DNA from: Synechococcus sp. SynAce01
GTDB taxonomy: Bacteria > Cyanobacteriota > Cyanobacteriia > PCC-6307 > Cyanobiaceae
Assembly: GCF_001885215.1 (NCBI RefSeq)
Contig: NZ_CP018091.1
Location: forward strand, 496,001-560,000
DNA: 64,000 bases
Direction: 5' to 3'
Both the position numbers and the translations under genes were made by a program. Under the pieces are notes generated by a model. It was not told the origin of the DNA and searched no databases. It worked only from the letters and a program-made list of their open reading frames with translations. Of the stretch, positions 1 through 64,000 are shown one piece after another. The stretch's first letter is position 1; the number at the start of each line of letters is the position of its first letter.

Positions 1-92
1 AAAAACCAGGACGCACAGAGTTGGCGGTACTCCTCAAGGGGCCGCTGGTTCGTCGGCACCGGACAGGGTGGGGACGGGCAGGCCTGATCCAT
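1..92 (-). CDS. CGLD27 family protein, N-terminal part (runs off the window)
   Basis: Only the first 30 codons are in the window. The ATG at 92 opens a frame reading MDQACPSPPC, then QRPLEEYRQL, then a CASWF segment that enters the first hydrophobic stretch. This proline-rich start followed by RPLxEYxxL...SWF is the familiar beginning of CGLD27 (DUF1230) proteins, membrane proteins conserved from cyanobacteria to chloroplasts. The start lies inside rsfS, so the genes overlap by 59 bases and are probably translated from one mRNA (DUF3318-rsfS-CGLD27). The biochemical role of CGLD27 is not established; plant homologues are linked to iron homeostasis in chloroplasts. Confidence 0.75.
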   Translation of the reverse strand, partial: MDQACPSPPCPVPTNQRPLEEYRQLCASWF

Positions 93-480
93 GGGGGCGC
101 AACGGCGGAATCTCGTCGGGCGGGAAGGAGCTTGAGCTTAAGAACGGCACCTGTTCGCCGTGCCCCCAGAACGCTTCGAGGTCGTAATACTCACGATCGC
201 GGGCGCTGAGCACATGGACGATCAATTCGCCGTAGTCGAGCAGAACCCAGTGGCCTTCACGCTGACCCTCCTTGCCGCGGGGCAGGCGGGTGGCTTCAAG
301 CTCCAGACGGTCTTCGACCGAGCGGGCAATCGCCCGCACCTGAACATCGGAGAGGCCGGAGCAGATCACGAACCAGTCGGCCAGTGACGACACCTCATCC
401 ACCCGGATCAGGCAAATATCCACGGCCTTGCGGTCGTCGCAGGCCTCGGCAGCCAGCCGGGCGAGCTGATCACTATCCAT
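34..480 (-). CDS. rsfS: ribosomal silencing factor RsfS (Iojap family)
   Basis: RsfS binds ribosomal protein uL14 and keeps 30S and 50S subunits apart under poor nutrition. The 148-residue product has the family core: KAVDICLIRVDEVSSLADWFVI near the N-terminus, CSGLSDVQVRAIA, then GHWVLLDYGELIVHVL and REYYDLEAFWG. I start at the ATG at 480 (MDSDQLARLA) because homologues begin just before this helix. The frame is open upstream to 552, but only through the end of the DUF3318 gene. The start overlaps that gene by 8 bases, which suggests coupled translation. The proline-rich C-terminal tail overlaps the start of the CGLD27 gene. Confidence 0.92.
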   Translation of the reverse strand: MDSDQLARLAAEACDDRKAVDICLIRVDEVSSLADWFVICSGLSDVQVRAIARSVEDRLELEATRLPRGKEGQREGHWVLLDYGELIVHVLSARDREYYDLEAFWGHGEQVPFLSSSSFPPDEIPPLRPHGSGLPVPTLSGADEPAAP

Positions 481-1123
481 AGACGTTCTCACTGGTGACG
501 GACTGGCGACTTCCCTGCTGTTGGGCCATTTCGGCACGCGCTTTCTCCGCACTCTTGCGCAGGGCTTCGAGGCGGTCTTCGTAGAAGGAGCGTTTGCGTT
601 TCTTGCGGGTCTGTTCCACCCGCTCTTTCAGGGCGCCACCCAGGCTCTTGTAAGCGTTGGGCAGGCTGTAGCCGAAGCGGGTGGCCAGGGAAATGGCCCG
701 CTCGTCGGCGGCAATGGCGTCCTGCAAGCGCTTCTCAGAGTTGTTCTTGAGATACAGCCGGTAGCCGGCAAATCCCGAGAGGCCCATGGCCATCATCAGC
801 AACAGGCCGTCCTGCACCCAGAGCTCACCGATCGCACCGCCCAGGCCGATCGCCAGGGCGGCCATCTCCCAACCGTCACGGGGCACCGCATCGTTCTGCA
901 CCCGGCCCACCTCGTGCCAGAAGAGCAGGTTGCGGTGATCGAGGGCCAGCTGATCCCACTGATCGAGATCCACCTGGATCTCCACCTCATCGCGACCAAT
1001 CTCTTCGATCGAGATCAAGGCAGGATCGGCAGAGGCGGCGGCTTCCACAAACACCCAGCTCTGCATCTCCGGAGGGAGGAGCCCCTTCAGGCGCTGGAGT
1101 TCGCTCATGAAACCGGCGGACAT
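473..1123 (-). CDS. DUF3318 domain-containing membrane protein
   Basis: A 216-residue cyanobacterial protein of unknown function. It starts MSAGFMSELQRLKGLLPPEM, has an acidic N-terminal half containing a FWHEVGRVQND segment, then a hydrophobic GLGGAIGELW...LLLMMAMGLSGFAGY region that looks like one or two membrane spans. A basic, coiled C-terminus (TRKKRKRSFYEDRLEALRKSAEKARAEMAQQQ) follows. The HExGR motif near residue 69 resembles a degenerate zinc-protease HExxH but lacks the second histidine, so I do not call a protease. It is the first gene of the leftward rsfS-CGLD27 set and diverges from carB across 101 bases. The family assignment is from recall of the cyanobacterial family. Confidence 0.7.
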   Translation of the reverse strand: MSAGFMSELQRLKGLLPPEMQSWVFVEAAASADPALISIEEIGRDEVEIQVDLDQWDQLALDHRNLLFWHEVGRVQNDAVPRDGWEMAALAIGLGGAIGELWVQDGLLLMMAMGLSGFAGYRLYLKNNSEKRLQDAIAADERAISLATRFGYSLPNAYKSLGGALKERVEQTRKKRKRSFYEDRLEALRKSAEKARAEMAQQQGSRQSVTSENVYG

Positions 1124-1224
1124 CGTTTCGATCCTGCATATTAGCGAGATCGGCCGCCAGCGAAGGGCAGCAGAACCATCGGGGTGCGTGAGAGGCTAAG
1201 CCCGTTTGGCCCCTCACCCATCCC

Positions 1225-4575
<3,351 letters not shown>

Positions 4576-4603
4576 GATCGCATCCATCTCTGATTCGATT
4601 GTT

Positions 4604-5290
4604 TTGACCATCTCCGCCCCCGCCAGCACCGCCCCAGGCACCGACCTGCGCGAGCTCTTCCAGGCGGCCTACCAGAACCGCTACACCTGGGAACCGGGCT
4701 TTGGCGGCTACGCGGGCCGTTGCGTCTGGGAGCAGGAGGGCCAGCGCGCCGAAGGCCGTTTCATGGTGGGCGCCGACCTCAAGGCGAACGTGGAGGGCAT
4801 CGACGACGAGACCATCAGCAAAGCGGTGGGCTCCCAGCTCTGGGAGGTCTGCATCCACCGGGTGCGCCGCAGCTTCGAGCAGACCCACGGCGCCAACACC
4901 TTCACCGCCGGTGACACCAATGAGGTGGGCGTTGAGGTGATCGTGGGCGGCAAGAACAGCGGCGATCGCTATCGCATCGCTAACGATGTGGTGACGATGG
5001 TGCACCGCCACATCCACGGCACGGTGGTGACGATCTACACCGGCAGCACCACCGACACTGGTGCCGGCTACCTCAGCCACACCTACAGCAGCCTCTACAC
5101 CGACCCCGCCAGCGGCGCGGCCAAAGGTGGCAAGAGCAGCTTCACCGACACCTTCGTGCCACTCGGCGGCCAGGGCCCCTGGGTGCTGAGCGAACGGGTG
5201 ATCGCCACCGAGGCCTTCAGCGGAGCCGATGGTGAAAGCCAGCCGGCCAGCCGTCAGACCTTCCGTTTCGAAGAGCTCACGGCCCATTGA
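4604..5290 (+). CDS. DUF3386 domain-containing protein
   Basis: A 228-residue soluble protein of a cyanobacterial/plant-like family without known function. Recognisable parts are LRELFQAAYQNRYTWEPGFGGY at the N-terminus, the tract ETHGANTF-like QTHGANTFTAGD, and a C-terminal VLSERV region ending FEELTAH. No signal peptide or membrane span is seen. No ATG lies between the carB stop and the conserved region, so I start at TTG 4604 (MTISAPAS), which gives a typical family N-terminus; the longer open frame upstream runs inside carB. It lies 28 bases after carB and may be co-transcribed. Confidence 0.82.
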   Translation: MTISAPASTAPGTDLRELFQAAYQNRYTWEPGFGGYAGRCVWEQEGQRAEGRFMVGADLKANVEGIDDETISKAVGSQLWEVCIHRVRRSFEQTHGANTFTAGDTNEVGVEVIVGGKNSGDRYRIANDVVTMVHRHIHGTVVTIYTGSTTDTGAGYLSHTYSSLYTDPASGAAKGGKSSFTDTFVPLGGQGPWVLSERVIATEAFSGADGESQPASRQTFRFEELTAH

Positions 5291-5328
5291 GCCCGCTGGC
5301 TTGAATCCCCAACGGTTGCTTCACGAAA

Positions 5329-5354
5329 GGTGGCTGAATTAGCCTTCAGCCGCC
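5329..5354. terminator. hairpin between convergent genes (possible terminator)
   Basis: A 10-base arm GGTGGCTGAA (5329-5338) pairs with TTCAGCCGCC (5345-5354), with one G-T pair and a six-base loop. It sits between the end of the DUF3386 gene and the end of the leftward DUF6447 gene. There is no T-run on either side, so intrinsic termination is uncertain. A near copy of the right arm, TTCAGCCGCC, follows at once (5356-5365). Confidence 0.3.
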
Positions 5355-5356
5355 AT

Positions 5357-5587
5357 TCAGCCGCCTTCGGGAAGCGCCGTGATGCCCTTGAGGCGTTCGT
5401 TGAGCTGGAACGCCATCGACTGCCGCCCAACCGCCAGCACCTTGAGGGTGTCTTCGTGGAAACGCAACTGGGCATCCGCCACCTGCATGCCACGCACCAG
5501 TTCCTTCACATCGTCTGGAAGGGTGTTGAGGTCGTAGCGCTTGCCCTCGAAGGTGAGCACCGGCGGGAGGGAAGCAGGATTGGTCAA
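5357..5587 (-). CDS. small DUF6447-type cyanobacterial protein
   Basis: A 76-residue protein reading MTNPASLPPVLTFEGKRYDL, then a helical segment DDVKELVRGMQVADAQLRFHEDTLKVLAVGRQSMAF with QLNERLKGI. The pattern of a short beta part (LTFEGKRYD) followed by one long amphipathic helix is that of small cyanobacterial proteins annotated DUF6447. The start is TTG at 5587; no ATG is available in frame. Function unknown. It sits downstream of the ABC exporter on the other side of a 45-base gap and could share its transcript only by reading from further upstream. Confidence 0.65.
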   Translation of the reverse strand: MTNPASLPPVLTFEGKRYDLNTLPDDVKELVRGMQVADAQLRFHEDTLKVLAVGRQSMAFQLNERLKGITALPEGG

Positions 5588-5632
5588 GGCAGTAGCAAGC
5601 GAGGTGAGTGAACGTTACGGCCCGCCTGGCCC

Positions 5633-7372
5633 TCAGGCCGCGACCCGGATCAGCTGTCGATTGCAGAGTTCACGGTAACGGCCGTCGCGGGCCATCAACT
5701 GGTCGTGGCTGCCCTGCTCAACGATGCCACCGGCCTCGAGCACCAGGATCTGGTCGGCTCCCTGCACGGTGGCGAGGCGATGGGCAATCACCAGCACGGT
5801 GCGACCAGCCATCGCTTGCTCCAGGCCCTGTTGCACCGCCTGCTCGGATTCAGCATCGAGGGCGCTGGTGGCCTCATCGAGCAGCAGCACGGCCGGGTTG
5901 CCGAGCACGGCCCGGGCAATCGCCAGCCGTTGCAGTTGACCGCCGGAAAAATTGCTGCCCCGCTCCTCGATCCGGGCCGCGTAGCCACCCGGCAGGGCTT
6001 CGATGAAGTCAGCGGCATTGGCCAGCCGTGCTGCCTGGCGCACCTGCTCGCTGCTGGCTGGACGTCCGAAGCGGATCGCCTCTGCCACCGTTCCGGAGAA
6101 CACGGAGCTCTGCTGGGGCACCAGGGCGATGGCACGGCGCAGATCGGCGGCGCGCAGGCCGGCCAGGTCCTGGCCGTCGAGCAGCACCCGACCGCGCTGG
6201 GCGGTGTTGAAGCGCAGCAACAGGGAAAAGAGGGTGCTCTTGCCGGCTCCCGACGGCCCCACCAAGGCGACGAGCTGGCCAGGGGCCGCTGTGAGCTGGA
6301 GGTTGCGCAACACCGGTTTGGTCGGGTCGTAGCCGAACCAGACGCCCTCCAGGCGCAGCTCCCCACGCACCGAGCCCAGCGGCCTGGCATCGATCGGATC
6401 GGGAGTTTCCACGGCCTCCGCTTCAATCGCCCGTAGGCGCCGCAGCGAGGCCTGACCCTGCTGAAACTCGTTGTAGTTGGTGGTGAGGTGGGAGATCGGA
6501 TCGATCAGCATCAGCAGGGCCGCCACATAACTGCTGAACCCCTGGCTGTCGAGGCCTCCGGCCTGGATCCGCGAGGCGCCGATCAGCAGCACCGAGAGGA
6601 TGCCGGCCGCTTCGATGAAGCCCACCACGGGGTGTTGCAGGGCCAGCAGCTTGAGGGTGCGGTAGCGGGCACGGCGGTGCAGGTCGATCTCCTGCTCGAA
6701 GCGTTGCTGCAACCAGGGTTCAGCGGCGTAGGCGCGCACCAGCGGCAGACCGCTGATCGCTTCGCCCAGCAGCCCCGCCAGTTCACTCACCTGTTTCTGG
6801 CTGCGTTCGGCAGCGGCCATCACCCGGGCACCGAAGGCACTCACCAAGACCGCCACCAGCGGGGCCAGCAGCAAGGTGGCCATCGACAGCTTCCAATCCA
6901 GGAAGACCATGTAGCCGAAGACCACCACCAGCTGCAGCAGGCTCGGGGTGCTGTCTTGGATGGTTTTGTAGATCACTTCACCGACCCGGTCGGCGTCCTC
7001 GGTGAGGCGATAGGTGAGATCGCCGGCCGAGAGCTTCTCGAGCGCGCCGAATTCCAGCTTCTGCAGGCGGGCGAACAACTGGCTGCGCAGGGCCTGGCTG
7101 ACCTGCAGGGCCGGGGAGGCCAGCAGGGTGTCCTGGCCGAACTGGGCCAGTTTCTGCAGCAGAAACACCGCCAGGGCCTGCAGGATCACCCGCAGCACGG
7201 TGGGGAAATCGCCGGCACCGATCGCCGGGATCAGCTGACCGGCCAGCCAGGCCAGCAGGGGCCAGCAGGCCACAAACACCAGCATGCAAACCCCTCCGGC
7301 CCAGAGCCGGCGGCGATGGGGCTTCAGCAGCGGCAACAGACCACGGAAGCCGGCCGGGGAGGGTGCGAGCAT
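5633..7372 (-). CDS. ABC exporter half-transporter (MsbA/multidrug type)
   Basis: A 579-residue fusion of a six-span exporter membrane domain (about residues 20-310) and an ATPase domain (about 335-575), expected to work as a homodimer in the plasma or thylakoid membrane. Walker A is GPSGAGKST near 372, the Q-loop region is ALVPQQSSVF, the signature is FSGGQLQR near 474, Walker B is AVLLLDEATSALD near 495 and the switch histidine lies in VIAHRLATV. The class exports lipids, peptides or drugs; the substrate cannot be read from sequence. The gene stands alone on this strand and diverges from the S4-domain gene. Confidence 0.92.
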   Translation of the reverse strand: MLAPSPAGFRGLLPLLKPHRRRLWAGGVCMLVFVACWPLLAWLAGQLIPAIGAGDFPTVLRVILQALAVFLLQKLAQFGQDTLLASPALQVSQALRSQLFARLQKLEFGALEKLSAGDLTYRLTEDADRVGEVIYKTIQDSTPSLLQLVVVFGYMVFLDWKLSMATLLLAPLVAVLVSAFGARVMAAAERSQKQVSELAGLLGEAISGLPLVRAYAAEPWLQQRFEQEIDLHRRARYRTLKLLALQHPVVGFIEAAGILSVLLIGASRIQAGGLDSQGFSSYVAALLMLIDPISHLTTNYNEFQQGQASLRRLRAIEAEAVETPDPIDARPLGSVRGELRLEGVWFGYDPTKPVLRNLQLTAAPGQLVALVGPSGAGKSTLFSLLLRFNTAQRGRVLLDGQDLAGLRAADLRRAIALVPQQSSVFSGTVAEAIRFGRPASSEQVRQAARLANAADFIEALPGGYAARIEERGSNFSGGQLQRLAIARAVLGNPAVLLLDEATSALDAESEQAVQQGLEQAMAGRTVLVIAHRLATVQGADQILVLEAGGIVEQGSHDQLMARDGRYRELCNRQLIRVAA

Positions 7373-7422
7373 CGGCAGACCTTATCAGCGCTGTTTCAGT
7401 GCCCCCGCCTGCGGCTGAACCC

Positions 7423-7608
7423 ATGCGCCTGGATCAATTCCTCAAATGGCAAGGGCTCGTGGCCACAGGCGGCGAGGCGAAGTTTCGGGTGCAACAGGGG
7501 GAGGTCCAGGTCAATGGGGACGTGGAGCTGCGCCGGGGCCGCCAGCTCACCCCGGGCGACAGGGTGACGTTCGGGCGCCACAACCTGGAGGTTCCTGCCT
7601 CCACCTAA
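7423..7608 (+). CDS. small S4-domain RNA-binding protein
   Basis: A 61-residue protein consisting of one S4 domain: [20 protein letters not shown], then [20 protein letters not shown] and PGDRVTFG. This is the layout of the YaaA/YbcJ-type stand-alone S4 proteins that bind structured RNA, often ribosomal. I start at ATG 7423; the open frame continues upstream to 7363 but with a non-S4, low-complexity lead that overlaps the start of the divergent ABC gene. It runs into tpiA and the two probably form one transcript. Confidence 0.85.
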
Positions 7609-7639
7609 GTTGGCCATCGCTCCACTGGTAAGGGTTCCT

Positions 7640-8380
<741 letters not shown>

Positions 8381-8387
8381 ATACCGT

Positions 8388-8673
8388 GCGCTTGGCCTGG
8401 GGCCAACAACCGTCCGAGTTCGGGGCGCTCTGCCTGAAACAGACGCCTGGGGAGTTCCTTGAACAGCAGGAAACCCGAGAACTGCGACACGCAGGAGCTC
8501 ACCAGAGTGTTCTCGTCGGCCTGCTTCTCCTCGGGGCTGAGGTCTTGGAGACGGTTCAGCGGCACCTTGCGATCAAAGTGGCCGCGGTTGAATTCGCTCT
8601 CCATTTCGTTGAGCACCGCCTCGAAGGCCGGGCGCTGGCCGTTGGGGTCGTTGCATGCCGCCTTCCCGATCTC
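8388..8673 (-). pseudogene. acsF: fragment of acsF (Mg-protoporphyrin monomethyl ester cyclase)
   Basis: The reverse strand reads NDPNGQRPAFEAVLNEMES, EFNRGHFDRKVPLNRL, LVSSCVSQFSGFLLFKELPRRL and RPELGRLLA. These match the AcsF di-iron region, where the family has NRxHFDRK, SCVSEFSGFLLFKELSRRL and then the MARDEARHAGF iron motif. Here the last motif is replaced by LAPGQAHG, consistent with a small deletion and loss of iron ligands, and the coding match stops. The frame has no normal start or C-terminus (AcsF is about 350 residues). AcsF closes the isocyclic ring of chlorophyll with oxygen; this copy cannot do so. A functional acsF must lie elsewhere. Confidence 0.7.
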
Positions 8674-8674
8674 G

Positions 8675-8845
8675 ATGGAGCAGAAGCGGCGTGAGCAGGT
8701 CCTCGCGCAGTTGCGCGGGGCTAGCTTGCGCGAAGATTGTCTCTACGGCACCAACCTGCGCAACGCCGATCTGACCGCTGCCGATCTCAGCGGCGCCTGC
8801 CTGGTGGACGCTCGCCTGCCTGTCGGTCCCAAGGGATGCGGCTGA
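8675..8845 (+). CDS. very short pentapeptide-repeat protein
   Basis: A 56-residue frame starting MEQKRREQVLAQLRGASLRE. It carries about four to five pentapeptide units of the A(D/N)LxX kind (TNLRNADLTAADLSGACLVDARL), enough for roughly one turn of a beta-helix, then ends PVGPKGCG. Complete pentapeptide proteins are usually longer, so it may be the remaining N-terminus of a larger gene or a small capped repeat protein. It overlaps the start of the HlyD-type gene by 10 bases, so it may act as a translational leader for the exporter operon. Function unknown. Confidence 0.5.
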   Translation: MEQKRREQVLAQLRGASLREDCLYGTNLRNADLTAADLSGACLVDARLPVGPKGCG

Positions 8846-9975
8846 AGCTGCTGATTGGTGGTGGGGTGATCCTCGCGGTGGCTGGACTGGCGGGCTGGCT
8901 GTGGCTGGGGCGATCCAGCGGCGGCCCTTTGAAGCTGAGTGGACGCATCGAGGGCTACGAAACGGATCTCGGGGCCAGGATCGGCGGCCGTGTGGCTGAG
9001 GTCACGGTTCGCGAGGGGGAGCGCGTCAAGGCCGGGCAGCTGCTGGTTCGCCTCGATGACGAGGAGGTGCGCGCCCGCCTGCGCGGCGCCCAGGCGCGGC
9101 TGGCTTCCTCCCGCCAGCAGTTGAGCCAGGACCGCTCTCAGATCGATGTGGTCGACAGCCAGATCCGCGAATCCCGCCTGACCGTGGCCCAGGCCGAGCA
9201 GGACAACCTGGGCCGGGTGGTGCAGGCCAAGGCCTACCTGGCCAGCGCCGAAGCCCAGCTGGCCCAGGCCCAGGCCCAGCAACGGCTGGCCAAGGTCACC
9301 CTGGGGCGCACGGACTCGTTGGTGCGGCAGGGTGCCGCTTCGCGCCAGTCGCTGGATCAAGACCGCACCGCCCTCGAAACCGCCGAAGCCGTGGTGACCG
9401 CCCAGCAGCGCCAGGTGGAGGCGGCCCGCGGCGCCCTGGCGCTGGCCGCCTCCACCGGTCTCAATCCCTCCATCCGCGCGGCCCAGCTGCAGGCCCTGGG
9501 TGACCAGCGCCAGCGCGCCCTCTCCCGGGTGCTGGCCGCAGAGAGTGATGTGCGCAGTGCCCAGGCGGCGGAGCAGCAGGTGAAAGCGGAAGCCGCTTAC
9601 TTGAGCATCCGCTCGCCCCTGGCCGCCGTGGTGATCTCCCGCAGCGTCGAGCCTGGTGCGGTGGTGGCCAGCGGCCGCATCCTGCTCACCCTGCTCGATC
9701 CCGCCACGGTGTACTTGCGCGGCTTCATTCCCCAGGGGGATCTCGGCCGGGTGCGCCTGGGGCAACGGGCCCGGATCTTCCTGGATTCCGATCCCAGCCA
9801 ACCGCTGGCAGCCCGAGTGGTGGAGGTTGATGCCCAGGCCTCCTTCACTCCCGAGACCATCTATTTCCAGCGCGACCGGGTGCGCCAGGTGTTCGGTCTC
9901 AAGCTGGCGATCGACAACCCGGCCGGTAACGCCAAACCGGGCATGCCCGCCGATGCCGAAATCCTCACCCCCTGA
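8836..9975 (+). CDS. HlyD-family membrane fusion protein (YbhG-like)
   Basis: A 379-residue periplasmic adaptor. It has an N-terminal membrane anchor (residues about 4-24, LLIGGGVILAVAGLAGWLWL) and a lipoyl-like half (GRIEGYETDLGARIGGRVAEV, then GQLLVRLDDEEVRAR). A long alanine/glutamine-rich coiled-coil hairpin spans about 80-260, followed by the second lipoyl half (YLSIRSPLAAVVISRSVEPG) and a beta-barrel region. The adaptor links an inner-membrane ABC exporter to an outer-membrane channel. I start at ATG 8836 because upstream frame is arginine-rich noise inside the pentapeptide gene. The order adaptor, double ATPase, two ABC-2 permeases is that of E. coli ybhGFSR. Confidence 0.9.
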   Translation: MRLKLLIGGGVILAVAGLAGWLWLGRSSGGPLKLSGRIEGYETDLGARIGGRVAEVTVREGERVKAGQLLVRLDDEEVRARLRGAQARLASSRQQLSQDRSQIDVVDSQIRESRLTVAQAEQDNLGRVVQAKAYLASAEAQLAQAQAQQRLAKVTLGRTDSLVRQGAASRQSLDQDRTALETAEAVVTAQQRQVEAARGALALAASTGLNPSIRAAQLQALGDQRQRALSRVLAAESDVRSAQAAEQQVKAEAAYLSIRSPLAAVVISRSVEPGAVVASGRILLTLLDPATVYLRGFIPQGDLGRVRLGQRARIFLDSDPSQPLAARVVEVDAQASFTPETIYFQRDRVRQVFGLKLAIDNPAGNAKPGMPADAEILTP

Positions 9976-11899
9976 TCCCGCCGCCGCCACCGCTGTGGTG
10001 GTGAGCGTGGTGGGGCTGCACAAGCGCTACGGCAGCCGCCCGGCTGTGGCCGGTCTGGAATTCAGCGTGCGGGCCGGGGAAATCTTCGGGCTGATCGGTC
10101 CCGATGGCGCCGGCAAAACCAGCACGTTTCACATCCTCGCTGGGGTGATCGAGCCCAGTGATGGCCAGGTGCGGGTGCTGGGCCGGCCGCCCCACGAGGC
10201 CCGTGAGCGGATTGGCTACCTGACCCAGCAGTTCTCCCAGTACCCCGACCTCAGTGTTGAGGAGAACCTGCGCTATGTGGCCGGCCTGCGGCTGGTGCCC
10301 ACCGAGCTCTGGCGGGAGCGGCGCGGCTCCCTGCTCAGACGCCTGGGTCTGGAGCCCTTCGCCGATCGTCTGGCCAGCCAGCTCTCCGGTGGCATGAAGC
10401 AGAAGCTGGCCCTCTGCTGCGCCCTGATCGACAGACCCCAGCTGTTGCTGCTCGATGAACCCACCACTGGAGTGGATCCGGTGTCGCGCCGCGACTTCTG
10501 GGACGTGCTCACCACCCTGGCGGAGGAGGGGGTCACGATCGTGGTGGCCACCCCTGATCTGGTGGAGGCCGAGCGCTGCCACCGCATCGCCCTTGTGCAG
10601 CAGGGGCGCCTCGAGAGCCTGGGCAGCCCGGCTGAGCTGAAACGGGAGCTGGGCCTGAGCCGGCTGGAGCTGCGGGGGGCTGCGCCGGTGGCGGCTGAAC
10701 CGCTGCTGCGCGGTGGCGCGATCGTTGACGTGCAGACCTTTGGCGATCGGCTCGATCTGCTGGTGAACGATGCGGCCGCGGGCGAAGCCCAGGTGCGAGA
10801 GCTGTTTCGCCAGGAGGGTTTGCCGCTGCAGGAGCTGCGCCGCAGCAGCCCAACACTTGAGAATGTGGTCGTGATCCGCCAGCGCCGCCAGGCCGGGGAG
10901 CTGCCGCTGCTGCCCTTCCCCCAGCCCCAGGCCGTGCGCCGCCACCGCTCCGATCTCGCCATTGACGCCCGCAACCTGAGCCGCCGTTTCGGGAACTTCG
11001 AGGCCGTGCGGCAGCTGACGCTGGAGATTCGCTACGGCGAGATCTTCGGTCTGCTGGGGGCCAATGGTGCGGGCAAGACCACCACGATCAAGATGCTCTG
11101 CGGTCTGCTGGCCCCCAGCTCCGGCCAGATCGTGCTGGCGGGGGAGTCGGAGCAGCTGCGGGGGCCGGATCTGCTGCGGCGGATCGGCTACATGAGCCAG
11201 AAATTCACCCTCTACGACGATCTCTCGATCCGCGAGAACCTGGAGTTCTACGCCGGGGTCTATGGCATTCCCGGCCCCCTGCGCCAACCGCGCATCGACT
11301 GGGTGATTGCCAGCTGCGGCCTCCAGGGCCAGGAGCAGATGCTCACCGCGCGGCTGCCCGGCGGTTGGAAGCAGCGGGTGGCCTTCGGTGCGGCAGTGCT
11401 GCACGATCCGGAGGTGCTCTTTCTCGATGAGCCCACCTCCGGGGTGGATCCCCTGGCGCGGCGCCAGTTCTGGAGCCTGATCAACGACTTCGCCCGCCGC
11501 GGCACTGCCATCTTGGTGACCACCCACTACCTGGAGGAAGCGGAGCAGTGCAACCGGCTCTGCTTCATGGTGGCCGGCGAAAATGTGATCGAAGGCAGCC
11601 CCGAAGCGATCAAGGCTGCCCAGCCGGGTCAGGTGCTGGAGCTGGTGTTGCCGCCGGATCAGCTCCAGCGCGCCACCCTGCTGCTGCGCCGCCACTGGCA
11701 GTCGTGGCGGGTGAGCCGTTTCGGGGATCGGCTGCATCTGGTGCTGGATGATCCCGAACGGGAGATCGAGACGCTGCGGCCGCTGCTGGCCCAGGCGCAA
11801 CTCAGCCTGGAGGAGCTGCGCCCGGTGCCCCAGTCGCTTGAGGATGCCTTCATCGGCACGGTGCAGCGGGCCCAGGCGCCAGAGAAGGAGCAAGCGTGA
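9953..11899 (+). CDS. tandem-domain ABC transporter ATPase (YbhF-like)
   Basis: A single 648-residue chain with two ABC ATPase domains. Domain 1 has Walker A GPDGAGKTS near residue 49, signature LSGGMKQKL near 144 and Walker B LLLDEPTTGVDP near 164. Domain 2 has Walker A GANGAGKTT near 369, the variant signature LPGGWKQR near 468 and Walker B LFLDEPTSGVDP near 489. The variant second signature is a feature of the YbhF group. ATG 9953 overlaps the adaptor gene by 23 bases; GTG codons at 9995-10003 are alternatives that also precede the first conserved strand. It powers efflux by the two ABC-2 permeases downstream. In E. coli the system exports cationic drugs and affects Na+ tolerance; the substrate here is unknown. 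Confidence 0.92.
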   Translation: MPKSSPPDPAAATAVVVSVVGLHKRYGSRPAVAGLEFSVRAGEIFGLIGPDGAGKTSTFHILAGVIEPSDGQVRVLGRPPHEARERIGYLTQQFSQYPDLSVEENLRYVAGLRLVPTELWRERRGSLLRRLGLEPFADRLASQLSGGMKQKLALCCALIDRPQLLLLDEPTTGVDPVSRRDFWDVLTTLAEEGVTIVVATPDLVEAERCHRIALVQQGRLESLGSPAELKRELGLSRLELRGAAPVAAEPLLRGGAIVDVQTFGDRLDLLVNDAAAGEAQVRELFRQEGLPLQELRRSSPTLENVVVIRQRRQAGELPLLPFPQPQAVRRHRSDLAIDARNLSRRFGNFEAVRQLTLEIRYGEIFGLLGANGAGKTTTIKMLCGLLAPSSGQIVLAGESEQLRGPDLLRRIGYMSQKFTLYDDLSIRENLEFYAGVYGIPGPLRQPRIDWVIASCGLQGQEQMLTARLPGGWKQRVAFGAAVLHDPEVLFLDEPTSGVDPLARRQFWSLINDFARRGTAILVTTHYLEEAEQCNRLCFMVAGENVIEGSPEAIKAAQPGQVLELVLPPDQLQRATLLLRRHWQSWRVSRFGDRLHLVLDDPEREIETLRPLLAQAQLSLEELRPVPQSLEDAFIGTVQRAQAPEKEQA

Positions 11900-13023
11900 A
11901 GCGAATCCTGGCCCAGTGCCGCAAGGAGCTGCTGCAGTTCCGCCGCGACCGGCTCACCCTGGGGCTGGCGTTTCTGCTGCCGCTGCTCACCCTGCTCATT
12001 TTCGGTTTCGCCATTCGCCTCGAAACCAAGGTGATCCCGATCGTGGTTCAAGACTTCGATCGCAGTCCGCTCAGCGCCGCCTACACCGATCGCCTCTTCG
12101 CCACCGACCAGTTCAAGGCCGCTCCCTGGCTGGGCAGCGGCGACCCGGTGGCCGCTGCGATCGATCGGGGCCTGGCCAAGGCGGCGGTGATCATCCCGCC
12201 GGAATTCAGCCGCCGCATCAAGGCCGGTCAGGCGGTGGAGGTGCAGGTGCTGGTGGATGGCACCGACGCCAACAACGCCCGGGTGATCCGCAACAGCATC
12301 CAGGGCATCACGGCCTTCTTTCTCTCAGAGAAGGAGCTGCTCAACAATCCGCCGCCGGTGCGGGCGCTGACGCGGCTGTGGTTCAACCCCGGCCGTAAGG
12401 AGTCGCTTTACATCGTGCCGGGGGTTTATGCCGTGGTGCTCTGGATCTTTCCCTCTCTGCTGGCCGCTATCGCCATGGTGAAAGAGAAAGACAAGGGCAC
12501 AATTTTGCAGGTCTATGCCTCGGGGATCCGCCCATCGGAGCTGCTGCTGGGTAAGTCCCTGGCCTACCTGCTGGTGGGGGTGAGTGTGGCTGTGGTGGTG
12601 ATGGGGCTGGGCGGTCTGATCTTCCAACTCAGCTTCGCGGGCGACCCAACACCGCTGCTGGTGGGCACCACGCTGTATCTGGCGGCGGCGGTGCTGTTCG
12701 GGTTGTTACTGGGGGTGCGCAGCGCTAACCAGAATTCGGCGGTGCAGGGGGTGTCGCTGCTGGGTTTTCTCTCGGCCCTGCTGCTCTCGGGCTTCATTTA
12801 TCCGCTCAGCAATATTCCGCCGCCGCTGTCGCTGGTGTCGGCCTTGATCCCAGCGCGATATTTCATCGTGATCAGCCGTGATGCCTTTGTCAGGGGAACG
12901 GGCTGGGCCGGTGTCTGGCTGGATGTGCTGATGATCCTGGCCCTCGGGGCGCTGCTCTACGTGGCCACGTTGCGCTCGCTGGGCTCCCTGCAGCTGGCCG
13001 ATGGCGGCGAGGGTGGGTCGTGA
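11896..13023 (+). CDS. ABC-2 type permease (YbhS-like)
   Basis: A 375-residue inner-membrane permease of the ABC-2 class. It begins with a cytoplasmic helix (RKELLQFRRDRLTL) and a first membrane span (LAFLLPLLTLLIFGFAI). A large extracytoplasmic domain of about 150 residues contains VDGTDANNARVI. Five further spans follow, with the conserved cytoplasmic KEKDKGTILQVYASGIRPSELLLGK loop that contacts the ATPase. It overlaps the ATPase gene by 4 bases and the next permease by 4, so all four genes are translationally coupled. With its neighbour it should form the membrane heterodimer of the exporter. Confidence 0.9.
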   Translation: MKRILAQCRKELLQFRRDRLTLGLAFLLPLLTLLIFGFAIRLETKVIPIVVQDFDRSPLSAAYTDRLFATDQFKAAPWLGSGDPVAAAIDRGLAKAAVIIPPEFSRRIKAGQAVEVQVLVDGTDANNARVIRNSIQGITAFFLSEKELLNNPPPVRALTRLWFNPGRKESLYIVPGVYAVVLWIFPSLLAAIAMVKEKDKGTILQVYASGIRPSELLLGKSLAYLLVGVSVAVVVMGLGGLIFQLSFAGDPTPLLVGTTLYLAAAVLFGLLLGVRSANQNSAVQGVSLLGFLSALLLSGFIYPLSNIPPPLSLVSALIPARYFIVISRDAFVRGTGWAGVWLDVLMILALGALLYVATLRSLGSLQLADGGEGGS

Positions 13024-14156
13024 GGATCCTGCGTCACTGGTGGCGGGTGCTCTCGGTCAGCCGCTTCTGGGCCCTGGTGCGCAAGGAGGTTCAGCAGATC
13101 CTGCGCGACCGGCAGCTGATCAAGTTGCTGATCATTCCGCCCACGTTGCAGCTGCTGATCTACGGCTTTGCCCTCAACCCCGAGGTGCACAACCTCAAAC
13201 TGGGGGTGGTTGATTACGCGCAGGTTGCGGCCAGCCGGGAGCTGGTGTCGGCCCTCACCGCCAACCGCATCTTTCTGGCTTCCTCCTATCCCCGCAGTGA
13301 GCGGGAGCTGGCCCAGCAGGTGGAGCGCGGCGAGCTCACCGCCGGCCTGGTGATCCCACCGAACTTCAGCAGGCGGCTGGCGGTTGGCGACACCGCCGAG
13401 GTGCAGGTGTTCATCGATGGCGTCGACGCCAACAGCGCCGGCATTGCCAACGGTTACATCCAGCAGATCCTGCGCCGCTTTCGCCCGGAGCCGGGGGCAT
13501 TGCCGCCCAGCGCGCCGGTGCGTACCCAGGTGAGCTTTCTCTACAACCCCGGCCTTACCAGCAGTTGGTTCTTTGTGCCGGGGGTGATCGGCATCGTGCT
13601 CACCTTGATCGCCACGCTGGTGTCGGCGGTGACGCTGGTGCGCGAGAAGGACACCGGCACGCTGGAGCAGCTGCTGATGACCCCAGCTGCGGCCTGGGAG
13701 ATCTTGATGGCCAAGATCCTGCCTCTGGTGCTGCTGCTGATGGGCGATGTGCTGCTGGCGCTGTTGCTTGGCCGGCTGGTGTTCGGTGTGCCGATCCGCG
13801 GCAATCTGCTGCTGCTGTTGACCCTCTCGGGCCTCTATCTGTTTGTGGGGATCGCTGTGGGGATCATGCTCGCCACGGTCTGCCGCTCCCAGCAGCAGGT
13901 GATGCTCACGGCCTTCTTCATCACCCTGCCGATGATTCAGACCTCCGGGGCGATTGCTCCGATCGAGAGCATGCCGGCCTTCTTTCAGGTGCTCTCTCTG
14001 CTCAACCCCTTGCGCCACTTCATCGCGATCCTGCGCGGGTTGATGCTCAAGGGTGTCGGCCTGGAGGCCCTCTGGCCCCATGCCTTGGCCCTGCTGGTGA
14101 TGGCGCCGCTGCTGATGGCGATCAGCGTGTCGCGCTTTCGCAGCCAACTGAGCTGA
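13020..14156 (+). CDS. ABC-2 type permease (YbhR-like)
   Basis: A 378-residue paralogue of the preceding permease with the same plan: cytoplasmic RKEVQQILRDRQLIK, first span, an external domain with FIDGVDANSAGIA, and five C-terminal spans after VREKDTGTLEQLLMTPAAAWEILMAK. The EKDxGTxEQL loop is the ATPase contact of ABC-2 permeases. It ends the exporter operon. The start codon is GTG at 13020, overlapping the previous stop. The next frame on this strand is a CDF remnant 41 bases on. Confidence 0.9.
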   Translation: MRILRHWWRVLSVSRFWALVRKEVQQILRDRQLIKLLIIPPTLQLLIYGFALNPEVHNLKLGVVDYAQVAASRELVSALTANRIFLASSYPRSERELAQQVERGELTAGLVIPPNFSRRLAVGDTAEVQVFIDGVDANSAGIANGYIQQILRRFRPEPGALPPSAPVRTQVSFLYNPGLTSSWFFVPGVIGIVLTLIATLVSAVTLVREKDTGTLEQLLMTPAAAWEILMAKILPLVLLLMGDVLLALLLGRLVFGVPIRGNLLLLLTLSGLYLFVGIAVGIMLATVCRSQQQVMLTAFFITLPMIQTSGAIAPIESMPAFFQVLSLLNPLRHFIAILRGLMLKGVGLEALWPHALALLVMAPLLMAISVSRFRSQLS

Positions 14157-14197
14157 TCGGCGTCAGTTTGGCGTCAGACATCGTTTCAGTCCCCGCC

Positions 14198-14701
14198 ATG
14201 GCCCCAGCTCCTGCCGACCCTGGAGAGTCCGCCAACCCGGCGGTGGGGTTCGGCTGGGGGGCGGAGCGGCTGAGCACGCGGCCGGCCACACCTCGCTTCA
14301 CCTATGGCTTCGGCCGCAGCACCCAGCTGGCCTCGCTGGTGAATGCGGTGCTGATCAGCTCCCTGCTGGTGGGGCTCACGGACTGGGGCTGGCTGGACCC
14401 GCTCACGGCCATCGGCGTGGGTCTGGCGGTGGCCTGGAGTGGTTGGCAGTTGCTGCGCGATGCGTTGATGGTGGCCCTGCGCTCCCTGTCGGCGGTGGTT
14501 GACGTGCATCACCTGCATGTCTGGGCGATGAGCACCTCCCAGAACGCCCTCACGGCCCGCATTATTCGCCAGCCAGCTGGGGGCAACGACATGGAGCTGC
14601 TGCATGAGGCCAAACAGCGCCTGGCCCGCATTGGCATCGCCCACAGCACCCTGCAGATGGAGCTACCACCAGCACGCCTGCCGCCGGCAGCCCAACTCTG
14701 A
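14198..14701 (+). pseudogene. remnant of a CDF (CzcD/ZitB-type) metal efflux transporter
   Basis: An open frame of 167 codons contains three blocks of a cation-diffusion-facilitator joined without their usual intervals. They are GAERLSTRPATPRFTYGFGRSTQLASLVNAVLI (end of span 2 into span 3), LLVGLTDWGWLDPLTAIGVGLAVA...LLRDALMVAL (spans 5-6), and VVDVHHLHVWAMSTSQNALTARI with HSTLQME (cytoplasmic domain). Missing are the N-terminus, span 1, most of spans 3-4 and the start of the cytoplasmic domain, including both HxxxD/DxxxD zinc sites. CDF proteins are about 300 residues. All joins keep the frame, so an mRNA could still be translated, but zinc or cobalt transport is not possible. I call it a pseudogene; a shortened membrane protein is the alternative. 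Confidence 0.72.
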
Positions 14702-14741
14702 GCAACACTCAGATCTGATGTCTTAACGCCAGGGCGCTGGC

Positions 14742-14909
14742 CTACTCCAGCTTCTGGGCCAGGGTGGTGAGCATCTGATCAAGGTAACGCTCGGGAATCC
14801 CTTGGCGACGGGCGATTTCACCGGCCTGGAGCAGGCCATCGCCTCAATGAACATCAGCCAGCTCGATCAGGGCCACCAAGGGGTACTCCGTTTTGGTGCT
14901 GAAACTCAC
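14742..14909 (-). pseudogene. remnant of an Rrf2-family transcription regulator
   Basis: From the GTG at 14909 the reverse strand reads SFSTKTEYPLVALIELADVH, then an in-frame TGA (14844-14846). It resumes GDGLLQAGEIARRQGIPERY and LDQMLTTLAQKLE before TAG. The TKTEYxLxALIELA helix and the GEIAxRQGIPERYLxQML recognition helix are hallmarks of Rrf2 regulators (IscR, NsrR, RirA group). Full proteins are about 140 residues with a wing and a cysteine cluster; here only the first 55 codons remain and one is a stop. It lies beside the CDF remnant, so both were probably lost from one accessory module. Confidence 0.72.
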
Positions 14910-14977
14910 TGATCACCGCGTGCCCCCACCATCCTGACAAGGGATCTACGTTTTTTGCGTGGGGTTTGGGGTGGACG

Positions 14978-16141
14978 TCACAGCGGCGCACGCGGTGCGG
15001 GGCTGGGGAACAGGGAAAGGAAGCCTGCGCGGCGCAGATCTTCCGCTTCGGCGGTGGCATTCCAGAGCGATTCGAAATAGAAGAACGCCACACCCATGCC
15101 TTTCTGCTGGACCGTCTGCACCTGAGCCTGAATCAGCTGCATTGGTGCTGGCTTGGTGCGTAGCCCCGTCATCACTCCGATCGCGGTGGGAATCTTCTTC
15201 TGGGTTTCCGCGAGTTCGGGGCGGGCCACCTCGGTGGCGAAGCTGGCCACATCAGGCCGGTAGAGCTGCACGATCACTTCATCGACGATGTTGCGCCGCA
15301 CCCAGCCTAGCCAGTCCTGCAACTGCAGCTTGTAGGCGAAGTCGTAGTAGTTGGGAGAAACGGAGACGATCGCATTGGCTTTTTTGGCTTTCACAGCTTT
15401 GTGCAGATGGACCATGAAGGCTGAAATCTTGTCAGCGCGCCACTTGATCCAGGCCTGATCCATCGGGTTGCTCGGCACCGCGCGCTTGGTTTCCCTGGTG
15501 TAAAGCGCTTTGGTGTAACTGTCGTAGCCAAATTCATTGGGCAGGCTCATGTGGTCATCGAACTGGATGCCATCGCCGTCGTAATTACCCACCACTTCCA
15601 GCACTAGTTCGGTGATGAACTGCTGCACCTCAGGCCTGAATGGATTCAGCCAAACCACTTCCCCTGCCGCGCTGATTGAGGTGCGGCTTCCGTCTCGCCG
15701 CTCAGTGAGCCAGGTGGGGTGTTTGAGGGCCAAGTCCGAGAATGGCGGCGCCATGAAGCCGAATTCGAACCAGGGAATCACGAGCATGCCTTTGGCATGG
15801 CCCTCGCTGATCACATCGGCGATAATGTCTTGGCCTTCCAAGCCTTTATAGGAAAACGACTGAATCTTGCGGTCCCTGGTGACCTCGCTGGTATGGATGG
15901 CGTAGCCGGAATTCCAGACCACCGGATAAACAGTGTTGAAGTGCATCTCCTTCAACTGATCCATCGCCGCTCGCAACTTGGTGCGATCACGCATGGTGGT
16001 CATGTCGTTGGTGGTCATCCAGACCCCCCGGATCTCGGCGCGGGCGCCCTCGGCGGCCGTAGGGGCGGGCAGAAGCGGCACCATCGCCAGCAGCAGCCCG
16101 CAGAGCATCAAGACCGGCAGCAGCCAACGCGTTCGTTTCAT
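14978..16141 (-). CDS. secreted GHL10-type glycoside hydrolase (DUF187/YddW-like)
   Basis: A 387-residue exported protein. Residues 1-30 form a signal peptide (MKRTRWLLPVLMLCGLLLAM, cleavage near PTAAEG). The mature part begins EIRGVWMTTND, the usual start of the GHL10 TIM-barrel family (PF02638). It contains FNTVYPVVWNSGYA, GMLVIPWFEFGFM, WLNPFRPEVQQFI, the acidic motif DGIQFDDHMSLP (candidate catalytic acids) and VSVSPNYYDFAYK. Related proteins are thought to act on peptidoglycan or envelope glycans; the substrate here is unproven. It stands alone, leftward, between the accessory remnants and the tRNA-Ser. Confidence 0.85.
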   Translation of the reverse strand: MKRTRWLLPVLMLCGLLLAMVPLLPAPTAAEGARAEIRGVWMTTNDMTTMRDRTKLRAAMDQLKEMHFNTVYPVVWNSGYAIHTSEVTRDRKIQSFSYKGLEGQDIIADVISEGHAKGMLVIPWFEFGFMAPPFSDLALKHPTWLTERRDGSRTSISAAGEVVWLNPFRPEVQQFITELVLEVVGNYDGDGIQFDDHMSLPNEFGYDSYTKALYTRETKRAVPSNPMDQAWIKWRADKISAFMVHLHKAVKAKKANAIVSVSPNYYDFAYKLQLQDWLGWVRRNIVDEVIVQLYRPDVASFATEVARPELAETQKKIPTAIGVMTGLRTKPAPMQLIQAQVQTVQQKGMGVAFFYFESLWNATAEAEDLRRAGFLSLFPSPAPRAPL

Positions 16142-16240
16142 GGCGCCGTTTGGATCAAAAGCCGGCTGACGCTAGCGGCAGTTGGCGCCCTTCCCCAGAG
16201 CCAGAACTTGTCGGCCGTAAAGGCCAGCAGGTTCCGAAAA

Positions 16241-16331
16241 CGGAGGGGGTGGGATTCGAAGCCGGCGAAGGCTCCCGCTTCCCTTCGCCGGTTTTCAAGA
16301 CCGGAGCCATCACCCACTCGACCACCCCTCA
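16241..16331 (-). tRNA. tRNA-Ser (UGA anticodon), structurally degenerate
   Basis: The reverse strand folds as a class II tRNA. The anticodon stem-loop is CCGGT-CTTGAAA-ACCGG with anticodon TGA, and the D arm is GTCGAGTGGGTGATGGC. A long variable arm (GAAGG...CCTTC) follows, then the T-loop TTCGAAT and discriminator G. Two faults are visible. The T-stem 5' strand is CCGGC where GTGGG is needed to pair with CCCAC, so the invariant 53-61 pair is C-C and only two of five pairs remain. The first acceptor pair is T-C. Instead, CCGGCGAAGG and CCTTCGCCGG form a 10-base inverted repeat that competes with the anticodon stem. It may be a pseudo-tRNA. Confidence 0.65.
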
Positions 16332-16412
16332 AAGGGCCCTGTCAGTTTCCCATGCAACCCACGCCTGGGGGGCTGGGGCTGAGGATGAATCGCGCCAACG
16401 GCAGCACCGACC

Positions 16413-17288
16413 ATGGCCTCCACCAGCGCAGCGTCGGCTCCAGAGGCCGCTCTCCCCTGGGGTTCGCGCACCTACGTGATGGGGGTGATCAATCTCACCC
16501 CTGATTCCTTCAGTGATGGTGGCCGTTTTGATCGGCCTGCAGACGCCCTGCATCAGGCCCGAGCGATGCTGCGCCAGGGGGCGGATCTGCTGGATCTGGG
16601 GGGGCAGAGCACCCGGCCCGGCGCCATGGAGATCAGCGCCGAGCAGGAGCTGGAGAGGGTGTTGCCGGCCCTGGAGCTGATGCGCTCCGCCTGCGCGCAG
16701 CCTGGCGGCCCCCGCTTCTCGATCGACACCTTCCGATCAGGGGTGGCCGCCGCTGCCCTGGCCGCCGGAGCCCACTGGATCAACGACGTGAGCGGCGGTC
16801 GCCGTGACCCCGCCATTCTTGGCGTGGTGGCGGAATTCGGCTGCCCTTACGTGCTGATGCACAGCCGCGGCGATAGCCGCAGCATGGATGGCTTGGCCGT
16901 GTATGGCGATGTGGTGGCCGAGGTGCGCCAGGAGTTGCTGCGCGCCACAGACATCGCCCTGGCGGCCGGGGTGCGGGCCGATCAGCTGATCTGGGATCCG
17001 GGGCTCGGCTTTGCCAAAAACACCGAGCAGAACCTGGCCCTGCTGCGGGGCTTGGCGGAGCTGCGCCGCGAAGGGTTCCCCCTGCTGCTGGGCCCATCGC
17101 GCAAACGGTTCATCGGAGCGGTGCTCAACGAACCCAGGCCCCGAGCCCGGCTGTGGGGCACGGCGGCCGTCTGCGCCCAGGCGATCACGCTGGGCACCGA
17201 TGTGCTGCGGGTGCATGACGTGGGCCCGATTGTTCAGACCGCCCGGATGATCGATGCGATCGTCCGCCCGCCTTTGGCGCTGCGTTGA
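16413..17288 (+). CDS. folP: dihydropteroate synthase
   Basis: FolP condenses 6-hydroxymethyl-dihydropterin diphosphate with p-aminobenzoate in folate synthesis. The 291-residue TIM barrel shows VMGVINLTPDSFSDGG (about 22-37), LLDLGGQSTRPGA, FSIDTFRSGVA, WINDVSGG, YVLMHSRGD, DPGLGFAKNTEQN and LLGPSRKRFIG, all pterin- or sulfonamide-site motifs. DLGGQSTRPG has Gly-Gly where most enzymes have Gly-Gly/Val-Glu-Ser; the serine-threonine-arginine are kept. I use ATG 16413. It lies between two accessory intervals and ends five bases before the convergent katG. Confidence 0.96.
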   Translation: MASTSAASAPEAALPWGSRTYVMGVINLTPDSFSDGGRFDRPADALHQARAMLRQGADLLDLGGQSTRPGAMEISAEQELERVLPALELMRSACAQPGGPRFSIDTFRSGVAAAALAAGAHWINDVSGGRRDPAILGVVAEFGCPYVLMHSRGDSRSMDGLAVYGDVVAEVRQELLRATDIALAAGVRADQLIWDPGLGFAKNTEQNLALLRGLAELRREGFPLLLGPSRKRFIGAVLNEPRPRARLWGTAAVCAQAITLGTDVLRVHDVGPIVQTARMIDAIVRPPLALR

Positions 17289-17293
17289 TCCCG

Positions 17294-19528
<2,235 letters not shown>

Positions 19529-19589
19529 TCATCCCTCTCGACCGTATTAAGCAACGCCGGGGGGAGCAGGTGCCCAACACAATCCTTAG

Positions 19590-19721
19590 CGGCTGAGGGA
19601 CCAGGCTAAGTGGCTCGATGCTCAGGGATTCCCTGCCTGCGTTGTCGGCTCTCTGACTCGAGGCAAATCAGAAACGAGCCCGATCATGGTCATCGCCAAG
19701 GTCGGCCTGCACGCACTCTAA
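19590..19721 (+). other. protein-like fragment without a start (possible gene remnant)
   Basis: Between katG and the SDR gene the plus strand is open from the TAG at 19587 to a TAA at 19719-19721. It reads DQAKWLDAQGFPACVVGS, LTRGKSETSPIM and VIAKVGLHAL. The composition looks protein-like, and no plausible start lies upstream, so this may be the C-terminal end of a deleted gene. I do not recognise the family. It ends exactly where the convergent SDR gene ends (19718), so a deletion junction may lie here. Confidence 0.35.
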
Positions 19722-20488
19722 GGAGCGATTGTCATGCCTCCATCCAAAGAAAGAGAGACCCCCTGAACAAAATCCGATGCGGCACTGGCCAGGAATAAGG
19801 CCACATTGGCTACTTCTGACGGCTCTCCAAAGCGATGCAGGGGTATTCTTTGCTCTTTCGATTGTCTGGGTTTTTCCATGGAAGGACTGTCCCAGATGTC
19901 ATGGCCCATTTTGGTCAGGATAACAGTCGGGCAGAGTGCGTTGATATGAATATTGTGTGGCCCCCATTCAACGGCCATGGTCCTGGTCAGTTGGTTGAGG
20001 GCTGCCTTTGATGCCGCATATGCACCTAGTCCAGGAGTGCCGATGAAGGCTCCAATCGATGAGATGTTGACCACTTTGCCGTGTCCCCTCTTGATCATCT
20101 GGGGAACAATGGCCTGAGAAAGAATCAAGGCTGAGCGAAGATTGACTGAAAATACATCACTCCAGTCGTCCTGTGTGATTTCAAGGATCGACTGAACCCT
20201 GGCGATGCCGGCATTGTTGACAAGGACATCCCATTCCGGGGAAAAGGCTAGTGCTCTTTCACCTGCTCGTCCTGCTCCCTCGATCGACGAAACGTCTTCT
20301 TCGATCACCCAGCAGTTGCGATGATTGTTCTCGACAATACCTTTGATCCTGCTCAGTCCCTCTTTGTCCCTGCCGATCACTCCGATGTCTGCTCCAGCTT
20401 CGGAGAATCTTTCAGCGATTGCCGCACCCAGGCCTTTGGAGCCTCCCGAAATCAATGCCTTTTGGCCATCGAGTCGAAAATCTTTCAT
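19718..20488 (-). CDS. SDR-family NAD(P)-dependent oxidoreductase
   Basis: A 256-residue classical short-chain dehydrogenase. The cofactor motif is SGGSKGLGAAIA (about residues 14-25), NNAG lies near 90, the catalytic serine is in NISSIGAF and the catalytic YxxxK is YAASK. The C-terminal LDGG ending is typical of FabG/gluconate-dehydrogenase-like enzymes. Its codons are clearly more AT-rich than those of its neighbours (for example the stretches near 19920-19970 and 20320-20420), which points to recent transfer. The substrate is unknown; the position between katG and a nitroreductase suggests an accessory redox function. Confidence 0.9.
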   Translation of the reverse strand: MKDFRLDGQKALISGGSKGLGAAIAERFSEAGADIGVIGRDKEGLSRIKGIVENNHRNCWVIEEDVSSIEGAGRAGERALAFSPEWDVLVNNAGIARVQSILEITQDDWSDVFSVNLRSALILSQAIVPQMIKRGHGKVVNISSIGAFIGTPGLGAYAASKAALNQLTRTMAVEWGPHNIHINALCPTVILTKMGHDIWDSPSMEKPRQSKEQRIPLHRFGEPSEVANVALFLASAASDFVQGVSLSLDGGMTIAP

Positions 20489-20591
20489 CCCTGTCTTCTT
20501 CTCCAGATCATGTTTGACTTCAGCTCCTTTCGGTGCTGGTTTCTGAACCTTCGAAATGAATTCGTTTCGATCCTCTCAACTCTTGCCAGGG

Positions 20592-21197
20592 TCAGAATCC
20601 GTTGTCAACCACCAGGGTCTCTAGGGCCAACTGGCCCGGCTTCGGGAGGGGGTCCTGGGTGCCCTTGCCGATGGCCACCATCGGCCCCATCACGTGATCC
20701 TCGGGCAGGTGAATCAGTTCAGCGAGCTTCTCGATCTCGAAGCCGATCATCGGGCAGCTCTGATAACCCAGGCCAGTAGCGGCCAGCATCAGGGTCTGCA
20801 TCGCCAGACCGATCGAGCGCTGGGCCTCATCGCGCTGAAGCCACTCCCGGCCTTCGTGGAAGGGGCCCATCCAGCCCACCAACAGATCAGCCACCGGCTG
20901 GGGGGCATTGGCCCAGTAGCGCTCGGGTTGCTTGCTCCAGGCCTTGAGGTCTGCGGTGAACAGCACCAGCAGCGAAGCGTCGGTGATCTGGGCCTGGTCG
21001 TTGCCGTAGTCGCGGCGGATCCTGGCCCGCAGCGCCGGATCGCGCAGGATCACGAACCGCCAGTGCTGGATGTTGAAACTGCTGGGCGCCTGGATGGTGA
21101 TCTCCAGCAGCCGCCGCTCCTCAGCAGCGCTGAGGCGATGGTCGGGATCGAAATGCTTCACCGCCCGCCGGGCATCGATGGCGTCGATCACATCCAT
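20592..21197 (-). CDS. nitroreductase family protein
   Basis: A 201-residue FMN-dependent oxidoreductase fold. Visible family parts are the N-terminal IDARRAVKHFDPDH (flavin phosphate contacts), APSSFNIQHWRFVILRD, the FTADLKAW region, and MLAATGLGYQSCPMIGFE near the C-terminus. Such enzymes reduce quinones, nitroaromatics or enoates with NAD(P)H. The gene diverges from the glutathionyl-hydroquinone reductase-type GST gene 130 bases away, and both could deal with quinone stress. Confidence 0.9.
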   Translation of the reverse strand: MDVIDAIDARRAVKHFDPDHRLSAAEERRLLEITIQAPSSFNIQHWRFVILRDPALRARIRRDYGNDQAQITDASLLVLFTADLKAWSKQPERYWANAPQPVADLLVGWMGPFHEGREWLQRDEAQRSIGLAMQTLMLAATGLGYQSCPMIGFEIEKLAELIHLPEDHVMGPMVAIGKGTQDPLPKPGQLALETLVVDNGF

Positions 21198-21327
21198 GGC
21201 AGGAAGGGCAGGGTTGGCGGCGCTGTGACCCTACAGGCTGTTTTTGCCATCCTGCAGAGCCCTTAGCTCCAAGGGGCAATCAGAGGGCAAAGTCGCTCGT
21301 TACCCTGGGCGCCGCTGCAACTCGGGC

Positions 21328-22281
21328 ATGGGTTTACTGGTGGATGGGGTCTGGCGCGACCAGTGGTACGACACCAGCAGCAGCGGTGGCCGCTTCATCC
21401 GCTCCACCGCGCAGTTCCGCCACTGGATCACGCCGGATGGCCGGCCCGGCCCCACTGGCGAGGGGGGCTTCCGAGCCGAAGCAGGTCGCTACCACCTCTA
21501 CATCTCCCACGCCTGCCCCTGGGCCCATCGCACGGCGATCTTCCGCAGCATCAAAGGGCTCGCCCCGATGCTCTCGCACTCGGTGGTGCACTGGCAGATG
21601 GCAGACCAGGGCTGGACATTCGCAGCCGGCGACGGGGTGATTGCCGATCCAATTCAGCACGCCAAGGTGTTGCACGCGATCTACACCAGCGCCGATCCCG
21701 GCTACAGCGGTCGCGTCACGGTGCCACTGCTCTGGGATAAGGAAACAGGGCAGATCGTGAACAACGAATCCTCGGAAATCATCCGGATGTTCAACAGTGC
21801 CTTCAATGACATCGGCGCTGATCCTGGCGACTACTACCCCGAGGATCTCTGGGATGAGATTGATCAAATCAACCAGCTCATCTACGAAACGGTGAACAAC
21901 GGCGTCTACCGCTGCGGATTTGCCACAACTCAGGAGGCCTACGACGAGGCGATCCAACCCCTGTTCGCCACCCTCGACCTGCTCGAGCAACGGCTCTCCG
22001 ATCAGCCTTACCTGGTGGGCAGCCGCATCACCGAAGCTGACTGGCGCCTGTTCACCACCTTGGTGCGCTTTGATCCGGTCTATGTGGGGCATTTCAAATG
22101 CAACCTGCGCCGCATCGTCGACTATCCCAATCTCTGGCGCTACGTGCGTGAGCTCTATAGCTTTCCCGGTGTGGCCGAAACCGTGAACATGCAGCACATC
22201 AAAGGGCATTACTACCAGAGCCATCCCACCATCAACCCGTCCGGCGTGGTGCCGGCAGGGCCTTTGATCAACTGGACGTAG
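21328..22281 (+). CDS. Xi-class glutathione transferase (glutathionyl-hydroquinone reductase type)
   Basis: A 317-residue YqjG/ECM4-like enzyme that reduces glutathionyl-hydroquinones. The catalytic cysteine lies in HACPWAHR (Cys62), as in Xi-class GSTs, preceded by GRYHLYISHACPW. Further family marks are VPLLWDKETGQIVNNESSEIIRM, the C-terminal helical domain with YLVGSRITEADWRLFTTLVRFDPVY and HFKCN, and LYSFPGVAETVNM with IKGHYY. I start at ATG 21328 (MGLLVDGVWRD); the frame is open further up without family similarity. It converges on chlH with a four-base gap. Confidence 0.92.
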   Translation: MGLLVDGVWRDQWYDTSSSGGRFIRSTAQFRHWITPDGRPGPTGEGGFRAEAGRYHLYISHACPWAHRTAIFRSIKGLAPMLSHSVVHWQMADQGWTFAAGDGVIADPIQHAKVLHAIYTSADPGYSGRVTVPLLWDKETGQIVNNESSEIIRMFNSAFNDIGADPGDYYPEDLWDEIDQINQLIYETVNNGVYRCGFATTQEAYDEAIQPLFATLDLLEQRLSDQPYLVGSRITEADWRLFTTLVRFDPVYVGHFKCNLRRIVDYPNLWRYVRELYSFPGVAETVNMQHIKGHYYQSHPTINPSGVVPAGPLINWT

Positions 22282-22285
22282 CCGT

Positions 22286-25200
22286 TCAGGGAGCCGTGAC
22301 GCCCTCGATCCGGTCTTCGATCTCCTGGTAGATCTCCTGGAGCTGGGCGATATTCTCCTCGGAGGTTTCCCAATAGCCGCGGCCGTTCACTTCCAGTAGG
22401 GTGCCCACGATGCGGCGGAAGCTGTGGGGGTTGAGCTCCAACAGCCGCTTGCGCATCTCCGCGTCGTTGATGAAGGTGTCGTTGGCTTCCTCATAGACGA
22501 AGTTATCGACGGCACCGCTGGTGGCACTCCAGCCCAGGGTGAAGTTGAGGCGCTTGGCCACCTCGCGCACCCCTTCATAGCCGGAATTGAGCATGCCCTC
22601 ATACCACTTGGGGTTGAGCAGCTTGGTGCGTGAATCAAGCCGGATCGTTTCGCTTAAAGAACGCACCTGGGCGTTGGCCGTGGTGGTGTCAGCGATGTAG
22701 CTGGTGGGTGCCTTGCCGTCGTCACGCAGGCCGGCGATCAGTTTGGTGGGGTCGGAATCGAAGTAGTGGCTCACATCGGTGAGCGAAATCTCAGCCGAAT
22801 CCAGGTTCTGGAAGGTCACATCGGCGGTTTTCATCGCTGATTCGAACACGTCGCGGTTCTGGTTCATCTCACCGGGGTTGTCGGCGTTGAAGGCGAAGGT
22901 TTTGCGTGAGAGGTACATCTCCTGGAGATCTCCTTCCTCCTCCCAGGTGCTGTTCTCCACCGCCAGGTTCACATTCGATGAATAGCTACCGCTGGCATTG
23001 GAGAACACCCGCGTGGCCGCCTCCCGCAGCGAGATGCCCTGAGCTGCGGCCTGCTCCCGGCTGTGCTTGCGCACAAAGTTCATCTCCAGTGGCTCATCGG
23101 CCTCCGCGGCCATCTTCACGCCCTGATCAATCAGGCCCATCTGGTTGATGAACAGATCGCGGAACACACCGGAGCAATTCACCACCACATCGATGCGGGG
23201 GCGCCCCAACTCCTCAAGCGAGAGCAACTCCAGCTTGTTGACCCGGCCGAGGGAATCGGCCACGGGGCGCACGCCGATGAACCAGAGGATCTGGGCGAGG
23301 GATTCGCCGTAGGTCTTGATGTTGTCGGTGCCCCAGAGCACGCAGGCGATGGTTTCGGGCCAGGTGCCCTGCTCGGCCTTCTGGCGCTCGATCAAGCGAT
23401 CCACCACCACCTTGGCGGCGGCAATGGCGGCGCGGGTGGGAATCGACTGGGGGTCGAGGGCGTGGATGTTCTTGCCGCTGGGCAGCACACCCGGGTTGCG
23501 GATCGGATCACCGCCCGGACCCGGGATCACGTATTCGCCATCGAGGGCCCGCAGCAGGCTCTCCATCTCCATGTCGGCGCAGATCTGCTCGAGGCAGAAG
23601 CGCAGGTAGCCGAACAACTTGTCGAGCTCAAGCGGATCCACGCCCGCAAAGCCCGAGGACCGGCAGGAGCTCAGCCAGGGGCTGGGGCGCTCATAGCCGA
23701 AGCGCTCCAGCAGGGCGAAGAACCAACCAAAGCGACCCTTGAGATCGACCCGGCCATCGCTGCCCGTGACCGCGCGCACCATCGAGCCCACCGCCGCGCG
23801 GCAGGCCTCAGTGATCGTCTGGTTGAGCTCCACATCGACCAGCACCCCGGCGTCGTTGCCGCGGTAGATGGCATCGATCGTGCGCCCGAGGCTTTCGGCG
23901 ATCAGGCCCGGCAGGCTGCGATAGCCCTCTTCCTCACGCTCGAGAGCGGCGATGCTCACCAGGGTGGCAATCGCCTCCTCAGCGGTGGGTGGTTTGCCGA
24001 TCGTGTGCAGGCCGCAGGGCAGCAGCCGGCTCTCGATTTCCATCAGCTGGCGGTACACCGCACCCACCACCGAATCGCGGCCCTCAAGGTCCAGCTCGGC
24101 GGCCTCACCCTCCGGCAGGGTCACGTCCTTGTCGAGGTTGCACTGGCGGGCTGTTTCCACGATCGCATTGACGATCTGCACACCCCTGGAGCTCTCGCGC
24201 AGCTGCTGGTAAGAGCCCACCAGTTCGCCCAGCTCCTTCAATCCCCTGTAAAGCCCGGCGTTCTCAGCCGGTGGGGTGAGGTAGCTGATCGTGGCGGCAT
24301 AGCCCCGCCGCTTGGCGATCGTGGCCTCCGACGGATTGTTGGCGGCGTAGTAATAGAGGTTCGGCAGGGCGCCGATCAGTGAATCCGGGTAGCAGGTTTC
24401 GCTCATGCCCATCTGCTTGCCGGGCATGAACTCCAGCGAGCCGTGGGTGCCGAAATGCAGCACCGCATCGGCGCCCCAGACCTTCTCCAGGTAGGTGTAA
24501 TACGCGGCAAAGCCGTGGTGGGGGCTGGCACTGCGCGAATAGAGCAGCCGCATCGGATCGCCTTCGTAGCCGAAGGTGGGCTGCACGCCCACAAAAATAT
24601 TGCCGAAGTGGCGGCCGTAGATCAGCAGGTTGGTGCCATCGCTGTTGAGATTGCCGGGGGGCTTGCCCCAGTTCTCTTCCAGCCGCTCGGAATAGGGGGT
24701 GAGCCGCTCGTACTCCTCCACGCTCATGCGGTGGGCGATCGCCAGTTCCGGTGCGCCCTGGAGGGCCTCGGGATCATTGATCACCGCTTCCATCAGTGCC
24801 TTGGAATCCCGCGGCAGGTTCTGCACGTCGTAGCCCTGGCGCTTCATTTCCTCGAGCACCCGGTGGATCGAGCCGAAGACATCGAGGTAAGCCGCGGTGC
24901 CCACGTTGCCCTTGTCGGGCGGGAAGCTGAACACCGTGATCGCCAGCTTTTTGGTGACGCGGGGCTTGGTGCGCAGCGAGGCCCAGCGGATCACCCGCTC
25001 GGCGATCGCTTCGACCCGGTCCTGGAGGGTGTGGGCCTTGCCGGTGGCGTCATCGCGGCCGGAGAGCACGATCGGCTCGATCGCGCCATCGAGTTCGGGG
25101 ATGGCGATCTGCAGGGCCACCTGCACCGGGTGTAGGCCCAGGTCGCTCTCCTCCCACTCCTGGGTGGTCTGGAACACCAGCGGCAGGGCCACCATGTAGG

Positions 25201-26308
25201 GCCGGTTCAGCTTCGAGAGGGCCTCGATGGCGCGGGGATGGTCCTGGCGGGCCGGGCCACCGATCAAGGCGAAGCCGGTGAGGCTCACCACCCCATCCAC
25301 CAGCGGCTGGTCGGGATCGAGCGGGTCGTAGAAGAAAGCCTTGACGGGCTTGGAGAAATCGAGCCCGCCGCAGAACACCGGAATCACGGTGGCGCCGCGA
25401 TATTCCAGTTCCTGGATCACCGCCACGTAGTGCGCCTCATCGCCGGTGACGATGTGGCTGCGCTGCAGCACCAGACCGATCACCGGACCGGCCTTGGCCT
25501 TCTCGCTGAGGTCGGCGCGGCTGGAGTTCCAGTTCAGATATTCCTTGAGGTCTTCGAACATCCCCGGCGCCAGGGGGTGCCAGAGGCCCAGATCCGGGAA
25601 CACCACCGGTTCGGCCACCTCAAGCGCCGGCCGGCCAGTGTCGCCCTTGGGGAATACATATTTATCGGCCAGCATCAACAGCAGGTTGCGCAGGTTGTCC
25701 GGCGTTCCCCCCAGCCAATACTGAAAGCTGAGCATGAAGGAGCGGGCATCCTGCGCCTTCTCCACCGGCAGATATTTGAGAACCGTGGGCAGGGTGTTGA
25801 GCAGTTTCAACATCGCGTCCTGGAAGCCGGCGCCATTGGCCTCCTTGCGCTTCTTCATGAAGCTGGCGATGGCGCTCTTGCTCTGGCCCAGCTGGGCCAT
25901 CGAGAAGGTGCCGAGCTTGTTGAGCCGCATCACCTCCGGCATGGAGGGGAAGACCACGGCGGCCTTGAGCCGATCGCGGTGGGGCGCCACCGCCTCCACC
26001 ACCTTCTGGGCCAGATCTTCAATGAAGATCAGCGAGGCGATGAACACATCGGCTTCGGCCACATCGGCGCAGAAGGCGGCGTAGTTCTCCGGATCGCGCA
26101 GCTCCTCAATCAGGTAGCCGCTCAGGTCGACGGCCAGGGCACTGTTCTGCTCGTTGAGGCTGTTGGCCGCCTGGGTGAGGGCGTTCTGGTACTGGGGCTC
26201 GAGCACCACGTAGACCGCCCGCATCACGGCCCGACCCTCACTGCCGGCGGGGCCATGCTGGTCGTTCGGGCGAACACGGCGACTGGCGGAGCGGACCTGC
26301 GTGAACAT
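22286..26308 (-). CDS. chlH: magnesium chelatase subunit H
   Basis: ChlH is the porphyrin-binding catalytic subunit that, with ChlI and ChlD, inserts Mg2+ into protoporphyrin IX, the first committed step of chlorophyll synthesis. The 1340-residue product has the family N-terminus ([15 protein letters not shown]), [31 protein letters not shown], the CobN-like core [20 protein letters not shown] with [27 protein letters not shown], and a C-terminal [19 protein letters not shown]. The start at 26308 keeps the [12 protein letters not shown] leader seen in other picocyanobacteria. It diverges from dapB across 160 bases. Confidence 0.98.
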
Positions 26309-26468
26309 CGGCGCCGGGGTGATTGAGCAATATGAAGAAGCTTACGGACTCCGCTGTTGGGGCGAGGCTTCTGAAGCCAAGGCGTAACAGGTCTTGCCTG
26401 GCCTTGCTGGCCCTCCGCCCGCGCGATCGGCCATAGGCTCAGCGGATTCGTGCCACTGCAAGCCCTTG

Positions 26469-27341
26469 ATGACTGCCGCCAACGGGCCGTCCGATCACCC
26501 TGCAAGCCAGGTCGCTCCAATCGCCGTGGTGGTGGCTGGAGCTCTGGGCCGGATGGGGGCTGAGGTGGTCAAAGCGGTGACCGCAGCCGCCGACTGCCAG
26601 CTGGTCGGCGCGATCGACACCACCCCCGGCAAAGAAGGGGCGGATGTGGGACTGGAACTGGGCTTGGGTGAGCTGGAGGTGGCGATCAGCGCCGACCTGG
26701 AAGGGACTCTCTGTCAGGCCAGCCAGGCCGTTCGCCAGCAGCCCGCTGGGGCAGTGCTGGTGGATTTCACCCATCCAAAGGTGGTGTACGAGCACACCCG
26801 TGCCGCGATCGCCTACGGGGTGCACCCGGTGATCGGCACCACCGGCCTCAGCCCGAAGCAACTGGCGGATCTGGCCGGTTTTGCCGAGAAGGCCGGGATC
26901 GGCGCCGCCATCATTCCGAATTTTTCCGTCGGCATGGTGCTGCTCCAGCAGGCCGCCGCCGCCGCCGCCCGCTTCTACGACTTCGCCGAACTCACCGAGC
27001 TGCACCACAACCGCAAGGCCGACGCCCCCAGCGGCACCTGCCTCAAGACCGCCGAATTGATCGAGGAGATCGGCAAAAGCTTCAATGCCCCCCAGGTGGA
27101 GGAGCACGAAACGCTGGCGGGCTGCCGCGGCGGGCAGCGCGAGAGCGGCCTGCGCCTGCACTCGATCCGGCTGCCGGGCCTGGTGGCCCACCAGGAAGTG
27201 ATGTTCGGCGCCGCTGGCGAAACCTACGTGCTGCGCCACGACACGATTGATCGCTCCGCCTACATGCCGGGGGTGCTGCTGACCGTGCGGCGGGTGCGCC
27301 AGCTCAACGGCCTGGTGTATGGCCTCGAACGACTGCTGTGA
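26469..27341 (+). CDS. dapB: 4-hydroxy-tetrahydrodipicolinate reductase
   Basis: DapB performs the NAD(P)H-dependent reduction step of the lysine and meso-diaminopimelate pathway. The 290-residue product has the nucleotide motif VAGALGRMG (about residues 22-30), [24 protein letters not shown] and the substrate site [15 protein letters not shown] start at ATG 26469, eleven residues before the first beta strand. Diaminopimelate links it functionally with murA and ddl elsewhere in the window. The next gene follows four bases later. Confidence 0.96.
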
Positions 27342-27345
27342 CGCC

Positions 27346-27990
27346 ATGCTGATCCCGCTCAAAGACGGCGAGCTGCATCGCCTGATCCCGGCGGTGGCCA
27401 CCGGGCCCCAGTTCAACTTCTGCAGCGGCAACCCCCGCAAGATCCTGCAGCGGGTGCTGATCTCCGTGATCGGTGGGGTGCTGTCGCTGCTGATCGCCCA
27501 GAGCAGGATCGCGATGCGCTTCGGGCCGATCTGGCTGGTCTGCGGCTTCGTGTTTTTGCTCTATATCCTCTGGGGGCCGATCGTCGAAGCGGGGCGCCGC
27601 AACGCCACCCTGCGCCGGTACAAAGCAGGGGCGATCTTCGAAGGGGTGGTGGCCGACCTGTTCACGCGGGAGCGCATCGTGGAGCGCAAGGAACAGGCCG
27701 ATGGGCGGGGCCGACTGGAGCTGGTGGAGAACCGCCGCACCTGGCTCTGCCTCCAGCTCGAAGACGAGGAGGGCTACCTGGGCCAGGTGCGTTTCCCGAT
27801 GGACAAGAAGCACAAGACGATCCGCAAAGGGATGGCGATCCGTTGCCTGGTACTGAGCGAGCGGCCTGACTTCTCACGGATCGGGGCCCTCAGCGACGCC
27901 TGGATCCCTGGCCTGAAGCTCTGGGTCGGGGAGTACCCGTTTCTGTTGCGGCCAGCCTTTGAGGAGCTCTGCCTCCGCCGCCTGCGCTGA
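27346..27990 (+). CDS. conserved cyanobacterial membrane protein
   Basis: A 214-residue protein of unknown function starting MLIPLKDGELHRLIPAVATG at ATG 27346. Residues about 40-85 form two hydrophobic spans (VLISVIGGVLSLLIAQ and IWLVCGFVFLLYILWGPIVEA). The C-terminal 120 residues are soluble, with RRYKAGAIFEGVVADLFTRERIVERKEQ and RTWLCLQLEDEEGYLGQVRFP, possibly a small beta domain. It directly follows dapB and is probably in its operon. I recognise it as a lineage-conserved protein only by its position and composition. Confidence 0.75.
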   Translation: MLIPLKDGELHRLIPAVATGPQFNFCSGNPRKILQRVLISVIGGVLSLLIAQSRIAMRFGPIWLVCGFVFLLYILWGPIVEAGRRNATLRRYKAGAIFEGVVADLFTRERIVERKEQADGRGRLELVENRRTWLCLQLEDEEGYLGQVRFPMDKKHKTIRKGMAIRCLVLSERPDFSRIGALSDAWIPGLKLWVGEYPFLLRPAFEELCLRRLR

Positions 27991-28006
27991 AGTTTCCATC
28001 ACTTCC

Positions 28007-28034
28007 GTTACGAAGCGAAACAATGTGTTACAAT
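28007..28034 (+). promoter_or_regulatory. candidate promoter with HLR1-like (RpaB) repeats
   Basis: Two GTTAC repeats, GTTACGAA (28007-28014) and GTTACAAT (28027-28034), start 20 bases apart upstream of the HLIP gene. The second fits the HLR1 half-site (G/T)TTACA(A/T)(A/T) exactly, and the first differs at one position. Its TACAAT also fits a -10 box and TTACGA (28008-28013) could serve as -35. HLR1 repeats bind the response regulator RpaB and control hli genes in Synechococcus; the usual repeat spacing is about 10 bases, here doubled. Confidence 0.55.
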
Positions 28035-28058
28035 TACGCCATACCAAACGAAGTCACC

Positions 28059-28325
28059 ATGACCCAAGTCACCTCCATCGCACCCACCACCGACCGCGCC
28101 CCGATCCGTGGAGCCACCGTCACGATGGAAGACGGCGGTCGCCTCAACGCTTTTGCCACCGAGCCCCGCATGGAAGTGGTGGCACCTGAGGGCGGCTGGG
28201 GCTTCCACGAGCGCGCCGAGAAGCTCAATGGCCGCATGGCCATGCTCGGCTTCATCGCCCTGCTGGCCACCGAATTCGCTCTCGGTGGCGAAGCCTTCAC
28301 CCGCGGCCTGCTCGGCATCGGCTGA
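28059..28325 (+). CDS. high-light-inducible protein (HLIP/CAB-ELIP family)
   Basis: An 88-residue thylakoid protein with one membrane span and the chlorophyll-binding helix motif ERAEKLNGRMAMLGF (about residues 51-65), which contains the ExxNGRxAM signature of CAB/ELIP/HLIP proteins. The span continues IALLATEFALGG. The N-terminal 50 residues are polar (MTQVTSIAPTTDRAPIRG). HLIPs bind chlorophyll and carotenoid and quench excess energy, partly during photosystem II and chlorophyll-protein assembly. I start at ATG 28059. Its own promoter region and a strong terminator mark it as a single-gene unit. Confidence 0.93.
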   Translation: MTQVTSIAPTTDRAPIRGATVTMEDGGRLNAFATEPRMEVVAPEGGWGFHERAEKLNGRMAMLGFIALLATEFALGGEAFTRGLLGIG

Positions 28326-28386
28326 AACGGGCTGAAACGGACGGTTTTCCGACCTGCTTGATCACCCTTGGATCCACTTCAACATC

Positions 28387-28420
28387 AAAGCCGCAACAGA
28401 CTTCTGTTGCGGCTTTTTTT
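28387..28420 (+). terminator. strong intrinsic terminator after the HLIP gene
   Basis: A perfect 13-base stem, AAAGCCGCAACAG (28387-28399) with CTGTTGCGGCTTT (28404-28416), encloses a four-base loop and runs into a T-tract ending at 28420. It ends the HLIP transcript and insulates the monooxygenase gene that starts at 28453. Confidence 0.92.
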
Positions 28421-28452
28421 ATGGGGTATCCGCAGGCCCCGCAGGCTGACCG

Positions 28453-29625
28453 ATGCGCGCTCCACTGCTGGCTCAGGTGCTCGGAGCCGGTCCCACCGGT
28501 GCCCTGGCCGCCCTCGCCCTCGCTGAGGTGGGCTGGCAGGTGCACCTGGAGGATCCACTCTCTGCGGAGCAGTTGCTGCGGCGCCAGCGTGCTTACGCCC
28601 TGTCCCATTCCAGCCGTCTGCTGCTCCAGCGCCTGGGCCTCTGGCAGGAACTCACCCCTGACCTGGCTCCGTTCCGGTCGCTCCAACTCTGTGATCTCGA
28701 GGTAGGCGGGCGAGTGCCGTTCAGCAGCGCCGATCTTGGGCCTGCGGCCCGGCATGCACCGGCCACTGACTGCGTGGGCTGGGTGCTGCAGCACAGGCCC
28801 TTGATGGAGCTTCTCCTGGAGCGGCTCGAAGCCAACCCATCGGTACGGCTGTCCCTGGGAGAGGCTGGTAGCAGCAAGGGTTCTGCGCAAACGGCCGATC
28901 TGGTCGTGGCCGCCGACGGCAGCGATTCGCCCAGCCGCTCAAGCCTCGGCATCGGCAGCTGGCGGCTGCCCTACCGGCAGGCCTGCCTGAGCGTCCAGGT
29001 GCGCCTGCGCGGCTCAGCGCCGGATCAGGCCTGGGAGCTGTTCCGCGCCCAGGGACCGTTCGCGGTGCTGCCGCTGGGTGGCGATCACTTTCAACTGGTC
29101 TGGAGTGCACCGGCCCAGCGCCTGCGGGCTCTGGAGAGCCTTGATCCGGTGGCCTTCCTCGACCAGCTCGCCGGAGTTCTCCCTGATGGCCTGCAGGTCG
29201 AGGCCCTGCTCGATACCCCCCGCGCCTTCCCGGTCGCCCTGGGGATGGCCCATCGCTGTCACCGTGGCAACACCGTGCTTGTGGGGGAAACCCTGCACCG
29301 CTGCCATCCCGTTGGCGGCCAGGGGCTCAACCTCTGCTGGCGGGATGTGCGCGCCCTGCAGAAACAGGCGGAGCGGGCCGCCCGCGGCCGGCTGGCGGTG
29401 GCTGCCATCGGCCGCTCCTATGCCTGGAACCGCTGGGGGGATGTGCTGCTCACCCTGCTCGCCACCGACCTGCTGGTGCGCTTGTTCTCCAACCGCCAGC
29501 CGTTGCTGCTGGGATTGCGGCGCCTGGTTCTGGGCCTGCTGGGGAGCGGGGCGCCGCTGCGAAGGTTGAGCTTGAAGGCGATGACCCTGGGGCCTTGCCA
29601 GCTGACCGCTCCATGGTCAGAGTGA
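28453..29625 (+). CDS. UbiH/Coq6-like FAD-dependent monooxygenase
   Basis: A 390-residue aromatic-ring hydroxylase-type flavoprotein. The dinucleotide motif is VLGAGPTGALAALALAE (about residues 9-25). The mid motif is DLVVAADGSDSPSR (the DG motif of this class). The C-terminal FAD/ribityl motif is GETLHRCHPVGGQGLNLCWRD, which stands for the usual GDAAHxxxPxGGQGxNxG. Cyanobacterial members are annotated as UbiH-like and may act on quinones such as plastoquinone precursors, although cyanobacteria make no ubiquinone. A hydrophobic C-terminal segment (LLTLLATDLLVRLFSN) may attach it to membranes. Confidence 0.87.
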   Translation: MRAPLLAQVLGAGPTGALAALALAEVGWQVHLEDPLSAEQLLRRQRAYALSHSSRLLLQRLGLWQELTPDLAPFRSLQLCDLEVGGRVPFSSADLGPAARHAPATDCVGWVLQHRPLMELLLERLEANPSVRLSLGEAGSSKGSAQTADLVVAADGSDSPSRSSLGIGSWRLPYRQACLSVQVRLRGSAPDQAWELFRAQGPFAVLPLGGDHFQLVWSAPAQRLRALESLDPVAFLDQLAGVLPDGLQVEALLDTPRAFPVALGMAHRCHRGNTVLVGETLHRCHPVGGQGLNLCWRDVRALQKQAERAARGRLAVAAIGRSYAWNRWGDVLLTLLATDLLVRLFSNRQPLLLGLRRLVLGLLGSGAPLRRLSLKAMTLGPCQLTAPWSE

Positions 29626-29650
29626 AGAGTCTCTCCCTGGCGTTTGCGTC

Positions 29651-29863
29651 ATGGTGATCAGCACCACACCGCAACTGCCCCCGCCCTCTGCCCTGGTGCG
29701 CTACTTGCGCCTTGAGCTTGGTCTCAGCGACAATGCCCTGGATCTGGGCGTGAAGCAGGCCCAGCTGGAGCAAGCGCCCTTGCCGGTCATTCTCTGGCGT
29801 TTCGGTCTGATCAGCCTGGAGCAACTCGATCGGGTCCTGGCCTGGCAGGACAACCAGGACTAA
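29651..29863 (+). CDS. DUF2949 domain-containing protein
   Basis: A 70-residue cyanobacterial protein: a short leader, then LVRYLRLELGLSDNALDLGVKQAQLEQAPLPVILWRFGLISLEQLDRVLAW. The all-helical pattern (LSxxALxLGxxxxxxxxxPLPxVLWxxGLIxLxQLxxxLxW) is that of DUF2949. No function is known. It follows the monooxygenase by 25 bases and converges with apt. Confidence 0.85.
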   Translation: MVISTTPQLPPPSALVRYLRLELGLSDNALDLGVKQAQLEQAPLPVILWRFGLISLEQLDRVLAWQDNQD

Positions 29864-29900
29864 ACGATCTGGCCGGTCAAAAATTTCAGGCGTTAATCAT

Positions 29901-30458
29901 TCAGGCGTAGACGATCAGTGATTCCACGGGCTGATCAACAGGCAGGCGCTGGCGTCCCTCCAGGGCTGCCAGTTCGGCCACGAAGCCAAAGCCGCAGAGC
30001 TGCCCGCCAGCCAGTGTCACCAGTTCGGCGCAAGCAGAGGCGGTGCCACCGGTGGCAAGCAGATCGTCGATGATCAGCACCCGAGGGGCTCCGCTGAGCG
30101 CATCGTGCTGGATCTCCAGCCGGTCGCTGCCGTACTCCAGGTCGTAGTCGACGCCACACACGGCGCCGGGCAGCTTGCCGGGCTTGCGCACGGGCACAAA
30201 GCCCACGGCCACCACCGTGGCCAGGGCGGTGCCAACGATGAATCCCCGCGATTCGATGCCAACGATCAGGTCGGGCTGGAGCCGTTCACAGACCTGGGCG
30301 AGCTGGCGCATCACCTCACCCCAGCCCAGCGGATCGCGCATCAGCGGCATCAGATCACGGAAGAGGATGCCGGGCTTGGGAAAATCGGGAATCTCCCGCA
30401 CCAATCCGCGCAGATCGGGCGTCTGGACTGGATGAACTGGTGTGGAAGGGCTGGCCAT
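29901..30458 (-). CDS. apt: adenine phosphoribosyltransferase
   Basis: Apt salvages adenine to AMP with PRPP. The 185-residue product has [21 protein letters not shown] at the N-terminus, [15 protein letters not shown] (base-binding loop), [23 protein letters not shown] and the PRPP motif [14 protein letters not shown] (residues 127-140). The start at 30458 adds a 13-residue leader before the first conserved segment. Single gene, divergent from the DUF3038 gene. Confidence 0.96.
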
Positions 30459-30508
30459 GGCAAGCGGGCGCGTGACGAATCGGCTCGGGCGCTGGCATCA
30501 TCGCAGCC

Positions 30509-31084
30509 ATGGCCAATGCTTCTTTGGGCGAGTCTTCCCTGGCTCAACCTCCCCTGACCCAACGCCCTGCCGGCGCCCGGATCTCCCGCCGCGGCCTGGA
30601 GCGTCTTGACCTGATGTTGCTCAGCGTCGAAGCCCTCGACCTCAACGGCGGCGAGGCGATGGTCTGGATGGCGGCCCAGCTCGGCTTCGGCGAGCTCTTC
30701 CCCAACCGGGTCGAACTCTGGAAGCGGCGGTGTTACAACCCACTGCGACTGGCCTGCCGCCGCGGTGAACTGAGCGAACCGGAAACCGACGCCCTGATCA
30801 GCCTGCTCTGCGCCCTGGCCGACCGCCTCTATCCGATGCTGCGTCAATTGCTTTCCTCCACCGAGCCTGAGGCTGTCACCGGCCAGCGCTGGGGCCTGTT
30901 CCAGGGCCGGCTGGAGGAATTGATCCGGGAGCGGCTCAACCCCCGGCGCGGAGGTGTTCAGAAACTTCTCGATCCCGCCTACGGACCCCAGCTGCGGCGT
31001 CAGCTGATCCATGGCCTGGCCTTTGGCGCCGGCCAAGGTGGGTTCGATCGCCTCAAGGCCAGCCTCATGGATGCCTCCGCATGA
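30509..31084 (+). CDS. DUF3038 domain-containing protein
   Basis: A 191-residue, mainly helical protein with the family segments LDLMLLSVEALDLNGGEAM, WKRRCYNPLRLACRRGELSEPE and a C-terminal LRRQLIHGLAFGAGQGGFDRL. It overlaps the next gene (DUF4335) by four bases; the two families are neighbours in many cyanobacteria, so they probably act together. No function is known. Confidence 0.88.
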   Translation: MANASLGESSLAQPPLTQRPAGARISRRGLERLDLMLLSVEALDLNGGEAMVWMAAQLGFGELFPNRVELWKRRCYNPLRLACRRGELSEPETDALISLLCALADRLYPMLRQLLSSTEPEAVTGQRWGLFQGRLEELIRERLNPRRGGVQKLLDPAYGPQLRRQLIHGLAFGAGQGGFDRLKASLMDASA

Positions 31085-31728
31085 AGCTGAGTTACCGCTT
31101 CGAGCAAACCAGTTGCCGGCTTCGCCTCGATGGCCTGCCGGACTACTCGGCCGCGCAGGGCCAGGACGTGATCGGCATCCTCACCGGCTGGGAGCTCTCC
31201 CTCGCCGGTCACCCGGCATTGGAAGGGAAACGGGAGCATCTCGCGGCCCTGATGCAGGCCGTGCTCCCCTATGCCCGCCATCTGGTCAGCGGGGTGCCGC
31301 GCCGCTTTGGAGCCCAAGACAGCCCGGTGCAGATCCAACCGATGGAGGGCGAAGCGAGCCTGACGAGCCACCGGGTGCTGGTCCGCAGCAGCCAGCCCGA
31401 CACGTCCCCCCTTGAACTCGCCTTCGACGATGCCGAGCTCTCGGACCTGGTCCGCTGCCTGGATCAGCTGCGGCTTGATCCGCGGGTGCAGGTGGATTTC
31501 GAGCTTCCCGCCGAGCGACCGCTTCCCCGCCGGGAGATCCTGGAGCGCATCCCCCTGCGCCAACGCCTGGCCTCCCCCCTGGCGGCCATGGCAGCGCTGG
31601 CGATCACCACCTCGATCGGCCTGATGCTTCCCGTGCCACGCCGGCCGGCCATTCCATCGGCCAACCCGGCGGTCAGCCCAGCGGCGACGGAAGCCCGGCC
31701 TGAGGCAGCAGTGGATCCCGTCCCTTGA
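31081..31728 (+). CDS. DUF4335 domain-containing protein
   Basis: A 215-residue cyanobacterial protein. The N-terminal part (LSYRFEQTSCRLRLDGLPDY, QDVIGILTGWELSLAG, GKREHLAALMQAVLPYARHLVSGV) is the DUF4335 core. A single membrane span near 168-190 (LAAMAALAITTSIGLMLPV) precedes a proline/alanine-rich tail. It is translationally coupled to DUF3038 and should be its membrane partner. Function unknown. Confidence 0.87.
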   Translation: MKLSYRFEQTSCRLRLDGLPDYSAAQGQDVIGILTGWELSLAGHPALEGKREHLAALMQAVLPYARHLVSGVPRRFGAQDSPVQIQPMEGEASLTSHRVLVRSSQPDTSPLELAFDDAELSDLVRCLDQLRLDPRVQVDFELPAERPLPRREILERIPLRQRLASPLAAMAALAITTSIGLMLPVPRRPAIPSANPAVSPAATEARPEAAVDPVP

Positions 31729-31837
31729 GGATCGCTGTTCAAGACCATCTGTTCAGGATCGTGCCGTTGGGGTCAAACTCTTGATGTGGACGCTGGCACG
31801 ACGGCGAACGTGAAACAAAGCCCATGACGACAAGCCC

Positions 31838-32083
31838 ATGACGGACAGCTGGTCAGAGCTGAGACGACGTGTCAGCCGTCTGGGAACCTCCCTTGATGTG
31901 GTGGTGCGCAGCGATCCGGAGGTTTGCGGGCTCAGCGGCAGCAATTTCCATCTCACCCTGCACCACGGTGGCCAGGGCGACTGCACGGTGGAGGGGCTCA
32001 GCCTGGTGGACTGTCCCAACGAACTGGTGTTGATCGAATTCGAGCGCTGGATGCGGGGCGCCGGCTACAGCCTCCATGGCTGA
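31838..32083 (+). CDS. small conserved hypothetical protein
   Basis: An 81-residue soluble protein, MTDSWSELRRRVSRLGTSLD, then VVVRSDPEVCGLSGSNFHLTLHHGGQGDCTVEGLSLVDCPNELVLIEFERWMRGAGYSLHG. It alternates short strands and has three cysteines. I do not recognise a family. Rightward spacing to the genes before (109 bases) and after (42 bases) would allow a shared transcript with the following membrane protein. Confidence 0.65.
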   Translation: MTDSWSELRRRVSRLGTSLDVVVRSDPEVCGLSGSNFHLTLHHGGQGDCTVEGLSLVDCPNELVLIEFERWMRGAGYSLHG

Positions 32084-32125
32084 GCACCACCTCGGGGCAA
32101 GAGTGCCGCAGCGGAGCATGACGCC

Positions 32126-32572
32126 ATGAATCTGCTCAGTGAACCGGGCTTCAAAGCCGGCCAGGACCGCAAGGTCTTCCGCAAACGCCGGCGTCGCTCG
32201 CCCTGGCGCGAACTGCTGCTCGCCTTGCTGAACATCGGCATCGGAGCCGGGATCCTGCTGCTCCTGATCCAGTTGCCCGAACGACTGGATTCACTGCTGT
32301 TGGTCAGCAAGGTGATCAGCGTCCTGCTCAAGGGGATCAGCCAGATCGGCCAGGGGATCGTCGCTTTGGCGGCTGGATTGCTGCAGACGCTGGGGATTCT
32401 GGTGGTGGTGAGCCTGGCGATCGCGGCAATGCTGCTGCTGGCCAATGGCCTGTTTCGAATCCTGCGCATGGCCCTACCGGGCGTCGGCGGTGTGTTCCGG
32501 GTGCCAGCCGAGCTGGCTCGCATGCTCTGGAGCGTGGTGCAGATCCGCAAACCCGATCGCGACGACCCATGA
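32126..32572 (+). CDS. hypothetical membrane protein
   Basis: A 148-residue protein with a very basic start (KVFRKRRRRSPWREL). Two strong membrane spans follow, near 28-48 (LLLALLNIGIGAGILLLLIQL) and 85-107 (LLQTLGILVVVSLAIAAMLLLAN), with a weaker hydrophobic segment between them. The basic N-terminus should be cytoplasmic. No family recognised. It converges with the EF-hand gene 12 bases on. Confidence 0.65.
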   Translation: MNLLSEPGFKAGQDRKVFRKRRRRSPWRELLLALLNIGIGAGILLLLIQLPERLDSLLLVSKVISVLLKGISQIGQGIVALAAGLLQTLGILVVVSLAIAAMLLLANGLFRILRMALPGVGGVFRVPAELARMLWSVVQIRKPDRDDP

Positions 32573-32584
32573 ATCCGGAGCGAC

Positions 32585-33112
32585 CTAGCGCCGCGGGGCC
32601 AGTGAACGGCGCAGTTGCCAGAACTCCTCGAGGGTGACGCTGCCGTTACGGTCCCGATCAGCCTCTGTGAATCGCTTGGACAGCCATGGAAACGCATCGG
32701 CCTCACGCAGGCTCAGTTGCCCGTTGCGGTTCTGGTCGGCTTTCTGGAACATCTTGCGCAGCCGCTCGCCGAGGTAATGGGTCCGGGCAGGGGCCAGGTC
32801 CAGGGGCCGCAGGTAACCCCGGCCGGCCGCGTCAAGCCGCTCGAAGTTCATTTCAAGAAACAGGTGCCCCCTGGCCTCCGCTGGCGTGATCCGGCCATCG
32901 CCGTTGCGATCAATCCGGCGAAACCAGCTCTTCATTCGTTTCTCGTAGCGCATCAGCTGGAGGGAGTCCTGGGCCTGGCCCACGCCAGCGCCGGGCCCGC
33001 AGACGATCCCAGCCAGGGCCGCCAGAGCAAGGGCCAACGCCAGGGCGCCCCGAATGGCGGCAGGAGGCCGGCAAAGACCCCGAAGCGGGCCGCATGGCAA
33101 GGCAGACAGCAT
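32585..33112 (-). CDS. exported EF-hand calcium-binding protein
   Basis: A 175-residue protein with an N-terminal export signal (about residues 20-48, ALALALALAALAGIVC). Four EF-hand loops follow: DRNGDGRITPAE (68-79, canonical), DAAGRGYLRPLD (94-105, degenerate at two ligand positions), DQNRNGQLSLRE (126-137) and DRDRNGSVTLEE (152-163). Pairs of EF-hands normally bind two calcium ions cooperatively; here at least three loops keep Asp/Asn at positions 1, 3 and 5. The role is unknown; a periplasmic or lumenal calcium sensor is possible. The cysteine in IVCGP could support a lipoprotein, but the lipobox is not convincing. Confidence 0.82.
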   Translation of the reverse strand: MLSALPCGPLRGLCRPPAAIRGALALALALAALAGIVCGPGAGVGQAQDSLQLMRYEKRMKSWFRRIDRNGDGRITPAEARGHLFLEMNFERLDAAGRGYLRPLDLAPARTHYLGERLRKMFQKADQNRNGQLSLREADAFPWLSKRFTEADRDRNGSVTLEEFWQLRRSLAPRR

Positions 33113-33305
33113 CGGCTCACCCTATGGAAGAAGGAGCTCACGCTTCAATCGATTAGCTCTCTGCATGGCCCTAAGCCATGACCGAATCCAACCGACAGCA
33201 GTGCCAGTCATGGTTGGACAAGCCACAGCCAGGCTGGGCGCAGCCGAATCGGGAGCGGCTGCATTCCGGCTCCATACAGTTCAAGGACCGAACCACCCCC
33301 AAGCC

Positions 33306-34031
33306 ATGAGCCGAGTCCACACGATCTGGGTGGTGGATGACGATCCGGAACTGCGCCAGCTGCTGGGCACCCACCTCACCGACCAGGGCTATGACGTGCG
33401 CTGCCTGACCGATGGCCGCCAACTGATGGCCAGGCTCGAATTCCAGCGGCCCGACCTGCTCGTCCTCGACCTGATGCTGCCCGGTGATGATGGGCTCACC
33501 CTGCTGCGCCGGCTACGCGATGGCCGTGACGATCTGCCCGTGGTGATGCTCACCGCGCGGGCCGAGGCCGTCGATCGGATCATCGGGCTGGAACAGGGCG
33601 CCGACGACTACCTGGCCAAACCCTTCCTGCCCCGGGAACTCACGGCGCGGATCGAAGCGGTGCTGCGTCGCCGCGGCACCATGCCGGCCGGCACACCCCT
33701 GGCCGATGGCGAGGTGATCAGCTTCGGCACCAACTGCCTTGATCTCTCCGCCCGCACCCTGGTGCGGGACGGAGAGGCGGTGGTGATCACCAGCGGCGAG
33801 TTCAGCCTGCTGGCCGCTTTTGTCCAGCACCCGCACCGGCCGCTGTCACGGGAGCGCCTGATCGAACTCGCCCGCGGCCCCGGCAGCGAAACCGACAGCC
33901 GCAGCATGGATGTGCAGGTGTCGCGGGTGCGCCGCTTGATCGAACCTGACCCCAGCCGTCCCCGCTACCTACAGACCGTCTGGGGCTATGGCTACGTGTT
34001 CGTACCTGACGGCTCCCCCCGGAGCCGCTGA
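33306..34031 (+). CDS. OmpR/PhoB-family response regulator
   Basis: A 241-residue transcription factor. The receiver domain has the acidic pair DDD at 11-13, the phospho-acceptor Asp55 in LLVLDLMLPGDDG, the threonine in VMLTAR and Lys105 in YLAKPF. The C-terminal winged helix shows LVRDGEAVVITSGEFSLLAAF, SRERLIELARG, RSMDVQVSRVRRLIEPDPSRPRYLQTVWGYGYVF. I start at ATG 33306 because the receiver fold begins five residues later. The cognate kinase follows after three bases. Confidence 0.94.
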   Translation: MSRVHTIWVVDDDPELRQLLGTHLTDQGYDVRCLTDGRQLMARLEFQRPDLLVLDLMLPGDDGLTLLRRLRDGRDDLPVVMLTARAEAVDRIIGLEQGADDYLAKPFLPRELTARIEAVLRRRGTMPAGTPLADGEVISFGTNCLDLSARTLVRDGEAVVITSGEFSLLAAFVQHPHRPLSRERLIELARGPGSETDSRSMDVQVSRVRRLIEPDPSRPRYLQTVWGYGYVFVPDGSPRSR

Positions 34032-34034
34032 TCC

Positions 34035-35456
34035 ATGGCGTCCTCCTTTCGACCTGTAGCCCTGTGGCTGCGATTGGGGGTGTTTTTTCTGGGTGGCTGG
34101 GCTTTCAGTCTTTTGGTGCTCCAAGCCCTGCTGGGGGCCCGGATCGGCCAGGCCCAAGTGGCGCAGATGGGCCCCCAGGTGGCCCTCAACCTGCGCCTCT
34201 CCGAGTTGGCCTTGGAACGCTTTCCGCCCGCTGCCGTCTCCCAGCTCAGTGGTCTGCAGCTGGGGGTGGGCATCCCACCAGCTTCTGACCAACAACGCGG
34301 CTTTCTCGGCCGCAACTCCGACAACACACTCAACCGGCAGGCGGCGCAACTGAAGCTCGAACTCTGTCGCCGCTTGCCGCGCTGCCCCCAGGTCGTTCCC
34401 ACCCACGGCACGGCCCGGGGCGTCTGGATCGAACTGGCCTCGCCGCTGGAGCCGGTCTGGCTCTACGCCGGAATCCGGCCCCAGCTGGGTTGGCCACCCG
34501 ACCCCTTGCTGGCCACCCTCTCGCTGATCAGCGGCAGCGTCGTGGCCGGCGCCCTGTTCCTGTTGCTGGAGGTGCAACGGCCGCTGCAGCAACTCCAGAA
34601 AGCCCTCGGCCGCGTCGGCCTCGTCCGCGAGCCCAACCCCCTGCCCCAGCGTGGGGCTCCGGAGGTGCGGCGCCTGGCCCGCCACTTCAACGCCATGCTC
34701 GAGCGCCTCTCCAACAGTGAGCAGGAGCGGGCCACGATGCTGGCCGGCATCGCCCACGACATCAAGACACCCCTGACCCGCCTGCGCTTGCGGCTGTCTT
34801 TGCTGCCGGCTGCAGGGCTGTCGGCAGAGGGACGCAGCAAGGCGGAAGCAGACCTGGATGATCTCGAGCGGATCACCGGCCAGTTCCTGTTGTTTGCCGG
34901 TGGCGGCAGCAGCGAGCCGGCCGTGGAGGTTCCTTTGCACGAAGTCCTAGCCGAGTTGGCGGCCCGCTACGACGGCCAGCCCCTCGATTTGGATCTGGCC
35001 GCCGTGACGGCCTCGATTCAGCCGATTGCCCTGGGCCGGGCCGTCGCCAATCTCGTCGACAATGCCCTCAGCTATGGCCAACCGCCTGTACTCCTGCGCC
35101 TGCTCCCCTGGCAGAAGGATGGCTTCGAGTTGCAGATCTGGGACAGGGGGCCAGGCATCGCCGAAGACCAGCGTTCCCAGGCGCTGATGCCTTTTCAGCG
35201 TCTTGACGTGGCCCGTGGCGGCCATGGTCACTGTGGATTGGGTCTGGCGATCGCCCAACGGGTGGCCCGCGCGCACGGGGGCGAGCTGAAGCTCGGCGTC
35301 GGTGCCGTGCCTGGGGGGGCGGAGCAGGGCTTTTGCGTCAGCCTCACCGGCCACTCGATCGAGCTGCCCGCCGGCAGCAAAGCGCCAGGGGGCTTGAAAT
35401 CGGTATCAATTGAGCAGTCAAGGGCCAAGAGGCCGCTTAAAGGTGGGCCAGACTGA
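34035..35456 (+). CDS. EnvZ-like sensor histidine kinase
   Basis: A 473-residue membrane kinase paired with the upstream OmpR-type regulator. A first span near 12-34 and a second near 155-175 enclose a periplasmic sensor domain of about 120 residues with two cysteines (ELCRRLPRCPQ). A HAMP-like linker, the H-box GIAHDIKTPLTRLRLRL (His241), N-box NLVDNALSYG, G1 DRGPGIA and G2 GLGLAIAQRV follow. The input is unknown. The last 30 residues form a basic tail not typical of the family. ppk2 begins 19 bases later. Confidence 0.92.
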   Translation: MASSFRPVALWLRLGVFFLGGWAFSLLVLQALLGARIGQAQVAQMGPQVALNLRLSELALERFPPAAVSQLSGLQLGVGIPPASDQQRGFLGRNSDNTLNRQAAQLKLELCRRLPRCPQVVPTHGTARGVWIELASPLEPVWLYAGIRPQLGWPPDPLLATLSLISGSVVAGALFLLLEVQRPLQQLQKALGRVGLVREPNPLPQRGAPEVRRLARHFNAMLERLSNSEQERATMLAGIAHDIKTPLTRLRLRLSLLPAAGLSAEGRSKAEADLDDLERITGQFLLFAGGGSSEPAVEVPLHEVLAELAARYDGQPLDLDLAAVTASIQPIALGRAVANLVDNALSYGQPPVLLRLLPWQKDGFELQIWDRGPGIAEDQRSQALMPFQRLDVARGGHGHCGLGLAIAQRVARAHGGELKLGVGAVPGGAEQGFCVSLTGHSIELPAGSKAPGGLKSVSIEQSRAKRPLKGGPD

Positions 35457-35475
35457 TCCAATCAGGACTGACGCG

Positions 35476-36417
35476 ATGGGTAAGGGCAAGCATCACAAAA
35501 AGTCGAAGGGAAAGAAGGGGGGATCAACCGAGCCGTCCAGCTCCGCCGCAGCACTGGCGGGCCTTGTTCTCAACGACCGCTATCACCCATCGACCCTGCT
35601 GGATGATATCGAGGAAGGACCATCCAACGGCCGACGGGAGAAGCTCTCCAAGAAGTTTTATGAGAAAGAACTCGAGCGTCTCCAAGTCGAGTTAGTGAAG
35701 ATGCAGTACTGGATCAAGCACACCGGCTTTCGCATGATCCTGCTGTTCGAGGGGCGCGATGCCGCCGGGAAAGGGGGAACGATCAAACGGATCACCGAAC
35801 CGATGAACCCCCGCGGCTGCAAAGTTGTTGCCCTTGGCACCCCATCGGATCAGCAGAAGACTCAATGGTATTTCCAGCGCTACGTGGAGAATTTCCCTTC
35901 AGCCGGTGAAATGGTTCTCTTCGATCGAAGCTGGTACAACCGCGCTGGTGTGGAGCGGGTGATGGGATTCTGCACGGAAGAGCAGGTGGAACAGTTCATG
36001 AAATCCTGTCCTGAATTTGAGAGAATGCTGGTCGATTCAGGCATCGTTCTTCTCAAATACTGGTTCTCTGTTAGTGATGAAGAACAGGAACTGCGTTTTC
36101 AATCGCGGATCGACGACCCAGCCCGCCGCTGGAAGTTGAGCCCGATGGATCTTGAATCGCGGGATCGCTGGCTGGAATTCTCCAAAGCCAAGGACCAGAT
36201 GTTTGCCCACACCAACATTCCCGAAGCTCCCTGGTTCACCGTTGAAGCTGATGACAAGCGTCGCGCCCGCCTCAACTGCATTCGCCACCTGCTCAGCAAG
36301 GTCCCCTATGAAGACATGACTCCTGAGGCCATCGAGCTGCCGCCCCGCAAGAGTGGGGGTGACTACCAGCGGCCACCGATGAACGAGCAGTTCTACGTTC
36401 CCAACGCCTATCTCTGA
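35476..36417 (+). CDS. ppk2: polyphosphate kinase 2
   Basis: PPK2 transfers phosphate between polyphosphate and nucleotides, usually making GTP or ATP from polyP. The 313-residue product has a lysine-rich start (MGKGKHHKKSKGKKGG), Walker A FEGRDAAGKGGTIKRI (about 91-106), the EPMNPRGCKVVAL segment, WYFQRYVENFP, Walker B-like LFDRSWYNRAGVERVMGF and a lid RIDDPARRWKLSPMDLESR. It is a one-domain enzyme of the usual size. I start at ATG 35476. It closely follows the two-component pair, so that pair may respond to phosphate or energy status (inference). Confidence 0.96.
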   Translation: MGKGKHHKKSKGKKGGSTEPSSSAAALAGLVLNDRYHPSTLLDDIEEGPSNGRREKLSKKFYEKELERLQVELVKMQYWIKHTGFRMILLFEGRDAAGKGGTIKRITEPMNPRGCKVVALGTPSDQQKTQWYFQRYVENFPSAGEMVLFDRSWYNRAGVERVMGFCTEEQVEQFMKSCPEFERMLVDSGIVLLKYWFSVSDEEQELRFQSRIDDPARRWKLSPMDLESRDRWLEFSKAKDQMFAHTNIPEAPWFTVEADDKRRARLNCIRHLLSKVPYEDMTPEAIELPPRKSGGDYQRPPMNEQFYVPNAYL

Positions 36418-36418
36418 T

Positions 36419-36763
36419 ATGGCCGAGTCTGATTCCGCCGATCGCCCCGCCATCCCGGCCACGGCCCCGCTGCGCGGGCCGGCTGGTTCCTTGATCTATT
36501 CCGGCAGCGATGGTCGTCAGTACATCGTCAGCGGCATGGCAGAAAGCCCCGGCCAGTTGGAACTAACCAAGGCTTTCGACGCCCTGCGCGGTGAAGCGGC
36601 TGGCCTTCGCGACCTGATCCATCGTTGTCGGCAGTGGGTGGAAGCCGCCTCCGCCCATGGCCTCAGCCGGCCAGAGGCGGCCTCGGTGCTGCTGGGTCAG
36701 TTAACCCAGGCCCTGGAGAACGGCGATGAACCTGGGTCGATCCCACCAGTTCCTCCTTGCTGA
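36419..36763 (+). CDS. hypothetical protein downstream of ppk2
   Basis: A 114-residue soluble protein: PLRGPAGSLIYSGSDGRQYIVSGMAESPGQLELTKAFDALRGEAAGLRDLIHRCRQWVEAASAHGLSRPEAASVLLGQLTQALENGD. A short beta region precedes a helical C-terminal half. It begins one base after the ppk2 stop, so it is almost certainly co-transcribed with ppk2. No family recognised. Confidence 0.65.
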   Translation: MAESDSADRPAIPATAPLRGPAGSLIYSGSDGRQYIVSGMAESPGQLELTKAFDALRGEAAGLRDLIHRCRQWVEAASAHGLSRPEAASVLLGQLTQALENGDEPGSIPPVPPC

Positions 36764-36809
36764 CAGGCTGCCTTTCTGCTGAAAGCCTTCACTCCTGCTA
36801 ACGCGTCGA

Positions 36810-36920
36810 TCAGCCGAGTTGCTGAAACCAAAATCCCGCCAATTGCCAGCTGCTCCAAAGAAAGATCAGCAGGAAGAGCCAGTTCAGCCAGGGTGGTCGC
36901 TTGTCGTTCTTGAGATCCAT
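36810..36920 (-). CDS. 36-residue single-span membrane protein
   Basis: From ATG 36920 the reverse strand encodes MDLKNDKRPPWLNWLFLLIF, then LWSSWQLAGFWFQQLG and TGA at 36810. The charged N-terminus, one tryptophan-rich membrane helix of about 20 residues and a short polar tail resemble small thylakoid or plasma-membrane subunits of cyanobacteria. It fills an otherwise empty gap between a rightward and a leftward gene and shows no overlap with either. I see no strong ribosome site. Conservation of this frame would be the deciding evidence. Confidence 0.45.
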   Translation of the reverse strand: MDLKNDKRPPWLNWLFLLIFLWSSWQLAGFWFQQLG

Positions 36921-36998
36921 CCGGTAAAGGGCAGCGACAGCAACGTTATCTGTGAGTCATCGGATCAACGAGACATCTGGATCAACGAGACACCCGGA

Positions 36999-37466
36999 TC
37001 AACGTCCCTCGCAGGGCAGCAGCGGCTGATCGGCTTCCTGCTGGCAAAGTCCCCAGCGCCCTCCCTGGGGGCCTTCGTTGCTCCAGCGCACCACCTTGGC
37101 CTTGGCCATGCCCTGAACCTCTGTGGCCGTGTCCGAGGTAATCACAACAAGTTGGCTCTGGCGAGCAGTCCCATCAGAGCCAGTCCCATCACGGCGGTCG
37201 TTGGGACCGCGGTAGTCGTAGCGGCAGTAGACCGGGGCGCCGCCGGAACAGGCGCTGAGGCTGGCCAGGGTGTTGCCAGCACGCTCGCGGTCGAGGGCAT
37301 CGGGTCGACGCTGAGGCGCTGGACGCCAGCCCTTGGCCCGCAGGTGGCGATCGGCCTCAACGATCGGCTGACCCACCCGAAGCAGGCTGCCGAGGTCGGC
37401 ACGGACCGATCCGCTCACGGCATAGGCCGCGAACAGTGCAGCCATCAGGCGAGCCACCACGAACAA
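36999..37466 (-). CDS. exported hypothetical protein with cysteine pairs
   Basis: A 155-residue protein with a hydrophobic N-terminal signal (MFVVARLMAALFAAYAVSGSVRA). The mature part reads DLGSLLRVGQPIVEADRHLRAKGW, then SLSACSGGAPVYCRYDYR, LVVITSDTATEVQ, KAKVVRWSNEGPQ and WGLCQQEADQPLLPCEGR. Four cysteines could form two disulfides outside the cytoplasm. It diverges from the next exported cysteine protein across 50 bases. I do not recognise a family. Confidence 0.65.
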   Translation of the reverse strand: MFVVARLMAALFAAYAVSGSVRADLGSLLRVGQPIVEADRHLRAKGWRPAPQRRPDALDRERAGNTLASLSACSGGAPVYCRYDYRGPNDRRDGTGSDGTARQSQLVVITSDTATEVQGMAKAKVVRWSNEGPQGGRWGLCQQEADQPLLPCEGR

Positions 37467-37516
37467 GACAGGAGCGACGGGAAGGACCAGGTTGATACGC
37501 AGGGGGCACTGACGGG

Positions 37517-37957
37517 GTGATTCACCATTTGTTCGCTGCCGTGGCTACCTGTGCCGTCTTCTCCTTTCTTGGCTTTCCAGACTGGGCACCGCTCCATCTC
37601 TATCTCGGTGACGGGGGCTACCCGGCTGCGGCGGCCCTGCGGCTGGCCGCCGCTTCAACCGATCGTGACGCCATGGCCTTCGGAGCGGCAGGCTTGGTGG
37701 CGGGGTTCCTGCGCTGCCAGCGCCAGGGAGAACCGGTTCCCTCGCCTGCGGACTGCGCCGAGTGCGACTACCGCTACTTGATCGTCTACCGGCTGGGAGG
37801 GACATGCCCCCTGAGAATTTCCGCCTGGGGGCGTGAGCTGGAAGGTCCGGGCTGGAAACGGCGCTGCGGCCCGATGCCCATGGAGGCCTTCCTCAGGCGT
37901 TTCCATCCGTGTCGACCCCTGAAGAAGCCGATCCCACAGGAAGCTTGGAGCGCCTGA
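37517..37957 (+). CDS. exported hypothetical protein, cysteine-rich
   Basis: A 146-residue protein starting at GTG 37517 (MIHHLFAAVATCAVFSFLGF, a probable signal or anchor). The mature part has CADCAECDYRY-like cysteines (ADCAECDYRYLIVYRLGGTC) and RRCGPMPMEAFLRRFHPC. Seven cysteines suggest a disulfide-stabilised periplasmic or extracellular domain. Its C-terminal 65 bases overlap the end of a small leftward gene. Family unknown. Confidence 0.55.
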   Translation: MIHHLFAAVATCAVFSFLGFPDWAPLHLYLGDGGYPAAAALRLAAASTDRDAMAFGAAGLVAGFLRCQRQGEPVPSPADCAECDYRYLIVYRLGGTCPLRISAWGRELEGPGWKRRCGPMPMEAFLRRFHPCRPLKKPIPQEAWSA

Positions 37958-38114
37958 GGTCGTGCAACCCCTCCAGCTGGTTGTAGACGGCAAGCAACTG
38001 CAGCCTGATGTGGTCGGTGTTCTCCAATCGGGAGAGATTGGCCAGCACCGTTTCGATCTGGGCCTTGCTGTCGATCAACAACCGGCACTCGCTGGTACCG
38101 GGCTCATAGCTCAT
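37893..38114 (-). CDS. small conserved-looking helical protein
   Basis: A 73-residue soluble protein, MSYEPGTSECRLLIDSKAQI, then ETVLANLSRLENTDHIRLQLLAVYNQLEGLHDLRR and a polar tail. The heptad-like leucines suggest one or two amphipathic helices. It overlaps the end of the preceding rightward gene by 65 bases. Upstream, 38115-38302 holds no gene I can support. Function unknown. Confidence 0.6.
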   Translation of the reverse strand: MSYEPGTSECRLLIDSKAQIETVLANLSRLENTDHIRLQLLAVYNQLEGLHDLRRSKLPVGSASSGVDTDGNA

Positions 38115-38302
38115 GGGTCATGACTCAAGGATGGCTGAAACGGCTCGGAAACAACTCAAGAACAATTTGGCGAAAGTGAGGACAGTGGCCATGCGAGGAA
38201 CATGGCTACGGCGAATCAAAGCTGGTCCTGAGGGGTCCTGTAGCCCCATTGACCCTACTGAAGCGAATCGGTCGATGCTGTGTTGTTGGCATGGCCACCA
38301 AT

Positions 38303-38593
38303 TCACTCGGTCAGCTCTGAAGGCGCCGCTGCTTCCGCCCCTGCGGGCACCAGGACGAGGAACAACCACCACCAGGCCAGAACGGCCAGCACCACAGGCA
38401 GTGTGATCCACCAACGCTGGAGCAGAAGCCAACTTGAGCCACTGATGACGATGCCTGTGGTCAGGATCGTCCAGGGCTGGCACCACCAGGGTTTACTCGC
38501 CCAGAGGGAGACCCGGGCTGCAGGGCTGGCTACTGCAGGGCTGGCTGTCGGTTGGGTGTTGTCAGGGCCGGGGCTCAAGTTGCGGTCCGCCAT
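38303..38593 (-). CDS. DUF6737-type small membrane protein
   Basis: A 96-residue protein starting at ATG 38593 (MADRNLSPGPDNTQPTASPA). After a disordered leader of about 30 residues comes SLWASKPWWCQPWTILTTGIVISGSSWLLLQRWW and ITLPVVLAVLAWWWLFLVLVPA, a tight hairpin of two membrane spans rich in tryptophan. The KPWWCQPW motif is characteristic of this cyanobacterial family (DUF6737 from recall). The open frame extends upstream to 38833 but only as a shadow of the neighbouring gene. Confidence 0.75.
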   Translation of the reverse strand: MADRNLSPGPDNTQPTASPAVASPAARVSLWASKPWWCQPWTILTTGIVISGSSWLLLQRWWITLPVVLAVLAWWWLFLVLVPAGAEAAAPSELTE

Positions 38594-38663
38594 CGTCTGC
38601 AGCCACTCAAGACGGCTCAGTCTTCCATCCCCGTGCAGCGAGGCCGTACTGGCCGGCGGGGCT

Positions 38664-38906
38664 TCAGGAATGGAACAGCAGCACCAGACCCTTGGGGATC
38701 TGGTGAAATTCCCGTTCCTCACGGCTGAGATCCAGGCCCACCTGCAGGCCTTCCTGCAGGGCCTCCTCAAAGGGAGGTTGGGCCGGAGCCTTGCCGGCCA
38801 GCCAGAGGGCGGCGATGCCGACCGAGGTGGCATGCCAGCTGAAGCAGCTGGTCAGGCCGATCGATGGTTCATCGAGGGCATCCTCCAGGAGTTCGCGAAT
38901 CGCCAT
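38664..38906 (-). CDS. small hypothetical protein
   Basis: An 80-residue protein, MAIRELLEDALDEPSIGLTS, then CFSWHATSVGIAALWLAGKAPAQPPFEEALQEGLQVGLDLSREEREFHQIPKGLVLLFHS. A helical N-terminus with a weakly hydrophobic middle. The frame has a second ATG three codons upstream (38915). It is followed on the same strand by the DUF6737-type gene (70 bases). No family recognised. Confidence 0.6.
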   Translation of the reverse strand: MAIRELLEDALDEPSIGLTSCFSWHATSVGIAALWLAGKAPAQPPFEEALQEGLQVGLDLSREEREFHQIPKGLVLLFHS

Positions 38907-39011
38907 GGTGGGCACGAGCTGCGTTCAGCATCCGGATCAGAGAGCAGGAACGCAATCAGCTGAGAGCATTCGTGACGTGCGCGCCCTTCTGGCGCCCTCT
39001 ACGGTGCCGAA

Positions 39012-40205
39012 ATGCCTGCCCTGCCCAGCTCCATCGCCCTCGTGCACGAATGGTTCACGCCCCGTTCGGTGGGTGGGGCCGAACAGGTTGTGCGGGAGCT
39101 GGACCAGCTGCTCCACCCCCAGCTGTTCGCTCTGGTGGATGGGGAGAGCCGCAGGCCTGAAAGCTGGCTGGCTGGCCGCCGAATCCAGACTTCCTTCGTG
39201 CAGCGCCTGCCCTGGGGCCGCAGCCATGTACAGCAGTACCTGCCCTTGCTGCCGCTGGCGATCGAGCAGCTCGACCTCTCTGGCTACCCCCTGGTGATCA
39301 GCAGCAGCCATCTGGTGGCCAAGGGGATCCTCACCGCACCGGACCAGTTGCATGTCAGCTATGTACACACGCCGGTTCGCTACGCCTGGGACCAGATGCA
39401 CGCCTACCTGGCGGGTTCGGCGGTCGCCCGCGGCCCGCTTGGTCCCTGGGTGCGCTGGCAACTGCACCAGTTGCGCCAGTGGGATGTGATCAGCAGTCGG
39501 CGCCCGAACCGGTTGATCGCCAACTCGCGCTTCACGGCGCGGCGGATCCAGCGCTGCTGGGGGCGCCCGTCTCAGGTTCTCCATCCCCCGGTGAATGTGG
39601 AGCGATTCCGCTGGGATCTGCCACGGGAGGAGTACTACCTCTCGGTCTGCCGGTTGGTGCCCTACAAGCGCGTTGACCTGGTGGTGCAGGCGTTCAACCG
39701 CAGCGGACTTCCCTTGATCGTTGTCGGTGAGGGACCGGAGCGACGGCGACTTGAGGCCATGGCTGGCCCCACTGTGACCTTTCTGGGCCATCGCTCCACC
39801 GAGCAGGTGAACGAACTGATGGGTCGCTGCCGCGCCTACGTCTATGGCGGGCTGGAAGATTTCGGAATCGCCGCCGTGGAAGCCATGGCCGCCGGTGCCC
39901 CGGTCATCGCCCTGGGACAGGGCGGACTGCTCGACAGCGTTCGCTGCCTGGCCAGCGGCGCCAGCCAACCGACCGGACTGTTGTTTGGCCAGCAGACCAG
40001 CACGGCCCTCGTCGAGGCCCTGTCTTTCTTCGAAGAGGGACAGCTCTGGAAGCGGCTGCCTGCTGAAGAGCAGCAGCGCTGGGCCGCCCAATTCAGCCCT
40101 GAGCGATTCCGCGACCGGCTGAGGGTCCTGCTGGAGCGTTACTGGGACCAGCATGTTGAAGACCAAGGCAACAACCGCACCGCCCTGCCTTTCCCCCTGG
40201 CCTGA
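39012..40205 (+). CDS. GT4 family glycosyltransferase
   Basis: A 397-residue GT-B glycosyltransferase. The acceptor half starts SSIALVHEWFTPRSVGGAEQVVREL, with VISSSHLVAKG and VSYVHTPVRYAWDQ. The donor half has YYLSVCRLVPYKRVDLVVQAF, LIVVGEGPERRRLE, VTFLGHRSTEQVNELM and the EX7E-type motif GGLEDFGIAAVEAMAAGAPVIALGQGG. It probably adds a mannose- or glucose-type sugar to a surface polysaccharide at the cytoplasmic membrane face. The sugar transferase 142 bases on could start the same lipid-linked glycan. Confidence 0.9.
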   Translation: MPALPSSIALVHEWFTPRSVGGAEQVVRELDQLLHPQLFALVDGESRRPESWLAGRRIQTSFVQRLPWGRSHVQQYLPLLPLAIEQLDLSGYPLVISSSHLVAKGILTAPDQLHVSYVHTPVRYAWDQMHAYLAGSAVARGPLGPWVRWQLHQLRQWDVISSRRPNRLIANSRFTARRIQRCWGRPSQVLHPPVNVERFRWDLPREEYYLSVCRLVPYKRVDLVVQAFNRSGLPLIVVGEGPERRRLEAMAGPTVTFLGHRSTEQVNELMGRCRAYVYGGLEDFGIAAVEAMAAGAPVIALGQGGLLDSVRCLASGASQPTGLLFGQQTSTALVEALSFFEEGQLWKRLPAEEQQRWAAQFSPERFRDRLRVLLERYWDQHVEDQGNNRTALPFPLA

Positions 40206-40347
40206 AGCCTCTGTGCCTCTGGCCTGAGTGACCTTCGCCGCTGGTGGAAGCGGGAAATGATTTTTACAGTTTGAGCATGTCGGCGAGCTTGTAACCATTC
40301 ACCAGCCCAACCCACTTCGGCCGAACCCGCGCGAGCAAGCCTCTGGA

Positions 40348-41106
40348 GTGGTGGCCCTGTTGGCAACGTCCACCGTTTACACCCCGTTGGTTCGTCCAGC
40401 CCTGAATCCAACGGCGGCGTTTCCCGCCAGCGAGCCATCAGGCCGTGCTGTTGTCCCGGCCCACGCGCTGATCGAGGCGCAGTCGAAGCGCTCGAGGGTC
40501 ATCAAGCGAACAGGCGATCTGTTGTTGTCCCTGGCGGTGCTTGGGCTGGGCAGCCCTTTGTTTCTGCTGTTGGCCATTCTGGTCAAGTTCAGCTCACCGG
40601 GGCCGGTGTTCTACGTCCAGCGGCGGGTCGGGCGCAGTTACAGAGAGTTCGGCTGCATCAAATTCCGAACCATGCGTCCGGACGCCGATCGCATCCTGCA
40701 CGCGCTTCTGGAGCAATCCCCCGGACTTTCCGCCGAGTTCAAGAAAGACTTCAAACTCAAGGCCGATCCGCGCATCACGCCCATCGGCCGGTTCCTGCGC
40801 CGCTCCAGCCTTGATGAACTTCCCCAGTTCCTCAACGTGCTCAGGGGACAAATGAGTGTGGTCGGGCCTAGGCCGATCGTCAGAGCCGAGCTCGAACGCT
40901 ACGGAGACCAGATGGATACGGTGCTGGCGGTCCGGCCTGGCCTCAGCGGCCTCTGGCAGGTGTCCGGTCGCAACAACCTCTCCTACCCGAGCCGGGTCAG
41001 GCTTGATGTCAGCTACGCCAGACGCCAGACCTTCTGGCTCGATCTCACGATCATCATCCGCACCATCGGAGTGATCCTGTTGCCCATGGACAGGGGCGCC
41101 TACTGA
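40348..41106 (+). CDS. polyprenyl-phosphate sugar-1-phosphate transferase (WbaP/exopolysaccharide type)
   Basis: A 252-residue bacterial sugar transferase that loads the first sugar phosphate onto undecaprenyl phosphate. After about 50 polar residues comes one membrane span (LLLSLAVLGLGSPLFLLLAILVKF), then the catalytic domain with GPVFYVQRRVGRSYREFGCIKFRTM, DPRITPIGRFLRRSSLDELPQFLNVLRGQMSVVGPRP and PGLSGLWQVSGRNNLSY. It lacks the extra N-terminal spans of WbaP/WcaJ, so it is the short (PglC-like) form. Works with the preceding GT4. It converges with cobD, overlapping by 7 bases. Confidence 0.93.
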   Translation: MVALLATSTVYTPLVRPALNPTAAFPASEPSGRAVVPAHALIEAQSKRSRVIKRTGDLLLSLAVLGLGSPLFLLLAILVKFSSPGPVFYVQRRVGRSYREFGCIKFRTMRPDADRILHALLEQSPGLSAEFKKDFKLKADPRITPIGRFLRRSSLDELPQFLNVLRGQMSVVGPRPIVRAELERYGDQMDTVLAVRPGLSGLWQVSGRNNLSYPSRVRLDVSYARRQTFWLDLTIIIRTIGVILLPMDRGAY

Positions 41107-42173
41107 GCCAGAACCCTGTCAGCGAGGAGCGCCAGGGCCAGGGCCATCAACAACCAAGCCACTTCCAGTCGCTTGTTCAACGACAGGATCCTCTCAACCC
41201 CGGCTTGATCGACCGCCGCGAATCCGACGCCAAGCAGCGGCTTGAGGCGACGTTCTCCCCGGTAGTGATTGACCCCTCCGAGCTGCACCTGGGCCGCCTG
41301 GGCATAGGCCGCCTGGGAAAGGCCGGCATTGGGGGAAGGGTCACTGCGGCCCTCCCGAAACGCACATCCCACCTGTCCCCACGCCTGCAGGCCCCGGCCG
41401 CTGACCAGGGGGAGGCTCAGGGCCACGAACCGGCAGGGCAACCAGGTGAGCAGGTCATCGAGGCGAGCGCCGGCCGTGCCGAGCCACTGCAACCTTCCGC
41501 GGCGATAGCCCAGCATCGAATCGAGGGTGCTGGAGGCCTTGTAGGCCCAGGCCAGCGTGAGTGGCCCTGGCAGGAAACCTTCGCCCGGATTTGGGGTTGC
41601 TCCCCACAGACCAACTCCCCACAGGCCGAATCCCCCCAGCCCAGCCCCCACCAGCATCCAGAACAGGGGAGCGAACAATCCATCCACGCCGTTCTCGGCG
41701 GCCGTTTCCGCCGCTGCCCGCAGAATGCCGGCCCCATCAAGATTCTCCACATCGCGGCCGACGATCCAGGCCAAGCGAGCACGGGCCCGCTCCAGCCCAT
41801 GCTCGCTTGGCCCATCGCTGGCAGCCCCAGCCTTGTCAGCCCCAGCCTTGCGGCCAGCCAGACCCGCCAGAACGCCTCGCACGGCCCGATCCAGGCTTTC
41901 ACCCGCCAGGCAACTGGCCAGGGCCAGCAACAGCAGCGGCTGGCCGATCAGAGGCTGCGAGCGAGCCAGGGATTCCAGGGCCCAACCCAGGCCGCCACTT
42001 CCGCCCACCAGCAGCACGGTGATCAGGCCACCGGCGAGCCGTAGGCGCCAAGGCTGATCACCTGCCCAGGCCTCGGCCCGTTGGCGCAAAACGGCGATCC
42101 ACCAGCCCATCACCTGAACCGGATGCAGCCAGCCCGGCGGGTCGCCGATCAGCCGATCGAGCAGGCAGGCCAC
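41100..42173 (-). CDS. cobD: adenosylcobinamide-phosphate synthase CobD/CbiB
   Basis: CobD (CbiB) joins the aminopropanol arm to adenosylcobyric acid in cobalamin (in this lineage pseudocobalamin) synthesis at the membrane. The 357-residue product has LLDRLIGDPPGWLHPVQVMGWWI, ARARLAWIVGRDVENLDG, the motif AAAETAAENGVDGLFAPLFW, WAYKASSTLDSMLGY, RLDDLLTWLPCRF and AGLSQAAYAQAAQVQLGG. Multiple membrane spans are predicted. The start is GTG at 42173, the only initiator close to the conserved DRLIGDPP segment. It ends the leftward PIN/TRAM-clpR-clpP3-ilvC run. Confidence 0.94.
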   Translation of the reverse strand: MACLLDRLIGDPPGWLHPVQVMGWWIAVLRQRAEAWAGDQPWRLRLAGGLITVLLVGGSGGLGWALESLARSQPLIGQPLLLLALASCLAGESLDRAVRGVLAGLAGRKAGADKAGAASDGPSEHGLERARARLAWIVGRDVENLDGAGILRAAAETAAENGVDGLFAPLFWMLVGAGLGGFGLWGVGLWGATPNPGEGFLPGPLTLAWAYKASSTLDSMLGYRRGRLQWLGTAGARLDDLLTWLPCRFVALSLPLVSGRGLQAWGQVGCAFREGRSDPSPNAGLSQAAYAQAAQVQLGGVNHYRGERRLKPLLGVGFAAVDQAGVERILSLNKRLEVAWLLMALALALLADRVLAQ

Positions 42174-42217
42174 GGCGACGGCAAGCCAGGGGAGCAGGGC
42201 AGGGTGCGCGGATCCGA

Positions 42218-43243
<1,026 letters not shown>

Positions 43244-43266
43244 CTACGGTTGGGCCGATCCCGCCC

Positions 43267-43869
43267 TCAGGCTTCGCTGGGGTGCGCGATGACCCGATCG
43301 ATCAGGCCGTACTCCATCGCTTCGGCGGCGCTGAGGAAGTAGTCGCGATCGGTGTCCTTGGCAACCTTCTCATCGGGCTGGCCGCACATCTCGGCGAGCG
43401 AGTGGTTGAGCATGTCCTTCATGCGCAGGATCTCGCGGGCTTCGATCTCGATGTCACTGGCCTGGCGTTGGCTGGTGCCACCGAGGGGCTGGTGGATCAT
43501 GATCCGGCTGTGGGGCAGGGCCACCCGCTTGCCCTTGGTGCCGGCCGCCAGGAGAAAGGCGCCCATGCTCGCCGCCAGACCGACGCAAATGGTGACCACC
43601 TCCGATTTGACGTACTGGATGGTGTCGAAGATCGCCAGACCGGCGGTGACCGAACCACCCGGAGAATTGATGTACAGGTAGATCGGCTTGCTGCTGTCAT
43701 CGGAATCCAGATACAGCATCTGGGCCACCAGGCTGTTGGCAATCCCGTCGTTGACTTCCTGGCCGAGAAAGAGAATGCGCTCTACACCCAGCCGGGTGTA
43801 GATGTCGACCCAACGCTCGTACTGGCTGCCGGGCAGACGGTAAGGAACGCTGGGGGTGCCGATGGGCAT
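43267..43869 (-). CDS. clpP3: ATP-dependent Clp protease proteolytic subunit (ClpP3)
   Basis: A 200-residue active ClpP. The catalytic triad is complete: Ser101 in [11 protein letters not shown], His126 in [11 protein letters not shown] and the aspartate in [10 protein letters not shown]. The oligomer contacts [13 protein letters not shown] are kept. Directly upstream lies clpR, and in Synechococcus the ClpP3/ClpR mixed core works with ClpC and is essential. The name ClpP3 rests on this neighbourhood. Confidence 0.95.
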
Positions 43870-43926
43870 GGTGCTGGAAGTGGGGTAGGTGGAACGGGAG
43901 GGAAGGGAAAGGCAGTAGGTAGGCCG

Positions 43927-44601
43927 TCAGGCCGCGCCGGCCACCGGCGCTGGAAGTTCCTTCTGGCTGGTCAAGATCCGATCGATCAAGCCGTACTCCA
44001 GGGCCTCGGGCGGCGTGAGGTAGGTCATCCGATCGGAATCCTTGCTGAGTTGCTCGGCGCTGCGGCCGGTGTTCTCCGAGAGCATGTCGAGCATGGTGCG
44101 TTTGTTGTGCAGCACCTCCTGGGCCCTGATCTGGATGTCACTGGCCTGACCGCGAGCGCCGGAGCGGGGCTGGTGCAACACGATTGAGGCGTGGGGCAGG
44201 GCGGCGCGGTGGCCCTTGGCGCCGGCCGAGAGGATCATGGCGGCGGTGCCCATCGCCTGGCCGATGCAGATCGTGTGGACGGGGGGTTTGACGTAGCGAA
44301 TCGTGTCGCAGATGGCGAAGGCTTCGGTTTCAAACCCGATCGCATCGCCGGTGTACCAACTCGTCCCGGTTGAGTTGATATAGAAAAAGATTGGCTTCTC
44401 GGGATTGTCGAATTCCAGATAGAGCATCTGCGCGACGATCAGCTCGGTCACATCCACGCCCATCTGGCGCTTGGCGTCGTCGTCGGAGAAGAGTGGCAAA
44501 CCCAGATAGACGATTCGCTCTTTCAACAGCAGCGACGGCAGATCCGGCGGCGGTGTGCGCATCGCTGCCGAATCGCCGTAGTAAGGGGCCGACACCGACA
44601 T
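43927..44601 (-). CDS. clpR: inactive Clp protease subunit ClpR
   Basis: A 224-residue ClpP paralogue without catalytic residues. In IGQAMGTAAM the nucleophile position is Gly118 (ClpP: GLAASMGA), and the aspartate position is Met in KDSDRMTYLT. The histidine remains in IVLHQPRSG. A family-specific insert reads FYINSTGTSWYTGDAIGFETEAF. ClpR shapes the mixed ClpP3/R ring and its docking to ClpC in cyanobacteria and chloroplasts. It lies 57 bases upstream of clpP3. Confidence 0.95.
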   Translation of the reverse strand: MSVSAPYYGDSAAMRTPPPDLPSLLLKERIVYLGLPLFSDDDAKRQMGVDVTELIVAQMLYLEFDNPEKPIFFYINSTGTSWYTGDAIGFETEAFAICDTIRYVKPPVHTICIGQAMGTAAMILSAGAKGHRAALPHASIVLHQPRSGARGQASDIQIRAQEVLHNKRTMLDMLSENTGRSAEQLSKDSDRMTYLTPPEALEYGLIDRILTSQKELPAPVAGAA

Positions 44602-44632
44602 CAGGTCTCAACGTTCAACATCAGGCCCGAGC

Positions 44633-45745
44633 CTAGCGGGGGCCAGCTGTGGGCCGAACCACAGCCCCCTCCTTGGGAACGTCTGGATCGCAGCGGGCAA
44701 AGACCATGCGGCCGGTCGAGGTCTGCAGGGCTCCGGTCACGGTGACGGGCAGCCGTTGGCCGATCCGCTTGCGGGCCGCCTCCACCACAACCATGGTGCC
44801 GTCCTCCAGGTATCCGACCCCCTGATCGGCTTCCTTGCCCTCGCGCACGATCTTCAGCTGCAGGGCATCGCCGGGTTGGACCTCTGGCCGCAGGGCGATC
44901 ACCAGGGCGCTCAGATTCATCACCTTGAGTTCCTGCACCTCAGCCACCTTGGCCAGGTTGTAATCGGCGGTGAGCAGGGTGCCGGCCGTATCGGCGGTCA
45001 GCTTGAGCAACTTGTCGTCGGCGCCATTCCCTTCGTAGCGGGTGCTGTTCACCACCAGGCGGCGGCCGTAGCGCTCACGCAGCACCGCCAGCAGGTTGAG
45101 GCCACGGCGGCCCTTGCCGCGTTTTTCGTTGTTGCTGGAGTCGGCCAGCTGTTGGAGTTCGTCGATCACGGCCTGGGCCACGATCACCTGGCCCTCCAGC
45201 AGGCCCGAATCGAGCAGCCCACGGATGCGGCCATCAATGATCACGCTGGTGTCGAGGATCTTGGCGCTGGCGGGTTTCAACACCCCTTCGGCCACCAGCA
45301 GGGCGTCGGTGCTCGCGGGGTTGAACAGGCGCAGCAGGGTGCGTCCGTGCACCTCGGCCAGGTTGTAACCCAGCACCCCGAAGAAGACGTTGCTGAGCAC
45401 CGCCGCCAGGGGCTTCACGAAAATCACCTCCCAGGGAAGCGGCAACAGCAGGATCGGGGCCAGCAGCAGGTTGGCCACCAGCAGGCCCATGATCAGTCCG
45501 ACTGCCCGGCTCACCAGCAGATCGGTGGGCATCGCCCGCACCTGCCGCATCAGTCGGCGGCGCAACAGCTGAAAGAAGAATCCGGCCAACAGGCCGAAAA
45601 AGGCGCCGAAGCCAGCCAGCACCCAGCGCAGGCCCTCCAGGTTCGTGACCTGATCCAGCAACCCAGCAGGCAGCAGGTCGACGCCCAGCCAGCCGGTGGC
45701 AGCGCCGGAGATCAGAAACAACAGCAGGATCAGCGGGTCCACCAT
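44633..45745 (-). CDS. PIN/TRAM domain membrane protein (YacL-like)
   Basis: A 370-residue protein with about four N-terminal membrane spans (residues about 5-130). A PIN nuclease domain follows (ILDTSVIIDGRIRGL, VIDELQQLADSSNNEKRGKGRRGL, and acidic DTAGTLLTADYNLAKVAEV). The C-terminal TRAM domain is PGDALQLKIVREGKEADQGVGYLEDGTMVVVEAARKRIGQ. PIN acidic residues for metal binding are present. Such proteins are linked to RNA processing; the target is not known. First gene of the leftward clpR-clpP3-ilvC-cobD run, 31 bases before clpR. Confidence 0.93.
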   Translation of the reverse strand: MVDPLILLLFLISGAATGWLGVDLLPAGLLDQVTNLEGLRWVLAGFGAFFGLLAGFFFQLLRRRLMRQVRAMPTDLLVSRAVGLIMGLLVANLLLAPILLLPLPWEVIFVKPLAAVLSNVFFGVLGYNLAEVHGRTLLRLFNPASTDALLVAEGVLKPASAKILDTSVIIDGRIRGLLDSGLLEGQVIVAQAVIDELQQLADSSNNEKRGKGRRGLNLLAVLRERYGRRLVVNSTRYEGNGADDKLLKLTADTAGTLLTADYNLAKVAEVQELKVMNLSALVIALRPEVQPGDALQLKIVREGKEADQGVGYLEDGTMVVVEAARKRIGQRLPVTVTGALQTSTGRMVFARCDPDVPKEGAVVRPTAGPR

Positions 45746-45851
45746 GGGTTGGTCTGGGCTGACCGTTGCTCAGAAGCTGCAGCATGGCCGATTCCGGTCG
45801 ATTTGCCTTGCTCGGATTTCCATACCGTTGCCCGCGGCCGGCCCGCGTCCC

Positions 45852-47144
45852 ATGCGTGAACCCCGCAGCGCCTACCTGCACATCCCCTTCTGTCAGCGGC
45901 GCTGCTTCTATTGCGACTTCGCGGTGGTCCCCCTCGGAGACAAAGCCGACGGCGCCCACTCCAACTCGATCGCCGCCTACCTTCCGCTGCTGCACTGGGA
46001 GATCAGCAGTGCCCCATCAGGGCCGCCCCTCTCCACCGTGTACCTGGGCGGTGGCACCCCCTCCTTGCTCACCCCCGAGCAGATCGGCGCCTTGCTCAGC
46101 CGCCTGGACTGCCAGTTCGGCCTTGCTGCCGGTGCGGAGATCAGCATGGAAATGGACCCGGCCAGCTTCGATCAGCGCCGCCTCACCGGCGTGCTGGCCG
46201 CGGGCGTCAACCGCGTCAGCCTGGGGGGGCAGAGCTTCGATGACGCCGTGCTGGAGACGCTGGGCCGCCGCCACCGGCGCGCCGACCTGCTTGAAGCCGC
46301 CGGCTGGCTGGCCCAGGCGCAGCGGCAGGGGTCGCTGGGCAGCTGGAGCCTCGACCTGATCCAGGGCTTGCCCCAACAGGACCTGAACCACTGGCACAAC
46401 CAGCTGCGCCAGGCCGTGGCCGTTGACGCCCCCCACCTTTCGATCTACGACCTGATCGTCGAACCCGGCACCGTGTTCGCCTGGCGCCAAAAGCGTGGCG
46501 CGTTGCCACTGCCCGATTCCGACCTCGGCGCTGACCTGATGGCACTCACCTCCGAGCGGCTGAAGGCGGCGGGCTACGGCCACTACGAAATCTCCAATTA
46601 CGCCAGGCCCGGCCATGTTTCACGCCACAACCGGGTGTATTGGAGCGGGGCAGGCTGGTGGGGTTTCGGGCTGGGAGCCACCTCGGCCCCCTACGGACGG
46701 CGATTGGCCAGGCCACGAACCCGGGCCGCCTATGGGGAATGGCTGAGCGAAGCAACCAACCGAGCAACCAGCCAGGCCGAGCCGGGCCCGACGCCAGGCC
46801 TCACGCCTGAGCAGAGCGCTTCTGAGCTAGGTCTACCGTTTGATGAGCTGTTGATGGTGGGCCTGCGCCGGCGCGAAGGGGTGGCGATGGGGCAGATAGC
46901 GATCGACTACGGCCTCAGCCGCCGCGCACTGGCCTCGCTGCGGCAGCGGCTGCAGCCGTTCCTTGAAGAGGGCCTGCTGCTGATTGAGGGGGACCGCTGG
47001 CGCCTCAGTGACCCGACTGGCCTGGCCCTCAGCAATGCGGTGCTGCGGGAGTTGCTGGGCTGGTGGGATGAGCGTTCTGGGCCCGCACCCACCTCTGAAG
47101 CGCCTCGATCGCCAGACCACGACCATCGATCAGGGCCGGGCTGA
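45852..47144 (+). CDS. hemW: radical SAM haem chaperone HemW
   Basis: A 430-residue radical SAM protein formerly called an oxygen-independent coproporphyrinogen oxidase. The cluster motif CQRRCFYC gives Cys14, Cys18 and Cys21 in [75 protein letters not shown] and the C-terminal [12 protein letters not shown] complete the HemW pattern. The missing fourth cysteine of HemN supports HemW. I start at ATG 45852. Its 3' end overlaps panB on the other strand by 116 bases. Confidence 0.93.
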
Positions 47145-47844
47145 ACGGAGGCTGGCGGCTGCCGAGCCCGAGCAGATCGGCGGTCACCCGCACCTGGCCG
47201 TCGCAGTCGTCACCGGCTCCGATGCCGATCACAGGGATCGCCAACTGCCGCCGCAGCCGGCCAGCCAACTCCGCAGGCACATGTTCGAGCACCAGGGCGA
47301 AGCAGCCCGCCGCCTGCAGATCCTCGGCCTGGCAGCACAAGCGCTCCTGGCTGATCGGGTCGTTGGCCTGGCGCCGATAGCCGAACCGATGCACCGACTG
47401 GGGAGTCAAGCCGAGGTGCCCCATCACCGGGATGCCACTACGCACCAGGCGATCAACCACCACAAGGGTTTCCGGTTCAGCCCCCTCCAGCTTCACGGCC
47501 GCCGCCGCCGTCTCCTTAAGAACCCTTCCGGCTGCCGCCACAGCCTGATCAGGCCCGCACTGATAGCTCAGGAAGGGCAGATCGCAGATCAGCAGGGGTT
47601 GCTGACCGGGCGCTCGGCTCAGGCCCCGGGCCACGGCGCGGGTGTGGTGAATCATCTCGTCGAGCGTCACCGGCAGGGTGGTGGGGTGACCCAGCGCCAC
47701 CATCGCCAGCGAATCACCCACAAGCAGCGCCTCAGCGCCTGCCTCCTCCACCCAGGCCGCCGAGAGCGCATCCCAGGCGGTCAGCAGCCGGATCGGTTGC
47801 CCCGCCTGTTTGCGCTCGATGAGATCACCGGGACGGATCGGCAC
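47029..47844 (-). CDS. panB: 3-methyl-2-oxobutanoate hydroxymethyltransferase
   Basis: PanB transfers a hydroxymethyl group from methylene-tetrahydrofolate to ketoisovalerate, the first step to pantothenate. The 271-residue product has [92 protein letters not shown] and [18 protein letters not shown]. Metal and substrate residues (VGDS, HLGLTPQ) are kept; YDALSA of most enzymes is WDALSA here. The last 38 codons lie antisense to the end of hemW. Confidence 0.95.
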
Positions 47845-47867
47845 GACAGGCAGGGCTTCTAATCAGG

Positions 47868-47880
47868 CTTGCTATCATCG
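47868..47880 (+). promoter_or_regulatory. extended -10 promoter of the SRP RNA gene
   Basis: TG at 47870-47871 followed by one base and TATCAT (47873-47878) forms an extended -10 element. Its distance of seven bases to the inferred 5' end of the RNA at 47885 suits transcription start. No good -35 box is seen, which is normal for extended -10 promoters. Confidence 0.55.
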
Positions 47881-47884
47881 CTTC

Positions 47885-47978
47885 GACTCGGACCGATGCG
47901 GCCGGGACGCCCAAATCTGGTCAGAACCGGAAGGGAGCAGCCACACGGGATGCTCCAGGCAGGCGTCGGCTCCGGGTC
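47885..47978 (+). ncRNA. ffs: signal recognition particle RNA (4.5S type)
   Basis: The apical domain GGTCAGAACCGGAAGGGAGCAGCCA (split here: GGTCAGAACC, then GGAAGGGAGCAGCC) is the universal Ffh-binding signature with the GGAA tetraloop. The closing stem pairs GACTCGG (47885-47891) with CCGGGTC (47972-47978), giving a hairpin of about 94 bases, the usual small bacterial SRP RNA size. With Ffh it targets membrane proteins co-translationally. It lies between the starts/ends of panB and ftsZ and is transcribed against ftsZ. Confidence 0.92.
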
Positions 47979-48124
47979 ACCCCTTTTGCAACTTGGCTGA
48001 CTTCAGGACGTTGACCTTGAAGGTCAAATCTGTGGCATGCCAACGCAAGGCCAACGAAATCCAGCCGCACACAACGCAGCTGCACGGTCAGCAGGTAGGG
48101 AATGGCCGGCCCCGAAGCTCCGGG

Positions 48125-49309
48125 TCACTCGTCCTCGGTGCGGGTCTGGCGGTTCAGCAGGAAGGGAGGGATCTTGGCACCCCGTTGATCGCCGGCGGGT
48201 TGGGTCAGAGCAGCAGGCTTGGGGCTGGCGAAACTGGAGGTGACGTTGTCTTGGTGCCTGTAGGCAATGCCACTTTCAAAGCCGGTGGCAATCACGGTGA
48301 CGTGAATCTCACCTTCGAGCTTTTCATCCACCACGGCGCCAACAATGATGTTGGCATCGGGATCAACCAGGTCGTAGATGACCTCGGCGGCATTGGTCAT
48401 GTCCTCCAGGGTCATGTCCTTGCCACCGCTGACGTTGATCACGCAGCCCTTGGCCCCATCGATTCGTGCTGATTCCAGCAGCGGGCTGCTCATCGCGGCC
48501 TGGGCCGCTTCGGTGGCACGGGAGCGGCCTGAACCCACGCCAATGCCCAGCAGGGCTGTGCCGGCCATCGTCATCACCGAACGCACATCGGCAAAGTCAA
48601 CGTTGACCAGGCCGGGTTTGGTGATGATGTCACTGATGCCCTTCACACCCTGACGCAACACGTCGTCGGCGGCGCGGAACGCTTCTTGCAGAGGCGAACC
48701 GGCGATCGCATCACGCAGCCGGTCATTGGGGATGACGATCAGGGTGTCGACATGCTCAGCCAGCCTGGCAATGCCTTCCTCCGCCTGCTTCTGGCGCTTG
48801 CGCCCCTCGAAGCTGAACGGCTTGGTGACGATGCCAACGGTGAGGGCGCCGCACTCCTTGGCGACTTCGGCGAGGATCGGTGCCGCTCCTGTGCCCGTGC
48901 CGCCACCCATTCCGGCGGCAATAAAGACCAGATCAGCGCCCTCAAGCGCCGCCAGCAATTCGGGGCGCGATTCTTCCGCCGCCTTCTGGCCGATCACCGG
49001 GTTGCCACCGGCTCCAAGCCCCCGGGTCAATTTCTGGCCCAACTGCACCCGCTTCTGGGACGCCGACTGCAGCAGCGCCTGAGCATCGGTGTTGAGAACC
49101 CTGTAGCCCACCCCTTCGAGATCGGAGGCGATCATCCGGTTGACCGCGTTACTGCCGCCGCCGCCGACCCCGATCACTTCGATCCGCGCGGTCTGGCTGG
49201 GCACGATGCCGTTGCTGCTGGGAGAAGGGGAGTGGGAGGGTGTGGTCACGGAAAAGTGCAGAGAATCTGGGTAAGTGGAGGTGGTATTGGCGTCAGGTGC
49301 AGTCTCCAC
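48125..49309 (-). CDS. ftsZ: cell division protein FtsZ
   Basis: FtsZ is the tubulin-like GTPase of the division ring. The 394-residue product has a disordered leader of 40 residues (cyanobacterial type), then [17 protein letters not shown], the tubulin signature GGGTGTG (135-141), [17 protein letters not shown], the T7 loop DFADVRSVM and a variable C-terminal linker. The tail ends [16 protein letters not shown], where IPPFL corresponds to the partner-binding conserved tail. It is last of the leftward miaB-ddl-ftsQ-ftsZ run, 111 bases after ftsQ. Confidence 0.98.
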
Positions 49310-49420
49310 GAAGAACCCTCATCCATTCGGCTTCGGCAGCATTATGTCTGCCAAACGTGAAACCCCATCTGTTTAAACGATCACTTTTGCTTGGAAGCCT
49401 GATTCGAGAACAATGACCGG

Positions 49421-50296
49421 TCAATTGGTCCCGGCCGTAACGGTCCCGGTGGAACCCTTGGCAGCCTCCTTGGCGGGGGCAGCCGGCAGGCCCAGTTCCG
49501 GCTTGTCGGGATCACTCAGATCAATCGATTGGATGGTTCGGCCCTTGAGTTGGCCTGGCAGCTCCCCGGTGAGGTGATGCATCAGCTCAAGGCGACGCAG
49601 GAGCTGGGCATCGGCCGGGCCCAATCTCACCTGGCCCAGCGCCTTGGTCCGCAGCAAAAGATGGCCATTCGGCTCGAAACGGATCTCTTGCAGTGGGCTG
49701 CCCAGGCTGTTGCGCCGCTCCAGGATCTGGGCCAACGCCGGACGGTGCCACTCCTGCCAGCCCAGCACCGAGACCATCGGCTGCGGACTGGTCCTGGTGA
49801 GGGCGACCTGCTGGTGGCTCAGGCTCATCCAATTGCCCAGACGATCGACGTAGCCCCGCTCAAGACCAGCGCCCTTTCCCCGCTGCGCCCGTGCGACGGC
49901 CTGGCGGTCGACCAGATCGATCCGCAACCGAGGAGGCAGCATCAGCCGCTCAACCTCGACGTTCTCCACCGGCAGCGCCGCCGCCAGCCTCTGCTGCAAC
50001 TGCTTGGGTTGGAGGTTGAGCAGCAGGACGGGGAATTGCAGCCCAGCGGCCTCAACCACCTGATCACGGCTCACCTGCTGGCTGCCGATCACGTTCACCT
50101 GCTCAGGACCGCGCAGGCTCCAGCCATGGCGGAGTAGTCCGTAGCCGAGACCAGCCGCACAGGCCGAAAAGAGGGCCAATCTCCAGAGGTTGTGGAGCCG
50201 CTCCCGGCGGCGCTGATCGCGCAGCTGCCGCCTGCGCTCCACACCGGGAGCTAGGGGCTTTGGGGGGGTTGGGGACTTTGGAGACGTTGGACTCAC
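49421..50296 (-). CDS. ftsQ: FtsQ-type POTRA domain division protein
   Basis: A 291-residue bitopic division protein. A basic, proline-rich cytoplasmic start precedes one span near 37-56 (LWRLALFSACAAGLGYGLLR). The POTRA domain (VNVIGSQQVSRDQVVEAAGLQ, LNLQPKQLQQRLAAALPVENVEVERLMLPPRLRIDLVDRQAVA) and a beta domain follow. FtsQ bridges early and late divisome proteins. The position between ddl and ftsZ matches the classical dcw order. It overlaps the upstream hypothetical gene by 4 bases. Confidence 0.9.
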   Translation of the reverse strand: MSPTSPKSPTPPKPLAPGVERRRQLRDQRRRERLHNLWRLALFSACAAGLGYGLLRHGWSLRGPEQVNVIGSQQVSRDQVVEAAGLQFPVLLLNLQPKQLQQRLAAALPVENVEVERLMLPPRLRIDLVDRQAVARAQRGKGAGLERGYVDRLGNWMSLSHQQVALTRTSPQPMVSVLGWQEWHRPALAQILERRNSLGSPLQEIRFEPNGHLLLRTKALGQVRLGPADAQLLRRLELMHHLTGELPGQLKGRTIQSIDLSDPDKPELGLPAAPAKEAAKGSTGTVTAGTN

Positions 50297-50703
50297 AGCT
50301 CACAACGGGAGCGCGCCATCAGATCATCCATCCAGCGGCGTGCCCGCTCGGCATCGGAGAAATCCAGATCCTTCTGTTCGCCATTGCCGACCAGGCGCAG
50401 GCGGCAACTGCCCTGGCTTTCTTCGGTGAGCGGCGCGTCACCGGAGCCGAGGGCCATCAACTCCAGCAATTCGAGCTTGCTGATCACAAAACTGCCCTGG
50501 GGCTTGAGCTGGCCGGCCTCGAAGCTGCTCCAGGTGAGCACGCCATCGAGCAGCCGGGCGGCGCCGCAGCCATCAAGTTTGGCGAGCTCAGAGCCTTCAG
50601 CCCAGCAGCGGAACAGGCGCTGCCGGCGGCGCTCCAGCCAGCCAAGGGCGGTGAGCATCACAAAGACCACCAGCAGGGGCAACCAGAGCAAGCCGTGACT
50701 CAT
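50293..50703 (-). CDS. conserved membrane protein between ddl and ftsQ
   Basis: A 136-residue protein with an N-terminal membrane span ([19 protein letters not shown]) and a soluble domain ([56 protein letters not shown]). It overlaps both neighbours by four bases, so ddl, this gene and ftsQ are translated as a unit. This placement suggests a role at the cell envelope or septum, but no function is known to me. Confidence 0.78.
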
Positions 50704-51812
50704 GGCGCCAACGCCTCTTCAACCATGCGGAACCCATAGTCTCCCGCCGCCTCGACCAACTGGTGCACCAGATCCACAAGTGATACACCGCTGGCCTCCC
50801 ACAGCATCGGCACCATGCTCTGGCTGGTGAAGCCCGGCAGCGTGTTGATTTCGTTCAGCCAGAGGGTTTCAGCGCTTTCATCGTAAAAAAAGTCGACCCT
50901 GGCCAGCCCCGCCGCCGCCACCGCCTGGCAGGCCCGGATCGCCAGTCGTTGCAGTTCCGCCTGAATTCCAGCGGGCAAGCGGGCTGGGATCAGCGTGCGG
51001 CTCAAGCCAGCGGTGTATTTGGTCTGGTAGTCGTACCAGTCGGCCTCGAAGCAGATTTCACCCACCACCGACGCTTGCCACGTTGCTGCGGCGCCTGGCC
51101 CGCTCGCGCGCACCGCACATTCGAGTTCCCGCGCCGTTACCCCCTGCTCCACCACCAGACGGGGATCGAAGCGGGCCGCCTCTCGCAGGCCCTCCAGCAG
51201 GGAGCGGCGGTCTGTGGCCTTGCTGATTCCCACGGAGGAGCCCAGGTTGGCCGGCTTGACGAAACAGGGATAGCCGAGCTGACGCTCCAGCCTGCCCAGC
51301 AGCTGTTCAGGTTCGGCCTCAAGCTCAGCGGCCTGAACCGCCGCATAGGGGACCTGGGGTAATCCGGCGGCGGCGAAGGCGGCCTTCATCGCCTGCTTGT
51401 CCATGCCCACCGCCGAGCCGAGCACCCCGGAGCCCACGAACGGCACCTGCATCAGCTTGAACAGGCCCTGGATCGTGCCGTCTTCGCCATTGGGGCCATG
51501 CAGCACCGGAAACCAGACCTCCACATCCAGCGCTCCCTCGGGGAGCCCCTGGAAGCCATCCCGTTGCGGAGCCGCCGGGAGATCGGCAGCCGTGGCCGGC
51601 ACGCCCTGGCCCAGCACCACCTCGGCAAGGGCGGGAGGCCACCAATGGCCCCGCTGGTCGATGTAATAAGGCTTCACCTCATAGCGCGCGGCATTGGGGC
51701 CGCTGCGCAGGGCGCCGATCACGGTGATCGCCGATCGGATCGACACGGCATGCTCACCTGAGACACCCCCGAACACCAAGCCAAGGCAGCGGGGGGAGCG
51801 GGGCATACGCAA
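50700..51812 (-). CDS. ddl: D-alanine--D-alanine ligase
   Basis: Ddl joins two D-alanines with ATP for peptidoglycan. The 370-residue ATP-grasp product has [89 protein letters not shown], and the metal site [30 protein letters not shown] with the [10 protein letters not shown] end. The [11 protein letters not shown] loop is of the Ddl (not VanA) type. It follows miaB by 60 bases on the same strand. Confidence 0.97.
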
Positions 51813-51872
51813 GGGAAGGGCCGGATCGGCGCCAAACGTATCAGCGATCGGGGTTCTGCCCAGGGGCAGGGC

Positions 51873-53240
51873 TCAGCGCACGGCCAGGCCGCTGAGCGAG
51901 AAAGCCCGCACCGACTCGATCTGGACCATCACCCGATCACCGGCTTGGTAGATCTTTTCCCCGCCTGTTTGAGTTGCCGGGAAGAAGGTGAGCCGGTTGG
52001 TGCGGGTCCGGCCCATCAGCTGGGAGGGATCGCGGGGGTTGCTCCCCTCCACCAGCACCTCCTCGCGGCGGCCCAGGTAACGGCCACTGCGCCGGCGGGC
52101 TTCACTCTCCACCAGGGCATTGAGCTGCTGGAGCCGCTCCACCTTGACGGCCTCACTCACCTGTCCTGGCCAGGTGGCGGCAGGGGTGTTGGGGCGCGGC
52201 GAGTAGGCGGCGGTGTTGAGCAGGTCGAAGCCGATCTCCTCCACCAGGTCCATGGTGGCGCGGAACTGGGCCTCGGATTCGCCCGGAAAGCCCACAATCG
52301 CGTCGGCACTGATCGCCGCATCGGGCATCTGCTGGCGGATGCGCTCGATGATCCGCTTGTAGCGGCTGACGCTGTAGCCGCGCGCCATTGCCTTGAGCAG
52401 GGCGTCATCGCCGCTCTGAAAAGGGATGTGAAAGTGTTCGCACACCTTGCTCAGCGAGGCGCAGGCGTCGATCAGCCGTTCGGTGAAGTAGCGGGGGTGG
52501 CTGGTGGCGAAGCGGATGCGCTCGATCCCTTCGACGTCGTGAATGTGATGGAGCAGGTCGGTGAGCGTGTGCTGACGCCGACCCTCGGCAGTGATGCCGG
52601 GCAAGTCACGACCGTAGGCATCAATGTTCTGGCCCAGCAGGGTGATTTCGCGGTAGCCCCGAGCCGCCAGGGCTTCGATCTCCTGGCGGATCGTCTCGGG
52701 GGTTCGCGACTGCTCCTGACCCCGCACCGCCGGCACAACGCAATAGGTGCAGCGCTCGTTGCAGCCGTAGATCACATTCACCCAACCGCAGACCGCGCTG
52801 TCGCGGCGGGCCGTGGTGATGTCTTCAAGGATGTGATGCTCGCCGGTGGCCACCACCTGCTGACCGCTCTCCACCTGCTCCAGCAAGATGCCCAGGCGGT
52901 TGGCGTGCTGGGGCCCCATGACCAGATCCAGTTCGGGCACCCGCCGCAGCAGGCTCTCACCCTCCTGCTGGGCCACGCAGCCGGCCACCACGAGGGTGAG
53001 ATTGGGATTGAGGCGTTTGCGCTGGGCCTGGCGGCCCAGGTAGCTGTAGACCTTCTGCTCAGCGTTGTCGCGGATCGTGCAGGTGTTGTAGAGCACCAGA
53101 TCAGCGCTGTGCTCATCGGTTCCAGGGGCATAACCCATGGTTTCGAGAATCCCGGCCATCCGCTCGGAATCCGCCTTGTTCATCTGGCAGCCGAAGGTGG
53201 TGATCCAATAGCTGCCCCGGCGCGTCAGGGTCGGTGTCAT
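51873..53240 (-). CDS. miaB: tRNA-2-methylthio-N6-dimethylallyladenosine synthase
   Basis: MiaB adds the methylthio group to i6A37 of tRNAs reading UNN codons, using two iron-sulfur clusters. The 455-residue product begins with the MTTase domain ([18 protein letters not shown], first cluster cysteine at 18, then [15 protein letters not shown] and [11 protein letters not shown]). The radical SAM motif is [16 protein letters not shown] (about 155-170), and a C-terminal TRAM domain ends the chain. I start at ATG 53240 ([10 protein letters not shown]); the frame is open upstream only across the divergent gene. Confidence 0.95.
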
Positions 53241-53274
53241 CCTCTCAGTCTCAACCACGGCAAACACTGGGTCC

Positions 53275-54378
53275 ATGCAAGGGCGCCTGCAGCGATTTTC
53301 GCTCATCAAAGACGTGCCGCTGGCGATCAGTCGCGGCACGACCGCTTCGGTCGAACGCCTGCTGGTGGAGGTGGAGCACGGGGGCCTGATCGGCCAGGGC
53401 GAAACCGGCGGCTTCGAAACAGGTCATCGTCACTTCAGCACTGACGCCGTGGCCGAGGAGCTGGAGCGGGTGCTGCCCCAGCTGGAGGGCCTGGGTGCCA
53501 ACGGCACAGCCCAGGATCCCTCAGCCTGGCAAGCGCTGGAGCCCCTGCTGGCACCCCTCTCGCCACCGGCCCGCTGTGGCCTGGATCTGGCCCTGCACGA
53601 CTGGTGGGGCAAGCGCCTCGAGCAGCCGCTCTGGCGGCTCTGGGGACTGGAGCGCCAGGCCTGCAGTCCCACCAGCATCACCCTCGGCCTCGGCTCCACA
53701 GAAGCGGTGCTCGCCAGGCTGGAGCGTTGGGGCCAGCAGCTGGGCGTCACTCCGATTCGCATCAAATTGAAACTGGGCAGCCCCGACGGTCCAGGCCATG
53801 ACCGGGCCCTGGTGCGCACAGTTGGCCAGGCCCTGGCGGGGCCGATGGCCGGCAGCCAGGCCGAGCTCCAGGTGGATGCCAATGGCGGCTGGGACCTGGC
53901 CACCGCCTGTCAGCTGATTCCCTGGCTGGCCGAGCAGGGGGTGGTGCTGGTGGAGCAGCCGCTGCCCGCCCTGGCCGATCCGGACGCTGACACTGCCGGC
54001 TTCGCCGCCCTTGACACCCACTGCCCGATCCCGCTGGTGGCCGATGAGAGCTGCTGGGACCTGGCCGATCTGCTGCGGCTGGCTCCCCATGTGGATGGGG
54101 TGAACATCAAGTTGCTCAAAACCGGCGGGCTGCGTGAGGCCGTGCTGATGGCCCAGACGGCCCGCAGGCTCGGTCTCGATCTGATGCTGGGCTGCTATTC
54201 CGACAGCGCCCTTCTCAATGGCGCCGCGGCCCAGTTGCTGCCCCTGGTGCGCTGGCCGGATCTCGACAGCCATCTCAACTTGATCAACGACCGCTTCGAG
54301 GGACCCGATCGCTGCGGCGACCTGGTGCAGCCCTCGCTGCGCCCGGGCCTGGGCGTGATCGCCTCAGCGCGATGCTGA
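53275..54378 (+). CDS. enolase-superfamily epimerase/racemase (dipeptide epimerase, DgcA-like)
   Basis: A 367-residue muconate-lactonising-type member of the enolase superfamily. It has the catalytic KxK near 164-166 (IRIKLKLGS), metal ligands in [11 protein letters not shown] (about 202), VLVEQPLP (about 228) and PLVADESCW (about 255), and the second lysine in [15 protein letters not shown]. This is the pattern of L-Ala-D/L-Glu epimerases and of N-acetyl-D-glutamate racemase DgcA. The next gene, a DUF1611 protein that overlaps it by 7 bases, is the partner seen in the DgcN-DgcA D-glutamate pathway, so DgcA is a reasonable reading. Dipeptide epimerisation in murein recycling is the alternative. 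Confidence 0.85.
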
Positions 54379-55484
54379 GCGCCACAGCGCCGATCGTGCT
54401 GCTGCTGCACGGGGGGCTCGACAACCTCTCCGGCAAGACCGGCCTGGCCCTGTTGCGCTACCGGCCGGGGCCGATCGTGGCGGTGGTGGATCCGGGCCAT
54501 GCCGGCGGCAGCCTGGAGGCGATCACCGGCATCCGGCGGTCGGTGCCCGTGGTGGGCGATCTGCGCTCTTCCCTCGCCTATGGGCCCCAGGTGGCGGTGG
54601 TGGGCCTGGCCCCTTCCGGTGGAACCTTGCCAGCCGGGCTCCGCAACGACCTGCTGGTCGCCCTCGACGCCGGCCTGTCGGTGGCCAGCGGCCTGCACAC
54701 CCGCCTTGGCGACGACCCTGAGCTGGCGGCACAATGCCAGCCGGATCGGTGGATCTGGGATCTGCGCAAGGAACCGCCGGGTCTGGAGGTGGCCAGCGGC
54801 CAGGCCGCTGGCCTGGGCGGCCAGCGGATCCTCACGCTGGGAACCGACATGGCCGTTGGCAAAATGAGCGCCTGCCTTGAGCTGGTGGCCGCAGCGAGGC
54901 GCCAGGGTTGCGCAGCCCGCTTCGTCGGCACAGGGCAAGCAGGCATCCTGATCAGCGGAGCCGGCGTGCCCCTCGATGCGGTCCGGGTCGACTACGCCGC
55001 TGGCGCCGTGGAGCAGGCGGTGCTGCAGGCCGCCGCAGGGGCCGGGCCCAACGCCACCTTGTTCGTGGAAGGCCAGGGTTCGCTCTGCCATCCCGGCTCC
55101 AGCGCCAGCCTGCCCCTGATCCGCGGCTGCCAGCCCACCGGCTTCCTGCTGGTGCACCGGGCGGGCCAGACCCATGTCAAGAACCATCCGAGCATTCCCC
55201 TGCCGCCCTTAGCCGAGCTGATCGCCACAATCGAGCAGCTGGCCACCCTCGGCCGATCGGACCCAGCCAGCCCGGCTCCGCAGGTGCGCGCCGTGGCACT
55301 GAACACGGCGCTGCTCAGCGAAGCGGAAGCCCAGAGCCAGGCCGCCGCCATCGAGACGGAAACCGGACTGACCTGCGCCGATCCGGTGAGAAGCTCCGCA
55401 GCAGCCGATCGGCTGCTGGAAGCGATAAGGGCGAGCGAGGGGATTCGAACCCCCGTATGGCGGCACCACAAGCCGCTGCCTTAA
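54372..55484 (+). CDS. DUF1611 family protein (DgcN-like N-acetyltransferase candidate)
   Basis: A 370-residue protein of the DUF1611 family. The N-terminal domain has IVLLLHGGLDNLSGKTGLALLRYRPGPIVAVVDPGHAG and VVGDLRSSLAYGPQVAVVGLAPSGGTLP. The C-terminal P-loop-like domain has LTLGTDMAVGKMSACLELVAAARRQG, FVGTGQAGILISGAGVPLDAVRVDYAAGAVEQAV and VEGQGSLCHPGSS. In some marine bacteria DUF1611 proteins (DgcN) acetylate D-glutamate and DgcA racemises the product. It overlaps the epimerase gene by 7 bases. Its last 18 codons lie antisense to tRNA-His, so the native stop may have been lost. Confidence 0.85.
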   Translation: MLSATAPIVLLLHGGLDNLSGKTGLALLRYRPGPIVAVVDPGHAGGSLEAITGIRRSVPVVGDLRSSLAYGPQVAVVGLAPSGGTLPAGLRNDLLVALDAGLSVASGLHTRLGDDPELAAQCQPDRWIWDLRKEPPGLEVASGQAAGLGGQRILTLGTDMAVGKMSACLELVAAARRQGCAARFVGTGQAGILISGAGVPLDAVRVDYAAGAVEQAVLQAAAGAGPNATLFVEGQGSLCHPGSSASLPLIRGCQPTGFLLVHRAGQTHVKNHPSIPLPPLAELIATIEQLATLGRSDPASPAPQVRAVALNTALLSEAEAQSQAAAIETETGLTCADPVRSSAAADRLLEAIRASEGIRTPVWRHHKPLP

Positions 55485-55503
55485 CCACTTGGCGACGCCC
55501 GCC
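55430..55503 (-). tRNA. tRNA-His (GUG anticodon)
   Basis: The reverse strand folds as tRNA with anticodon loop CTTGTGG (anticodon GTG) on stem GCGGC/GCCGC. The D arm is GCCAAGTGGTTAAGGC, the T arm GGGGGTTCGAATCCCC. The 5' end carries the extra G(-1) that pairs with C73, the identity mark of tRNA-His. CCA is not encoded. The 5' two thirds of the gene lie antisense to the end of the DUF1611 gene. Confidence 0.93.
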
Positions 55504-55564
55504 GTGGTCTTTGCCAATGTATCAAGCAGCCCTGCCCCCTGACTTGCCCCGTGCGCCATCCGCC

Positions 55565-55990
55565 ATGACGATCCGATGGAGAACGTTGGCCATCGCCGCT
55601 GCGGGTCTCGGCGGTGGCGCCTTGGCCCTGGCCTTCACCAATCCAGGTCCGCCCGAATTTGAAGACTTTGCTTCCGAACAGCTGGTCGAGAGGGCGATTG
55701 GCGAGGTCTGCGGGCCCGATGGCCTACCGGCACCGCTAAGGCTTGTGATCAAGAATTGCCCGGAGCTGATCCGTGGCCAGCGCCAGATGCTCGGAAGCCT
55801 GGCTGGGCAGAGCAGCCGGCGCCAGAACTTCGGGCTGTTCAGCCTCTACCGCACAGCGATTGGCGGCCCGTCCGTGCTGCCCTTCCTCAGCCTTCCCACC
55901 TACCACGCCCTCACCTTGGCGGGGGCAGGCCAATTCGTGATCCTGAGGACATCCAGTGACGCCAACGACTCCTCCCCCGGCAATCCCTAA
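55565..55990 (+). CDS. DUF4359 domain-containing protein
   Basis: A 141-residue cyanobacterial protein with an N-terminal signal or anchor (LAIAAAGLGGGALALAF). It continues TNPGPPEFEDFASEQLVERA, then EVCGPDGLPAPLRLVIKNCPELIRGQR, NFGLFSLYRTAIGG and LTLAGAGQFVIL. The TNPxxxxFExFAxxxLV start and the two cysteines are DUF4359 hallmarks. I start at ATG 55565; ATG 55517 in frame would add 16 residues. Expected in the periplasm or lumen. Function unknown. Confidence 0.85.
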   Translation: MTIRWRTLAIAAAGLGGGALALAFTNPGPPEFEDFASEQLVERAIGEVCGPDGLPAPLRLVIKNCPELIRGQRQMLGSLAGQSSRRQNFGLFSLYRTAIGGPSVLPFLSLPTYHALTLAGAGQFVILRTSSDANDSSPGNP

Positions 55991-56014
55991 TCAGGGCTTG
56001 GCAGCACAGCGCCG

Positions 56015-57373
56015 ATGACGGACCCGACGTTGAACCCAGCGCAAGTGACCACGCCGGACGGCCTGCCGCCATTGAGGCTGCCGCGCAGCCTGCTCGACCC
56101 GCTGCGCAGCGACCTGCCCCGCGCCGATGGCGAAGGACTGGTGAGCGTGCGCCTCGGCCATTCAGCCGGCCGGATCACCAGCATCAGCGCCTACAGCCCC
56201 CAGCCGGGTGAGCTGTTGCCGCTGGCGCTCACGCCCCTACTTGAGCCCCATGCCCACCTCGACAAGGCCTTCACCTGGGAGCGCCACCCCAATGGCTACG
56301 GCACCATGGCCGGCGCCCTGGCGGCCAACCAACAGGAGCACCTCCAGCGCTCACAGGAGCAGGTATGGCAGCGGGGCGAACGGGGCCTGCAGCAGGCGTG
56401 GCGCCAGGGCTCCCGGGCCATGCGCAGCCATGTGGACAGCGCCGGGCCTGCTGCGGAGGCCAGCTGGGAGGCCCTGCTGGACCTGCAACAGCGCTGGCAG
56501 CAGCGGCTGACCCTGCAACTGGTGGCCTTGGTCCCGGTCGGGCACTGGGCCACGACCGCGGGGGCCCGGCTGGCCAGACGCCTGGCCAGCCGGGCCGGGC
56601 CAGCGACGGATGGGAGCTCCCTGCCGATCCTGCTCGGTGGGGTTCTCGGCGCCCCCTTCTCGGCCGATGCCGGCGAGCGAGCCGGATTGCAGGCTCTGCT
56701 GCGCTTGGCTGACGAGCTTGGCTGCGGTGTCGACCTGCACGTCGATGAAAGCAGCGGCGAAGGCGGCAGCGCTGGAGCAGGCGTCGCCCTGGTGGCCCGG
56801 CTGGTGAGGGAGCAGCGAATCGCCATTCCCGTGACCTGCAGCCACAGCGCCAGCATGTCCCAGCTTTCCAGCCGTCGCTGCTTGGACCTGGCCGACGTGA
56901 TCGCCGAGGCGGGGCTGGCCGTGGTGGCCCTGCCTCCCACCAACCTCTGGTTGCTGGGCCACCACGGTGGGGACACGCCGAACTCGCGACCGATGGCGCC
57001 GATCCGCCAACTTCAGCGGGCCGGCGTGACTGTGGCAATTGGTGGAGATAACGTCCAGGATCCCTGGTTTCCAGGCGGTGATTTCGATCCGCTCGAACTG
57101 TTGCGGCTGTCGGTGACAGCCGCCCACCTAGCCCCATGGCAACGCCAGGGTCTGATGCCGTTCACCACCGCTGCGGCCAGGCTGATGGGGCTGGCCTGGG
57201 ACGGGGTGCTGCGCGAAGGGGCGCCCGCTGACCTGATCCTCCTGGCCGCCAGCAACTGGAGCGACCTGCTGGCCCGCTGCCCGCAGCGGCGGGTGCTGCG
57301 CCAGGGCCAGTGGTTGCCCCCCCTGGAGGCTCCGGCCTTGCAGTCGCTGCTCGATGCCCTGCCCGTGGGGTAG
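56015..57373 (+). CDS. amidohydrolase, cytosine-deaminase-like
   Basis: A 452-residue metal-dependent hydrolase of the amidohydrolase superfamily. The metal site HxH is in PLLEPHAHLDKAFTWE (His79, His81), followed by the LDLHVDES-type histidine in GVDLHVDESSGEG, VTCSHSASMSQLS and the catalytic aspartate in VAIGGDNVQDPWFPGG. HAHLDK, HxDE and GxDNxxDxW are features of the CodA cytosine/isoguanine deaminase group. The true substrate (cytosine, pterin or other N-heterocycle) cannot be told. It begins 24 bases after the DUF4359 gene and is followed by an FAD-linked oxidase. Confidence 0.85.
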   Translation: MTDPTLNPAQVTTPDGLPPLRLPRSLLDPLRSDLPRADGEGLVSVRLGHSAGRITSISAYSPQPGELLPLALTPLLEPHAHLDKAFTWERHPNGYGTMAGALAANQQEHLQRSQEQVWQRGERGLQQAWRQGSRAMRSHVDSAGPAAEASWEALLDLQQRWQQRLTLQLVALVPVGHWATTAGARLARRLASRAGPATDGSSLPILLGGVLGAPFSADAGERAGLQALLRLADELGCGVDLHVDESSGEGGSAGAGVALVARLVREQRIAIPVTCSHSASMSQLSSRRCLDLADVIAEAGLAVVALPPTNLWLLGHHGGDTPNSRPMAPIRQLQRAGVTVAIGGDNVQDPWFPGGDFDPLELLRLSVTAAHLAPWQRQGLMPFTTAAARLMGLAWDGVLREGAPADLILLAASNWSDLLARCPQRRVLRQGQWLPPLEAPALQSLLDALPVG

Positions 57374-57426
57374 GGCCACCTGTCAGAACAAGCTCACCAT
57401 GGGCTTCGCCCTCTTTTCTTGCCGCC

Positions 57427-58872
57427 GTGTCCGTCAAGCCTGCCTTGAACCCCTTCCCTGAGGGCCTGCCCGAGGATCTGCCTGCAGCGGCCACGGCAGC
57501 CCAGTTGGCGGCGATCGAAACCGAACTCAGCGAGGCCAGCGGGGCCACCGGCTCAGGGCCAAAACTGGTGCATGACGGGCCAGAGCTGGCGCGCCTCTCG
57601 CGCGACTGTTTCGACTACTCACCGGTGTTGCAGCCCTTGCTGAGCGGCCGATTGGCCCAGCTGGTGGTCAAAGCCAGCCGCCTCGAGGAGGTGCTGGCCG
57701 TGGCCAAGGCCTGCAGCCGGCAGGGTGTTCCGTTGACCCTGCGCGGAAGCGGCACCGGCAATTACGGCCAGTGCGTGCCGCTCGCGGGCGGGGTGGTGCT
57801 CGACCTCAGTGGCCTGAACCGGATGCGGCAGCTCGAGGCCAGCTCTGGGATCGTCACGGCCGAAGCGGGCTGCCTGCTGGCCGACCTCGACCGTCAACTG
57901 TCGGTTTCAGGCCGCTCACTGCGGCTGGCCCCCAGCACCTGGCGCAGCGCCACCGTGGCTGGGTTCATCGCTGGCGGCTCCGGAGGCATCGGCTCCCTGC
58001 GCTGGGGATTCCTGCGCGATCCAGGCAATCTGATCGGCCTGGAGCTGGTGACCCTGGAGGCGGAACCCCGCCTGCTCCAGCTCGATGGAAGAGCAAGCCG
58101 GCCGATCAACCATGCCTACGGAACCAACGGCATCATCACGGCGGTCCGCCTGCCCACCGCCGCCGCCGTGAACTGGCAGCAACTGGTGGTGGAGTTCAGC
58201 CACTGGGAGCGCGCCCTCGAAGCCGCCCGGATGTTGCCTGGCACAGCCCTGCTGCTCCACAGCCTCTGCCTGCTGGAGGAAGCTGTGGCCCGTCAAATGC
58301 CAGCCATCGGCGGCCAAGGAGCAGGCGGCTGCCCAGCGGCCCGTGGCCATCGCCTGCTGCTGTTGGCGGCGCCCGATACGCTCGAAATCCTGCCCCACCT
58401 GCTGGCGGATCTGGGCGGGACCCTCATCTGGCAGGCGCCGGAACAGGGCCAGCGGGGGCTGCCGCTGCGGGAACTCTGCTGGAACCACACCACCCTGCAT
58501 GCGCGGGCCCATGACCCGGGCTGGACCTACCTGCAGATGCTGCTGCCCCAACCGGAAGCACCCTTCCTCTCGGCCCTGAAACAGCGCTGGGGCGAGGATC
58601 TGCTCTGGCACCTTGAGGGGGTGCGGCAACAGGGGAGCCAGCGGCTGGCGGCCCTTCCGCTGGTGCGCTGGCGCGGCGCAGAGTCCCTTGCCGAGCTGAT
58701 CGCTGAGGTCCACCAAAACGGCGGCCTGCTGTTCAACCCCCACGTCTTCAACGTCGAGGACGGCGGACTCGGTGTGGTCGATGCCGACCAGGTGTCAGCC
58801 AAACATTGCTATGACCCGGCCGGACTGCTCAACCCAGGCAAGTTACGGGGCTGGGCTGAGCGAAAGCGCTGA
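57427..58872 (+). CDS. FAD-linked oxidase (GlcD/PCMH-type FAD-binding)
   Basis: A 481-residue flavoprotein. The FAD-binding PCMH domain shows LVVKASRLEEVLAVAKACSRQGVPLTLRGSGTGNYGQCVPLAGGVVLDLSGLNRM (about 80-135), AEAGCLLADLDRQL, LAPSTWRSATVAGFIAGGSGGIGSLRWGFLRDPGNLIGLELVT. The C-terminal half ends with VVDADQVSAKHCYDPAGLLNPGKL, the usual family end. It probably oxidises a 2-hydroxy acid or alcohol. I start at GTG 57427, before the conserved region; no close ATG exists. Spacing to the amidohydrolase is 53 bases. Confidence 0.87.
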   Translation: MSVKPALNPFPEGLPEDLPAAATAAQLAAIETELSEASGATGSGPKLVHDGPELARLSRDCFDYSPVLQPLLSGRLAQLVVKASRLEEVLAVAKACSRQGVPLTLRGSGTGNYGQCVPLAGGVVLDLSGLNRMRQLEASSGIVTAEAGCLLADLDRQLSVSGRSLRLAPSTWRSATVAGFIAGGSGGIGSLRWGFLRDPGNLIGLELVTLEAEPRLLQLDGRASRPINHAYGTNGIITAVRLPTAAAVNWQQLVVEFSHWERALEAARMLPGTALLLHSLCLLEEAVARQMPAIGGQGAGGCPAARGHRLLLLAAPDTLEILPHLLADLGGTLIWQAPEQGQRGLPLRELCWNHTTLHARAHDPGWTYLQMLLPQPEAPFLSALKQRWGEDLLWHLEGVRQQGSQRLAALPLVRWRGAESLAELIAEVHQNGGLLFNPHVFNVEDGGLGVVDADQVSAKHCYDPAGLLNPGKLRGWAERKR

Positions 58873-58917
58873 AAGCAAGCATTGAGGAAAACGCTCAACA
58901 CTGCAGGCAGCCCGGGG

Positions 58918-59454
58918 TCAACGGCATTCGAGGCTGAGTCGGGTGCTGACGCCGGTGACCGGATGGGTGCCATGGGCCCGCAGGCAAAGTTGCCGTTGGT
59001 CGGCGCGATCGAGCAGGGCATCGCTGAAGTCGGCGTTCTCGATGCGGGCCTCACTGAAGTTGCTGCCAGCTCCAATCACGCCGCGCAGCAGGGCACCGCT
59101 GAAATCGGCACCGCTGAAGTCGACCCGGTCCATCAGGGCATCGCTGAGATCGGCCCCACGGAAATCGGCCCGCGAAAAACTGGCCTGGGTGAGGATCGAA
59201 CCGCGCAGGTCGGCGCCGGCGAAGTTGGCATCGGCGGCGGTGGCCCCGGCAAAGGAACTGAAGGCCAGGGCCTGGCCACTGAAATCAGTGCCGCTCTGAT
59301 CGGTGAGGGTGTAGTCGACCCGGTCCTGGAACAGGGCCTTGCCCTCGACCGCCAGCAGCGGTGCTGGAGATACAAGCGCCAGGCAGACCAGCGCAACGGC
59401 CCCGAGGCGGAGCAGCCAGCTCCAGGGCGGCTGGCCGTGGTCGATTCGCGCCAT
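58918..59454 (-). CDS. exported pentapeptide-repeat protein
   Basis: A 178-residue protein from ATG 59454 (MARIDHGQPPWSWLLRLG). It has a signal peptide ending near LLAVEG, then about 16 pentapeptide units: DFSGQALAFSSFAGATAADANFAGADLRGSILTQASFSRADFRGADLSDALMDRVDFSGADFSGALLRG and further. This forms a right-handed quadrilateral beta-helix. A C-terminal cap contains two cysteines (QLCLRAHG and LSLECR) that could form a disulfide. Lumenal pentapeptide proteins of this type are common in cyanobacteria. An ATG at 59502 in frame is an alternative start. It follows folC by 58 bases. Confidence 0.88.
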   Translation of the reverse strand: MARIDHGQPPWSWLLRLGAVALVCLALVSPAPLLAVEGKALFQDRVDYTLTDQSGTDFSGQALAFSSFAGATAADANFAGADLRGSILTQASFSRADFRGADLSDALMDRVDFSGADFSGALLRGVIGAGSNFSEARIENADFSDALLDRADQRQLCLRAHGTHPVTGVSTRLSLECR

Positions 59455-59512
59455 CTCTTCATCTCGCAACCACCGCCTCACTCTCACCCGGAACGGGTCC
59501 ATTCCTCACCCT

Positions 59513-60820
59513 TCAGCTCGCCGTGTTGCTGAGTTCGCCGCCAGCGAGCAGGCTGCCCAGCAGATACAGCGACCCAGCCACGACCACAGCCTGCGGGCCG
59601 CCGCCGGCGCTGAGCTGGCGACTGGCGTGGATACTTGCGCAAGCTGTGGCAGCGGCGGCCAGGGCTTCAGGAAGATCGGCCGCGGCGCTGAGCTGATCGG
59701 CCAGCTCGGGGCAGGCGGCCAGCAGGGAGTCGCGATTCCAGCTGGGATGGCCGGGCACCGGCACCAGCCAGGCCCGCTCTCCAGGAGCCAGCAGGGCACC
59801 GAGCAGCTCGGGTGCCTGCTTGTTGGCGAGGATGCCGACCACCCACAGCCAGGAATGGGACGCCCCGGATCGGGGCACCCGCTGATCCAATTCCGCTCGC
59901 AGGGCCACGGCGGCCGGAACGTTATGGGCCCCATCGAGCAGCAGGGGTAGGCCGCGCCACCAGGCCGGCTGCAGCCGGGCCGGCCAGCGGGCCGCAGCAA
60001 AACCCGCGGTGATCGCCTGGTCGGGAATCGTCCAGCCCTTCTGCCGCAACGTCTGCAGCATGCCGAGGGCAACGGCGCTGTTGAGGCGCTGCACCTGGCC
60101 GGGCAAACCACTACGCCAGTGCAAGTTCCCCGCACAAAGCTCATCACCGCAGACCTCAAGCGGATCCACCCAGAGCAAGGAACACCCCAGGGCTGCCGCC
60201 CGCTGCTGCAGGGCGGCAGCCACCTCCGGGAGCTGGGGCGCGCTGACTGCGGCGGCGCCGGGGCTCAGGGCTCCGGCCTTTTCGCTGGCGATCAGCCCGA
60301 GGGTATGGCCGAGATACTCGGCATGGTCGATGCCGATCGTGCTGAAGCCCACCACCTGCCGATCGGGGTGCACGCTGGAGGCATCGAGCCGGCCTCCCAG
60401 TCCCACCTCCAGCACGACAATCTCCAGCCCGGCCTCGGCGAAGGCCAGAAACGCGGCGGCGGTGATCAGCTCGAACGGAGTGAGGGCATGGCGTTGGGCC
60501 AGGGGTTGCAGCCCCTGGAGCAAGAAGCGCAGCTGGGGCGCTGGGATCTCGCTTGGGCCCAGCCGGATCCGCTCGCACCAGCTCACCAGGTGGGGGGAGG
60601 TATAGAGGCCGCAGCGCAAGCCAGCGGCGCTGAGAGCGCCATGGAGAAGGGAACAGATCGAGCCCTTGCCGTTGGTGCCGGCCACCTGCACGGCCGCAAA
60701 GCGACGTTCGGGATGGCCGAGTTCGGCCAGGGCGGCCTGCAGACGCTCCAGGCCCAGGTCAATGCCGCGGCGGCTGAAGGGCTCGATCAGATCTGCAAAG
60801 CTATCGACGCCGTTTGGCAC
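59513..60820 (-). CDS. folC: folylpolyglutamate/dihydrofolate synthase
   Basis: FolC adds glutamate to dihydropteroate or folates. The 435-residue Mur-ligase-like enzyme has FAAVQVAGTNGKGSICSLLHGAL (P-loop GTNGKGS at 48-54), GLYTSPHLVSWCERIRL, VLEVGLGGRLDASSV, STIGIDHAEYLGHTLGLIASEKAG (the carbamylated lysine loop) and LLLDGAHNVPAA. The start is GTG at 60820, directly after the argD stop at 60821. It complements folP in the same window. Confidence 0.95.
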   Translation of the reverse strand: MPNGVDSFADLIEPFSRRGIDLGLERLQAALAELGHPERRFAAVQVAGTNGKGSICSLLHGALSAAGLRCGLYTSPHLVSWCERIRLGPSEIPAPQLRFLLQGLQPLAQRHALTPFELITAAAFLAFAEAGLEIVVLEVGLGGRLDASSVHPDRQVVGFSTIGIDHAEYLGHTLGLIASEKAGALSPGAAAVSAPQLPEVAAALQQRAAALGCSLLWVDPLEVCGDELCAGNLHWRSGLPGQVQRLNSAVALGMLQTLRQKGWTIPDQAITAGFAAARWPARLQPAWWRGLPLLLDGAHNVPAAVALRAELDQRVPRSGASHSWLWVVGILANKQAPELLGALLAPGERAWLVPVPGHPSWNRDSLLAACPELADQLSAAADLPEALAAAATACASIHASRQLSAGGGPQAVVVAGSLYLLGSLLAGGELSNTAS

Positions 60821-62005
60821 TCAAGCGGCGGCGATCGCCTGCAACGCCTGCTCCAGGCGTGACACGGCCAGGTTCAGCTGGCGGGGCTTGATCACCAGGG
60901 GTGGCACGAAGCGCACCACCCGCGGTCCAGCGGGCACAACCAGCAGGCCGAAATCGATCGCCTTGCGCACCACCTCAGGTGCTGCCGGGCCATCGGCCCG
61001 CAGCACCAGGCCCTGCAGCAAGCCCCAACCCCTCACCCCTTCGAGCTGCTGGGGGCGGCGGCTGACCAGATCAGCCAGCAGTTTCTGCAGCAGCACACCC
61101 ATCTGCTCCACATGCGGCACCAACAGGCGGCGTTCCAGTTCCTGGGCCACGGTGAGCGCAGCGCGGCAGGCGAAGGGATTGCCGCCGAAGGTGCTGGCAT
61201 GGTCGCCGGGGCGGAAATGGTCGACGGCCTGCTTGACGGCAAGCGCCCCGATCGCGATGCCACCGCCAAGCCCCTTGGCCAGGCTGATCGCATCGGGCTC
61301 CACCCCAAGCTTCTCGTAACCCCAGAGGCGTCCGCTCCGGCCCATGCCGATCTGCACCTCATCAAAGATCAACAGGATGTTGCGCTCATCGCAGAGCTGG
61401 CGCACCCGCCGGAAGAAGGCCGGATCGCCGGGGTTTACCCCCCCTTCACCCTGCAGGGGCTCGAGCATCACGGCAGCTACCCGGGGGCCACTGGCTTCGG
61501 CTTCGGCAAGCAAAGCCTCAAAAGCCTCAGGGTCGTTGTAAGGAAAGAAGCGGAATCCTTCCACCATCGGCTCGAAGCCCTGGTGGTAGCGGGGCTGACC
61601 GGTGGCGCTCACCGCCGCCAATGTGCGGCCGTGGAAGCTGGCCTGGGCCGTGAGGATGACCGGCCGCTCAATGCCTCGCACGAGATGGCCATGCTTGCGG
61701 GCCAGCTTGATCGCCGCTTCGTTGGCCTCGGCTCCGGAATTACAGAAAAAGACGCGATCGGTGCAGCTGCGGCTGGTGATCCAGGTGGCGAGCAGTTCCT
61801 GTTCCGGGATCCTGTACAGGTTGGAGACATGCTGTAGGCGCCCGAGCTGGCGGCTCAGGGCCCGACGCATCACCCGATCGCTATGGCCAAGAGCGCAGGT
61901 GGCGATGCCGGCGACGCAATCGAGGTAGCGATTTCCGCGACTGTCCTTGACCCAGACCCCCTTGCCCTCCACCAGCTCAAGAGGAAACCGGGTGTAGGTG
62001 TCCAT
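60821..62005 (-). CDS. argD: acetylornithine aminotransferase
   Basis: ArgD makes N-acetylornithine from N-acetylglutamate semialdehyde with PLP. The 394-residue product begins MDTYTRFPLELVEGKGVWVKD and has NSGAEANEAAIKLARKHG, ASFHGRTLAAVSATGQP, FDEVQIGMGRSGRLWGYEKLGVEPDAISLAKGLGGGI (PLP lysine in SLAKGLGGG, near residue 243) and STFGGNPFACRAAL. The true start is ATG 62005. The frame continues upstream but there it is antisense of tRNA-Leu. FDEVQIGMGRSG has I-G-M where most enzymes have T/Q-G; this is unremarkable for cyanobacteria. It directly abuts folC. Confidence 0.95.
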   Translation of the reverse strand: MDTYTRFPLELVEGKGVWVKDSRGNRYLDCVAGIATCALGHSDRVMRRALSRQLGRLQHVSNLYRIPEQELLATWITSRSCTDRVFFCNSGAEANEAAIKLARKHGHLVRGIERPVILTAQASFHGRTLAAVSATGQPRYHQGFEPMVEGFRFFPYNDPEAFEALLAEAEASGPRVAAVMLEPLQGEGGVNPGDPAFFRRVRQLCDERNILLIFDEVQIGMGRSGRLWGYEKLGVEPDAISLAKGLGGGIAIGALAVKQAVDHFRPGDHASTFGGNPFACRAALTVAQELERRLLVPHVEQMGVLLQKLLADLVSRRPQQLEGVRGWGLLQGLVLRADGPAAPEVVRKAIDFGLLVVPAGPRVVRFVPPLVIKPRQLNLAVSRLEQALQAIAAA

Positions 62006-62070
62006 CACCGCACTTTGTGGCGGCGTGGCGGACTCGCCTGGGCGAGCCAGGGCTGTGCGGCCAGGTGCAA

Positions 62071-62152
62071 TGGGAGCGGTGGGACTCGAACCCACAAACC
62101 CGAAGGCGCTCGATTTTGAGTCGAGTCCGTCTACCAATTCCGGCACGCTCCC
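62071..62152 (-). tRNA. tRNA-Leu (CAA anticodon)
   Basis: A class II tRNA on the reverse strand. The acceptor GGGAGCG pairs with CGCTCCC and the discriminator is A. The anticodon stem CTCGA/TCGAG encloses CTCAAAA (anticodon CAA), a long variable arm CGCCTTCGGGTTT follows, and the T arm is GTGGGTTCGAGTCCCAC. The D arm has GCCGGAATTGGTAGACGG typical of leucine tRNA. It lies between argD and murA on their strand. Confidence 0.93.
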
Positions 62153-62180
62153 ATGGGCAAAACTTTAGCCGCGCCTGTGC

Positions 62181-63482
62181 TCAGACTTCAACGCGACGGA
62201 TCGCGGCGCCGACACTGTTGAGCTTGCCTTCGAGGTCGGAGTAGCCCCGATCGAGGTAGCAAAGGCCCTGCACGGCGGTGGTGCCTTCGGCCGCCAGGCC
62301 CGCCAGGACCATGGCCGCAGAGGCGCGCAGGTCCGTGCCTTTCACTGGCGCTCCGCTGAGCTGGGGGACGCCCTCAACCAAGGCGGTGTTGCCGTTGAGA
62401 CGAATGTTGGCCCCCATGCGCTGCAGTTCGGCCACGTGCTGGAGGCGGTTCTCGAAGATGTTCTCCACCACCATGCTGGTGCCAGGGATCGTGGCCAACA
62501 GGCTCATAAAAGGCGCCTGCAGGTCTGTGGGGAACCCGGGAAAGGGTTGGGTGCAGATGTCAACGGGACGCAGGTCGCCTGGATGGATGGTGAGGCCGGC
62601 TGCGGAGTCCGTGAACGAACAGCCGGCATCTTCGAGCTTGGTGATCACAGCGCTGAGATGGTCGGTCGCGATCGGGCCAACGGTCAGCTCCGAGCGGGTG
62701 ATCGCAGCAGCCAGCAACAGGGTGCCCGCTTCGATGCGATCGGGGATCACGGCGTAATCGGCTCCATGCAGGGCCTTGACGCCAACGATGGTGATCGTCG
62801 GGGTGCCGGCGCCATGCACTTCTCCGCCCATCGCCACCAGAAGACCGGCGAGATCCACCACCTCAGGTTCGAGGGCAGCGTTCTCGATCACCGTCTCCCC
62901 ATCGGCCAGGGCGGCGGCCATCATCAGGGTTTCGGTGGCCCCAACGCTGGGGCAATCCAGGCAGATGCGTCCACCTGAGAGGCGATTGCCGCGGCCTGGA
63001 ACGGCCGCTGAAACGATTCCGTGCTCAATGACCACCTGAGCCCCGAGTGCTTTCAGGCCCTTGACATGAACCGCGACGGGCCGCGAGCCGATCTGGCAGC
63101 CCCCTGGCATGGGGATCTTGGCTACACCGAGCCTGGCGAGGAGAGGGCCGATACAGAAAAAGCTGGCACGCAGGCTGCTGACCAGCTCGTAGGGCGGCAT
63201 GGCCCGGCTCAGGTGGCTGGCGTCGAGCTCGACCCAATCAGGGCCGCTTTTCACCTTGACGCCAAGGGCCATCAGGATTTCCCCCATGGCCGCAATGTCG
63301 GTGAGAGGGGGAACGTTGCTGAGGCGCAGAGGTTCTTTGGTGAGCAGGCAAGCCGCCATCAACACCAGAGCGGAGTTTTTGGCCCCGTTAACGCGTACTT
63401 CACCAGCCAGGCGACGACCACCGGAGATCTCCAGCTGGGGTGTAAGCAAAAGCTGGGGAGCCACGGTGGCGGTCAGGGGCAT
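62181..63482 (-). CDS. murA: UDP-N-acetylglucosamine 1-carboxyvinyltransferase
   Basis: MurA transfers enolpyruvate from PEP to UDP-GlcNAc, the first committed step of peptidoglycan synthesis. The 433-residue product has VNGAKNSALVLMAACLL (Lys35), the catalytic-loop Cys129 in PMPGGCQIGSRPVAVH, LDCPSVGATETLMMAAALADG, PDRIEAGTLLLAAA and GFPTDLQAPFMSLLATIPG. The cysteine is the residue attacked by fosfomycin, so the enzyme should be sensitive. I start at ATG 63482; the frame upstream lacks similarity. It lies 28 bases before the tRNA-Leu(CAA) gene on the same strand. Confidence 0.97.
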   Translation of the reverse strand: MPLTATVAPQLLLTPQLEISGGRRLAGEVRVNGAKNSALVLMAACLLTKEPLRLSNVPPLTDIAAMGEILMALGVKVKSGPDWVELDASHLSRAMPPYELVSSLRASFFCIGPLLARLGVAKIPMPGGCQIGSRPVAVHVKGLKALGAQVVIEHGIVSAAVPGRGNRLSGGRICLDCPSVGATETLMMAAALADGETVIENAALEPEVVDLAGLLVAMGGEVHGAGTPTITIVGVKALHGADYAVIPDRIEAGTLLLAAAITRSELTVGPIATDHLSAVITKLEDAGCSFTDSAAGLTIHPGDLRPVDICTQPFPGFPTDLQAPFMSLLATIPGTSMVVENIFENRLQHVAELQRMGANIRLNGNTALVEGVPQLSGAPVKGTDLRASAAMVLAGLAAEGTTAVQGLCYLDRGYSDLEGKLNSVGAAIRRVEV

Positions 63483-63703
63483 GGCTCTAGGGCATGGATT
63501 TGTTTGGGCATCTTGACAACCAAGCCACGGATCGTCTAGGCGTCCGCCCAAGAAACTGTCTTATCTAGTCACAAATTCAATTTCAGGAGGTTCAGCGGCA
63601 GGTGAAACAGCTTCGGCAACCCAGCCTTCAGCCCCCGCCGGGAGATGGGGGGATGGGGCACCACGATGTTTTATGGTTTGGAGCCCACTTCGGTGGCGGG
63701 CCA

Positions 63704-63787
63704 GCGGATGTGGCGGAATTGGTAGACGCGCTAGTTTCAGGTACTAGTGGCAGCAATGTCGTGGGAGTTCAAGTCTCCCCATCCGCA
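63704..63787 (+). tRNA. tRNA-Leu (CAG anticodon)
   Basis: A class II tRNA with acceptor GCGGATG and CATCCGC plus A73. The D arm is GGCGGAATTGGTAGACGC, the anticodon stem CTAGT/ACTAG with loop TTCAGGT (anticodon CAG), the variable arm GGCAGCAATGTCG, and the T arm is GGGAGTTCAAGTCTCCC. The preceding 152 bases hold no gene I can support. Confidence 0.93.
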
Positions 63788-63864
63788 TTTTTCACTCCAG
63801 CTCCAAACGTGGCTACTGTTTCTGCCCGGTGTTGGGTCCCATGCACCGCTGAACCAGATTTCCG

Positions 63865-64000
63865 ATGATCGTCCTCAAGATCACCAATGCGTCCGATGTG
63901 GTGGCGGGAAAAATCGGCAAATTCCTCGAAAGCCTCACCCCCGACGCCTTCGATCAAATCACCATTGAAGACATCGTGGTGAAGAAGTTGGTGGAGAATC
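63865..64000 (+). CDS. small conserved cyanobacterial protein (cut by the window end)
   Basis: The first 45 codons of a gene: MIVLKITNASDVVAGKIGKF, then LESLTPDAFDQITIEDIVVKKLVEN. It resembles a short, highly conserved cyanobacterial protein of unknown function with an IVLKITNASEVVASKVGKFLE-type N-terminus (recalled, not searched). Position 77 bases after the tRNA-Leu gene. Nothing else can be said because the rest is outside the window. Confidence 0.78.
   Translation, partial: MIVLKITNASDVVAGKIGKFLESLTPDAFDQITIEDIVVKKLVEN

Follow-up and report, generated by a model that had tools for sequence, protein, structure and literature searches.

A conserved epimerase-DUF1611 gene pair in picocyanobacteria: a candidate route for D-glutamate salvage

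What can an enolase-superfamily epimerase accomplish together with a DUF1611 protein in a phototroph? The question is raised by two overlapping genes of Synechococcus sp. SynAce01, hereafter pair A, situated in a window (the whole stretch of DNA analysed) of 64,000 nucleotides. A first-pass annotation had likened them to DgcA and DgcN of marine heterotrophs and had proposed that they return peptidoglycan D-glutamate to arginine synthesis. The features relevant to the pair itself are the following:

53275-54378, plus strand: first gene of pair A, an enolase-superfamily, N-acyl-glutamate/dipeptide epimerase-like protein of 367 aa
54372-55484, plus strand: second gene of pair A, a DUF1611 protein of 370 aa, DgcN-like acetyltransferase with the P-loop GTDxxxGK
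55429-55502, minus strand: tRNA-His(GTG), overlapping the final 56 bases of the DUF1611 open reading frame in antisense

The existence of the pair and of its overlap is borne out: both open reading frames are found at these coordinates on the same strand and share 7 bases (ATGCTGA, 54372-54378), the ATG of the DUF1611 gene sitting within the final codons of the epimerase gene. This arrangement is typical of translational coupling, which probably occurs here as well. The epimerase matches Pfam MR_MLE_N and MR_MLE_C, both above cut-off, while its partner matches DUF1611 with 219 bits (cut-off 25) and DUF1611_N with 84 bits (cut-off 22.6). A promoter and terminator scan gave nothing above chance. 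At the 3′ end, the stop codon of the DUF1611 frame falls within the tRNA-His gene, and residues 357-370 have a pLDDT <50 in the predicted model; this tail over the tRNA, ending in HKPLP, occurs in 9 of 53 two-gene loci, corresponding to 8 genomes (L001 and L003 are identical). The tRNA-His itself is present in all 11 scanned loci of the order, around pair A or its place. Apparent DUF1611 remnants (residues ~348-370) in genomes devoid of the pair were rejected, as they are the tRNA-His gene.

The association of the two genes was then considered across 150 sampled genomes of the same order, 80 of which contain DUF1611 and 70 of which do not. The 80 genomes hold 104 DUF1611 domains, every one beside a racemase-type gene (same strand, gap <1000 bases): 80 are located directly 3′ of an epimerase gene, 24 directly 5′ of a gene for a PLP racemase, and none elsewhere. 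Given this 104/104 adjacency, the association of DUF1611 with racemases is not due to chance. Pair A is thus conserved among relatives, being found in 80/80 DUF1611-bearing genomes of the order, one of which (G029) has a fused remnant consisting of the epimerase front and the DUF1611 end in a single open frame. Broken pieces of both genes are retained in G126, and epimerase pieces in G058 and G004; in two genomes at least (G126 and G029), decay has therefore affected both members of the pair.

Outside the order, we opened 46 cyanobacterial DUF1611 loci, an uneven sample made of the 30 best-scoring ones, with flanks of 1.5 kb, and 16 selected by hand. An adjoining epimerase gene on the same strand is present in 38, upstream of DUF1611 in 35 (with a gap of ~950 bases in L203) and downstream in three (L207-L209), which belong to genomes of another class. 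Two further loci (L204, L206) have a PLP racemase beside DUF1611, and in six (L175, L179, L183, L196, L213 and L217) no adjoining racemase is found in the opened stretch, L217 having an epimerase piece ~2 kb from DUF1611. In a phylum-wide search for DUF1611, 133 of 194 genomes gave no match. Four of 14 control genomes, Synechococcus elongatus among them, matched DUF1611.

The assignment of the DUF1611 protein to DgcN, put forward by the first-pass annotation, stands as regards lineage and fold, and falls short as regards the curated model. The only NCBIfam match of the protein is DgcN (NF041892), at 216.3 bits against a curated cut-off of 480; for reference, a Rhodobacterales DgcN scores 549 bits. 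The protein has both DUF1611 domains and the P-loop GTDxxxGK by which DgcN is recognized, and the P-loop lysine is invariant in the 26 DUF1611 rows compared. In a tree of 43 DUF1611 rows, the cyanobacterial pair-A proteins, those of the other class and the DgcN proteins (27 rows) fall on one side with a support of 99/97, apart from a second lineage (100/100) and from archaeal and Thermotoga proteins; the support of this clade rests on the tree built with the better model, since FastTree joins DgcN and pair A at 0.31 only. The predicted model (pLDDT 89.8) finds full-length fold matches in 2obn (Z 46.6), 2g0t (Z 37.0) and 7xrj (Z 35.8), the last entitled N-acetyltransferase DgcN-25328. The first is Ava_3511 of Anabaena variabilis, a cyanobacterial relative with 51-52% identity and a solved structure, whose entry title refers to a DUF1611 family protein and gives no function. 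The C-terminal part of the model resembles P-loop proteins such as Soj/ParA, cobyrinic acid a,c-diamide synthase and dethiobiotin synthetase (Z 13-14), which we take to be of the SIMIBI class. DgcN is reported to be a GNAT-type enzyme; a GNAT-type fold is absent from the listed fold matches of our model, which does not exclude one.

The epimerase tells a different story from DgcA. Six residues (K164, K166, D201, E227, D257 and K279) are invariant in 27/27 aligned epimerases and are taken as the catalytic residues, which would then be intact; a two-lysine, Mg2+-assisted chemistry is reported for enolase-superfamily epimerases (PMC5808125). The proposal that this protein is DgcA therefore keeps the adjacency to a gene of the DgcN lineage and the conserved catalytic residues, and loses its phylogenetic part. 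The score with the DgcA model NF042940 is 159 bits, below the curated cut-off of 400, whereas two Rhodobacterales DgcA reach 504 and 490. Below its own cut-off this model was rejected as a diagnostic: a Roseovarius epimerase that does not adjoin dgcN scores 191, so a value in this range proves nothing. The curated cut-offs of the dipeptide epimerase subfamily, which the first-pass annotation would have set against DgcA, are missed as well; the scores with the Ala-Glu epimerase models are 112.3 bits for NF011708 (cut-off 343) and 58.4 for NF041118 (cut-off 500). As to the trees, joining the cyanobacterial epimerases with DgcA is rejected (p-AU 3.7e-8, and 0.007 when E. coli YcjG is added); DgcA clusters with YcjG at 100/100, and the cyanobacterial enzymes cluster with a second Roseovarius epimerase, again not adjoining dgcN (100/97). 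Judged from its sequence, the pair-A epimerase is not a DgcA by descent. The epimerases of L207-L209 were rejected as sisters of the cyanobacterial ones (p-AU 0.002), and their placement with DgcA and YcjG is not rejected (p-AU 0.10).

The pocket motifs of the cyanobacterial epimerases, GCYSDS and DLDSHLNL, have GCMVGSS and DLDGPLLL as counterparts in DgcA, and DLDSHLNL is shared with the second Roseovarius enzyme. In dipeptide epimerases, the free amino group of the substrate is bound by a DxD motif close to the C terminus. This motif was rejected as a discriminator between DgcA and Ala-Glu epimerases, since DgcA also has it, the DLD motif being invariant in all 27 epimerases.

These data bear on a first alternative, in which the epimerase would act on muropeptides as an L-Ala-D/L-Glu epimerase and the DUF1611 protein would serve another step of peptidoglycan-peptide recycling, for example on D-Glu or a dipeptide. 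The DLD motif fits this view, as does the closest solved relative by sequence, 3iji of Bacteroides (143.7 bits and top sequence match), which is nearly identical (722 bits) to a Bacteroides protein annotated as dipeptide epimerase and adjoining a C40 peptidase; like YcjG/YkfB and 3iji, moreover, the pair-A enzyme has the catalytic residues of the enolase superfamily. In passages of PMC3605383, cyanobacterial genes are counted among the Ala-Glu epimerase genes, with DUF1611 left unmentioned. On the other hand, no NlpC/P60 or dipeptidase, nor any other murein-peptide hydrolase, is found among the eight window proteins scanned, the NF011708 and NF041118 cut-offs are missed as reported above, and GCYSDS and DLDSHLNL are unlike the aligned rows of the Ala-Glu type. 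This alternative also leaves unexplained why the epimerase is accompanied by DUF1611 in 80/80 DUF1611-bearing genomes of the order, and we regard it as possible but not likely, with odds of about one in four.

The DgcN loci of other bacteria offer a more direct comparison. Of at least 584 such loci, the 80 best-scoring ones were fetched, nearly all from Rhodobacterales by title. An epimerase gene lies downstream in 77, and in the other three (L100, L145, L165) the contig stops 50 to 420 bases past DgcN; two of the downstream epimerases were scanned, and both are above the DgcA cut-off. As in the DgcN/DgcA operon of marine Rhodobacterales, pair A consists of adjoining same-strand genes for DUF1611 and an enolase-superfamily racemase, with a DUF1611 protein of the same clade and fold; unlike that operon, it is arranged epimerase-first, and its epimerase is of another subfamily, with other pocket motifs and scores below the curated cut-offs. 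The epimerases paired with the one DgcN-like lineage therefore come from two subfamilies or more, perhaps from three, and both gene orders occur. No other finding argues as strongly for a functional link between the two activities as this exchange of the partner epimerase beside a constant DUF1611; we infer from it that the cyanobacterial pair has the same role as DgcN/DgcA.

The genomic settings of related genes point to peptidoglycan-derived D-Glu as the source. The Ruegeria TM1040 record shows DgcN, DgcA and then a D-amino-acid transaminase. In one halophilic archaeon the pair adjoins NlpC/P60 and dacB, a context that would also suit a muropeptide epimerase, and in another it is accompanied by a D-aminoacylase and a second epimerase. 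Members of the same epimerase superfamily found without DUF1611 adjoin C40 or NlpC/P60 peptidases in Bacteroides and Deinococcus, which is the usual setting of Ala-Glu recycling. In the genome under study, a single gene of the Asp/Glu racemase family is present, the expected MurI. The archaeal setting with D-aminoacylase is that of a Haladaptatus plasmid (L225:2124-7078), on which D-aminoacylase, dipeptide epimerase, DUF1611 and a second dipeptide epimerase follow one another in series. Three of the 11 opened plasmid DUF1611 loci have no racemase annotated alongside, among them that of a third halophilic archaeon.

Taken together, we favour, with a probability of roughly 55%, the reading of pair A as a DgcN/DgcA-like system for D-glutamate salvage through N-acetyl-glutamate, with substrates assigned by analogy. 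In the known pathway, D-Glu is converted to L-Glu via DgcN and DgcA (as mentioned in PMC10845958), the two steps being listed as EC 2.3.1.312 and 5.1.1.25 in PMC11747546. In the cyanobacterium, the DUF1611 protein would acetylate D-Glu to N-acetyl-D-Glu, presumably with acetyl-CoA as donor; the epimerase would then invert the alpha carbon by the Mg2+-assisted two-lysine chemistry, yielding N-acetyl-L-Glu, and this product may be deacetylated or may join the N-acetylglutamate pool. The same logic of acylation followed by inversion might also serve a different amino acid or acyl group. The distinct pocket motifs of the epimerase would agree with such a shift, and a second DUF1611 lineage is already teamed with a different racemase (see below); the pair-A DUF1611 protein, however, clusters with DgcN and not with that second lineage, making a change of substrate rather improbable.

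The salvage reading leaves the destination of N-acetyl-L-Glu to be considered, which the first-pass annotation had placed in arginine synthesis on account of argD, ~5 kb downstream. The neighbourhood comprises the following genes:

50700-51812, minus strand: ddl (D-Ala-D-Ala ligase), a member of the conserved block
51873-53339, minus strand: miaB, divergent neighbour; open reading frame as listed, the true start being probably further in
60821-62005, minus strand: argD with its start corrected (inferred), syntenic neighbour outside pair A
62070-62153, minus strand: tRNA-Leu(CAA), overlapping the 5′ part of the listed argD frame on the same strand

The block starts with ftsQ, a small gene, ddl and miaB (all on the minus strand), continues with pair A, tRNA-His and DUF4359, and extends past the latter through an amidohydrolase, an FAD oxidase, a pentapeptide-repeat gene, folC and argD. 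The argD frame as listed (60821-62146, minus strand) starts inside the tRNA-Leu gene; since several relatives match only from residue 38-47 onward, translation probably begins at the ATG at 62005. Among hand-chosen pair-bearing loci of the order, miaB and ddl are present in 16/16 (ddl being displaced in L253) and argD in 15/16. This synteny, together with the fact that the predicted product is an arginine intermediate, would favour a direct supply of arginine synthesis with N-acetyl-L-Glu. Yet argD is encoded on the minus strand, separated from pair A by five protein genes, and in all 12 opened loci without intact pair A the order argD, folC, FAD oxidase, amidohydrolase, miaB is retained (three of the 12 have no match for DUF4359 and two none for the pentapeptide gene). 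Because argD persists without pair A and occurs in 61/61 genomes searched, many of them lacking the pair, it is a neighbour through general conservation of synteny and not a partner of pair A, and the arginine route was rejected as a specific link. The idea that arginine synthesis could be entered without a free L-Glu step finds no support either. ArgJ, which in the cyclic arginine pathway makes N-acetylglutamate by transfer to free L-Glu, is encoded in the genome, and arginine synthesis would therefore still depend on an L-Glu step. All in all, a direct feed into arginine appears very improbable. As a side observation, the cytosine-deaminase-like amidohydrolase and the FAD-binding oxidase at 56015-58872 of the window are both kept in 12/12 loci without intact pair A.

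Among the matches listed from open-access sources, we found no literature on pair A, or on the second pair described below, in cyanobacteria, and little on D-Glu turnover by phototrophs. Peptidoglycan D-Glu is a notable pool of marine organic matter. With pair A present in many cyanobacteria and absent from 70/150 genomes of the order, the turnover of D-Glu by phototrophs would become testable in laboratory cyanobacteria. What goes beyond known annotation is the replacement of the epimerase partner and the existence of a second module, pair B, located elsewhere in the same genome:

L002:982-3341, corresponding to C1:985779-988138: pair B, a DUF1611 gene and a PLP racemase gene overlapping by 4 bases
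L002:982-2151: DUF1611 gene of pair B, sharing these 4 bases with the alanine/ornithine-type racemase gene

The racemase matches Pfam Ala_racemase_N above cut-off, is of PLP fold type III and has the PLP lysine K36, which is present in 33/33 racemase rows. It resembles the ornithine racemase Orr in this lysine and in its score with NF040742 (305.6 bits), and differs in missing the curated cut-off of 480 and in overlapping a DUF1611 gene; around four Orr-family genes outside the pair-B group, the gene tables, which are incomplete, list no DUF1611 within 4 kb. With a model of modest quality (pLDDT 68.6), the best Foldseek matches are beta-hydroxyaspartate and D-threonine aldolases and alanine racemases. 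Pair B is found in 24/150 genomes of the order, always alongside pair A, and in two opened cyanobacteria outside it. Both genes are present in 16/16 compared loci, around which no neighbour is conserved, the most widely shared family occurring in 4/16 loci some kb away (open reading frames over the pair excluded).

The relatives of the pair-B DUF1611 protein are located on three Rhodobacterales plasmids (58-59% identity) and on five Vibrio plasmids (52-54%), and the racemase gene follows in all seven records checked, one Vibrio record standing outside this count. The trees of the two proteins are concordant at the main splits, and the Rhodobacterales copies are closer to the picocyanobacterial ones than other cyanobacterial copies are, which suggests transfer of pair B as a unit. 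Against a fixed pairing, no racemase is annotated alongside DUF1611 in Streptomyces or in Vibrio nigripulchritudo, the latter protein falling in or beside the pair-B lineage (90/88; exclusion not rejected, p-AU 0.19).

Because PLP racemases require that the amino group be free, inversion in pair B must come before acylation or run counter to it, contrary to what is proposed for pair A. On these grounds we tentatively envisage DUF1611 as the constant half of a kit for N-acylation and alpha-carbon inversion, for which racemases would have been recruited from unrelated families, with pair A recycling D-Glu and pair B working in the opposite sense. In the latter case, the racemase might yield a free D-amino acid, perhaps D-ornithine-like, to be trapped by the DUF1611 paralog as an N-acyl-D-amino acid; this would amount to an undescribed metabolite or detoxification route, carried in part by mobile DNA of marine bacteria and picocyanobacteria. 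This scheme as a whole is rather doubtful. One acetyltransferase family teamed with racemases of unrelated fold provides a concrete handle on a domain of "unknown function", and the pattern suggests that a further D-amino-acid module, carried in part by plasmids, exists. Finally, three conserved hypothetical genes (102-138, 117 and 275-284 aa), without homologs in the 12 cyanobacterial pair-B loci compared, lie directly 5′ of pair B on the Rhodobacterales plasmids (L219-L221, ~4270-5840).
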